Assembly: GCA_012729115.1 (NCBI GenBank)
Contig: JAAYDR010000019.1
Location: forward strand, 1 to 44,415
Source of the DNA: Clostridiales bacterium
GTDB lineage: Bacteria > Bacillota > Clostridia > Christensenellales > Aristaeellaceae
Direction of reading: 5' to 3'
DNA length: 44,415 nt
Shown here: piece by piece, positions 1-44,415 of the stretch
How positions within the stretch are numbered: position 1 is the stretch's first letter
How the letters are laid out: each line of letters begins with the position of its first letter
Translations under genes and position numbers: made by a program
Notes under the pieces: model-generated
What the model saw: only the letters and a program-made list of their open reading frames with translations
What the model was told of the DNA's origin: nothing
Databases searched by the model: none

Positions 1-154
1 CATGGAGAAAGAGTTCCTTTCGTTAGTGTTTGTCCAGCAACAACATTCTAACCGATTGACCTCTTTCTCTTCTTCTTTCTCCTCCCTTCTCACAGGCGTT
101 GTCCAATATGTATGGTACTCCTACACAATTTGGCAGGCGATGGCAATTTGTGTA

Positions 155-183
155 TTGATTTTTCTCACCTGTTTTGGTATTCT
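155..183 (+). promoter_or_regulatory. Putative promoter of the agr-like operon
   Basis: The hexamers TTGATT (155-160) and TATTCT (178-183) are separated by 17 bases and each match the sigma-A consensus at four of six positions. They lie about 50 bases upstream of the first gene of the plus-strand agr-like cluster. This is a pattern match only. Confidence 0.35.
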
Positions 184-231
184 TATTTCCATTCATGATT
201 AAGAAATGTAAACTGGGGAGGTGGTGCACAA

Positions 232-786
232 ATGGTTGTAGAAGCTATCATTGTGTGCCTCCTTGCCAAGATGAGACGGTATAAACTCCGTTATCTTTTC
301 CGTACATGGACGTTTTATCCCATTTTGCTCATGCAGTGCGGGTTGGTGGTGCTGCAAGCGAGTCTGTTTTTTCGTCAGTATATTTTCGTACCATTTGTAC
401 CCTATACAGAAATGGCCGTCATCCTTTCGTTTATCTTTGCACTGCTTGCGTTCAGGCTATATACGCCGGCCATCGTCGGCTCCGCATCCATTGGAGTGGG
501 AACGCTGCTTAACAAGCTGGTGATTGCCCAGAATGCCGGCAAAATGCCTGTGTATCCCAGCCTCTCCTACCTGACAGGCTACGTCACACCAGAGATGGTA
601 GCCTCTATGGATAACCTTCATTCGGTGGGTGGACCGGAGGCAAAGCTTGCATTTTTAGCTGACTATATCGATTATGGATACTGCATCTTAAGCCCAGGCG
701 ATGTTTTTATCCATTTATTCGCATGCATTATATTTTATGCGTTGATAAAGGCAGTCAACGCTCGTTATGGGGACCAATCCCGGTAA
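232..786 (+). CDS. DUF5317-like integral membrane protein
   Basis: This 184-residue, very hydrophobic protein has about four to five membrane segments. It resembles DUF5317 proteins: the middle holds a Asn-rich/GKMP stretch, a conserved-looking LAFLADYID segment near residue 143, and an SPGD motif just before the last hydrophobic helix. The function of that family is unknown. The start is supported by GGGGAGG at about 213-219. It is the first gene of a tight plus-strand cluster with AgrB and AgrD, with 22 bases to the next start, so it may take part in peptide signalling or merely be co-transcribed. The DUF5317 assignment comes from remembered motifs, not a search. Confidence 0.6.
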   Translation: MVVEAIIVCLLAKMRRYKLRYLFRTWTFYPILLMQCGLVVLQASLFFRQYIFVPFVPYTEMAVILSFIFALLAFRLYTPAIVGSASIGVGTLLNKLVIAQNAGKMPVYPSLSYLTGYVTPEMVASMDNLHSVGGPEAKLAFLADYIDYGYCILSPGDVFIHLFACIIFYALIKAVNARYGDQSR

Positions 787-808
787 TCAAGATCAGGAGG
801 TAATCGAT

Positions 809-1330
809 ATGGGTGTAACAGCGGTTTCCAATGAAATGCTGCTTGCGAAGGGGATACCGGAAGCGTTCTTGGTGGCACTGGGAATACATATTTTGGCGGA
901 AACCAAGGTTGATTGGCGAAAGTACCTGGTGATGAGCTTTCTATTCATCCTGATGCCTTATTTGCTTCGGCAGTTCCCGATCTCAACGGGTATTAATACC
1001 GTACTTTCTTTATTTGGCCTTATCTTTGTGTTTCAGCTATTATACCGCTCAGGCCTCCAAAAACTTGTCCGCACGATCATTACACCCATTATCATCCTCA
1101 TTCTGATCCTGGTCGCTGAAATACTCAACCTACTGATATTATCGATGATGTATGGGTTTGAGGCAGCCAATGTAATGTTCAAAACACCCAGTGGATGGGC
1201 GCAATGTCTCTATACCTGGCCGTCCACGGTTATCCTTGCATTGTTGCTATTTGCCTCGCATCAGATCCTTAAGACCAAGAGGAAGAGGAAAGCAAAAGAT
1301 GGAAAAGATACTGAGGGGATTGGCTCATAA
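809..1330 (+). CDS. AgrC-sensor-like membrane protein lacking a kinase domain
   Basis: This 173-residue protein is made almost entirely of membrane helices (about five to six) and ends in a Lys/Arg-rich cytoplasmic tail. The pattern of a short charged loop, then LLRQFPISTGINTVLSL, then further helices resembles the N-terminal sensor half of clostridial AgrC-type histidine kinases. It stops before any dimerisation or GHKL ATPase domain. The ATG at 809 is chosen over an upstream in-frame ATG at 767 because AGGAGG at 795-800 is well spaced. Its 3' end overlaps agrB by 32 bases, which implies translational coupling. It could be a decoy receptor, an accessory of AgrB, or a receptor working with a separate protein. 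Sequence alone cannot decide. Confidence 0.6.
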   Translation: MGVTAVSNEMLLAKGIPEAFLVALGIHILAETKVDWRKYLVMSFLFILMPYLLRQFPISTGINTVLSLFGLIFVFQLLYRSGLQKLVRTIITPIIILILILVAEILNLLILSMMYGFEAANVMFKTPSGWAQCLYTWPSTVILALLLFASHQILKTKRKRKAKDGKDTEGIGS

Positions 1331-1919
1331 AATCTCTCTCTCCCTTGGTTACGACTCTGAAAAGGAAGCCGTTATCGCATATGGGTTGTTCGCAATGATG
1401 CAAATTGGCATCACGATTGTGTTGGCTTTTCTGTTTGGACTGATTGTCGGTGCGCCGGTTGAGGCGATGATTGTCTGTTTCTCAGTAAGTATTTTTCGTA
1501 AGTATAGCGGTGGTGCACACGCTCATGATGCAATGTTTTGTACCGTCATCAGCGTTGTCTACTGTACATTTGCCGCATGGCTGTCAAAGCAATTGATACC
1601 TATTTATCATCCGTATGCCATGTTCATTGCCATTGCACTGGTATATGGGCTTGTTTTTTGGATCACTTATCGGTATGCGCCGGTTGATTCCCCCAACAAG
1701 CCCATTAAAAGTGAACAAAAGATTAAAAGGATGCGCAAGGGCAGTTTTATTATTCTGTCGACGTATATGGCTTTGCAGCTGTTTTTCTATGGTGCCAGCA
1801 GCCATTGGCCGGCATTTCTCTCATACGGTATCAGCCTTTTGCTAGGTATTGGCTGGCAGGCCTTTACGCTTACACCACTAGGTGCCATTCTGCTGGGTAA
1901 GCGGAATGTTGTTGCCTAA
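1299..1919 (+). CDS. agrB: AgrB-like autoinducer peptide processing protease
   Basis: This 206-residue membrane endopeptidase of the accessory gene regulator B family cuts the AgrD pro-peptide at its C-terminal side and forms the thiolactone ring. The family signature is clear: Arg67-Lys-Tyr-Ser-Gly71-Gly72-Ala-His74 followed by Cys81. The His/Cys pair is seven residues apart, as in the catalytic pair of staphylococcal AgrB (His77/Cys84). Four to six hydrophobic helices follow. The ATG at 1299 is chosen because GGAAGAGGA lies just upstream and the N-terminus then reads like other AgrB proteins; the open frame further upstream is a shadow of the preceding gene. The pro-peptide gene follows 24 bases downstream. 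Confidence 0.9.
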   Translation: MEKILRGLAHKISLSLGYDSEKEAVIAYGLFAMMQIGITIVLAFLFGLIVGAPVEAMIVCFSVSIFRKYSGGAHAHDAMFCTVISVVYCTFAAWLSKQLIPIYHPYAMFIAIALVYGLVFWITYRYAPVDSPNKPIKSEQKIKRMRKGSFIILSTYMALQLFFYGASSHWPAFLSYGISLLLGIGWQAFTLTPLGAILLGKRNVVA

Positions 1920-1943
1920 ATCTTTGAGAAAGGAGGTCTCCAA

Positions 1944-2066
1944 ATGAAAAAGGTCTACGGTCTGGTTGCCGCACTGAGTACCCTCGTTGCGGCGATGATT
2001 GCTTCCTCGGCGTGCTTCCTGTTCTTCTATCAGCCCGAGGAGCCCGCTTCTCTCAGAGATGAGTAA
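1944..2066 (+). CDS. agrD: AgrD-like cyclic lactone autoinducer pro-peptide
   Basis: This 40-residue protein directly follows agrB, with AGGAGG at 1931-1936. It has the three AgrD parts: an amphipathic, basic-start leader (residues 1-20), a core around Ser-Ser-Ala-Cys24-Phe-Leu-Phe-Phe28, and a C-terminal tail Tyr-Gln-Pro-Glu-Glu-Pro then acidic residues. Aligning the tail with the known DEPxVP tail of Clostridium perfringens AgrD, whose ring precedes that motif, predicts a five-residue thiolactone C-F-L-F-F closed through Cys24, with a short N-terminal tail of uncertain length. The ring prediction is inference; membership of the cyclic lactone autoinducer family is well supported by motif and position. 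Confidence 0.85.
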   Translation: MKKVYGLVAALSTLVAAMIASSACFLFFYQPEEPASLRDE

Positions 2067-2073
2067 GGAGCAG

Positions 2074-2096
2074 TGGGAGGCGTTTTGCGCCTCCCA
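2074..2096 (+). terminator. GC-rich hairpin between agrD and the GGDEF gene
   Basis: TGGGAGGCG (2074-2082) and CGCCTCCCA (2088-2096) form a perfect 9-bp stem with a TTTTG loop, eight bases after the agrD stop. No U-tract follows, so it is more likely a partial terminator or an RNA-stability/processing stem that sets agrBD against downstream expression. Confidence 0.5.
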
Positions 2097-2141
2097 TCTC
2101 AAGCAGATTTATGGAATTGCATGGCAAATGGAGATAGTGAT

Positions 2142-3800
2142 ATGGACAATGATAACAGGCTGAAAATTAAACAAATTCTGAATATCATTAAAGTATCATC
2201 ATTGGCATTTCCTGCAATTGCATTTTTACAGTATTACGCACAGATACCCATCAAAAACGCATCGCTTACCTCTCTTAAGCAGCAATTGGTGGTTACTTCC
2301 ATCTTGATTGCCATATTGGTAATCTATTCGCTATGGATTTATCTGCAGTCGAGAATTGATAATAAAACGGTGATTAAGAAACTGATCGATCCGATCATTT
2401 CGATGTCCATCGTTTTGCTTTCGGTCATTTTAACCGGTTCCTACCAAAGCAATTATAAGTTTCTGTTTATCTTTGTAATCCTGTTTACCAGCATTGAATG
2501 TGACCGCACAACAAGCATAATCGTCGCGCTGTTGTCAGCGCTGATTATTCTTGGAATCGATTTATTCGCCGCTCCCAGCAGCGAAGTCAACACCCATTTT
2601 GAAGACGATATTGTACTTGCCTTTGTGTTTGTGATTATTTCCTGGACTGTCAGCTACTACGATGAAATCCGCAAAAAGCATATAGTATATTTGAAAGAAC
2701 TTGCCAACATCGACGGGTTAACCGAACTTTACAATCACCGTTATTTTTATGACTATTTGTCTGCCGAAATCGAAAACTGCAAAAAGAAAAGCATCCCCCT
2801 TTCCTTGCTTTTTATTGATATAGACAACTTTAAATGCTATAACGATATCTATGGGCATCAGAAGGGCGACGAAGTATTGCGCGCCATTGCATATATTATG
2901 AAGGCCACCTTTCCCAAAGATACGTTCCTGGCACGCTACGGCGGCGAGGAGTTCGCAGCTGTGTTCAGCGGATATAGTGAAGACAAAGCCGTTGTGGAAG
3001 CGGAAAGGCTCCGCCGTGCGGTGCAGGAGTATCCTTTTGGCAACCATGAGAGCTTGCCGACCGGCAACCTGACCATCTCCGTGGGCTTATCCTCTTATCC
3101 GCTCAAGGCCAAAACCGATGCGGAACTCATCAAGGGAGCGGATGATGCCTGCTACCGAGCGAAGTTCCTGAGCAAAAACCGTGTGGAAGCATACTCCTCC
3201 ATACTGGACGAGTTCCATTTCTCGCCTGAAGTGATCACGCAGATCAAAACACTCATCGCCGTGATCAACGCCAAGGACAAGTACACCTATCGGCACGTGG
3301 AGCGCGTCGTTTTCTACTGTACGATTCTGGCCGACCAGCTGAAGCTGAGCGATAATGAAAAGCGAAACCTCATTTATTCGGCATATTTGCACGATATTGG
3401 TAAAATCAACATCGCCGAAGAGATATTAATCAAAACCGAGCCGCTGACACCGGAAGAATGGGCTATATTGCAAAACCACCCGCAATATGCTGTGGATATT
3501 ATCAAGAGCAATACCGCTCTGGATGAAGTGAAACCAATCATTCTTCAGCATCACGAGCGGTATGATGGCAAAGGTTATCCCATGGGCTTGAAAGGCGACG
3601 AAATCCACCCCCTGGCACGGCTGTTGACAGTGGTGGATGCTTTTGACGCCATGACTGCCCTGCGGCCCTACCAAAAAACCAGATCCTACGCGCAAGCGAT
3701 TGATGAGTTGAAACATTGTAGCGGTACCCAGTTTGACCCTGAAGCCGTAAAGGCCTTTATCCAGTGCGTTGAGGAGAAAAACAGCGAGCGGGTGGTTTGA
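2142..3800 (+). CDS. Membrane GGDEF and HD-GYP protein (c-di-GMP synthesis and breakdown)
   Basis: This protein of about 552 residues has an N-terminal block of about six membrane helices (to about residue 190). A GGDEF domain follows with the active-site motif Gly-Gly-Glu-Glu-Phe at 267-271, the form found in active diguanylate cyclases. The C-terminal HD-GYP domain has His417-Asp418 within HDIGKI and Gly-Tyr-Pro at 478-480 within GKGYP, typical of active c-di-GMP phosphodiesterases. No RxxD inhibitory site is visible ahead of GGEEF. ATG 2142 is chosen because GGAG sits eight bases upstream; ATG 2121 is an alternative. It follows agrD by 75 bases on the same strand, so its output may be tied to peptide signalling. 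It could be bifunctional or have one dominant activity. Confidence 0.88.
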   Translation: MDNDNRLKIKQILNIIKVSSLAFPAIAFLQYYAQIPIKNASLTSLKQQLVVTSILIAILVIYSLWIYLQSRIDNKTVIKKLIDPIISMSIVLLSVILTGSYQSNYKFLFIFVILFTSIECDRTTSIIVALLSALIILGIDLFAAPSSEVNTHFEDDIVLAFVFVIISWTVSYYDEIRKKHIVYLKELANIDGLTELYNHRYFYDYLSAEIENCKKKSIPLSLLFIDIDNFKCYNDIYGHQKGDEVLRAIAYIMKATFPKDTFLARYGGEEFAAVFSGYSEDKAVVEAERLRRAVQEYPFGNHESLPTGNLTISVGLSSYPLKAKTDAELIKGADDACYRAKFLSKNRVEAYSSILDEFHFSPEVITQIKTLIAVINAKDKYTYRHVERVVFYCTILADQLKLSDNEKRNLIYSAYLHDIGKINIAEEILIKTEPLTPEEWAILQNHPQYAVDIIKSNTALDEVKPIILQHHERYDGKGYPMGLKGDEIHPLARLLTVVDAFDAMTALRPYQKTRSYAQAIDELKHCSGTQFDPEAVKAFIQCVEEKNSERVV

Positions 3801-3849
3801 GCCTCCCAAGAAGCGTAATGCATCGGGGGGAGTGCTGTTCCCGCTCCTC

Positions 3850-4977
3850 TTATTTGCTTTTGCGATTCCTGATCGCCGTGGATCGCCTTGCGCCAAGTAG
3901 TTTTTCTGCCAAACGGACGATACCGTCCTGAGAAAAATAGGCTTCATTGGGCACGGGTGGTTCGCTCATCACCTTCGCCCAAGCTTCGGGGCTGATTTCC
4001 AGCTTTTTCAGGATGTATGCCTCATCCTCTTTCATCTGTTGGGGATCATAGGGGGGTCCATCCAGTTCCTTCATTGCTTCTTCCCGGGTGATCTCGCCGT
4101 TGTTGATCAGGCAGGAGAGATGGTAACGGCGCTTGTCATAACCGAACTTCGCAAGAAGGTAGGCCGACTGGAACCATTTGGTGAAACGGCTTTCAAAATG
4201 TTTTCCGCCGTAATACTCCCAGCCAAATTCGCTTGAGAGCGTTTGGATCGCTTGTTTCTTTGAATAGGGGATATAGTTGAGAAGATTCACTTGCGCAATG
4301 GCTGCAAACTTCCATCGCGCCTGAATAAGAGAAAGATGGGGATATTTCCGGAGGCTTTTGCCGCGGCCCCAGCGGCGGTAAACACTGCGCAGATGCCAGT
4401 AATCCATGCAGCTGATCTGCCGGGAAAAGGGGGAGGATGCGCCCTCGGTTGCGATGTTTGTGCCATTAAGCACATAGCGGACTCCGTACTCTCGTGCAAA
4501 CCGGTACACTGCCGCAACCAGCAGGTGATCCTGCGGCACATCCAGATTCGCCAGGCCTGAAAACAGGTATGCGCGCTGCAGTTCCTTCATTGTTGGCCAG
4601 TCCATCACGATGGTGTGCAGCTGCAGGTGCAGCCGATCACATAAGCGCTCAATGTTGCGCACAGCAACTTCGCTGTTCCAGCCCGTATCCACATGCACGG
4701 CCAGCATCCTCAGCCCCAGCTTCCCGGCAGTATACGCCAGATAGGCGCTATCCACCCCGCCGGAGATGCCGATAATACAGTCAAACTCCTTGCCCTTGCC
4801 ATCTGCTTTGATCTGAGCCACCAGCGCTTCCAGTTCCCGTTCGCTCTCTCCTGCGCGATAACCACGCAGCGCCTTTTGCTCGTCATATCGTCTGCAACAG
4901 TTGCATATGCCGTTCTCATCCATCGTTACGGACGGGTCACTCCCATCCATCACACAACGCGCACAAATTTCAGGCAT
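3850..4977 (-). CDS. N-acetyl sugar amidotransferase (WbpG/PseA family)
   Basis: This 375-residue protein matches the N-acetyl sugar amidotransferase family, which uses ammonia from a HisH/HisF-like pair to convert a sugar acetamido group to an acetamidino group on cell-surface glycan precursors. A Cys cluster at the N-terminus (Cys5, Cys8, Cys25, Cys27, Cys28) probably binds metal. The ATP-binding PP-loop is Ser72-Gly-Gly-Val-Asp-Ser77. The C-terminal half has the family-like segments rich in Tyr and Trp. It is the last gene of a three-gene operon, overlapping the HisF-like gene by eight bases. No sialic-acid-like or O-antigen sugar synthesis genes are near, so the substrate cannot be named. 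Confidence 0.85.
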   Translation of the reverse strand: MPEICARCVMDGSDPSVTMDENGICNCCRRYDEQKALRGYRAGESERELEALVAQIKADGKGKEFDCIIGISGGVDSAYLAYTAGKLGLRMLAVHVDTGWNSEVAVRNIERLCDRLHLQLHTIVMDWPTMKELQRAYLFSGLANLDVPQDHLLVAAVYRFAREYGVRYVLNGTNIATEGASSPFSRQISCMDYWHLRSVYRRWGRGKSLRKYPHLSLIQARWKFAAIAQVNLLNYIPYSKKQAIQTLSSEFGWEYYGGKHFESRFTKWFQSAYLLAKFGYDKRRYHLSCLINNGEITREEAMKELDGPPYDPQQMKEDEAYILKKLEISPEAWAKVMSEPPVPNEAYFSQDGIVRLAEKLLGARRSTAIRNRKSK

Positions 4978-5746
4978 GCCGATACACCCCCAGTTCCATC
5001 AGTTCCTTTTCATCAGGCACATGGATCAGCACCGCCCGGCGCGTACCATAAAAGACATACATACTTCCCGCTGCCGCCGCGTGAGCCCCGGCCTGATGAA
5101 GCACAACTTCCATATCCTTCGCGCTGCTTGCGCCACCGCAGGCGATCAGTGGGATCTTCACCGCGTCAGCGACGCTCCGCACCAACTTCAGGTCATATCC
5201 CTGCATGGTGCCGTCCCGATCGATGCTATTGAGCAGGATCTCCCCTGCACCCAGTGCCTCTGCGCGCTGCGCCAGCTCTACAGGTGTGCCCTCTACCTGC
5301 CGCGTGCCGTCGCAGGTCACGCAATGATATCGCCGCAGGATGTCCTGCTTTACATCTATGGAAACGATAACGCTCTGTACACCGAACTGGGCGGCTATTT
5401 CGCCAAGCAGCTCCGGACGCTCCAGCCAGCCGGTGTTGAGCACCACCTTTTCAAAACCGATGCGAAACAGCTGCCTCACCTGATCGACTGTGGTGATCCC
5501 TCCGCCATAGCTCAGGGGCATAAATGCCTCCGTGGCGATTTCTGCGAGCAGTTCAAAGTTTGGTCCGAGACCGTTTTTGCTGGCATTAATATCCTGTATG
5601 CACAGCTCGTCCACACACTTTTCACTAAAAATCTTCACAGCGTTGATGGGATCACCCAGGTAGGTGGAATCCTTGAATTTTTGGGTTTTTACCAGATTGC
5701 CGTCGGACAGAAGCAGGCAGGGGATCAGCCGCGGACGATGATACAT
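4970..5746 (-). CDS. HisF-like subunit of sugar amidotransferase cassette
   Basis: This 258-residue TIM barrel related to imidazole glycerol phosphate synthase HisF begins in typical fashion (RPRLIPC). Where HisF has its catalytic Asp11 (CLD), this protein has Leu12, while the second catalytic Asp is kept as Asp131 in VSIDVK. That loss, and the neighbouring WbpG-like gene, place it in the HisF2/WbuZ-type group that channels ammonia to a sugar amidotransferase rather than making histidine precursors. The ATG at 5746 is chosen because GGAGGT (5756-5761) is nine bases upstream; the ATG at 5755 would touch that site. It starts two bases after the HisH-like stop. Confidence 0.85.
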   Translation of the reverse strand: MYHRPRLIPCLLLSDGNLVKTQKFKDSTYLGDPINAVKIFSEKCVDELCIQDINASKNGLGPNFELLAEIATEAFMPLSYGGGITTVDQVRQLFRIGFEKVVLNTGWLERPELLGEIAAQFGVQSVIVSIDVKQDILRRYHCVTCDGTRQVEGTPVELAQRAEALGAGEILLNSIDRDGTMQGYDLKLVRSVADAVKIPLIACGGASSAKDMEVVLHQAGAHAAAAGSMYVFYGTRRAVLIHVPDEKELMELGVYRHA

Positions 5747-5748
5747 GC

Positions 5749-6369
5749 CTAACATACCTCCGCGAAGTTTTTCAACAAGGACATACCGAAGCGATGACTC
5801 TTCTCCGGATGGAACTGTGTGCCCCATACATTACCGTGCCGTACTGCGGCCACAAAGGAATACCCATATTCGCACAGCATCAGCACATCGGCCTGGTTGT
5901 CGCACTGGGCATGATAGCTGTGCACAAAGTAATAACGCGGAGGTTCCGATACCCCCCGCACAATGGGATCGGGCTCGTGTTTTATCGTCACGTAATTCCA
6001 TCCCATATGGGGCACTTTAAGCCCGGGCTGATCCTGCAGGCGGAAACGTATGTTGCGAAAGGGGATATATCCCAGTCCCTCACATTTACCTTCCTCGCTG
6101 GAAAGTCCCAGCATCTGCATCCCCAGGCAAATGCCCAGCACCGGTTTTCCGGTGGTCACTGCGGTATCCAGTGCCTGGCGCATACCGCTTTTATCAAGCC
6201 TGTCCATGCCCTCGTCAAACGCGCCGACACCCGGCAATATCAGTTTGTCACAGGCTGCAAGAGCTGCGGCATCGTACACAATTGAGCTTTCGCAGCCCGC
6301 TTTCTTAAGCATATTCCGTATGGAGCCGACATTGCCGATTCCATAATCCAGAATGCCGATCAACCGCAT
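5749..6369 (-). CDS. HisH-like glutamine amidotransferase subunit
   Basis: This 206-residue class I glutamine amidotransferase has the full triad: nucleophile Cys81 in GICLGMQ, His187 and Glu189 in QFHPEKS. It also has the HisH-type N-terminus (ILDYGIGNVGS) and the GVGAF motif. Its role is to release ammonia from glutamine for the partner HisF-like barrel, which passes it to the sugar amidotransferase. Family membership alone would allow a histidine role. The HisF partner's lost catalytic Asp, the third gene of the cassette, and the absence of any other his genes argue for glycan amidination. It is first in the operon, downstream of a strong promoter. Confidence 0.85.
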   Translation of the reverse strand: MRLIGILDYGIGNVGSIRNMLKKAGCESSIVYDAAALAACDKLILPGVGAFDEGMDRLDKSGMRQALDTAVTTGKPVLGICLGMQMLGLSSEEGKCEGLGYIPFRNIRFRLQDQPGLKVPHMGWNYVTIKHEPDPIVRGVSEPPRYYFVHSYHAQCDNQADVLMLCEYGYSFVAAVRHGNVWGTQFHPEKSHRFGMSLLKNFAEVC

Positions 6370-6420
6370 CGCCCCTTTGCTATTGTTAATAAAACGATGG
6401 TAAAGAAGCACCCTTCAAAA

Positions 6421-6451
6421 ATACGACAAAGCGTATACACCTTTGTCGTAT
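6421..6451 (-). promoter_or_regulatory. 11-bp-arm inverted repeat at the transcription start of the amidotransferase operon
   Basis: Arms 6421-6431 and 6441-6451 (ATACGACAAAG and its exact complement) flank a 9-base spacer. The repeat starts about five bases downstream of the -10 element, where a repressor operator would block initiation. On the minus strand it is followed by TTTTT, so it could instead be the terminator of the upstream tautomerase gene. The operator reading is preferred because a near-consensus promoter fires into it. Confidence 0.55.
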
Positions 6452-6455
6452 CTGA

Positions 6456-6484
6456 ATCATAGCATTCCGGTTTCCTGATGTCAA
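6456..6484 (-). promoter_or_regulatory. Near-consensus sigma-A promoter for the amidotransferase operon
   Basis: On the minus strand TTGACA (6479-6484) and TATGAT (6456-6461) are exactly 17 bases apart, giving 11 of 12 consensus positions. It points at the HisH-like gene, about 90 bases away. Confidence 0.75.
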
Positions 6485-6573
6485 TGCGGGAAGGGCACGA
6501 TTCCTTTAGGCGGCACACAGGTCGTCAGGCGGCAAGTGGGTATAAAAGGTTGTGGGGCCGTTGTAAGCAGAAG

Positions 6574-6810
6574 TTATCGAAATGTTTTCGGATCGGAATA
6601 TCCCGGCTTGACCAGTACATTCTCCCTGCCCTTGATATACTCGTTGTATACGCCCTCCCATTCCTCAAAGGAATACTCTTCTACCGATACGGAGATGTAC
6701 TTATCAGGTTTCCCCATGGTTTTGTTTACAACGGCGGCAATTTGCTCGGCAGCGTCCTGCAGCTGCTTTTGTGATGGACCGCTAATGGTTTTGATCACAA
6801 TATGGGGCAT
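6574..6810 (-). CDS. 4-oxalocrotonate tautomerase family protein
   Basis: This small 78-residue enzyme starts Met-Pro-His-Ile-Val. After Met removal, Pro1 would be the catalytic base of the tautomerase superfamily. Length and the single beta-alpha-beta pattern fit 4-OT/PptA-type proteins. The ATG at 6810 is chosen over an upstream in-frame ATG because it exposes Pro1 and has AAAGGA eight bases upstream. It stands alone between the leu operon and the amidotransferase cassette, with its own promoter-like sequence. The substrate is unknown; many family members in Bacillota have no assigned role. Confidence 0.75.
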   Translation of the reverse strand: MPHIVIKTISGPSQKQLQDAAEQIAAVVNKTMGKPDKYISVSVEEYSFEEWEGVYNEYIKGRENVLVKPGYSDPKTFR

Positions 6811-6848
6811 AAAATCTTTCCTTTCAATGATCATTGCTATCTATAAGA

Positions 6849-6877
6849 ATCATACAGCGAAAGAAGGGTGCAATCAA
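6849..6877 (-). promoter_or_regulatory. Putative promoter of the tautomerase gene
   Basis: On the minus strand TTGATT (6872-6877) and TATGAT (6849-6854) are separated by 17 bases, 40 bases upstream of the tautomerase start and just beyond the leuB stop. Confidence 0.6.
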
Positions 6878-6916
6878 GGTCGAAAGACTGTATCGGTGCG
6901 ATTTTGACATACTTTA

Positions 6917-7996
6917 TCACGATCCACATGATATCTCCGCCAAGATCCGCCTTGTCATCTCCCCGCTTGTCACATAAGAACCGCCCGATGCAATGTCCCT
7001 GGTACGAAAGCCTTTTTCCAGCACCTTTTCAACCGCGGTTTCCACTGCCTTGGCCTCCTCCGCAAGGCCAAAGGAAAGATTGAGCATCATGGCGGCAGAC
7101 AGGATGGTGGCAATGGGGTTGGCAAGACCCTGTCCCGCTATGTCGGGAGCGGAGCCGTGGATGGGCTCATACATACCCCGGGTACCCTCCCCCAAGGAGG
7201 CGGAGGCCAATAGGCCTATGGAGCCGGTCAGTTGCGATGCTTCGTCGGAGAGTATGTCACCAAAAAGGTTGCTGGTGACGATCACGTCAAACTGGGACGG
7301 ATTCTGGATGAGCTGCATGGCGGCGTTGTCTACCAGCATGTCTGAGTACGCAACATCCGGGTACTCTCCAGCCAATTCGTGCATGACTTCTCGCCAAAGC
7401 CGGGAGCTTTCCAGTACATTGGCCTTGTCAACGCTGCATACTTTTTTTCTTCGTTTGAGGGCTGCTTCAAAAGCCATTCGGCCGATGCGAAGGATTTCGC
7501 CCCGGCTGTAAATTTCTGTATCATAGGCGGTTTCTCCCAGGTCACCCTGGCTACGGCCACGGGGTCCAAAATACATACCACCGGTAAGTTCCCGCACGAT
7601 CAACAGATCCACGCCTTTATCAGCGATGTCCGCACGCAGAGGGGAGGCGGAGGCCAGCATGGGCAAAAGCTTTGCCGGGCGCAGGTTGGCAAACAGGTTC
7701 AATTCTTTGCGGATGCCCAACAATGCACGCTCAGGCCGAAGATGGCCCGGCTTTGTGTCCCATTTTGGACCGCCTACAGCCCCCAGCAGTACACTGTCGC
7801 TATGCAGACATTTCTCCAGTGACTCCTTGGGCAAGGGCACGTCAAACTGGTCCAGCGCTGCGCCGCCGGCGACTACCGTTTCAAACTGAAATCCATGGCC
7901 ATATTTTTCTCCCACTGCTTTTAGCACCGCCACGGCTGCATCCACGATCTCCGGGCCAATACCGTCGCCGGGAACCAATGCAATATTGAAGGTCAT
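6917..7996 (-). CDS. leuB: 3-isopropylmalate dehydrogenase
   Basis: This 359-residue enzyme oxidatively decarboxylates 3-isopropylmalate (and, in the citramalate route, 3-methylmalate) with NAD. The N-terminus [13 protein letters not shown], the RxxRxxL substrate stretch ([22 protein letters not shown]), and the metal-binding [15 protein letters not shown] segment are all present, as is the NAD-site GSAPDIAG. Length is normal. It is last of the nine-gene BCAA operon and overlaps leuD by four bases. Confidence 0.97.
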
Positions 7997-8478
7997 GCTA
8001 TCTCCCCTCCGGCCATGGCGTTCATAAGCCCTCCTGACTCGATAATCTTCTGCAGGAAGGCTGGAAAAGGTGGGAAGGAGTGTTCCTCTCCTGTGGTTCT
8101 GTTAAGAATTCTCCCTTGCTCCAAATCAATTTCCAGAGTGTCGCCGCTCTTAAAATCACCGTCACAGATGATGATGGGCAGGCCGATGTTAATGGCGTTG
8201 CGGTAAAAAATACGGGCAAAGCTCTTGGCAATCACACAGGAGATACCGGCTGTTTTGATGGCCAGGGGTGCGTGCTCCCGGGAGGAGCCGCAGCCGAAGT
8301 TGCACCCCGCTACGATCACATCACCTGGCTTTGTTTTTTTAAGAAAATCCGGATCAATGTCCTCCATGCAATGGACAGCCAGTTCCTTGGGATCGGAGGT
8401 ATTCAGATAGCGGGCGGGGATGATGACGTCGGTGTCCACGTTATCACCGTAGCATAGGGCGTTTCCATGTAACAGCAT
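7993..8478 (-). CDS. leuD: 3-isopropylmalate dehydratase small subunit
   Basis: This 161-residue subunit works with LeuC to isomerise 2-isopropylmalate to 3-isopropylmalate, and citramalate to 3-methylmalate when CimA is present. The family segment [18 protein letters not shown], with the Ser-Arg substrate residues, is intact, and the short (about 160 residues) bacterial/archaeal-type form is seen rather than the 200-residue enterobacterial form. The stop overlaps leuB in an ATGA arrangement, and leuC lies 44 bases upstream. Confidence 0.95.
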
Positions 8479-8522
8479 ATCGTTGCTCCTTTCCGGATTA
8501 TAGGATCACTCCAGTGGAATCA

Positions 8523-9785
8523 TCATTGCAATTCTTCCGGCGAAGAGAGCTTCCCGGTTACGGCCGAGGCCGCAGCCACCGCGGGGCTGGCAAGGTAGAC
8601 CTCACTTTTGGGATCGCCCATGCGGCCTACAAAGTTGCGATTGGTGGTGGCCACGCAGCGTTCGCCCCGGGCCAGGATGCCCATATGACCGCCCAGGCAC
8701 GGTCCGCAGGTGGGGGTGGAAACGGCGCACCCGGCGTTGATGAAGATTTCCAGCAGGCCCTCCTTCATGGCGTCCAGCCAGATCCTCTGGGTGGCGGGTA
8801 TGATCAAAGCTCTTACGCCCTTGCATACCATGCGGCCTTTCAAGATTTCCGCGGCCTCCCGCAAGTCCGACAATCTTCCGTTGGTACAGGACCCTACCAC
8901 TACCTGATGGATGGGCACCTCTCCAATTTCATCAAAGGTTTTCCCATTTTCAGGCAGGTGGGGAAAGGCCACCACAGGGGTTAACTGGGAAAGGTCGATA
9001 TGGATGGTCCGCTCATAAGCTGCGTCCGGGTCGGCAGCGTATACTTTGGGCTCCCGGGCTCCGTGCTCCTTTAGGAATAAATAAGTCTTTTCGTCTACGG
9101 GGAAGATGCCGTTCTTCGCTCCGGCTTCGATGGCCATGTTGCAGATACACAGCCGGTCGTCCATGGAAAGAGAATGAGCGCCCTCTCCCGAAAACTCAAG
9201 GGATTCATACAGTGCGCCGTCCACGCCGATTTTATGGATGAGATGCAAAATTATATCCTTGCCGGAAACATACTTGCGAAGCCTGCCCGTAAGAACCACA
9301 GAGATCGCGGCAGGTACCCGTAGCCACACCTTGCCGTAAGCCATGGCCGCCGCCATATCGGTAGAGCCAACGCCTGTGGAGAAGGCACCCAGCGCGCCGT
9401 AGGTGCAGGTGTGGCTGTCCGCGCCAATTACCAAATCCCCGGCGGTGACCATGCCTTTTTCCGGCAGCAGAGCATGCTCTACGCCCATTTCACCCACGTC
9501 AAAAAAGTTCTCAATGGACTTTTCATGGGCGAATTCCCGCACATGTTTGGTTTGTTCAGCCGCTTTGATGTCTTTGTTGGGGGTAAAATGGTCCATTACC
9601 AAAGCGATTTTCCCGCAATCAAATACGCAGTCGCACCCGGCCTTCATAAACTCGTTGATTGCCACAGGAGCGGTGATGTCATTGCCCAGCACCAGGTCGG
9701 TATCGGCCAGGATCATATCTCCCGGACGCAATTCGTCTTTGCCGCAGTGAGCGGCCAATATTTTCTGGGTCATGGTCATGGACAT
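8523..9785 (-). CDS. leuC: 3-isopropylmalate dehydratase large subunit
   Basis: This 420-residue aconitase-family subunit carries the [4Fe-4S] cluster. The cluster ligands are visible as the Cys of VVGSCTNGR and the two Cys of [24 protein letters not shown] is the substrate-site loop. It pairs with the short LeuD encoded next. The ATG at 9785 is chosen because GGAGG lies nine bases upstream; two further in-frame ATGs follow within six codons. It overlaps the end of cimA by ten bases. Confidence 0.96.
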
Positions 9786-11356
9786 GGGGCCACAGCCTCC
9801 TTTTTGTGCAGAATGTATTCAATGGAATCGGACAGCGCCTGCCAACTGGCTGCAATGATGTCTGTGGATACGCCAACGGTGGTCCACGTGCTTTCTCCAT
9901 CGCTGGACTCGATGAGTACCCGGACGCTGGAGGCAGTGGCCGCGCGGCCTGTCAGCACGCGTACCTTATAGTCGATGAGGCGTACCTTGTTCAGCTCGGG
10001 ATAGAAGACGGCCAATGCCTTGCGCAGAGCCATATCCAGGGCGTGCACGGGACCGTTCCCCATGGCGGCTGTGGTCTCCTGCTGTCCGTCCACCTGGATG
10101 GATAGCATGGCGGAGGCACTCTTGTCTCCGTCCGGATAAGGATACTCTCCGCTGATGCGGTACATGCCCAGGGTAAAATGGGGGGTAAAGTGCTTAAGAG
10201 CACGGGTGACCATGAGTTCAAAGCTGGCGTCCGCTGCTTCGAACTGGAAGCCCTGATGCTCCAGTTCCTTCAGCTGGGTTACGATCGCAGCCACCTCAGG
10301 GGACTCCTTGTTGAGGCCTGGAGCAATGGAGGAGAGTTTGGCCAGTACCGTGGTGCGGCCGGATACCTCGCTCATGAGGAAGCGGCGTTCATTGCCTACG
10401 GCGTCCGGTGGCACGTGCTCAAAAGAGCAGGAGAGCTTGCTTACACCGTCAATGTGCATGCCTCCCTTATGGGCGAATGCACTGGCACCCACATAAGGCT
10501 TGCCCGCGTACAGGGACATGTTGCAAAGCTCTGACAACCGGATGGCCGTGTGGCGCAGATTGGACAAATCGCCTATGCAATGAAGGCCCATCTTCAAGCG
10601 GATACCGGGGATGATGGAGCTTAGGTCCGCATTGCCGCACCTTTCCCCAATGCCTGTAAAGGTACCCTGCACCTGAACGGCTCCGGCCCGTACTGCCAAA
10701 AGGGAGGAGGCAACCGCGCAGCCTGCGTCGTTGTGGCAATGAACCCCGATACGGGTATCGGGATAGAGGGAGCAGATTTTTTGCACCACATCATGGATGG
10801 CATCAGGAAGCATGCCGCCATTGGTGTCGCATAAACACAGCACATCAGCCCCTGCCTGATGGGCGGCGGAAAGCACCTTTAGGGCGTAGGCGGGATTTTC
10901 CCGGTACCCGTCAAAGAAGTGCTCCGCATCAAAGATCACTTCCTTCCCATGCGCTTTGAAAAACTCCACGCTGTCGGATACCAGGCGCAGGTTTTCCTTC
11001 AGGCTGGTTCCAAGCACCTGCAGCACATGCAGATCCCAGGCTTTGCCAAATATGGACACGGTGGCGGTATCCGCCGTCAGCAATGAAAGGATGTTCTGGT
11101 CCTCCTCCGCCTTGACTCCCTTGCGGCAGGTGCTTCCAAAGGCGCACAGGCGGGCATTTTTCAGCGTCAGACCCTTCACCCGCTGAAAAAATTCAATATC
11201 CTTGGGGTTGGAGCCGGGATTGCCCGCCTCGATATAGTCAACCCCGAATTCATCCAAGGCTTTGACGATGCTTATTTTATCGCTGACGGAAAAGGAGATG
11301 CCCTCTCCCTGAGCCCCGTCCCGAAGCGTGCTGTCGAAGATCTCAAGCTTCCTCAT
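9776..11356 (-). CDS. cimA: (R)-citramalate synthase
   Basis: This 526-residue DRE-TIM metallolyase condenses pyruvate and acetyl-CoA to citramalate, opening the threonine-independent isoleucine route. The N-terminus [19 protein letters not shown] is characteristic of CimA-type sequences (RDGAQGEG, against RDGEQAPG in LeuA). The metal site GVHCHNDAG is present. A C-terminal LeuA-type regulatory dimer domain runs from about residue 390 and probably mediates isoleucine feedback. It sits between leuA and leuC, 15 bases after leuA, so the same LeuBCD can serve both chains. The RDGAQGEG type could also be annotated as an alpha-isopropylmalate/homocitrate synthase homologue. Confidence 0.92.
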
Positions 11357-11371
11357 GGGACCCCTCCTTCA

Positions 11372-12870
11372 CTACAGTTTGTTCATGCCATTGATGTAGG
11401 CCAGGATGCTGGCCTCCACGATGTCGGTGGACAGCCCCCGGCCTGTAACCACCCGATCACCGCAGCGAATCTTCACAATGGCCTCGCCCTGGGCGTCCTT
11501 ACCTTCGGAGATGGTTTGGATGGCGTAATCCTCCAGGGAGTGGGGCGGAGCGGGAATCAGTTTGTCTACAGCGTTAAAAGCGGCATCGATGGGGCCGTCG
11601 CCCAAGGCTACTTCCTCGGTACGCTCCCCGTCATGAAGGACGCTCACCACAGCATTGGAGGTGACATAGTTGCCGCTGTTGACAGTAAAGCGTTCCAGGC
11701 GGTAACCGGTACCCGAGGCGATACCGCTGAGGCGGTGTAATGCTAACGCCTCCAGGTCATGGTCGCTGATGGTCTTCTTACGGTCGCACAAGTCCTTGAA
11801 CCGGGCAAAGAGCAGGTCCAGTTCCTCCTTGCTCAGTTGATACCCCAAGGCACTGAGCCGCTCCTCAACTGCGTGGCGGCCGCTGTGCTTGCCCAGCACC
11901 ATGCGGTTTTGCATCAGACCGATGGATTCCGGTGTCATGATTTCATAGGTGGCCCGGTTTGCCATGACCCCGTGTTGGTGGATGCCCGCCTCATGGGCAA
12001 AGGCGTTTTGCCCCACAACAGCCTTGTTCATAGGAGCGTTAACACCAAGGATGCTGTATACCAGGCGGCTCAAGGGGGAGATGCGGGAGGTTTCCACAGC
12101 GCACTCAAATGGATACAGGTCCTTGCGTGTATGCATGGCCATGACGATTTCTTCCAGGGCGGCGTTGCCTGCCCGCTCTCCAATACCGTTCACGGTGCAC
12201 TCCACCTGGGTGGCTCCCGCTCTTACCGCTGCCAGGGAGTTGGCTACAGCCAACCCCAGGTCATTGTGACAGTGAACCGAGAGTGTCACATTGTCGATAT
12301 TTTCAACGTTCTTTTGAAGATACTCAAGCATTTCCGCCATTTCACTGGGCATGGCATACCCTACGGTATCGGGGATGTTGATGATGCTGGCTCCAGCCCG
12401 GATGGCAGCATCCACCGCCTTGGCCAGGAAGGCTGGGTCGGAGCGCATGGCGTCCTCGGCGGAAAACTCAACCTGTGGGCAAAGATTACGGGCATATGCC
12501 ACCATAGAGGAGACGGTATCCAACACTTCCTGCTCCGACATCTTCAGCTTGTATTGCATATGGGTGGGAGAGGTGGCCAGGAAAGTATGGATGAGGGGCG
12601 AGTTGGCCTCCTTCACTGCGTTCCAGGCCACATCGATGTCTTTTTTGGTGGCTCTGGAGAGGCTTGCCACGGTGCTGCTTTTCAGTACACGGGCAATCGT
12701 CTGCACCGATTCAAAATCCCCCTGGGAGGCAATGGCAAAACCTGCCTCAATCACATCTACCTTCATCCGTTCCAGAGCCTGGGCGATTTCAATCTTCTCT
12801 GCCAGATCCATGCTGCAGCCGGGTGCCTGTTCTCCATCCCGTAATGTTGTATCAAAGATTCTAATCTGTT

Positions 12871-12874
<4 letters not shown>
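11372..12874 (-). CDS. leuA: 2-isopropylmalate synthase
   Basis: This 500-residue enzyme makes the first committed step to leucine from 2-oxoisovalerate and acetyl-CoA. It has the motifs [15 protein letters not shown] at the start, [16 protein letters not shown] for metal binding, and [15 protein letters not shown]-terminal regulatory domain (from about residue 375) is the usual leucine feedback site. Length is normal for the LeuA type 1 family. The start overlaps the ilvD stop by four bases, implying coupled translation. Confidence 0.97.
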
Positions 12875-16062
<3,188 letters not shown>

Positions 16063-16066
16063 GGTT

Positions 16067-17734
16067 TTACCCCCTCACGATCATGTCTCGAATGGTTCCG
16101 TTGGGCGGGATCATGGGCAACACCTTTTCATCCCGATGGATGCGGGCATCTATTACCACCGGACCGGAAAGTTGGAATGCCTTATCCAGGACGGACTCCA
16201 GCTTGTCGATGGAGTCAAGGCGAAATCCCTTGGCCCCAAAGGCCTGGGCCAGCAGAACAAAATCGGTGGCACGATTGAGCGTCGTATTGGAATAGCGGCG
16301 GCCAAAAAACATGGTCTGCCACTGGCGGACCAGGCCCAATACGCTGTTGTTGAGCACCACCACAATCAAGGGCAGGTGATGGGTCACTGCCGTGGCCAGC
16401 TCATTCATATTCATATGGAAGCTGCCGTCGCCGGTGAACAGTACCGTTTTCTTCATCCCTGTACCGATACAGGCGCCAATGGCCGCACCCAGACCAAAGC
16501 CCATGGTTCCAAGCCCCCCGGAGGTAATGAAGGTACGGGGCTTGTGAAAGCTGTAGTATTGCGCGGTCCACATCTGATGCTGGCCCACATCGGTGATCAC
16601 GGGGCAATCAGGCGCAAAGCGCTGGTTGACAGCCTTCACCACCATCTCAGGATTGAGGCGGCTTTTGTCCATGGCAAGGTGATTGTCCGGCGCAGCTGTC
16701 AGTTCCTTAACCTCACAAATCCAAGCCGGGTCGGATTTTTGCAGGCCACAGGCGTTGAGTGCTATCAAGGTTGCCTTCACATCTGCCACCAGGGATACAT
16801 AGGCAGGGATGTTTTTACCGATTTCCGCCGGGTCGATGTCGATATGAAGCACTTTCCGGTTTTTAGAGAACTCGATTTTGTTACCGGTGGCACGGTCGGA
16901 AAAGCGGGATCCCACTGCAATGATCAAATCGGACCGGTCCATCGCCTGGGTGGCGGCATATCGTCCATGCATGCCTGTCATACCCAGGAACAGAGGATGG
17001 TCATGATCCACGGCGGATAAGCCCATGATGCTGGTTCCAATGGGAGCGCCGATGGTCTCGGCCAGCGTTACCAGTTCATCTCCCGCTCCGGCTGCAACCA
17101 CGCCGCCACCGGCATACAAAAAGGGCCTTTTGGAGGATGCAATCAAATCCGCGGCCTGCTCAAGAGCTTGGTTATCCGGGGCTTTTAAAGGGAGCGCAAC
17201 TTCCTTGGCCTTTGGTATAAAATCGCATTCGGCGATCTGAACGTCTTTGGGGATATCCACCAGCACAGGCCCTGGTCTGCCGGACACCGCAATCTCAAAG
17301 GCGTTTCGAAGCGTTTCCGCCAGGCGCGTCACGTCCTTTACCATATAATTGTGTTTGGTAACGGACATGGTGATGCCTGTGATGTCCACCTCCTGAAAGC
17401 TGTCGCGGCCAATGAAGGTGCAGGGTACGTTGCCGGTGATGGCTACCATAGGGGTGGAGTCCATAAAGGCTGTAGCAATGCCGGTCACCAGGTTGGTAGC
17501 GCCGGGACCGGAGGTGGCAATCACCACGCCGGTTCGCCCGGTAGCGCGGGCATAACCGTCGGCGGCGTGGGCCGCCCCCTGCTCATGACTGGTGATGATA
17601 TGACGGAGCCAGTGGGAAGCCTTGTACAACTCGTCATAGATATTCAGCACAAAACCGCCCGGATATCCAAATACCGTATCCACCTTTTCCTCTTTGAAAA
17701 CTTCCATCAGAATCTGTGCGCCGCTTAGCTTCAT
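16067..17734 (-). CDS. ilvB: Acetolactate synthase large catalytic subunit
   Basis: This 555-residue thiamine-diphosphate enzyme joins two pyruvates, or pyruvate and 2-oxobutyrate. The catalytic Glu lies in SHEQGAAHAADGYARATG, the central domain is complete, and the ThDP/Mg motif is GDGSFHMNMNELATAV followed by VVVLNN. The ATG at 17734 follows GGAGGG by six bases; an in-frame GTG just before it is less well spaced. It is the first structural gene of the operon, directly after the attenuator. Confidence 0.97.
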   Translation of the reverse strand: MKLSGAQILMEVFKEEKVDTVFGYPGGFVLNIYDELYKASHWLRHIITSHEQGAAHAADGYARATGRTGVVIATSGPGATNLVTGIATAFMDSTPMVAITGNVPCTFIGRDSFQEVDITGITMSVTKHNYMVKDVTRLAETLRNAFEIAVSGRPGPVLVDIPKDVQIAECDFIPKAKEVALPLKAPDNQALEQAADLIASSKRPFLYAGGGVVAAGAGDELVTLAETIGAPIGTSIMGLSAVDHDHPLFLGMTGMHGRYAATQAMDRSDLIIAVGSRFSDRATGNKIEFSKNRKVLHIDIDPAEIGKNIPAYVSLVADVKATLIALNACGLQKSDPAWICEVKELTAAPDNHLAMDKSRLNPEMVVKAVNQRFAPDCPVITDVGQHQMWTAQYYSFHKPRTFITSGGLGTMGFGLGAAIGACIGTGMKKTVLFTGDGSFHMNMNELATAVTHHLPLIVVVLNNSVLGLVRQWQTMFFGRRYSNTTLNRATDFVLLAQAFGAKGFRLDSIDKLESVLDKAFQLSGPVVIDARIHRDEKVLPMIPPNGTIRDMIVRG

Positions 17735-17750
17735 CACGGTCCCTCCTTAT

Positions 17751-17790
17751 AAAAAGAACCCCCTGATCCGTATATACACGGACCAGGGGG
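17751..17790 (-). terminator. Attenuator terminator upstream of ilvB
   Basis: On the minus strand the arms 17778-17790 and 17759-17771 form a 13-bp stem (one G-U pair) with a six-base loop, followed by TTCTTTTT. The left arm can instead pair with an upstream segment at 17834-17847, where TATATAC and CAGGGG are complementary to the GTATATA and CCCCTG of the terminator region. That gives a competing antiterminator. The terminator ends 17 bases before the ilvB start. Confidence 0.85.
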
Positions 17791-17811
17791 TATTAGCACA
17801 TCCTTATCTGC

Positions 17812-17934
17812 TTATGCTCCTACCGTTCTCCCGCCCCTGCGTATATACAAAAACCCGCCGACGACCAGTACGCTAATTCGTACAAGGACGACGACGAGAA
17901 TAAGGACGAGAAGGCCCAGGGATAGATGGTTCAT
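17812..17934 (-). CDS. Branched-chain amino acid leader peptide (attenuation)
   Basis: This 40-codon reading frame has a strong GGGAGG site four to five bases upstream and a BCAA-saturated core: residues 8-18 read LLVLILVVVLV, followed by RISVLVV. About half of the first 25 residues are Leu, Val or Ile. Its last part encodes the antiterminator arm (residues around FLYIRRG), so a ribosome stalled for lack of charged Leu/Val/Ile tRNA would free that arm and let transcription reach ilvB, while one running to the stop would mask it and allow termination. This is the enterobacterial ilv leader design. No T-box signature is seen. The peptide itself is not expected to have another function. Confidence 0.85.
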   Translation of the reverse strand: MNHLSLGLLVLILVVVLVRISVLVVGGFLYIRRGGRTVGA

Positions 17935-17961
17935 AAGCGCCTCCCAGGAATGATTTTGATA

Positions 17962-17991
17962 ACGGTATCACAGGAGGGGACGGATTGTCAA
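17962..17991 (-). promoter_or_regulatory. Putative promoter of the ilv-leu operon
   Basis: A perfect TTGACA lies at 17986-17991 on the minus strand; a weak -10 (TACCGT, 17962-17967) follows 18 bases later. It lies 28 bases ahead of the leader peptide start. Confidence 0.5.
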
Positions 17992-18064
17992 GCGGATGAT
18001 TGTTTTTTCAGTGTATTGGTCGTATGGAATCGATAGAAGCAGTGCCGCTTATCTATTGCAGGCT

Positions 18065-18895
18065 TCACACCTGAATCCTGTGTCTTTTTCCGATGATGCT
18101 TTTGGGGTTGTACCCTTTGATTTGGGTGAACATGCGGCTAAAATAGTACACATCGCAAAAGCCGCAGTTTTCCGATGCTTCGGTGACGTTGCACATGTTG
18201 TTCTTCAGAAGCGACTCCGCATGGTTCACGCGAATGATGTTGATGTAATGGCTCAGTTTCATACCCATACTCCGGTGAAAAAGAACGGACAGGTACGATG
18301 GCGACAGATGCACCAGCTTTGCCAGTTCGTCCAGGGGAATGGGTTGATTGTAGTGCTCCGTAATATACTCAATGATTTGCCTGATGCGAACATCCGCCAC
18401 CGAGACAGGGTTTTTGTGAACCGCAAGGCCCATCAACTTTCCGATGATCAGTTCCATATAGGCCCGCACGATGAGCCGAAAGCCCGTTTCCTGCAACAAC
18501 CATGAAGTGGAGAGGGATTTAAGCTGAGCGATTAGCTCCGGATGAATGCCAATGGGTGCAACCATTTGGAAGGGGAGGCGGTCTATCAGCCCACCGTCCA
18601 TATCCTGAAGGTGAAAGTTCATGGCATATACCTCAAACCGCTGCAACTGCGTTAGCTGCGCCTCCCGGCAAGTCCCTGGGGGAATGTACAGCAAGTCACC
18701 CTTGCGAACGATTACGGTACGACCATCAAGCACATAGGAGGCCTCGCCACCCACCACGTAACTGATATCGTGAAAATCAATCACAGAAGGCACGATGGTC
18801 CAGGATTGGTCAGCGTTACGGTAGCTGAAATAATCCAAATGCGGGAGCATGCCGTCATAATTTGTACAATGCGGCAAGGCATGATTTCCTTCCAT
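18065..18895 (-). CDS. AraC-family regulator of the aldouronate operon
   Basis: This 276-residue regulator has an N-terminal cupin-like sugar-sensing domain (VLDGRTVIVRKGDLLYIPPGT, about residues 60-85). Its C-terminus has two AraC helix-turn-helix motifs (LDELAKLVHLSPSYLSVLFHRSMG, then VTEASENCGFCDVYYFSRMFTQIKG). The start at 18895 is set by AAGGAGG eight bases upstream; the frame continues further but without support. It is the last gene of the permease-permease-SBP-GH67 operon, 55 bases after the alpha-glucuronidase, so it probably activates this operon in response to an aldouronate or glucuronate. Confidence 0.9.
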   Translation of the reverse strand: MEGNHALPHCTNYDGMLPHLDYFSYRNADQSWTIVPSVIDFHDISYVVGGEASYVLDGRTVIVRKGDLLYIPPGTCREAQLTQLQRFEVYAMNFHLQDMDGGLIDRLPFQMVAPIGIHPELIAQLKSLSTSWLLQETGFRLIVRAYMELIIGKLMGLAVHKNPVSVADVRIRQIIEYITEHYNQPIPLDELAKLVHLSPSYLSVLFHRSMGMKLSHYINIIRVNHAESLLKNNMCNVTEASENCGFCDVYYFSRMFTQIKGYNPKSIIGKRHRIQV

Positions 18896-18950
18896 GGGTA
18901 TGACCTCCTTCCTGACCCCATCTTCTCCATTCATGGGGAGAAATCCCTGC

Positions 18951-20807
18951 TTATGGATAGATCACCCGCCCGTGCTCATCCGGAATCCCGCTATAGCGGA
19001 AGAAGTATGTGTTGATGACATCCCGCCACTCGCATGCGTTGGATACCTGACGCATCAACCGCTCCTCCACATTGGTATATGTCTCCTGTGGAATTTTTCC
19101 CTTAAGCATTTGCCATGCGCAGAGCAGCGCTTTTGCTTGCTCTGCCCCTGAAAAGTGGCTGTCATACACATGCTGCACCAGTGTTTTGCCGCTTGGCAGC
19201 CGATAATTGTACCGGAGGCGGTGAAAGAATAACAGCAACTGTTCCGGGCATGTTTCTACCCGGTTATACTGGGCAGCCAGCTTTTCAGGATACTGCAGGA
19301 TAAATCCCGTGCCGGACGTCGTGCGGTCCACACCGATTGCATCACGGTTTGCGCGAAGATAGGTGCCCCAGCCTGAATACTCATAGCCTTCGGGACTGGG
19401 CCCATAATGATTGTTGGGATTCACCATCCAGCACAGGCCAAGAGGCGTGTTGTAACTTTCATAAATCTCTCTGGATGATAGCAGCATGGAGACAATGGTT
19501 TGGTTACAGGAAGCATCCGGGCCAAAAGTGAGCCGCGTCCACCACTGGGCGCAGACAGCCGGATCCACGTTGCGATGCCATGCAAACAGGCCGTAGGCAA
19601 ACAGGTTGGCCTGGGCCAGATCATGCCCGGTCCAGTTGGGATCGTCCCCAAGGTTGCTGACGGCGCTGATATATTTTGGCATGTTCTCTCCAAGCGTCTT
19701 TTGGATTTCCTGCCATTGGGGCGGCATGTAGAATAAATCAATCTGCTGTCCCGTGTATTCCTGAGTCAGTTGTAACTCGATGGCTTTGTTTGTCGTTGGC
19801 ATGGCAAAAAACAAGGGCGATACGGGTTCGCGGACCTGAAAATCGTAGGGCCCGTTCTTGATTTGCAAAATGACATTGTCGTCAAACTGCCCTTCCAGCG
19901 GCGTATAGATTTCATAAGGAGCCATTGGCCGGTCGGTCTTTGCGTCACGCCAGTCCTGCTTGCAGTTATAAACAAAGCAGCGCCACAAAAGCACGCCGCC
20001 ATGGGGCTTCAGCGCGCGGGCCAGTGGCTGTGCGCCTTCTGCATGGTTGCGCTGGTACATATGCGGCCCGGGGCGGAATTCACTGTCCGCCTTCACCAGG
20101 AATCCGCATAAATCAGGGATGTATTGATATACAAGGGATACCTGACGTTTCCACCATTCCTGTACCTGTGGACTTACAGGATCGGCGGTACCAAGGCCGT
20201 AGGTGACAGGAAGCGCGTAATCCACAGCCACCAGTAGCCGAATGCCGAAGGGACGAAGCAGATCTGCCACCTGTTTGAGCTCAGGCAGATATGTCTGGGT
20301 AATGAGCAGGCCGGCGGGCGAATGCACATTTACATTGTTGATGGAAACCACATTGATGCCCACCGAGGCCAGAAGGCGTCCATACTGTAAAATTCGCTGT
20401 TCATCATATTTGAGGTGATGATCCCGAAAGAAAAAGGACCCTCCCGCATAACCCCGTTCAATGCTTCCGTCCATATTGTCCCAATGGTTAAGCATACGTA
20501 GCGGACAAGCTGGTTCTGTCCAGGGAGTTTCAGGAGAAAACCCGGCGGCAAGACGCATCATCAAGGCGTATGCGCCATAAAGCACGCCGCGCTTCCCCCC
20601 TCGAATCGTAATATTTTCATTTGTGGTAAGAATTTCATAACCTTCATCAGCGTCGGGGACAGCCTGGATCAACACAGGTGCGTCCATGTCAAGGGCCGCC
20701 AAACCCGTGCTCAGTTCCGCCCGGGCCATCTCCATACAGTCCGTCGGTCCTTTCTCCACCCAACTCTTCAGAAAAGGCAGCCAGCATAGACGCGTATCGT
20801 GATTCAT
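18951..20807 (-). CDS. aguA: GH67 alpha-glucuronidase
   Basis: This 618-residue enzyme releases (4-O-methyl)glucuronic acid from the non-reducing end of short xylo-oligosaccharides (aldouronates). GH67 hallmarks are WDNMDGSIERGYAG, a GLGTADP loop, and catalytic-type residues Glu243 (KADSEFRPGP), Asp322 (GPYDFQ) and Glu350 (LTQEYTG). Their spacing (79 and 28 residues) equals that of Glu285, Asp364 and Glu392 of Geobacillus AguA as I recall them. There is no signal peptide, so it is cytoplasmic and acts on imported fragments. Met at 20807 is chosen because upstream codons read as non-coding; it is somewhat shorter than the usual 680 residues. It follows a binding protein by 192 bases. Confidence 0.95.
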   Translation of the reverse strand: MNHDTRLCWLPFLKSWVEKGPTDCMEMARAELSTGLAALDMDAPVLIQAVPDADEGYEILTTNENITIRGGKRGVLYGAYALMMRLAAGFSPETPWTEPACPLRMLNHWDNMDGSIERGYAGGSFFFRDHHLKYDEQRILQYGRLLASVGINVVSINNVNVHSPAGLLITQTYLPELKQVADLLRPFGIRLLVAVDYALPVTYGLGTADPVSPQVQEWWKRQVSLVYQYIPDLCGFLVKADSEFRPGPHMYQRNHAEGAQPLARALKPHGGVLLWRCFVYNCKQDWRDAKTDRPMAPYEIYTPLEGQFDDNVILQIKNGPYDFQVREPVSPLFFAMPTTNKAIELQLTQEYTGQQIDLFYMPPQWQEIQKTLGENMPKYISAVSNLGDDPNWTGHDLAQANLFAYGLFAWHRNVDPAVCAQWWTRLTFGPDASCNQTIVSMLLSSREIYESYNTPLGLCWMVNPNNHYGPSPEGYEYSGWGTYLRANRDAIGVDRTTSGTGFILQYPEKLAAQYNRVETCPEQLLLFFHRLRYNYRLPSGKTLVQHVYDSHFSGAEQAKALLCAWQMLKGKIPQETYTNVEERLMRQVSNACEWRDVINTYFFRYSGIPDEHGRVIYP

Positions 20808-20999
20808 TGAATTCTCACCCTTGTACATGCAAATTTTACGGTGAAAAGGAGCAGCGGCTCCGTGGGCGCATGTCTGTCCCCAAATCATTGCATGTCGTTG
20901 GCTTTGAGGAGAGAAATGTGACGCGCAAACGGGGCCACTGCTCTGTACGGAATGTTCCCGGGAGATTGTGTCTGATCCGGGAGACTGAATAAAGGGAGC

Positions 21000-22610
21000 T
21001 TACTTGCCGTAATACTTCTCAAAGGCCGCTGCCCGTTCGTCAATGATGGCCTGCCCACCGGAAGCCATGTAGTCCTCCATGCCGGCATCCCAGACGGCGT
21101 CAAACTGATCCACCGGGGCTGTAACCGCCTGGGCAAAGAGTGCATCCCGTTTCTCTTTCAGCGGAGTGGCCATACCCTCTTCCGACTTGATCTCGCCGCA
21201 GTTGAAGTGCGGGACGATGTACCCGTCATGTACGGAGACTGCAAAAGCCTTTTCTATAAACCTGGGCTCTACGCCGCCGTAGCCCAAAGCGATTGATTTG
21301 GCTGTTGCCTCCGGGTTTCCTGCATCCCGACCGTTAATTGTGATGGTATAGTCGATGTTCGCCGACGAGTTCATGATTTTCTCTCCGGTAACGGAAAGCG
21401 TCTTGTACACGCCGTCCGCAGTAATCTCGTGGGTTACGCCCTCTTCGCCGAACTGAAGGAAGAACCGGTTCTCGAACTTGGAGATCCAGTCAATGTACAG
21501 CATCGATGCCAGTGGTTCATCGTTGGTGGCGGGGAGGAAAACCTTGCGGTCTATGGGGTTGCTCAGGAATTTTCTGTGCTCACCCGCGTCATTCTGGAAA
21601 GGCTCCACCGCGATAAAGGCAGCTTGCGGACCGATACCGGTCTGCAGATTATAATGGATTCCTTCCTCACCGTCGCGGTAGGGGTAATCCCAGTTGTGGA
21701 TAAACGCGCCCACGAAGCCACTCTTGATGAGGTTGTCTTCTGTCTTGTCACCGGCGCCATACAAAGCAAAGTCGTTCCACATGAGGCCAGCGTTGTACCA
21801 TTCGTTCAGTTTGCGCACGCCTTCCTTGTAGCCCTGGTAGAGCAAGTGCCTGTCGTCAAAGTCGTGGATGTAAAACTCCTTGTCCGTCAGGTTGCTGGGT
21901 ACGAAGGAGGTAAGAAGGTGGTCCGCGCGCCAGCCAACGTCAAAGCTGGTGGAGAAGGGAATCATTTGGGAGGCGTTCTCACCCAGCAGCAGTTCGGCAT
22001 TATCCATGAAAGCTTTGAGCGTCGCCTCAAACTCCGCCAGGGTGGTAGGCTCTGCAAGACCCAGGGTCGTGAGCCAATCCTCCCGTACAAACGTGTTGAT
22101 GCGTTGGTTGTTGTTCAGGCGAGCCTCAATCGCCCATACTGTACCTTTTTCAGGATCCCTGTTCCAGTATAGGTTGGTCTCACCCAGCAAGCCCCAGAGG
22201 TTGGGCAGAAGATTCTTGTGCTCCTCCAGCAGCGGGGCCAGGTCGATAACACCTCCCATATTGGCATAGGACAGGATGGCCGGATAGTTGTAGGTAACAC
22301 AGATATCGGGTGCGGTGCTGGAGGCAAGCAGGTTGTTGATGTCTACATCTTCCGTCCAGCGGCCCACAGGCACAAAGGTTACGGCTACGTTATGGTCGCG
22401 CAACATCCCCTCCTTGATGAAGTTGGTGTAGAAGTTGTCCTCCGGAGTGGAACCGCCGTCATTGGCACGATCGTAGACCTCAACGGTGATCTGGCGGGTA
22501 GTTACAAACCGTCCATCCACAATCTCCGGGCTTTCCGCGGCAGCACCGGACAGAGTCAACAGTCCAAACAGCATAACGGTCACGAGCAGGGTAGAAAGTA
22601 CCTTTTTCAT
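21000..22610 (-). CDS. Extracellular oligosaccharide-binding protein (YtcQ/LplA-like)
   Basis: This 536-residue protein has a Sec signal peptide (Lys-Lys start, hydrophobic core, then SGAAA-ES cut site) and the long form typical of YtcQ/LplA-type binding proteins of LplB/YtcP importers. The LAxLLEEHKNLLPNLW region and Trp/Tyr-rich middle fit a large oligosaccharide ligand. Together with GH67 next door it most likely binds aldotri- or aldotetraouronates, as in the Paenibacillus aldouronate cluster. No lipobox Cys follows the signal core, which is unusual for a monoderm. Starts with a good site 62 bases after the permease gene. Confidence 0.88.
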   Translation of the reverse strand: MKKVLSTLLVTVMLFGLLTLSGAAAESPEIVDGRFVTTRQITVEVYDRANDGGSTPEDNFYTNFIKEGMLRDHNVAVTFVPVGRWTEDVDINNLLASSTAPDICVTYNYPAILSYANMGGVIDLAPLLEEHKNLLPNLWGLLGETNLYWNRDPEKGTVWAIEARLNNNQRINTFVREDWLTTLGLAEPTTLAEFEATLKAFMDNAELLLGENASQMIPFSTSFDVGWRADHLLTSFVPSNLTDKEFYIHDFDDRHLLYQGYKEGVRKLNEWYNAGLMWNDFALYGAGDKTEDNLIKSGFVGAFIHNWDYPYRDGEEGIHYNLQTGIGPQAAFIAVEPFQNDAGEHRKFLSNPIDRKVFLPATNDEPLASMLYIDWISKFENRFFLQFGEEGVTHEITADGVYKTLSVTGEKIMNSSANIDYTITINGRDAGNPEATAKSIALGYGGVEPRFIEKAFAVSVHDGYIVPHFNCGEIKSEEGMATPLKEKRDALFAQAVTAPVDQFDAVWDAGMEDYMASGGQAIIDERAAAFEKYYGK

Positions 22611-22672
22611 GAATGTCCCTCCTTGAAGTATTTACCTTAAACACTGCTCGGCTCGCGCTGTGTTGGGTATCT

Positions 22673-23575
22673 TTATTCCTTGATCGCACCAATGGTGACG
22701 CCTGCAATGAAGTATTTTTGAAGCCAGGGATAAATGAGCAGGATGGGTACCGTGGCGAACATGACGGTAGCAGCCTTGAGGGTTTCTGAAAGGCCTGGGG
22801 TGGAGTTGAATCCTTCCTGGGTTGCCACCTCAATACTGGTCATGGCGGTGAGGATGTAATATAGCAGCAACTGAATGGGGTAGTAAGTCCGGTTGTTCAT
22901 GAACAACAGCGCGTCCGAATAACCGTTCCAGCGGCCGACCGCATAGAAGAGCGAGAGGGTTGCCAGTACTGCGGTGGAAAGAGGCAAGTAAATGCTCACC
23001 AGAATGCGGATAGGGTTTGCTCCGTCGATCTCGGCGGATTCCCGAAGGCTGTCCGGAATGCCATAAAAGAAGCTGCGCATCACGATCATGTTAAACACGC
23101 TCAGGCAGTTGGGGATGATAAGAACCAGCGGTTTATCCAGCAGATTCAGGTCCTTGTACAGGAGAAAATTGGGGATGGTTCCCGCGCTGAAGTACATGGT
23201 AAGAATGATCAGGGTGTTGAAGAATTTGCGCCCCTTGAGATGATCGTAGATGAGCGGGTATGCGCACAGCACGGTCATCGCCATGGAAACAATAGTGCAT
23301 ATCACCGTCAGGATGGCGCTCCATCCCAATGCCCAGGTATACTTGGGGTCCTTGAGCACTGTTTGGTAAGCGCTGAGATTTAAGCCCACGGGCCAGAGCA
23401 CCACCTCGTTGCGCATCAGCGCTGTTGGGGAGGAAAGGGAACGGGCTAGGAGATTGAGCATCGGTAACAGACAGATTAATATCAGTAAAACGCAGATGAA
23501 CACCACGATCCAATCGCCAATTTTGGTGGATTTGGAACGCACCATGCCACTGGAGCCACTCTTTGCGTTTTGCAT
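22673..23575 (-). CDS. ABC sugar permease, YtcP/LplC type
   Basis: This 300-residue protein has six membrane helices and the cytoplasmic EAA loop (ESAEIDGANPIRILVSIYLPLS) that docks the ATPase. The C-terminus ends KYFIAGVTIGAIKE, typical of YtcP. ATG 23575 is chosen because GGGAGG lies just upstream; the longer frame overlaps the preceding permease. Partner of the LplB-like protein upstream and the binding protein downstream. No ATPase gene is nearby. Confidence 0.92.
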   Translation of the reverse strand: MQNAKSGSSGMVRSKSTKIGDWIVVFICVLLILICLLPMLNLLARSLSSPTALMRNEVVLWPVGLNLSAYQTVLKDPKYTWALGWSAILTVICTIVSMAMTVLCAYPLIYDHLKGRKFFNTLIILTMYFSAGTIPNFLLYKDLNLLDKPLVLIIPNCLSVFNMIVMRSFFYGIPDSLRESAEIDGANPIRILVSIYLPLSTAVLATLSLFYAVGRWNGYSDALLFMNNRTYYPIQLLLYYILTAMTSIEVATQEGFNSTPGLSETLKAATVMFATVPILLIYPWLQKYFIAGVTIGAIKE

Positions 23576-23592
23576 ATCCCTTCCTCCTTCCC

Positions 23593-24543
23593 TTACCAAA
23601 TGCCGCGTTCTCCAAAGCGTCTGGCCAGTGCGTTGGCACCAAGCAGGAAAAAGACACATACCACTGACTGCAGCAGGCCTACCGCCGCGGCCAAAGAAAA
23701 TTGCAATCCTTTAATACCGTTGGTGTATACGAAAATGGAGATAACATTGGATGCGCTTTTCACCAGGTTGTTGCTTAAAGCAAAGGGGCGGTCAAAATCA
23801 CTTCCCAGGATGCGTCCCAAGCTCAGAATCAGCAGGGTCACAATGGTTGGGCGCAGACCTGGAAGCGTAACGTGCCAGGTTTTTCGCAGGCGGCTTGCAC
23901 CATCAACGGCTGCGGCCTCATACAGTTCCGGATTGATACCGGTCAGTGCAGCCATATAGATAATGGCGTTCCAGCCCACGCTTTGCCATATCCCCAGAAA
24001 CACATAGGTCCAAATCCAGTGCCCGGGGTTATTGAGAAAGGGGATGGAGGAGTAGCCCATACGGTTGATCAGAATGTTGACCAGGCCGGTACTGGGCGCA
24101 AAAAGTTGCAACGCCATGCCATAGATGATGACCCAGGAAAGAAAATGCGGCATGTAGACAATCGTCTGGGTGAAGCGTTTGAAACGCTTGAAGGTGAGTT
24201 CATTGAGCACAAGCGCCAGGATGATGGGCGCTGGGAATCCTACGACCAAATCCAGCAGGTTCAGAGTGACGGTATTGCGGACCGCATATAGAAAATCACG
24301 GTTGGCATAGGCCCTGATGAAGTTTGCAAAGGGGGTTCCATCCGCCCAGGGTACCTCCCAAATGTTTTGAATGATGTTGTTTTTCTTGAAAGCGATTTGG
24401 AGGTAGGTCATGGGTATATATCGGAAGATCAGAAAAAATGCGATGGGAAGCACCAGTAGCAGATACAGCATCCAATACCGCTTAAAATAAGCCAATCTGC
24501 GCTGCCGTTTTATGTGGAGCGGTGTGTTAAACTTGGTATTCAT
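23593..24543 (-). CDS. ABC sugar permease, LplB type
   Basis: This 316-residue membrane protein has a basic N-terminus (HIKRQRRLAYFKRYWMLYLLL), six helices and an EAA loop (YEAAAVDGASRLRKTWHVTLPGLRP). It matches the LplB permease family of polysaccharide importers. It is the first gene of the minus-strand aldouronate operon, starting at ATG 24543 behind GGGAGG, and is followed 17 bases later by the YtcP-like gene. Confidence 0.92.
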   Translation of the reverse strand: MNTKFNTPLHIKRQRRLAYFKRYWMLYLLLVLPIAFFLIFRYIPMTYLQIAFKKNNIIQNIWEVPWADGTPFANFIRAYANRDFLYAVRNTVTLNLLDLVVGFPAPIILALVLNELTFKRFKRFTQTIVYMPHFLSWVIIYGMALQLFAPSTGLVNILINRMGYSSIPFLNNPGHWIWTYVFLGIWQSVGWNAIIYMAALTGINPELYEAAAVDGASRLRKTWHVTLPGLRPTIVTLLILSLGRILGSDFDRPFALSNNLVKSASNVISIFVYTNGIKGLQFSLAAAVGLLQSVVCVFFLLGANALARRFGERGIW

Positions 24544-24665
24544 GGCGACCTCCCTTTACCGGAAGATATGCAGGCAGGCCCGAACAGTTTTTTGATACCG
24601 GATTGTGCAGCCAACACAATTTTTACACAGGGGCATCTTGTATGAATCGATATGCACTATAATTC

Positions 24666-24683
24666 TATGATCAATTTATCATA
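24666..24683. promoter_or_regulatory. Inverted repeat in the divergent lplB/esterase intergenic region
   Basis: TATGAT and ATCATA (6-bp arms, 6-base spacer) lie in the 314-base gap between the divergent transporter operon and esterase. It may be an operator for the operon-encoded AraC protein or an AT-rich coincidence. Apart from this and the plus-strand promoter, nothing else was recognised in 24544-24857. Confidence 0.3.
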
Positions 24684-24756
24684 TTTGCCCGGATTCGTAC
24701 ATGAGTTTTTTTGTGTTTTTTTTGTTATATTCATCTGAGGAACATAGAATCTTCTA

Positions 24757-24785
24757 TTGTACTTTGAATTTGGCTGCGGCATAAT
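24757..24785 (+). promoter_or_regulatory. Putative promoter of the esterase gene
   Basis: TTGTAC (24757-24762) and CATAAT (24780-24785) are separated by 17 bases, 73 bases upstream of the esterase start on the plus strand. Confidence 0.6.
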
Positions 24786-24857
24786 GAGAATCAACCCAAA
24801 CAAGATACAAAGGGAAGGAAACCGCCGATAGGATGAGATAGATGAGGTGATTTCGAA

Positions 24858-26393
24858 ATGAGCATAACGCTTCCACGGCTGCTGTCCAGTGGCATGGTGC
24901 TTCAGCGCAATACCCGGAATGTCCTTTGGGGCACTGCGGATGAAACGGTCACAGTTGTGTTCAGGAATAAAACCTACACCACCGAGCCGGATGAGAATGG
25001 TGCCTGGTCACTGACCCTGTATGATCTTTCCCCCGGCGGTCCTGACACCATGCGCATCGGCAAGCAGCTCCTGACCGATGTATATGTGGGCGAGGTATGG
25101 CTTTGCGGCGGACAGTCGAACATGCAATTACCCATGCAACGGGTGAAATACATGTATCCAGAGGAGATGGATGCTGAAAATCCGTACATTCGCCAATTCA
25201 CCGTACCAGAGCGTTATCACTTTGGCGGACCGTTGACAGAGTTGGATGACGGGTGCTGGAGGGGGGTATCTCCCCAAACCATCCGGGATTTTTCTGCGGT
25301 AGGGTACTTTTTTGCCAAGCAGCTTTATGCAAAGTATCAGGTGCCTGTAGGTCTGATCCTCACAGCCATTGGTGGAACACCCCTGCATGCCTGGATGGGT
25401 ATGGATACCCTCTCCCCGGAGCTGTGTGCCCAGGCGGCTCTGTTTTCTGACAGTTCATCTGTGGCAAGGGTACTAAGGGAGAGTGCCGAAAAGCAGGATG
25501 CATTTTTCACCGAGGTGAACAGGAGCGACACTGGTCTTGCCGAGGGTTTTCATCAGCCGGGTTATATTGACAACGCATGGGAGGAACGGTCCTTGCTTGC
25601 ACCCTGGAACGGCACCGGTTCCGTGTGGTTGCGAAAATCCCTGGAGATTCCCCCCTGCCTTGTCGGCCGCTCTGCCAAGCTGTTTTTGGGTACGGTAAAA
25701 GACTGGGATATGGCGTTTGTAAACGGCGAGGTTGTGGGAAATACGCCATACCGCTATCCTCCCCGGGAATATGATATCCCTGCTCTTCCTGCAGGGCGCT
25801 GTGTCATTGCAATTCGCGTGATCTTCAAGGATGGCGGCGGCTTTACCCCCGGCAAGCAATACCTCCTGGCCACGGAGGCGGGATCGTTGGATCTTTCAAG
25901 CCTCTGGCGTTATCACCGGGGCGGCATGGCCCAGCCCCCCCAGCCCGAAGTCAACCTGATCTATCAACCTACAGGCTTATACAATGGTATGATCACGCCT
26001 CTCTCCCGCTTCGCGATCAAGGGTACGATCTGGTATCAGGGGGAGTCGAACGCTGAGCATCCCCAGAGATATGCGGATCAGTTTGAAGCTTTGGTTAGAC
26101 AATGGCGGACACTATGGGGATATTCGTTTCCCTTCCTGTTTACGGAACTGGCTTACTGGGGAGAAGGCCTCGATTGGGACGCGATGCGCAAAGAACAGCG
26201 CAAGTGCCTGAGGATACCGGGTACAGCCATGGCCGCGGCTGCCGATGTAGGGGAGTACAATGATCTGCACCCTCAGGGGAAACGTCCCGTTGGGGAGAGG
26301 CTGGCACGATGCGCCATGCGGCTTGCTTATGGAGAGACATTGCCACCCTCACCCTTTGAAGTCACTGGGGTTTGGGGAGGCTTTGGGCTGTAA
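24858..26393 (+). CDS. Sialate O-acetylesterase/acetyl-xylan esterase-like SGNH hydrolase
   Basis: This 511-residue protein matches the sialate O-acetylesterase (DUF303, SASA) family. The nucleophile Ser lies in CGGQSNMQLPM (about residues 90-100). Other blocks are a galactose-binding-like jelly-roll insertion (about 235-335), GTIWYQGESN (about 390), and the His of NDLHPQGK near residue 470, with Asp two residues before. No signal peptide, so it is cytoplasmic. It ends soon after the DLHP block, shorter than many relatives of 600 or more residues. Divergent from the aldouronate operon, it probably removes acetyl groups from imported xylan fragments rather than from sialic acid; that is inference from context. 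Confidence 0.85.
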   Translation: MSITLPRLLSSGMVLQRNTRNVLWGTADETVTVVFRNKTYTTEPDENGAWSLTLYDLSPGGPDTMRIGKQLLTDVYVGEVWLCGGQSNMQLPMQRVKYMYPEEMDAENPYIRQFTVPERYHFGGPLTELDDGCWRGVSPQTIRDFSAVGYFFAKQLYAKYQVPVGLILTAIGGTPLHAWMGMDTLSPELCAQAALFSDSSSVARVLRESAEKQDAFFTEVNRSDTGLAEGFHQPGYIDNAWEERSLLAPWNGTGSVWLRKSLEIPPCLVGRSAKLFLGTVKDWDMAFVNGEVVGNTPYRYPPREYDIPALPAGRCVIAIRVIFKDGGGFTPGKQYLLATEAGSLDLSSLWRYHRGGMAQPPQPEVNLIYQPTGLYNGMITPLSRFAIKGTIWYQGESNAEHPQRYADQFEALVRQWRTLWGYSFPFLFTELAYWGEGLDWDAMRKEQRKCLRIPGTAMAAAADVGEYNDLHPQGKRPVGERLARCAMRLAYGETLPPSPFEVTGVWGGFGL

Positions 26394-26427
26394 CGGTTCA
26401 TAAAAATCTGCCATTATCCCCCCGTTT

Positions 26428-27783
26428 TTACCGCATCCGATACAGGTCAAACTGCCGGCTGGCCTCCTGATACTGCTTTTCCTCGTCCACCGTAACCAAC
26501 CGTCCATTTTGCACCACAATTCTGCCTTGTACCACCGTGTAGTCAACGCTGCCGCTCCATCCCACCGTTCCCAGCAACGAGCGGGGATCCAGTTGAGCGC
26601 CAACCATTTCCAGGCGCCTGGGATCGATGATGAACAGATCCCCTGCCATGCCTACGGAAAGATGGCCTATATCATTGCGCCCCAGCACACGGGCGCTTCC
26701 CACCGTCGCTATCTTAAGAAGGTCATACCCTGTAGGAGCATCGGTGCTATCCTGCAAGCGATGCAGCAGATAAGCGGTACGCAATTCCTCCAGCAGGCTT
26801 GATCCGTCATTGCTGGCACTGCCATCCACCGCGAGCCCCACAGGAACATTCAGCTTCAGCATATCCGACACCCGGCACACCCCTGAGGACAGCTTCATGT
26901 TGGAGATGGGACAATGGGCGATGCCTGTGCCCGTCTGCGCCAGGTGGCGCAATTCTTCATCGTTGAAATGAATGCCGTGGGCATACCAGCAGTCCGGTCC
27001 CGTCCAGCCCAAGGTCTCCAGATAGGCCAGGGGGCGCATGTGAAAGCGCTCCAGGACGTATCTTTCCTCATCCTTCGTTTCACACAAATGGGTATGCATG
27101 CGAACCGATAGCGCCCGGGCCAGTTTGGCGGTCTCCCGCAGCAGCGTTTCGGACACGCTGAAAGGCGAGCAAGGCGCCAGCGCTACCATACGCATGGAGA
27201 AGCGGGAACTGTCGTGGTACTTTTCCACCGCTTGCTGGCAGTCGCGCAGGATCTCATCCACGGTTTGTACAACGCTGTCCGGTGGCAATCCGCCATCTTT
27301 TTGGCTTAAGTCCATGCTGCCGCGGGAGGCATACATGCGGATTCCCAAAGCCTCTGCCGCAGCAAATTGCGCCTGGAGAAGATCTTCCGCCCGTCCGCGG
27401 GGAAATACATAGTGGTGATCAAAACAGGTGGTGCAGCCGGTTTTGAGCAGCGCACCCATTCCCACCATCGAACTGTGGTATACCACATCAGCATCCAGGT
27501 ATTTCCAGATTTCATACAGCGTGCGAAGCCAGTCGAACAGTTCCATACGCTGTACCTGGGGCAGGTTGCGGCTGAAGGTCTGGTAGAGGTGATGGTGCGT
27601 ATTCACCAGGCCGGGATACACAAAGCAGCCCTCCGCATTGATGGTTTCCTTCGCTTGGCAATGGTCAGGCCCGATATATGTGATTTCTCCGTTCTCTATC
27701 AGCAGTCCGCAGTTTTCCAACACTTCATCCTTCGGATTGCAGGTGATGATGCTGGCTGCATTGCGAATCCATACGCTGGACAT
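26428..27783 (-). CDS. 8-oxoguanine deaminase-like amidohydrolase
   Basis: This 451-residue metal-dependent amidohydrolase begins with a strand-rich domain, then NTHHHLYQTFSRNLP (metal His-x-His), HTHLCETKDE, WYAHGIHF and AVDGSASNDG (catalytic Asp). The HHHLYQ...NLPxVQxxELFDWL pattern is what I associate with 8-oxoguanine deaminase; S-adenosylhomocysteine/hydroxyatrazine-type deaminases are alternatives. ATG 27783 follows AGGAGG; the longer frame reads through the neighbouring terminator. It is convergent with the esterase (34-base gap) and downstream of an AraC gene and terminator, so it is not obviously linked to sugars. Confidence 0.8.
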   Translation of the reverse strand: MSSVWIRNAASIITCNPKDEVLENCGLLIENGEITYIGPDHCQAKETINAEGCFVYPGLVNTHHHLYQTFSRNLPQVQRMELFDWLRTLYEIWKYLDADVVYHSSMVGMGALLKTGCTTCFDHHYVFPRGRAEDLLQAQFAAAEALGIRMYASRGSMDLSQKDGGLPPDSVVQTVDEILRDCQQAVEKYHDSSRFSMRMVALAPCSPFSVSETLLRETAKLARALSVRMHTHLCETKDEERYVLERFHMRPLAYLETLGWTGPDCWYAHGIHFNDEELRHLAQTGTGIAHCPISNMKLSSGVCRVSDMLKLNVPVGLAVDGSASNDGSSLLEELRTAYLLHRLQDSTDAPTGYDLLKIATVGSARVLGRNDIGHLSVGMAGDLFIIDPRRLEMVGAQLDPRSLLGTVGWSGSVDYTVVQGRIVVQNGRLVTVDEEKQYQEASRQFDLYRMR

Positions 27784-27814
27784 GGGATACCTCCTCATGC
27801 TTTTATAACTGTTA

Positions 27815-27840
27815 AACAAAAATCGGGTTTTCGCCCGATC
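27815..27840 (-). terminator. Rho-independent terminator after the AraC gene
   Basis: On the minus strand ATCGGG and CCCGAT form a 6-bp GC-rich stem around a CGAAAA loop (27822-27839), followed by TTTTTGTTT. It lies 80 bases after the AraC stop and just before the deaminase. Confidence 0.7.
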
Positions 27841-27917
27841 ATCATAACATACCTCATGTACGAAATACAAATGGACAGATGAACCGCACCATCCTGCAAG
27901 AAATGATGGGCCGCCCG

Positions 27918-29129
27918 TCACGCTTCTGCGCTGTCCTGTATGCCGCGATATGCCTGCGGTGTGATTCCAGTGTGCTTTTTAAACACCTGAATGAAATGGC
28001 TTTGGGAGCAAAATTGATAAAAACCGGCAATCTGTGAGATGGGATCATTGGTGTAGCGGATAAAGTGCTTGGCTTCCGCCACCCTGCGCTTTTGGATAAA
28101 GGAAGTGAGCACTTCGCCTGTATCCTGTTTGAACCGTTGTGACAAATAGGACGGATGAACGTACACGGCCTGCGCGATGGAAGCCAGTGTTATTTTGTCG
28201 GTCAGATGGTCGTCAATATACTGGATCGCCGCACGGGTTACCGGGCTGAGGCGGTGTTGCATACGCGCCTCCACCAATTCAATGAAAGAAAGCATCATCG
28301 GTTCTTCCAGCGCTGCCATAGAGCGCAGATCACTGGCTTCCTCCAGACTTTGGATACAGGCATCACTGAGCGCAAAGGCATCATCGGAGGGAGCCCCGCC
28401 TGCGATGGCAGCCCTTGTGAACAGCGCACAACTGCAGATCAAAGAGTTCTTAAGCGATCGAAGTGGATCCTGAGCCAGCGTGGCCCTAGGCAAAGCGTTG
28501 ATTTCTGCCATCACGCGCAATGCGTTTTTTCGATCTCCATTGGCGATGTGATGGGTAATCTCCTGCTCCAGATAGAATGGCGGATGACTAAAAAGCTGGA
28601 TTCGCTTCTTTGCGGCATTTTGAAAGCGGTGCTGTTCCTCAAGTGCTTGAGATGAGGTCATGCTGGCAAAAGGCATGGCTTGGGTTCCGGTGAACAGCAT
28701 GTCCAGCAATTGTCCTAAATAAAAGAAACGGGCTTCATCCATCACCGGTAATGAGCGGTAATAGCGCAGCAGAGGCTGATAGTCACCGGTCGATAAGCGG
28801 AGAGAACGGATAAGGTGATAAACATCCTTGCCATCCAGCGGCTCGCATAAAAATGCGCCCAAAAGCAGCACATGGCCCGCGCTCAGTTGTACATACAGAA
28901 ACTTCTCACCGTAAAGGCTCTCCAGGAACTGCGCCGAGTGCGTTTGCTCCTGGCCCGGTTTCAGGCTTTCCAGCGGTCCGGGTTTCCCCAGCAGACACGC
29001 GGCATACGTCAACTGCGCAGGCAAAGACAGCACGCACCGGTTCCCCTCATAGAGAGAAACCGGTAGCTGCAGTGCCACAGAAAGAGTCTGTACAATGGAT
29101 TCTTCAAGCAAACCGACATTTTTCACCAA
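27918..29129 (-). CDS. AraC-family regulator of the second sugar importer
   Basis: The C-terminal 100 residues hold the two helix-turn-helix motifs of AraC proteins (LASIAQAVYVHPSYLSQRFKQDTGE, then ISQIAGFYQFCSQSHFIQVFKKHTG). The N-terminal about 300 residues are of a long sensory type, not recognised in detail. No ATG gives a sensible start: the open frame runs back into the permease gene. A TTG at 29129 with AAGGAAG eight bases upstream gives a 403-residue protein beginning VKNVGLLEESIVQTLS, which looks natural. It is the last gene after the SBP-permease-permease operon and probably controls it. Confidence 0.8.
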   Translation of the reverse strand: MVKNVGLLEESIVQTLSVALQLPVSLYEGNRCVLSLPAQLTYAACLLGKPGPLESLKPGQEQTHSAQFLESLYGEKFLYVQLSAGHVLLLGAFLCEPLDGKDVYHLIRSLRLSTGDYQPLLRYYRSLPVMDEARFFYLGQLLDMLFTGTQAMPFASMTSSQALEEQHRFQNAAKKRIQLFSHPPFYLEQEITHHIANGDRKNALRVMAEINALPRATLAQDPLRSLKNSLICSCALFTRAAIAGGAPSDDAFALSDACIQSLEEASDLRSMAALEEPMMLSFIELVEARMQHRLSPVTRAAIQYIDDHLTDKITLASIAQAVYVHPSYLSQRFKQDTGEVLTSFIQKRRVAEAKHFIRYTNDPISQIAGFYQFCSQSHFIQVFKKHTGITPQAYRGIQDSAEA

Positions 29130-29215
29130 TGTGACAACTTCCTTACTGTATGTATCCCAAATAGAATACGCCGGAACCTGAACAACGTTTTCTACTGCTC
29201 TGCCATCAAGCAGGA

Positions 29216-30115
29216 TTACTTGATAGAACCCTCCACCATACCCTTGATGATGTATCTTTGCGCGAACAGAAACAAAATGATGATCGGCAGCATTGCCAGC
29301 AAGGCCGAGGTCAGGATGCGCTCCCATTGCTTCACGTAAGCGCCGGCAAAAGCGGATACCGCCAGGGGCAGCGTTTGCACATCGCCGTTGGGGCCCAATA
29401 CCAGCAGCGGCAGCAGATAATCGTTCCAGATCCATATACCATTGAGGATCATCACGGTGATGGCGGTGGGCTGCAGCAAAGGCAGCACAATACGGAAAAA
29501 TGTCCCCGCATGTGAGCAGCCGTCAATGTTCGCAGCCTCCTCCAGTTCCAGGGGCACGCCCTTGATGAACCCATGGAAGATGAATACGCTCAGCGATGCG
29601 CCAAAACCCAGATAACAAAACAGGATACCCGTATAGTTGCGCAGAAGCGGAATTCCTAAAAAGCCCCCCAGCATGCGCAGCCACTGTACCAAAGGAAACA
29701 TGACAACTTGGAAGGGAATGACCATTGCGGCTACAAAGGCCATAAAAACAGCCGTTGACCACCAGGTCTTGTTGCGCACCAGTATCCAAGCACCCATGGA
29801 TGAGAATAGAACGATGATCAACAGTGAAACCACGGTGATGATCACCGAATCGGAGAACGCGCTCCAAAAGGAGAAATTCGGGTTCTGAATCACATCAGTG
29901 ATGTTGGTAAACAACTGCGCCCAGTTTGCGGGTAGCGTAACGGGGCTGAGCATAATCTCCGAGCGTTCCTTGGCAGAGTTGATGACCACGAGCGCAAAGG
30001 GCAGCATGAACAGGATGAATAATACGAAACCGACGCTGGCCAATACCGTTTTGCTGGAGACGGAGGTTCCTTCCCTCAGCCGCTTGGCTTTGCGTAAGGA
30101 CGTTGCATGAATCAT
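29216..30115 (-). CDS. ABC sugar permease, MalG-like (CUT1)
   Basis: This 299-residue permease has six membrane helices and the EAA loop ELEEAANIDGCSHAGTFFRIVLPLLQP. It ends FAQRYIIKGMVEGSIK, the usual MalG-type tail. The start at 30115 overlaps the stop of the MalF-like gene by one base (TAATG), supported by GGAGG upstream. Second permease of a carbohydrate importer without its own ATPase. Confidence 0.93.
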   Translation of the reverse strand: MIHATSLRKAKRLREGTSVSSKTVLASVGFVLFILFMLPFALVVINSAKERSEIMLSPVTLPANWAQLFTNITDVIQNPNFSFWSAFSDSVIITVVSLLIIVLFSSMGAWILVRNKTWWSTAVFMAFVAAMVIPFQVVMFPLVQWLRMLGGFLGIPLLRNYTGILFCYLGFGASLSVFIFHGFIKGVPLELEEAANIDGCSHAGTFFRIVLPLLQPTAITVMILNGIWIWNDYLLPLLVLGPNGDVQTLPLAVSAFAGAYVKQWERILTSALLAMLPIIILFLFAQRYIIKGMVEGSIK

Positions 30116-31008
30116 TACATCTCCACCTCCTTGCGCTTGCTCATCCATACTTGCACCAGCGAGAACAGGACCAGCACCAGGAAGAAGATGACTGCCCGCG
30201 CCTGCCCGTCACCCCAGCGCTTGGAAGCAATGGCAGTATTGTAGATATTCATCGCCAGCAATTGGCTGGCTTTCGAAGGCTTGCCCATGAACAGCGCTGC
30301 CGGGCCGCCATTGGTAAGCGATACGTTCAGGTCATATTGCTTGAAAGAGTTGGTGAGCGTTAAGAACAACGTTACCGTGAAAGCGGACGCCATCATCGGC
30401 ATCAGTATTTTCCATACACGCTGCGGGTAGTTCGCGCCATCCACACTGGCAGCTTCCATGAGATTGGCGGGGATTCCCTGAATGGCGGCCACATAGATCA
30501 TCATGATATAGCCCGCGTACTGCCATGTATTTACGAAGGACATGGCCCAGATGACGGTGCCGCTGTCGGAGATCAGGGACCGGGAGAGCGCGGCAATTCC
30601 CAGGCTTCGCCCCAGATCCAGCAATACGTTGTTGAACACAAACTGCCAGATGTACCCCAGCACCAGCCCACCGATGAGGTTGGGCACGAAAAATCCTGCG
30701 CGCAGGAAATTTCGGCCCGGCGTATCGCTGGTAACCAGCAGGGAAAGCAGAAACGCCACCACGTTCACCAGCACGATGTTGATCACAGTGTATTGCAATG
30801 TAAGCAAAAAGGAATGCAGGAAGACCGGGTCTCTAAACATGTTGCGGTAATTATCCAGCCCAACGAACGTCAGGGTGGTGCGCACTCCGTTAAAATCCGT
30901 GAATGAGTAGTAAATCCCCAGCACAAATGGAACGATGATCACCATGACAAAGGCCAGCACCACCGGAGCGAGAAACAGAACATTGACCCAAGGACGTCTC
31001 CTGGCCAA
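30115..31008 (-). CDS. ABC sugar permease, MalF-like (CUT1)
   Basis: This 297-residue permease has six membrane helices and the EAA loop MEAASVDGANYPQRVWKILMP. The start codon is TTG at 31008 with GGAGGTGAT properly spaced upstream, giving MARRRPWVNVLFLAP. It follows the binding-protein gene by 81 bases containing a strong hairpin, so it is probably expressed at a lower level than the binding protein. Confidence 0.92.
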   Translation of the reverse strand: MARRRPWVNVLFLAPVVLAFVMVIIVPFVLGIYYSFTDFNGVRTTLTFVGLDNYRNMFRDPVFLHSFLLTLQYTVINIVLVNVVAFLLSLLVTSDTPGRNFLRAGFFVPNLIGGLVLGYIWQFVFNNVLLDLGRSLGIAALSRSLISDSGTVIWAMSFVNTWQYAGYIMMIYVAAIQGIPANLMEAASVDGANYPQRVWKILMPMMASAFTVTLFLTLTNSFKQYDLNVSLTNGGPAALFMGKPSKASQLLAMNIYNTAIASKRWGDGQARAVIFFLVLVLFSLVQVWMSKRKEVEM

Positions 31009-31040
31009 GGGGAATCACCTCCAAGGGATGATGAAATTTG

Positions 31041-31072
31041 AAAAACGTTGGAGGCTTGCGCCTCCAACGTTT
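31041..31072 (-). terminator. Intra-operon terminator/stability hairpin after the binding protein
   Basis: Arms 31043-31055 and 31060-31072 form a perfect 13-bp stem with a 4-base loop, followed on the minus strand by TTTTT (including stem bases). It lies 17 bases after the SBP stop and before the permeases, where partial termination or 3'-end protection would raise binding-protein levels over permeases. Confidence 0.8.
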
Positions 31073-31089
31073 GATACCTGGCTAAACGC

Positions 31090-32331
31090 TTACAGGGTGG
31101 GGATGGTGGCGATCGCTTCGGCTACCATGTTCACAAAGCCGTCAATGTCCAACTGGCCGGCCGCGAAGAGCTCGAATATCGGGCCCAATACGTCCATGTT
31201 GAATCCGTCAGGCATTTCGGCAAAGCCCCAGCCAAACGCATCGCCCGAACCGGCAGCCTTCATGACGGCCTGAGAGAACTGACCCTCGGGTTCAACCGTC
31301 ACGCCGGAGAAAGCGGGCACCATGCCGGCTTCCTTCACCATGTAGTTCTGGCCGGCTTCCGTGAGCGCCATATCGTTGAGGAACTTGATGGCCTCGTCCA
31401 CATGGGGGCTATTGGCATTTACAACGAAGTAGCTGGGTGCGGCGACCATGATGGCGGTTGTTGGTTCATCCGTCCACACCTCGGCAATGTAACCTCTCTT
31501 GAAGGTTGCCCCGAGATCCTTGAAGTTGGGGTCGGTCCAGTTGCCCTGCTGGATAAATGCGGCTTTGCCGGTCCCAAAGAGATTGATTTGGGCATCGTAG
31601 TTACCGTTGAGCAGTACGTCCTGATCTGCGTAATCGCACATGACCCTCAGGAACTTTGCGTATTGAGTCAAACGCTCCTTGTCCACCTCGCCTTTAAGAG
31701 CCAACTCGACGATGCTGTTGTCGTTATAGGCAAGGTTGCCCTTCCAATAGGCATTGAAGTTGTGCTGGGCAGCAACCCACCACATACCGCCGCTGGTGCT
31801 GGCCGCCATGGCGATGGGGGCGGTAATGCCCAACTCCTCTTTCATGCCGTCCAGCTTTTTGCAGGCCTCCTCAAAGGCGCTGAGAGTCGTCAATGTAGCC
31901 GGGTCAATTCCGGCCTTTTCAAGGATTTCAGCATTGTATCCGATTCCGAAGCCTTCCACAGCGATCGGGAATCCGACTACCTTGCCTTCGGGAGCGTAGG
32001 CCAACGAGGTTGCCTCAACGAAGGGCTGTCCGGTGAGGTCATAGAGGGAGTCCTTCCAGGTATTGTAGCCGCCTATGCCCTCAATCATAAAGATATCGTA
32101 CATTTCGCCGCTTTGCAGCGCGGCCATGACCATCCCATGGTAATCCTGGCCACCGCCAAATGTGTCAACCTTCACGTTAAAGCCATTGGCTGCACTGTAT
32201 GCCTCAGCATAGGCCTTGAGAGGAACGTCGATCTCCACCTTGAGATTGGCAAGGGAGATGTCGGCCAGAGCAGTGGTGCTCATGCCCAACACCAGGACCA
32301 TTGCCAGAACGATTAAAAAGATCTTTTTCAT
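31090..32331 (-). CDS. Carbohydrate ABC transporter substrate-binding protein (family 1)
   Basis: This 413-residue extracellular solute-binding protein has a Sec signal peptide with an ALA-D cut site and no lipobox Cys. The body has the family-1 pattern: early GGGQDYHGMVMAALQSGEMYDIF, GFPIAVEGFGIGYNAEIL, and a C-terminal TEAGQNYMVKEAGMVPAF. Its ligand is unknown; the divergent GH65 gene suggests an alpha-linked disaccharide. It starts at ATG 32331 behind AGGGGG and is the first gene of an SBP-permease-permease-AraC set. Confidence 0.9.
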   Translation of the reverse strand: MKKIFLIVLAMVLVLGMSTTALADISLANLKVEIDVPLKAYAEAYSAANGFNVKVDTFGGGQDYHGMVMAALQSGEMYDIFMIEGIGGYNTWKDSLYDLTGQPFVEATSLAYAPEGKVVGFPIAVEGFGIGYNAEILEKAGIDPATLTTLSAFEEACKKLDGMKEELGITAPIAMAASTSGGMWWVAAQHNFNAYWKGNLAYNDNSIVELALKGEVDKERLTQYAKFLRVMCDYADQDVLLNGNYDAQINLFGTGKAAFIQQGNWTDPNFKDLGATFKRGYIAEVWTDEPTTAIMVAAPSYFVVNANSPHVDEAIKFLNDMALTEAGQNYMVKEAGMVPAFSGVTVEPEGQFSQAVMKAAGSGDAFGWGFAEMPDGFNMDVLGPIFELFAAGQLDIDGFVNMVAEAIATIPTL

Positions 32332-32404
32332 TCAGATGACCCCCTTCAGTTTTTGCGCTAACCCCCCAAAAGGTAGACCTAATGTTGAGTTTCCGCTTTA
32401 CTAT

Positions 32405-32433
32405 AGTATAAGACCGTTTCGACGAAAAAGCAA
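32405..32433 (-). promoter_or_regulatory. Promoter of the second sugar importer
   Basis: On the minus strand TTGCTT (32428-32433) and TATACT (32405-32410) have a 17-base spacer; nine of 12 positions match consensus. The binding-protein start is 74 bases downstream. Confidence 0.75.
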
Positions 32434-32472
32434 GCCGGCTTTTGGTAGGCATAGACAATGAAGCGGTTTTTT

Positions 32473-32518
32473 GGTTACATAAACATTGTATTCATAACTT
32501 AAATATGTAACGGTTACC
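32473..32518. promoter_or_regulatory. Cluster of GTTAC/GTAAC half-sites between importer and GH65
   Basis: GTTACATA (32474-32481) and its exact complement TATGTAAC (32504-32511) are 22 bases apart, and GGTTACC follows directly (32512-32518), making a second GTAAC-G-GTTAC palindrome. Position between divergent sugar genes, upstream of the minus promoter, suits an AraC or LacI-type operator. Confidence 0.45.
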
Positions 32519-32886
32519 CTCCTCGACGATTCGCAGACTCAAGAATCTGTGCCTTAATGCTACTGGTCTGTCCAACAATACAGCAGCAAGTGCTTCATAA
32601 TTAAGTGGTCAAGGCAGTTGATGAAAAAGATGCTGACAAATTCATTATCTGTTTGATGCCATCATCATTCATGGGAAGTGTTTCAATGGGAAACCGCTGA
32701 TGTAACCGGAACCCACTAGAATCATGATATGACACCACAAATATTTGATAGACTGAGCACAGAGATATTGCTATGCTACGATTGATGATTTCGTCACAGG
32801 ATACGGAGGTGTATGAACCTTTCATCACCTTTCGGTATGATGAAAAATGCGGGGAACAGGACCACAGATTACAGGAGAAAAGATTT
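32519..32886. other. Intergenic DNA upstream of GH65 with no recognised gene
   Basis: About 370 bases with only short open frames. No convincing promoter for GH65, RNA or repeat was recognised. A 32-codon frame around 32600-32695 looks mildly protein-like but has no start site, and a minus-strand frame here is most likely chance. Confidence 0.5.
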
Positions 32887-35157
32887 ATGTTGCTGATCGA
32901 CACTGGTTTCGACCCGGCCCGCATCGCGCGCAATGAAACCCTGTTTCATACGGCCAACGGTTACCTTGGAGTGCGTGCATGCCTGGAAGAAGGGGTTCCG
33001 CCGCACGTACCCACCATCCGAAGTACTCTTATCAATGCCTTTTATGATGAGAAGCCCATTGCCTATGCGGAGAAGATGAAGGGCTTCCCCGAGACACAGC
33101 AAGGCATCGTCAATGTGGTGGATTGTCAGAGCATTCGGTTGTCTCTGGGAGAGGAGAGATTCACTCCGTTTGAAGGCACATTGCATGCCTTTACCAGAAT
33201 ACTGGATATGGAAGCGGGAACAGCACAGCGGGAGATGGAATGGGAGTCACCAGCAGGCAATCGGATTCGCATTGTGATTACCCGGATGGTCTCCTTTGAG
33301 GTGCGGGAGTTATTTGTGATCCGCTATCAGGTGGAGTCGCTGAATTATCAAGGGCCCATCTGCTTTGCTTCCTTTCTGGACGGGAACGTAACCAACTCAG
33401 CCGACCCGGATGATCCCAGGGTCGCCTCAGAAACCATGCGGCATCTGATCATTGATGAGGCCTGGGGTGATGAGGAGAGTTCGTGGATCGCATGTCATAC
33501 CACTTTATCCGGGCTATCCATGGCAACCAGGGTCAGCCACCATGCCGAAGGCTTCTCTTCTGCTTTTCTGGCAGGGGACGGAGCAACTGAGACAGTCTTT
33601 ACACGTGAAATCGAACCTGGGCAAACAACAGTTCTTGTGAAGTATTGTGTTTATACGGATGAAAGGAGACATAAAAATCCCCTTGTGGATGGGAAGGCTA
33701 TATTGCGGGAGGTTCTGGCACGGCCACTGGAAGGCTTGTTCGAGGCTCAGCGAGCCTATTTGGCAAATTATTGGAAGAATGCCAGGGTCGTGATTGATGG
33801 AGATGACAAACTGCAAAGGAGTCTCGATTTTTCAGTATTCTCCTTGCTGCAATCCGTTGGAAAGGATGCTGTAAGCAATATCAGCGCAAAAGGGCTCAGC
33901 GGAGAGGGCTATGAAGGGCATTATTTTTGGGATACGGAAATCTACAGTTTTCCCTTCTTTTTGCTGACGAATCTCGCCATCGCGAAAAATCTGTTGCGCT
34001 ACCGGTATTTCATTTTGGATGCTGCCCGCAGGCACGCCCGTTTGCTTGGCCATACCAAGGGTGCGCTGTATCCTTGGCGAACCATTGCGGGGCCGGAATG
34101 CTCGGGTTATTTTCCCTCCGGTTCTGCCCAGTACCATATCAACGGCGACATTGCCCACGCTTTTTTACAGTATTACCGTGCCACCAATGACTTGGACCTG
34201 ATGGCGCAGATGGGTGCGGAGGTGTTGGTGGAAACAGCCCGGTTATGGATGGATGCAGGTCATTTTTTGGATGGAGTTTTCCATATCAACGGCGTTACCG
34301 GTCCGGATGAATACACATGTCTGGTAAACAACAATTGCTATACCAATTTAATCGCTCAGGAAAACCTCCGCGGTGCGGTGGAAATCATGGAATTGCTTGA
34401 TGCCGAAGGCAAAGCGGAGCCGGTGGTCAAAAAGCTGGGCTTTCAAGCAGAAGAACTAATCGCGTTCAGGCACGCAGCAGATGTCATGTACATTCCCTAT
34501 GATGAAAAACGGGGTATTCATGCGCAGGATGACAGTTTTCTTCAAAAGGAAGTGATGGATTTTCTCTCCCTGCCCCCCAGCGAGTTTCCGCTTTTGCAGC
34601 ATTTCCATCCGCTCTATTTGTACCGCCACCAGGTTTGCAAGCAGGCGGATACGGTTTTGGCTCATTATCTGTTTGGTGAAGACATTCGGGAGGAGGTCAT
34701 GTGCCGCAGCTTTGATTACTATGAGCCATTGACCACCCATGATTCCTCACTTTCCACCTGCATCTTTTCCATCATGGCTGCAAGGCTTGGAAATATGAAC
34801 AAGGCGATGACATATTTCAAAATGTCGGCCATGCTGGATTTGGAAGACACCCAGGGCAACACCAAAGATGGGATCCATACAGCCAATATGGGCGGCGCAT
34901 ATCTGTGTGTGGTCGCCGGATTTGCCGGGCTGCGGATTTTGAAAAGCGGCCTGTTGCTCAGGCCCAGGCTGCCACGGGAGTGGAAAGGGTATCATTTTCA
35001 GTTTTTCTATTGCGGACGGAAGATCCGATGCGAGATCACGGAGAACCAATGCTCCTTGTTGTTGCTCGAAGGCGTTCCTCTTACAATCAGGGTGTTTGAA
35101 CAGGAGTATTGGTTGGAAGAAACGCTGGAGATTCCTTTGGATAAAACAGTTGGGTGA
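32887..35157 (+). CDS. GH65 family glycoside phosphorylase or hydrolase
   Basis: This 756-residue protein has the GH65 layout: an N-terminal beta-sandwich (to about residue 270), a linker, an (alpha/alpha)6 barrel (about 310-680) and a small C-terminal beta domain. Landmarks are NETLFHTANGYLGVRA at the start, GYEGHYFWDTEIYSFPFF, and the catalytic acid Glu475 in TGPDEYTCLVNNN; LSTCIFSIMAARLG precedes the phosphate-site region. Family members cleave maltose, trehalose, kojibiose, nigerose or similar alpha-glucosides with phosphate. The exact sugar cannot be told from sequence. No signal peptide, so it acts inside the cell. ATG 32887 follows AGGAGA; the longer frame lacks support. Divergent from a sugar importer that may supply it. 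Confidence 0.92.
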   Translation: MLLIDTGFDPARIARNETLFHTANGYLGVRACLEEGVPPHVPTIRSTLINAFYDEKPIAYAEKMKGFPETQQGIVNVVDCQSIRLSLGEERFTPFEGTLHAFTRILDMEAGTAQREMEWESPAGNRIRIVITRMVSFEVRELFVIRYQVESLNYQGPICFASFLDGNVTNSADPDDPRVASETMRHLIIDEAWGDEESSWIACHTTLSGLSMATRVSHHAEGFSSAFLAGDGATETVFTREIEPGQTTVLVKYCVYTDERRHKNPLVDGKAILREVLARPLEGLFEAQRAYLANYWKNARVVIDGDDKLQRSLDFSVFSLLQSVGKDAVSNISAKGLSGEGYEGHYFWDTEIYSFPFFLLTNLAIAKNLLRYRYFILDAARRHARLLGHTKGALYPWRTIAGPECSGYFPSGSAQYHINGDIAHAFLQYYRATNDLDLMAQMGAEVLVETARLWMDAGHFLDGVFHINGVTGPDEYTCLVNNNCYTNLIAQENLRGAVEIMELLDAEGKAEPVVKKLGFQAEELIAFRHAADVMYIPYDEKRGIHAQDDSFLQKEVMDFLSLPPSEFPLLQHFHPLYLYRHQVCKQADTVLAHYLFGEDIREEVMCRSFDYYEPLTTHDSSLSTCIFSIMAARLGNMNKAMTYFKMSAMLDLEDTQGNTKDGIHTANMGGAYLCVVAGFAGLRILKSGLLLRPRLPREWKGYHFQFFYCGRKIRCEITENQCSLLLLEGVPLTIRVFEQEYWLEETLEIPLDKTVG

Positions 35158-35178
35158 TAGTGGTAATCACTGTGCACG

Positions 35179-35213
35179 AAGCCCTCGAAACGCTTGGTTT
35201 TCGGGGGCTTTCT
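35179..35213 (+). terminator. Rho-independent terminator of the GH65 gene
   Basis: AAGCCCTCGAAA (35179-35190) pairs with TTTCGGGGGCTT (35199-35210) as a 12-bp stem with one G-U pair, followed by a short TTTC. It lies 22 bases after the GH65 stop. Confidence 0.75.
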
Positions 35214-35292
35214 ATGGTCTTGAGCCGTTGAGATGGATGCACAGGTCACGGATAAACGGGTAAACAACGCCTGACATCGCTCCCATTATGGG

Positions 35293-35321
35293 TTGTGTTA
35301 TTTCGCGGTTGTGTTTACAAT
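35293..35321 (+). promoter_or_regulatory. Putative promoter of the AraC gene at 35368
   Basis: TTGTGT (35293-35298) and TACAAT (35316-35321) with a 17-base spacer, 46 bases upstream of the GTG start. Confidence 0.6.
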
Positions 35322-35367
35322 GGAAATGGTTTGCGCAGGTGCGAAAAATAGCATAGGAGGAGCACGT

Positions 35368-36168
35368 GTGAAAGCTTTGGAGGATTATGACCTGGTTATT
35401 TTGAATATCAACAATATTGTGAGCATCAAAACGGACTTCTATTGGTCTTTGGACAACTTGACAACAGCCGAACATTGGATCTTATGCCTGGTAACAAGCG
35501 GGCAGGCGCAGTATTCTTGGGGACAGCAAATCCATCTGTTGCGCAAGGATGATATGATCTTTTTTCAGGAAGGGTTTTCCCGTTCCGCCAGAAGCGATCC
35601 GGAAGATCCCTGGCAGTTCATTGTGGTAAAATTCCAATTGCGTGCACTCAACGGCAGGACGGTTCAGGCACTGCAGGAGATTCCCAATATCTTCCATAAC
35701 TGTCCGTCGGGGATAAAGCAAAACTTCTTGGAGATGGAAAGGGTGTGGCGGGGCCGCAGACCAGGTTATATTCTGCGTTGTAAAAGCGCTTTATATGATA
35801 TTTTGTATGGCATGATGCGGGAATCCGGCACGTTTTATGATAATAATCTGCCTCACCAGGAGAAGTTGCGTCATACATTGGAGTTGATTAATAAAAATAA
35901 TGAGGCAAATTTTTCATTGGAGCAACTGGCGCAGGAGGCAGGGCTAAGCCCATCCTATTTCCGGTTGCTGTTCAAGCGTTTTACAGGCTATTCCACTGTG
36001 CAATACCAGAATTATATGAAAATTACTCACGCGCAAGATTTATTAAATACAGGGAATTTACGGGTAACGGAGGTGGCTCATATGGTGGGGATACAGGACA
36101 TTTATTATTTTAGCAGACTGTTCAAACGAATAACGGGGATTTCTCCGTCGGATCTATATAAAAGGTAG
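35368..36168 (+). CDS. AraC-family regulator of the acid-sugar cluster
   Basis: This 266-residue protein has an N-terminal AraC-type ligand-binding cupin (residues about 10-150, with SGQAQYSWG and LLRKDDMIFFQEG). Its C-terminal DNA-binding part has two helix-turn-helix motifs (LEQLAQEAGLSPSYFRLLFKRFTG and VTEVAHMVGIQDIYYFSRLFKRITG). The GTG at 35368 is chosen because AGGAGG (35355-35360) is seven bases upstream; an upstream frame from 35293 would begin inside the promoter. It precedes the importer operon by 240 bases on the same strand and probably controls it. Confidence 0.9.
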   Translation: MKALEDYDLVILNINNIVSIKTDFYWSLDNLTTAEHWILCLVTSGQAQYSWGQQIHLLRKDDMIFFQEGFSRSARSDPEDPWQFIVVKFQLRALNGRTVQALQEIPNIFHNCPSGIKQNFLEMERVWRGRRPGYILRCKSALYDILYGMMRESGTFYDNNLPHQEKLRHTLELINKNNEANFSLEQLAQEAGLSPSYFRLLFKRFTGYSTVQYQNYMKITHAQDLLNTGNLRVTEVAHMVGIQDIYYFSRLFKRITGISPSDLYKR

Positions 36169-36294
36169 AAGAAAATTGACAAAAACATACAGGATATACA
36201 ATTGGGCTGTGGAACCAACGGCATTGTGTTCATGGGTGATATTTTTCGCTTTTATAGAAAAGTCATTTTGTACAAGAGATCATCGTTTTATGTA

Positions 36295-36323
36295 TGGATT
36301 CTTCCTCTCGGCTCTTCTATAAT
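36295..36323 (+). promoter_or_regulatory. Promoter of the acid-sugar operon
   Basis: A perfect TATAAT (36318-36323) is preceded at 17 bases by a weak TGGATT (36295-36300). A weak -35 next to a perfect -10 fits activation by the neighbouring AraC protein. Confidence 0.6.
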
Positions 36324-36373
36324 GTGTAAATAGATGAGGTGCGTTGCGCCGTGATGGCAGCCACCTGTACAAG

Positions 36374-36387
36374 GGCGTATATACGCC
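36374..36387. promoter_or_regulatory. Perfect 14-bp palindrome in the 5' leader of the acid-sugar operon
   Basis: GGCGTATATACGCC lies about 45 bases after the -10 and 22 bases before the binding-protein start. It could be an operator or a short RNA stem near the ribosome binding site AAGGAGG. Confidence 0.45.
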
Positions 36388-36408
36388 AATAAGAAGGAGG
36401 ACTGTTTT

Positions 36409-37695
36409 ATGATGCTGACAAAAAAGATCGGGTCAATCGTTCTGTGTTTGGTGCTTCTCTGTGCAATGGTTCCTGTTGGTGCCAGTGCAACAGAACCGCT
36501 GAAGGTTGAAGGGGAAATTACTGTTTGGTATGCCGGTGCCTCGGAGTCCCGGGTGGAATTGTATGAGTGGGCAAAGGCAGAGATTGAAAAAACGTACCCC
36601 GGCACTACGGTTACATTGGAAGTGATTCCGATGGCTGAGCTGGCTTCCCGTCAGATGACTGCGTGCCAAAGCGGTATGGGCCCCGATGTGATGAGCCAGC
36701 CCATCGCTGCGACCAATGGTTTTATGGAGCTCGGTCTTTTGGAACCGGTCAATGACCTGATGGTCTGTGCGGGGCGCGACCTGCTCAAGGAGTTCAACGA
36801 GGATTTCTTTGAGCTGATGCGTGATGGGGATGTGCTTTATGGCGTGCCGCAAAGCCGCACAGCTTTGGCGCTTGTGTACAACAAGGATATGTTTGAAGAA
36901 GCCGGGCTCACAGAGCCTCCCAAAACATGGGCTCAAGTACTCGAGTATGCTGAAAAGCTGACCAAAAAGGATGAGAATGGCAATGTGACCGTATATGGCT
37001 TTGGTCTTCCGGGTACAGGCGGCAGTCACATTTGGTACCGTATCATCCCTGAAATTTGGGGTGCCGGCGGGGACATTTGCAATACAGAAATGACCCAGGC
37101 TACGCTGGATAGCGAAGCAACGCGTAAAGCATTGGAATACTATTGCAGCTTCTATAAAAACGGTTTTGCCCCCCGCAGCATGTTGGAAAATGATCAGACG
37201 GCAACCAGCCAAATGTTCGCTTCCGGCTCCGTGGCCATGACCATTGAAAATGTGACATGGATTCGAAATAACGTGGTTGAGAAAAATCTGTTTAATGTGG
37301 GTGTGGCTCTGTACCCGGGCATGGATGGCATCAATACCGCCGGTTTGGGCGGCTGGAACGCATGTATTCCCGCTTCTGCGAAAAATAAGGAAGGCGCAGC
37401 GGCTTTCATCAATCTGGTAACTGGCAAGGAAGGCATGGAGCAACAGCTTTTGATGCCCGCTCTTGCGGAAGTTCTGAGCGCAGGCGATTGGACAGACGAT
37501 TTTTATGGTCCCTACAGCACCATGCTGGCTGAGCACAGCCGTGACTTCCCTGCCTTTGAAAACACAGCGGGTGCGCAGACCATCATCATGAACATGGTGC
37601 AGTCTGTGTTGTCAGATAGTGCAACCATTGACGATGCGATTGCTTCCGCACAGGAAGAAATTCAGATGCTGCTGGACGAGCAAAACGCTGATTAA
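36409..37695 (+). CDS. Sugar ABC transporter substrate-binding protein
   Basis: This 428-residue family-1 solute-binding protein has a Sec signal peptide ending GASA-TE; Cys residues lie inside the hydrophobic core but not in a lipobox. The mature protein shows ITVWYAGASESRVELYEWAKAE at the start, the typical GVPQSRTALALVYNKDMFEEAGL hinge block, and GLGGWNACIPASAKNKEGA. It starts behind AAGGAGG at 36394 or so and heads a plus-strand operon with two permeases and four enzymes. A hexuronate or aldonate oligomer is the likely ligand, judged from the enzymes. Confidence 0.9.
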   Translation: MMLTKKIGSIVLCLVLLCAMVPVGASATEPLKVEGEITVWYAGASESRVELYEWAKAEIEKTYPGTTVTLEVIPMAELASRQMTACQSGMGPDVMSQPIAATNGFMELGLLEPVNDLMVCAGRDLLKEFNEDFFELMRDGDVLYGVPQSRTALALVYNKDMFEEAGLTEPPKTWAQVLEYAEKLTKKDENGNVTVYGFGLPGTGGSHIWYRIIPEIWGAGGDICNTEMTQATLDSEATRKALEYYCSFYKNGFAPRSMLENDQTATSQMFASGSVAMTIENVTWIRNNVVEKNLFNVGVALYPGMDGINTAGLGGWNACIPASAKNKEGAAAFINLVTGKEGMEQQLLMPALAEVLSAGDWTDDFYGPYSTMLAEHSRDFPAFENTAGAQTIIMNMVQSVLSDSATIDDAIASAQEEIQMLLDEQNAD

Positions 37696-37713
37696 GGAAA
37701 CCATGAACCCTAT

Positions 37714-37743
37714 GTTCACCCCTGCCAGTGCGCAGGGGTGAAC
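37714..37743 (+). terminator. Intra-operon hairpin after the third binding protein
   Basis: GTTCACCCCTGC (37714-37725) and GCAGGGGTGAAC (37732-37743) make a perfect 12-bp stem with a six-base loop, 18 bases after the SBP stop. No U-run follows, so it probably protects the SBP mRNA 3' end. Confidence 0.7.
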
Positions 37744-37771
37744 TTCCTAAAAGCAGTTGAGGAGGTGCGTG

Positions 37772-38647
37772 TTGTTGTACGCGAAGATCAAAAGGACGCT
37801 AGGCAAAGAACGCATCATCTATTATTTTATCCCGGCGATGATTATTCTGGGCACACTGGCGGTCTATCCTCTGGTCAACAATGTTTGGCTAAGTCTGCAT
37901 ACAAAGGCCGGAAAATGGAGCCTTGGGAATTTTGCCCGTTTGTTTGGCGACAAATGGTTTTGGAATTCAATGCTCACCACCGGCAAATGGATGGTTCTGA
38001 CAGTTGCCGGAGAATTGTTGGTGGGGTTGTTGCTGGCTAATCTCATCAATCTGCGCTTGCGGGGAACAAAGATGTTTCGCACGCTGTTGATGATCCCATG
38101 GATGACACCGATGATCGCGGTATGTACTGTTTGGGCGTGGATGTACAATGGAGACTTTGGTATTCTAAATCACGGGATCAATCAATTGTTTGGCTCAGAT
38201 ATTCTTTTTTTGAGTAATCCTGCTACAGCTGTCATTTGGCTATCGTTGGTATATATCTGGAAGCGCTCTTCATTTGTGATGTTGATGTACCTAAGCGGCT
38301 TGCAAGGCATTTCCATGGATATCTATGAAGCGTGCAAGATTGACGGTGCGCCCTGGTATACGCAGTTGTTCAAGGTAACGCTCCCGCTGATGTTCCCTGT
38401 CATCCGCTCAGTTCTTCTCATTTCCATCATTACTGCTATGAACCAGTTCACAATCGCGTATTCCATCACCAAGGGCGGCCCCAGCCGTTCCACAGAGTTG
38501 ATGCAGATGTATATTTTCAATACCGGTATCGCGGGCTTTCAATACAATTATGGTGCGGCCGCTTCCATGGTGTTTTTAATTGTTGTGCTGACGCTGGCTG
38601 TAGGGTATATTTTCGCAACAGAGAAGGCAGAGGAGGATATGTTCTGA
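37772..38647 (+). CDS. ABC sugar permease, MalF-like (CUT1)
   Basis: This permease of about 291 residues has six membrane helices and the EAA loop YEACKIDGAPWYTQLFKVTLPLMFP. There is no ATG near the start: AGGAGG at 37760-37765 is followed by GTG, TTG and TTG codons, of which TTG 37772 (six bases away) or TTG 37775 fits best. The stop overlaps the next permease by one base (TGATG). No ATPase is encoded nearby. Confidence 0.9.
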   Translation: MLYAKIKRTLGKERIIYYFIPAMIILGTLAVYPLVNNVWLSLHTKAGKWSLGNFARLFGDKWFWNSMLTTGKWMVLTVAGELLVGLLLANLINLRLRGTKMFRTLLMIPWMTPMIAVCTVWAWMYNGDFGILNHGINQLFGSDILFLSNPATAVIWLSLVYIWKRSSFVMLMYLSGLQGISMDIYEACKIDGAPWYTQLFKVTLPLMFPVIRSVLLISIITAMNQFTIAYSITKGGPSRSTELMQMYIFNTGIAGFQYNYGAAASMVFLIVVLTLAVGYIFATEKAEEDMF

Positions 38648-39477
38648 TGAAGAAACTGAAAGCATTTTCCTCTGCGGTGGCCTATATCATCATCGGGCTT
38701 TTTATCTTGTCGGCATTGTTTCCCTATTTCTGGATGATCACCTGCGCCATTCGGGATCAGTCGGATCTGTTTACAATCCCCCCAAAACTTTTTTCCGCGT
38801 CGGCTTCGCTGGAAAATTTTACCTACGTTCTCACAAGAACACGCATTCCGCAATATATGCTCAATTCCGTGGTTATTGCCATCAGTGCAACGCTCATGTG
38901 CCTGGTGGCGGCGATTCCGGCAGGATATGCACTGGCGCGGTTTCCCTTTAAAGGGCGAAAAATCGTTTCCTCCGGCGTGATTTTGTTTAAGCTTTTACCT
39001 CAATCCGCTGCGCTGATTCCACTTTACATCATTATGGGCAAACTGAAGATGATGGATACACATTTTGGGTTGGCCTATGTACACTTGTTTACCATGGTAC
39101 CGTTTGCAATTTGGATGTCCCGAGGTTTTTTTAAGACTGTCCCGGTAGCCGTGGAGGAAGCGGCATTGATTGACGGGTGTAACAAACCCCAAGCATTGGT
39201 ACGGGTGATGCTTCCCATTACGGGACCCGGCCTGTTTTCCGTGGGGGTATATGCCTTCATGCTCTCCTGGGAAGAGTTCATATTTTCTTATACATTCACT
39301 TCCTCACGCGCGAAGCCGGTTTCGGTAGGCATTGCTTTGTTCTTGGGCGAGGACGCGAATCTGTGGGGTGCCGTGATGGCGTCTGCAATTTTGATGGGAA
39401 TCCCTGTGCTCATTGTGTTCTTTCTCTTACAGGACCATTTCATTAAGGGAATTATTGGGGGAGCGGTGAAGGGATAA
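38647..39477 (+). CDS. ABC sugar permease, MalG-like (CUT1)
   Basis: This 276-residue permease has six membrane helices, the EAA loop VEEAALIDGCNKPQALVRVMLP, and the C-terminus LLQDHFIKGIIGGAVKG typical of MalG-type partners. Translation is coupled to the preceding gene by a one-base overlap. It is followed 32 bases later by the first catabolic enzyme, so transport and breakdown are co-expressed. Confidence 0.93.
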   Translation: MKKLKAFSSAVAYIIIGLFILSALFPYFWMITCAIRDQSDLFTIPPKLFSASASLENFTYVLTRTRIPQYMLNSVVIAISATLMCLVAAIPAGYALARFPFKGRKIVSSGVILFKLLPQSAALIPLYIIMGKLKMMDTHFGLAYVHLFTMVPFAIWMSRGFFKTVPVAVEEAALIDGCNKPQALVRVMLPITGPGLFSVGVYAFMLSWEEFIFSYTFTSSRAKPVSVGIALFLGEDANLWGAVMASAILMGIPVLIVFFLLQDHFIKGIIGGAVKG

Positions 39478-39509
39478 AATATGCCCGGGGTCCCACCAAG
39501 GGGCGGGCA

Positions 39510-40268
39510 ATGAAAAAGGATGGGAGAATCATGGAGAATAACACTGTTCGAAAAAGCAAAATGAATTTGGATGATTTAATTCGTCTGCGCGAGCCCAAGG
39601 AAATAGTTCCTTTCCCAATTTCAACGGAGGAATTGTGCGAAAGGTATGAAAAGCTATATACTTCCGCTGTCAATGATGTTTTGCGGGAATTCTGCCTGGT
39701 CGACCAGGCGTTGCCTCCGGAGATTCATCCTTTGCGAGATGAAATGAAAGTATGCGGTATTGCCTACACCATCCGCAGCAGCAAGGACCCATTGATCACG
39801 GGTGAGATGGATACACGCGCAAAAATGCTTGACAACATGCCCCGCAATTGCATTTGCGTTTGGGATACCGGCGGAGAGACTGAGGCAGCGCACTGGGGAG
39901 AGATTATGACAGCGGCCTCAATCGCACGCGGAGCGCGGGGGGCAGTGGTGGACGGCGGCCTGCGTGACACCATGCAGGTGCTCGCACAGAAGTTTTCCGT
40001 GTTTCATAAATACCGTACCTCAAATGGTACGCTGTCCCGCTGTCGAATCACCGCATACAATGTGCCTGTGAAAATTGGTAAAGTATTGGTCTACCCGGGC
40101 GATATTGTGTTCGGTGACATTGATGGTGTGGTAATCATTCCAAGAAACATAGCCTACGACGTATTGATTCGTGCGGAGGAGATCAAGCAAGGCGAGGTCA
40201 GTATCCGTGGTTGGGTGGAGAGTGGTATGTCCGCAAAAGAAGTGGTGGACAAGGGCGGCTATTTCTAA
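39510..40268 (+). CDS. RraA/HMG aldolase-like protein
   Basis: This protein of about 252 residues belongs to the RraA/DlpA-like family, which includes 4-hydroxy-4-methyl-2-oxoglutarate/4-carboxy-4-hydroxy-2-oxoadipate aldolases. The diagnostic block GARGAVVDGGLRDT (about residues 145-158) holds the Arg and Asp that bind substrate and metal; YPGDIVFGDIDGVVIIPR follows. Its 40-residue N-terminal extension is longer than RraA. In this operon a retro-aldol or dehydratase step on an acid-sugar product is plausible; some sugar-acid clusters carry such homologues. ATG 39510 follows AAGGGG by six bases; ATG 39531 is an alternative. Confidence 0.85.
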   Translation: MKKDGRIMENNTVRKSKMNLDDLIRLREPKEIVPFPISTEELCERYEKLYTSAVNDVLREFCLVDQALPPEIHPLRDEMKVCGIAYTIRSSKDPLITGEMDTRAKMLDNMPRNCICVWDTGGETEAAHWGEIMTAASIARGARGAVVDGGLRDTMQVLAQKFSVFHKYRTSNGTLSRCRITAYNVPVKIGKVLVYPGDIVFGDIDGVVIIPRNIAYDVLIRAEEIKQGEVSIRGWVESGMSAKEVVDKGGYF

Positions 40269-40395
40269 ACGGAGTATGCCCGTGTTTGGAGCATACCAAT
40301 ATGCAATGGCTGTTTTGTAACCGAGGTTTTCAATAATGGCTGGAGAATGTGATTCTGATCACCCTCAATAGGGCAAACAGTGCGGGAGGTTCACA

Positions 40396-41730
40396 ATGAA
40401 TACGAATTCCAATCCCTCTCAATTAAAAATTACAGACATCCGTTTTGCTGATTTGGACGGTACACCCAAGCATTGCCCTCTCATCAAGATTTATACCAAT
40501 CAAGGTATTGTCGGGTATGGCGAGGTGCGGGACGCGTCCAGCAAAACCTATGCCGCGATGCTGAAAAGTCGCTTGGTGGGTGAAAATCCCTGCAATGTGG
40601 AGAAGCTGATTCGGCGCATCCGGCAGTTTGGCCATCATTCCCGTCAAGGTGGCGGCGTTTCAGGTGTGGAGGTAGCGCTGTGGGATTTGGCAGGCAAGGC
40701 ATATGGCGTACCTGTATACCAACTGATTGGTGGAAAGTACAGGGATCAGGTGCGCATTTATTGCGATACGGACGTGGAAGGGCGGCACAGTGGTGCAGAC
40801 ATGGGCCGGGCACTGAAAGCGCGCATGGATATGGGTTTCACATTTCTTAAAATGGATTTGGGCATTGGGCTTTTAATGGACGAACCTGGTACACTTACCG
40901 CGCCCCTTGGGTTTCTTGACGATATGAAAAAACATGCGTCCTCTGCCATTAACGAGGCGCGTGGCTCGATGGAGCGCAAACAGGCCGCGGGAAAAGCCTA
41001 TGAGATCAATACTGTCGCTCATCCCTTCACCGGCATCCACATCACTGAAAAAGGGCTGGATATGCTGGAGGAATACGTGCGACAGGTGCGCGATATCATC
41101 GGCTATGATGTGCCGTTGGCGATTGATCATTTTGGACATGTTTGCGTCGAGGATTGCATCCGCTTTGCTCGTCGAGTGGAAAAGTACAGTATTGCGTGGA
41201 TGGAGGATATGGTTCCATGGCAGTATACACAGCAGTATGTACGGCTTGCAAACAGTACATGTATCCCGGTCGCAACTGGAGAAGACATTTTCTTGCTGGA
41301 TAACTTCAAACCTTTGATTGACAGCGGTGGGGTATCGTTGGTGCATCCCGATGTGCTGACCGCGGGCGGTATTCTGGAAACCAAGAAAATCGCGGAATAT
41401 GCCTACGATCATGGCGTTGCCACAGCCCTCCATATGGCTGAAAGCCCCATAGGCTGTATGGCTGCGGTGCACGCAGCGGCAGCCATGCCGCAGGTACTGG
41501 CGGTAGAATTCCATAGTGCGGACGTTCCCTGGTGGAACCATCTTGTAAACGGCTTGCCAAATCCCATTGTCCAGAATGGTTTTATCACCGTACCGGACAC
41601 GCCTGGTTTGGGAATAGAGTCATTGAACGAAGAACTCATCGCCAAGCACATCCACAAGGATATTCCAGGTGTATGGGAACCCACCGACCGGTGGGATAAC
41701 GAGTGGTCCAATGACAGGCTGTGGAGCTAA
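40396..41730 (+). CDS. Enolase-superfamily acid-sugar dehydratase (mandelate racemase/muconate lactonising type)
   Basis: This 444-residue enzyme has the capping domain (residues 1-130) and a barrel with KMDLG (Lys), metal ligands in AIDHFGH, WMEDMVPW and ATGEDI, and the later HPDV and HMAESP segments carrying Asp and His. This matches sugar-acid dehydratases such as gluconate, galactonate or mannonate types; which acid it uses cannot be told. Between KMDLG and AIDHFGH there is a stretch of about 90 residues, longer than in typical family members, which may lie over the active site. It starts at 40396 behind GGGAGG. The preceding 127-base gap holds only a weak hairpin. Confidence 0.9.
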   Translation: MNTNSNPSQLKITDIRFADLDGTPKHCPLIKIYTNQGIVGYGEVRDASSKTYAAMLKSRLVGENPCNVEKLIRRIRQFGHHSRQGGGVSGVEVALWDLAGKAYGVPVYQLIGGKYRDQVRIYCDTDVEGRHSGADMGRALKARMDMGFTFLKMDLGIGLLMDEPGTLTAPLGFLDDMKKHASSAINEARGSMERKQAAGKAYEINTVAHPFTGIHITEKGLDMLEEYVRQVRDIIGYDVPLAIDHFGHVCVEDCIRFARRVEKYSIAWMEDMVPWQYTQQYVRLANSTCIPVATGEDIFLLDNFKPLIDSGGVSLVHPDVLTAGGILETKKIAEYAYDHGVATALHMAESPIGCMAAVHAAAAMPQVLAVEFHSADVPWWNHLVNGLPNPIVQNGFITVPDTPGLGIESLNEELIAKHIHKDIPGVWEPTDRWDNEWSNDRLWS

Positions 41731-41734
41731 TACA

Positions 41735-42817
41735 ATGAAGCGGCTGTTGGCAGGATGCGGGGTCTATCTGCAAGGACCTGATGCATTGCAAAAGGTAGGC
41801 GTGTTGCTTGGCAAGCGAGGATATCGCAAAATATTCCTGATTGCGGGAAGAAAAGCCTTTGGGGCGGCCGAGTCAAGGCTGATGCCGGAACTGATAAAGC
41901 TGGATGGGTTTTGTACGCCGACGTTCTTTGGCGGGCATTGTACTGCAGAAGAAATCACGCGGTATGCAAACCAGGCCCAAAAACAACAAGCGGATTGCAT
42001 TGTGGGCTTGGGCGGTGGAAAGGTTATGGATCTTGCTAAAGCCGCAGCGGACGAAGCGGGGCTTCCTGTGTTTGAAGTCCCCGCCAGTGCTGCTACTTGT
42101 GCTGCTTACGCACCGCTGAGTGTAGTTTATAATTCGGACGGAACCCAGCATGAGATACGCTTTTTTGACAGGGAAGTGGACGGCGTATTTGTGGATACGC
42201 AGGTGATAGCGCAAGCGCCGCCACGGTTGTTAGCCGCAGGGTTGGCGGATGCCATGGCAAAGGCATGTGAATATGCCACTATGATGCCCCATGTGGCCTA
42301 TGGTACGCTTCCCATGGGAAAGTACCTTGGATTTCGGTTGGCCGAAGCGGCTGATGAAGCGATTGCCGTATGTGCTCTGCCTGCGATGGAAAGTGTACAC
42401 AGGCGTGAGGTTTCTCCGTTCTTGGAGGATGCGGTTTGTTGTGCCATCGCCTGTACCGGTATCGTGAGTGGCTTGGGCGGCTTTGACGGCAGGGGTGGAG
42501 CACGGTTTGCGATTGCCCATGCTTTTAATGAGGTATTGCGCGGCAAATGGTTTTCTCCGCACCAGTGGTTACATGGAGAAGTGGTAGCAGTGGGTATTTT
42601 GGCGCAAATGCATGCCAATGGCACTCACCTGGACCAAATCGCAGCAAGACGGGAACTGTTTTCGCGCATGGGGGTTCCCGTGACGCTGAAAGCTCTATCG
42701 CCGACGCTTTCAGGTGAAGGAATCCATCTGTTTGAACAGGAAATCTTACGGCGGATACAGGTGTCTGGCCTACAAGAAAAAGCAGTGCTGGAAGCAATCG
42801 ACTCCGTCACCGATTGA
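41735..42817 (+). CDS. GldA-like iron/zinc alcohol dehydrogenase
   Basis: This 360-residue protein belongs to the glycerol dehydrogenase-like branch of metal-dependent alcohol dehydrogenases. It has the nucleotide motif GLGGGKVMDLAKAAAD. The metal ligands are Asp in GLADAMAKACEY, His in IAHAFNEV and His in WLHGEVVAVG. Glycerol itself is not implied; an oxidation or reduction of a sugar acid or its cleavage product is likely. ATG 41735, with GGAG nine bases upstream, begins four bases after the preceding stop; a longer frame overlaps the dehydratase. Confidence 0.88.
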   Translation: MKRLLAGCGVYLQGPDALQKVGVLLGKRGYRKIFLIAGRKAFGAAESRLMPELIKLDGFCTPTFFGGHCTAEEITRYANQAQKQQADCIVGLGGGKVMDLAKAAADEAGLPVFEVPASAATCAAYAPLSVVYNSDGTQHEIRFFDREVDGVFVDTQVIAQAPPRLLAAGLADAMAKACEYATMMPHVAYGTLPMGKYLGFRLAEAADEAIAVCALPAMESVHRREVSPFLEDAVCCAIACTGIVSGLGGFDGRGGARFAIAHAFNEVLRGKWFSPHQWLHGEVVAVGILAQMHANGTHLDQIAARRELFSRMGVPVTLKALSPTLSGEGIHLFEQEILRRIQVSGLQEKAVLEAIDSVTD

Positions 42818-42845
42818 TGCATAGTTTTTGCATAAGGAGAAAAAC

Positions 42846-43808
42846 ATGATTTTAGCGGATTACTTGCTGCCAACGCCTTCTTTGCAGTGGGATTATGCGC
42901 GTCAGGTTGGGGTAGAACATGCGGTGATTCGCCTGCCGGAGGACGGCAGCTTTGATGAGGGAGATCCGACGCATTGGAAGAGTCTTATCAGCCGCTACAC
43001 ACAAAAAGGCCTCATACCCCTGGTGGTGGAACCGATGCCCAATCACTTGCACGACCACATCAAGTTGGGCGATGAAAAGCGCGACGAAAGCATTGAAAAA
43101 GTGATTAATATGATGCGCGCTATGCAAGGCAGCGGGGTCCATACGATCTGTACGAACTTCATGGCTTGTATAGGTTGGTTTCGCACTGATAATGCGATTG
43201 AGGAGCGAGGCGGCGCGTTGGTAACGGGCTTTGACGCGGAAAAGGTGAAACGTGAGATTCGGGGTAGCATGACGGTCCAGGCGTTGTGGGAGAACCTCAC
43301 GGTGTTTTTGCAAGGGGTCACGCCCTATGCCCAGCGATATGGGATCCGTATAGCGCTGCATCCCGACGACCCGCCTGTTCCGGCATTGATGGGGGTCTCC
43401 CGTATTCTAACAAGTCCGGAAAATATCCAAAGAGCGGTCGACATCACAAACAGCCCGGCGGTAGGCATTACATTATGCCAGGGTACCTATAGTGCAATGG
43501 GCGCATCGGTGTGCAGTGTGATTAAACAGTTCGCGAGGCAGGACAAGTTGTTTTTTGTACACTTCAGAGACGTCAGGGGGAACCGGGAGCATTTCCACGA
43601 AACCTTTCATGACAACGGACAGACAGACATGAGGGAAACATTGCGTTGCTATCAAGAGATGGGATACCATGGCCCTGTGCGTGTTGATCATGTGCCAACA
43701 ATGGCGGGCGAGGAAAATGCCTTGCCCGGATATGCCAGTGTAGGCCGGTTATTCGCAATCGGTTATTTGAAGGGTTTGCTGGAAGGGATCCGATACTCCT
43801 ACAGATAA
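42846..43808 (+). CDS. Mannonate dehydratase family (UxuA-like) TIM-barrel enzyme
   Basis: This 320-residue protein follows the UxuA plan. Blocks include CTNFMACIGWFRTD, IALHPDDPPVPALMG, GITLCQGTYS, and a C-terminal FHETFHDNGQTDM and VRVDHVP run with the metal-binding His, Asp and Cys residues. UxuA turns D-mannonate into 2-keto-3-deoxygluconate; this protein is shorter than the usual 350-390 residues and divergent, so a related acid sugar is possible. ATG 42846 follows AAGGAG by six bases. It is the last gene of the importer operon. UxaC, UxuB, KdgK and KdgA, the usual partners, are not in the window. Confidence 0.82.
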   Translation: MILADYLLPTPSLQWDYARQVGVEHAVIRLPEDGSFDEGDPTHWKSLISRYTQKGLIPLVVEPMPNHLHDHIKLGDEKRDESIEKVINMMRAMQGSGVHTICTNFMACIGWFRTDNAIEERGGALVTGFDAEKVKREIRGSMTVQALWENLTVFLQGVTPYAQRYGIRIALHPDDPPVPALMGVSRILTSPENIQRAVDITNSPAVGITLCQGTYSAMGASVCSVIKQFARQDKLFFVHFRDVRGNREHFHETFHDNGQTDMRETLRCYQEMGYHGPVRVDHVPTMAGEENALPGYASVGRLFAIGYLKGLLEGIRYSYR

Positions 43809-44074
43809 TGGATAACCTGCAATAAGGGGCTTGTTGAAAACCGTGTTTAATCAATGATTTTCAAGCGAGACACATTCTTTGGGTCTATCCCAAACCAAAG
43901 TTGTATCTCAAAACACATACACACTAAATGCACCTATCCGTGTTTTAGTGTAAGAGTGTCCTTCCAGTGGTAATATCAATATTCTCCTAAGACTTAAAGA
44001 CCGGCACTAAAGCCATATCACCAACCCATCAAATCGTACAAACCTTTACAAACCAACACTCTCCACCTATACAG
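43809..44074. other. Intergenic DNA after the acid-sugar operon
   Basis: About 265 bases without an ORF of note. A weak inverted repeat (ACACTAAA at 43921-43928 with TTTAGTGT at 43944-43951) could be a terminator but has a long loop and no U-tract. The stretch GGGGCTTGTTGAAAA near 43826 resembles the IS-like end at 44297 and may be a relic. Confidence 0.35.
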
Positions 44075-44111
44075 AAAGGCCGTCAACCTCATATAGAGAT
44101 TGACGGCCTTT
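44075..44111 (-). terminator. Terminator of tRNA-Ser
   Basis: AAAGGCCGTCAA (44075-44086) pairs with TTGACGGCCTTT (44100-44111), a 12-bp stem directly after the tRNA 3' end on the minus strand. The T-run is better on the plus strand (six T), so it may work in both directions. Confidence 0.75.
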
Positions 44112-44113
44112 TT

Positions 44114-44204
44114 TGGCGGAGAGTTAGGGATTTGAACCCTAGGTGGGGTATAAGCCCACACACGATTTCCAGTCGTGCGCCTTAGACCACTCAGCCAACT
44201 CTCC
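44114..44204 (-). tRNA. tRNA-Ser(GGA)
   Basis: Read on the minus strand: acceptor stem GGAGAGT/ACTCTCC with discriminator G and encoded CCA (44114-44116), a D arm, anticodon stem CACGA/TCGTG with loop CTGGAAA (anticodon GGA, Ser codons TCC/TCT), and a long variable arm GTGGG/CCCAC, and T arm TAGGG-TTCAAAT-CCCTA. The long variable arm and G discriminator fit serine. Length is 91 bases with CCA. Confidence 0.96.
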
Positions 44205-44294
44205 ATAGGCTGTGTGCTGCATAACGGCAGTGACAACAAAGTGCATTATACAAGCTAAATGGCCTTGTGTCAAGGGTTGGAATGTAATTTATAT

Positions 44295-44415
44295 AGGGCC
44301 TGCTGAAAAACCTGAAATCCATTGAAAACACTGGAGAAACCGCGTGATTCATGGTATACTGAACACATAAGAAGCCAGTCAAAATCATGTGTTTGGGGTA
44401 TCTGATGTACAGAAA
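44295..44415 (+). mobile_element. Possible left end of an insertion sequence with the start of its transposase
   Basis: TAGGGCCTGCTGAAAAA resembles the terminal repeats of IS1182/IS5-type elements. A promoter-like TGGAGA-17-TATACT (44355-44360) and GGGG site follow, then ATG TAC AGA AA at 44405, matching the MYRK start common in such transposases. The window ends four codons in, so this is provisional. Confidence 0.4.

Follow-up and report, generated by a model that had tools for sequence, protein, structure and literature searches.

A probable ribosome-mediated attenuator of an ilv-leu-cimA operon in an uncultured Clostridia-like bacterium, with likely relatives in other phyla

Introduction

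Which element governs the ilv-leu-cimA operon on the minus strand of the window, by which we mean the whole 44,415-nucleotide stretch of DNA analyzed here, and what signal does it read? A first-pass annotation had proposed that a Leu/Val/Ile leader peptide, a terminator, and a competing antiterminator act together as a ribosome-mediated attenuator, and had called this arrangement unusual for Bacillota. We place the probability that the element is a ribosome-mediated transcription attenuator of the operon at about 0.92. What was computed here, namely the parts, their conservation, the mutual fit of the antiterminator arms, and switching behavior in a folding model scanned by ribosome position with Escherichia coli controls, supports the proposed mechanism, as does finding neither a T-box at this locus nor CodY; the surprise was overstated, given Listeria and Staphylococcus aureus. 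Ribosome-mediated attenuation of branched-chain amino acid (BCAA) synthesis is classical in E. coli.

Leader and operon

The operon reads ilvB-N-C-D-leuA-cimA-leuC-D-B on the minus strand and comprises ilvB (acetolactate synthase large subunit, 16067 to 17737, NCBIfam TIGR00118), ilvN (acetolactate synthase small subunit, 15550 to 16062), ilvC (ketol-acid reductoisomerase, 14535 to 15542), ilvD (dihydroxy-acid dehydratase, 12871 to 14565), leuA (2-isopropylmalate synthase, 11372 to 12874), cimA (citramalate synthase, 9776 to 11356), leuC (isopropylmalate dehydratase large subunit, 8523 to 9785), leuD (isopropylmalate dehydratase small subunit, 7993 to 8478), and leuB (3-isopropylmalate dehydrogenase, 6917 to 7996). 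ilvB starts at GTG 17737 or at the in-frame ATG 17734, the latter being likelier and in agreement with most relatives; LeuD scores above the LeuD/DmdB subfamily cut-off and slightly below that of the leuD equivalog. A PF00977 histidine-biosynthesis-type barrel protein is encoded at 4970 to 5827, past leuB and in the same orientation, with no his operon visible near it in the window.

Upstream of ilvB, on the same strand, the 40-codon leader frame (17812 to 17934; ATG 17934-17932, TAA 17814-17812), which has counterparts in relatives, follows the ribosome-binding site (RBS) GGGAGG at 17940 to 17945, whose duplex with the anti-Shine-Dalgarno octamer is worth −10.2 kcal/mol. The strong RBS and BCAA-rich frame first annotated are thus both present: the peptide, MNHLSLGLLVLILVVVLVRISVLVVGGFLYIRRGGRTVGA, contains Leu, Ile, or Val at 21 of its 40 positions (9 Leu, 9 Val, and 3 Ile), and it is hydrophobic with a basic C terminus. 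Its regulatory stretch, codons 8 to 25 (17860 to 17913), was delimited by codon reading and by a drop in antiterminator probability just past codon 25; 16 of these 18 codons specify Leu, Val, or Ile. A promoter candidate read from the sequence, TTGACA (17991-17986) and GATACC (17969-17964) separated by 16 nt and together spanning 17964 to 17991 on the minus strand, carries 9 of 12 consensus letters; it is weak on paper, with a poor −10 element, and a standard promoter scan reported nothing at this position.

Terminator, antiterminator, and proposed mechanism

Between leader and operon, a terminator scan finds an intrinsic terminator at 17758 to 17791 (minus strand, −27.8 kcal/mol) with a 4-nt loop, directly followed by the U-run TCTTTTT at 17757-17751; terminator and U-run stand as originally described, and the stem is 15 bp long (9 G-C) rather than 13. 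Duplex computation assigns the 5′ arm of a competing antiterminator to the last leader codons (17821 to 17851) and its 3′ arm to 17766 to 17791, comprising the 5′ arm of the terminator, its loop, and part of its 3′ arm. An antiterminator between 17834-17847 and 17771-17790 had been suggested and is indeed present, the best duplex joining approximately 17851-17821 to 17791-17766 at −27.4 kcal/mol, compared with −18.9 ± 3.8 kcal/mol for shuffled leader ends (p = 0.015; 200 shuffles). It excludes the terminator, and its 5′ arm is within reach of the ribosome. The leader RNA as a whole folds better than its shuffles (z = −4.0; 1 of 200 equally good).

The centroid fold contains a further hairpin, formed by the regulatory codons within the leader frame (17854 to 17898), which does not include the antiterminator arm and might be a pause or 1:2 hairpin; comparable hairpins occur in relatives L012, L020, L030, L034, and L040. 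In these loci and in the window, the BCAA-codon hairpin is followed by a U-rich stretch immediately 5′ of the antiterminator arm, and perhaps such a hairpin pauses RNA polymerase and so keeps polymerase and ribosome in step.

From this arrangement we infer transcription start, translation, stalling, termination, and an amino acid response as follows. RNA polymerase would start just 5′ of the leader, and a ribosome would load on the strong RBS and translate the Leu/Val/Ile-rich leader behind the polymerase. Should charged Leu-, Val-, or Ile-tRNA become scarce, the ribosome would stall in codons 8 to 25, leaving the 3′ end of the leader free to pair with the emerging 5′ arm and loop of the terminator and permitting read-through into ilvB. 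With all three charged tRNAs ample, a ribosome at the stop codon would mask the arm, the terminator would form, and transcription would end near 17751.

Leaders before ilvB in relatives

A DNA search of 60 relatives with the window leader matched only its own genome, and relatives were therefore reached via IlvB. The best 80 of 291 relatives supplied loci from named genomes, which together with the window gave 81 ilvB upstream regions, and these were screened by a detector for a short BCAA-rich open reading frame followed by a terminator, at normal and strict settings. The detector was positive in 55 of the 81 regions (47 under strict settings), compared with 4 of 972 dinucleotide shuffles (strict, 0) and 15 of 1,454 further 400-nt stretches drawn from these loci (strict, 3); BCAA leaders are thus conserved among relatives, as the first-pass annotation had suggested should be checked. 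The 55 leaders are 25 to 48 residues long (median, 35) and start with ATG in 42 cases and with GTG or TTG in 13, the detector's choice of start codon being uncertain in places. The median distance from the leader stop codon to the start of the terminator is 24 nt (range, 14 to 69), and a TTGACA-type −35/−10 pair matching at least 10 of 12 letters precedes 30 of the 48 leaders whose upstream sequence is long enough, compared with 3.0% of letter shuffles. Some leaders from Lentisphaerota/Verrucomicrobiota (L021, L028, L032, and L035) lack a good RBS.

Codon use in the leaders departs from that of the genes they precede. In the 55 pooled leaders, which include related and hence nonindependent loci, Val is encoded by GTA at a frequency of 0.39 and by GTG at 0.05 (0.12 and 0.39, respectively, in ilvB genes), Leu by CTA at 0.15 (0.02 in ilvB), and Ile by ATT at 0.58 (0.27 in ilvB). 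This bias, of a kind discussed for attenuator leaders in PMC1183508, may partly serve RNA structure.

At many loci, the final stretch of the leader frame is able to base-pair with the 5′ arm of the terminator and, notably, with its loop: GAGUUUUACC pairs with terminator-side GGUAAAACUC in L018, GUACUGCC with GGCAGUAC in L036, and GGUUUUGCC with GGCAAAACC in L064. Over the 55 loci, leader ends bind their own terminators at a mean of −19.9 kcal/mol, compared with −15.5 ± 0.42 kcal/mol for permuted partners, and none of 5,000 permutations, which leave in the base composition common to a genome and the kinship among loci, reaches the own-pair mean (lowest, −17.3 kcal/mol). The own pair falls in the best quarter of swaps at 41 of the 55 loci. 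Taken one at a time against shuffles, the window's nearest relatives show weak antiterminators (p = 0.33 for L011, 0.20 for L012, and 0.06 for L013). These three combine arm UUUUGCGUAUGCCA with loop CCGUGGAAUACGG, and the window combines arm UUUUUGUAUAUACGCAGGGG with loop CCGUGUAUAUACGG, so that arm and loop have been altered jointly while the peptide went from LRMP in the relatives to LYIRR in the window.

Three loci (L132, L133, and L134) carry a leader and terminator before the ilvB of another IlvB clade in the same family, with the terminator set farther away (45 to 59 nt), and are possibly independent attenuators. In the Lentisphaerota/Verrucomicrobiota assemblies L021, L028, and L032, two leader-terminator units lie in tandem about 100 to 320 nt before ilvB and so provide a natural setting for testing how two serial attenuators behave; L026 and L035 may hold a second unit that is less rich in BCAA.

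Ribosome position and the folding switch

A model ribosome covering 15 nt downstream was placed at each codon, and the emerging transcript was folded to mimic cotranscriptional folding. For transcript ends from +18 to +28 of the terminator, a ribosome anywhere in codons 4 to 25 of the window leader leaves about 0.9 of the terminator 5′ arm engaged in upstream pairing; this pairing declines from codon 26 and is 0.0 to 0.1 at the stop codon. In the folding model, then, a stall frees the antiterminator arm and a ribosome at the stop codon masks it. The complete terminator of the window prevails at equilibrium for every ribosome position (0.85 to 0.97), and the choice must therefore be kinetic. 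Known attenuators likewise choose kinetically between terminator and antiterminator.

The same behavior is general among the 55 loci: median upstream pairing is 0.92 when the ribosome sits on the final BCAA codon of the densest run, compared with 0.03 at the stop codon, and it drops by more than 0.4 on the way to the stop at 45 loci when measured from mid-run and at 46 when measured from that final BCAA codon. Averaged over loci, the drop is 0.65, against 0.22 in shuffled leaders (55 loci; Wilcoxon p = 6e-9). Ten of the 55 loci show no switch between mid-run and stop, and L017, L027, L041, L043, L060, and L079 show none at either stall position tested. The positive controls, E. coli leuL, ilvL, and ivbL, give the same kind of scan profile, leuL being the weakest.

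Spread of the attenuator across phyla

Are these leaders one family, or has the same solution been reached many times? A quick, unrooted IlvB tree (104 rows, LG+G4, SH-aLRT support only, with long-branch warnings for L126, L082, and L068 with L086) places attenuators nonrandomly: the attenuator label changes 11 times, compared with 34.5 times when shuffled, and 0 of 500 shuffles were as low. The label "none" here takes in L059, L132 to L134 with their hits outside the main clade, and also L014 and L033, where a contig end truncates the region and leaves a partial leader and/or terminator. A clade of 51 rows (support, 86) has attenuators in 44; its members are Bacillota, 4 Spirochaetota rows, and 10 Lentisphaerota/Verrucomicrobiota rows (group support, 100), and Coriobacteriia lie nearby. 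Tree rows are mostly metagenome assemblies, and L029 is a named strain, Oligosphaera ethanolica DSM 24202, with a 5.7-Mb contig.

A sequence-only model (R1) was built from 11 Bacillota leaders, which were hand-picked from the 55 and are therefore no random sample. Over 54 loci (432,785 bases), R1 gives 24 matches at E ≤ 5, every one immediately upstream of ilvB; 13 of them fall in the Lentisphaerota/Verrucomicrobiota loci, all 10 of which are matched (E = 1e-14 to 1e-4), and 11, mostly weaker, in further loci. Both tandem copies are recognized in L021, L028, and L032. By type of locus, R1 matches 21 of 44 leader-bearing loci, 0 of 6 T-box loci, and 0 of 4 stretches of the window's genome; by phylum, it matches 1 of 4 Spirochaetota loci (L044, E = 9e-4) and 1 of 3 Coriobacteriia loci (L073, E = 0.002). 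R1 matches neither the window leader nor any of three E. coli BCAA leaders, and it does match the window's relative L012 (E = 0.012). Judged by sequence, leader homology across phyla is good for Lentisphaerota/Verrucomicrobiota and only suggestive for Spirochaetota and Coriobacteriia, and the window leader would be tied to the cross-phylum family through its close kin and the tree.

The leaders of different phyla could instead have arisen independently, no single family having been carried with the operon. Their sequences are short and of simple composition, 23 of the 44 leader-bearing loci searched, the window included, are unmatched by the Bacillota model, and unrelated BCAA-rich ilvB leaders clearly exist in other lineages, as in E. 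coli. We nevertheless hold convergence to be unlikely, because a model built on Bacillota leaders finds every Lentisphaerota/Verrucomicrobiota locus at such E values, places every match just before ilvB, and passes over the three E. coli leaders, and because the label follows the IlvB tree. Since the model matches all 10 Lentisphaerota/Verrucomicrobiota loci and none of the three E. coli leaders, the attenuator probably moved between phyla together with its operon. Our favored reading, which we regard as reasonably probable, is that of one homologous BCAA attenuator family, without Rfam matches here, that spread with the ilvB operon among Bacillota, Lentisphaerota/Verrucomicrobiota, and, less surely, Spirochaetota and Coriobacteriia, stands in for T-boxes within one Clostridia-like family, and became tandem in some lineages. 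Such an attenuator would be self-contained: with ribosome, tRNA, and polymerase as its sole requirements, it could function in a new host. An operon with its own ribosome-based sensor is independent of any host regulator, which may ease its movement between phyla.

T-boxes and other possible sensors

An Rfam search of the whole window returned one tRNA only and no T-box (RF00230), in line with the original reading of the upstream region, and Rfam 15, its BCAA leaders included, has no family at the curated cut-off within 17600 to 18080. Four matches there lie far below cut-off (E = 0.9 to 9.8; two microRNAs, one snoRNA, and one enterobacterial sRNA). A T-box or other Rfam element at the window ilvB was rejected for want of a match at cut-off. 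CodY was sought as PF06018, which has no match in the window's genome (about 96% complete), the positive controls from Bacillus subtilis and Lactococcus lactis being detected.

Elsewhere in the same genome there are 11 T-box matches at E ≤ 0.001, 2 of them above the Rfam cut-off; the genes downstream of the eight best include, among others, I/L/M/V-group class I, methionyl-type, and seryl-tRNA synthetases. The best match of all (L001; G000 contig 23, 28966 to 29201) has what seems an odd T-box neighbor, a DUF1385 protein about 370 nt downstream. Within the window's family, a T-box stands directly before ilvB in L111, L114, and L118, and an attenuator stands before ilvB in genera g14, g19, g53, and g59; T-box and leader-peptide control exchange before the same gene within one family. 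T-boxes directly before ilvC in L105/L119 and L107 (genus g72) constitute a third arrangement of BCAA control in this family. A T-box scan of 40 of the 80 named loci found T-boxes before ilvB in 3 of 26 loci without a leader hit (L070, L077, and L080) and in 0 of 14 with one.

Attenuation could be real and yet be governed by another sensor, either an unrecognized riboswitch (for ppGpp or an amino acid, for instance) or an RNA-binding protein. The leader RNA is well structured, and a ppGpp riboswitch class controls other ilvB leaders in some bacteria according to PMC10272879. We consider such a sensor highly improbable, given that no Rfam family reaches cut-off in the window leader and that what is conserved is a BCAA-rich frame, an RBS, and a masked arm, with no aptamer-like core. 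The thought that the frame codes for a small membrane protein that has a role of its own, the terminator merely imposing constant polarity before ilvB, draws on a conserved frame and on a hydrophobic peptide with a basic C terminus like those of single-span small proteins, but it deserves scant credence, for L, I, and V swap freely among relatives, the C terminus varies with RNA pairing and is not kept as protein, synonymous codon bias is strong, and neither partner fit nor ribosome-dependent switching would be predicted.

Relation to known systems

Set beside E. coli ilvL (ilvXGMEDA), ivbL (ilvBN), and leuL, the window attenuator shares a BCAA leader frame, a terminator about 20 to 24 nt past the stop codon, a stop-masked arm, and the scan profile; it differs in that no sequence relation was seen (the Bacillota model matches 0 of 3) and in that antiterminators of the present family use the terminator loop heavily. 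Closer at hand, ribosome-mediated attenuation of a Bacillota ilv-leu operon is described as shown for Listeria Rli60 (PMC5864092), which has a 13-amino-acid leader before ilvD, plus CodY, whereas the window has 40 codons before ilvB and no CodY was found. The account in PMC5794164 supports attenuation of S. aureus ilv-leu and cites predictions for Lactococcus and Streptococcus; like the window, the S. aureus attenuator has a BCAA-rich leader peptide, a terminator, and no T-box, and unlike it, the leader is 26 amino acids long, leucine centered, located before ilvD, and accompanied by CodY. Given these two precedents, the Listeria one shown and the S. aureus one supported, BCAA attenuators as a class are no novelty in Bacillota.

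Beyond Bacillota, PMC10272879 describes BCAA-rich upstream open reading frames (uORFs) before ilvB in Corynebacterium and suggests them in Leptospira; attenuation is supported or suggested there for the Corynebacterium ilvB-II motif, ilvB-OMG, and the Leptospira ilvB motif. These belong to other lineages and are likened to the window leaders by description; a spirochete BCAA uORF has thus already been suggested in print. A parallel exchange of regulators has been proposed for histidine: Bacillota his leader peptides take the place of a T-box, with T-box/leader exchange proposed (PMC2965389), and one his operon is proposed to have been transferred with its attenuator (PMC9413887). As described in these two reports, the his leaders resemble the window in using a leader peptide instead of a T-box and differ in reading histidine rather than BCAA and in a proposed transfer that stays within Clostridia.

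The mechanism and its occurrence in Bacillota are therefore known; what is newer is the wide, homologous, and probably mobile family and the finding that, within one family, ilvB has either a T-box or an attenuator. In the literature searched, we found no report of BCAA leader attenuation in Lentisphaerota/Verrucomicrobiota. The probable attenuator of the window extends ribosome-stalling control of BCAA synthesis to an uncultured Clostridia-like family and, via its relatives, to those phyla, and the paired leader ends and terminators are a candidate for a curated RNA family.

The operon in its genome

Window-type IlvB occurs at E ≤ 1e-100 in only 1 of 17 genomes of the genus, the window's own, and ilvC scores over cut-off in 52 of 150 sampled family genomes; the presence of this IlvB in one genus genome alone may reflect gain by transfer or loss in relatives. 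Its absence from the 16 other genomes led us to consider misbinning of the contig. The operon part lies at tetranucleotide distances of 0.14 to 0.22 from nine stretches of its own genome and 0.29 to 0.37 from four stretches of relatives, own-versus-own distances being 0.08 to 0.31; composition thus fits the own genome, and misbinning of the operon part is unsupported. The right part of the contig (31 to 44 kb) is less typical: its distance to the own genome is 0.16 to 0.40, and a single stretch from a g14 genome stands at 0.17. In samples of 60 genomes of the family, two glycosidases encoded on the contig show no greater closeness to the genus than to other genera. Positions 18000 to 44415 of the window carry sugar genes (GH67, GH65, a sialic-acid-type esterase, and an ABC solute-binding protein) at a GC content of 0.51, compared with 0.56.
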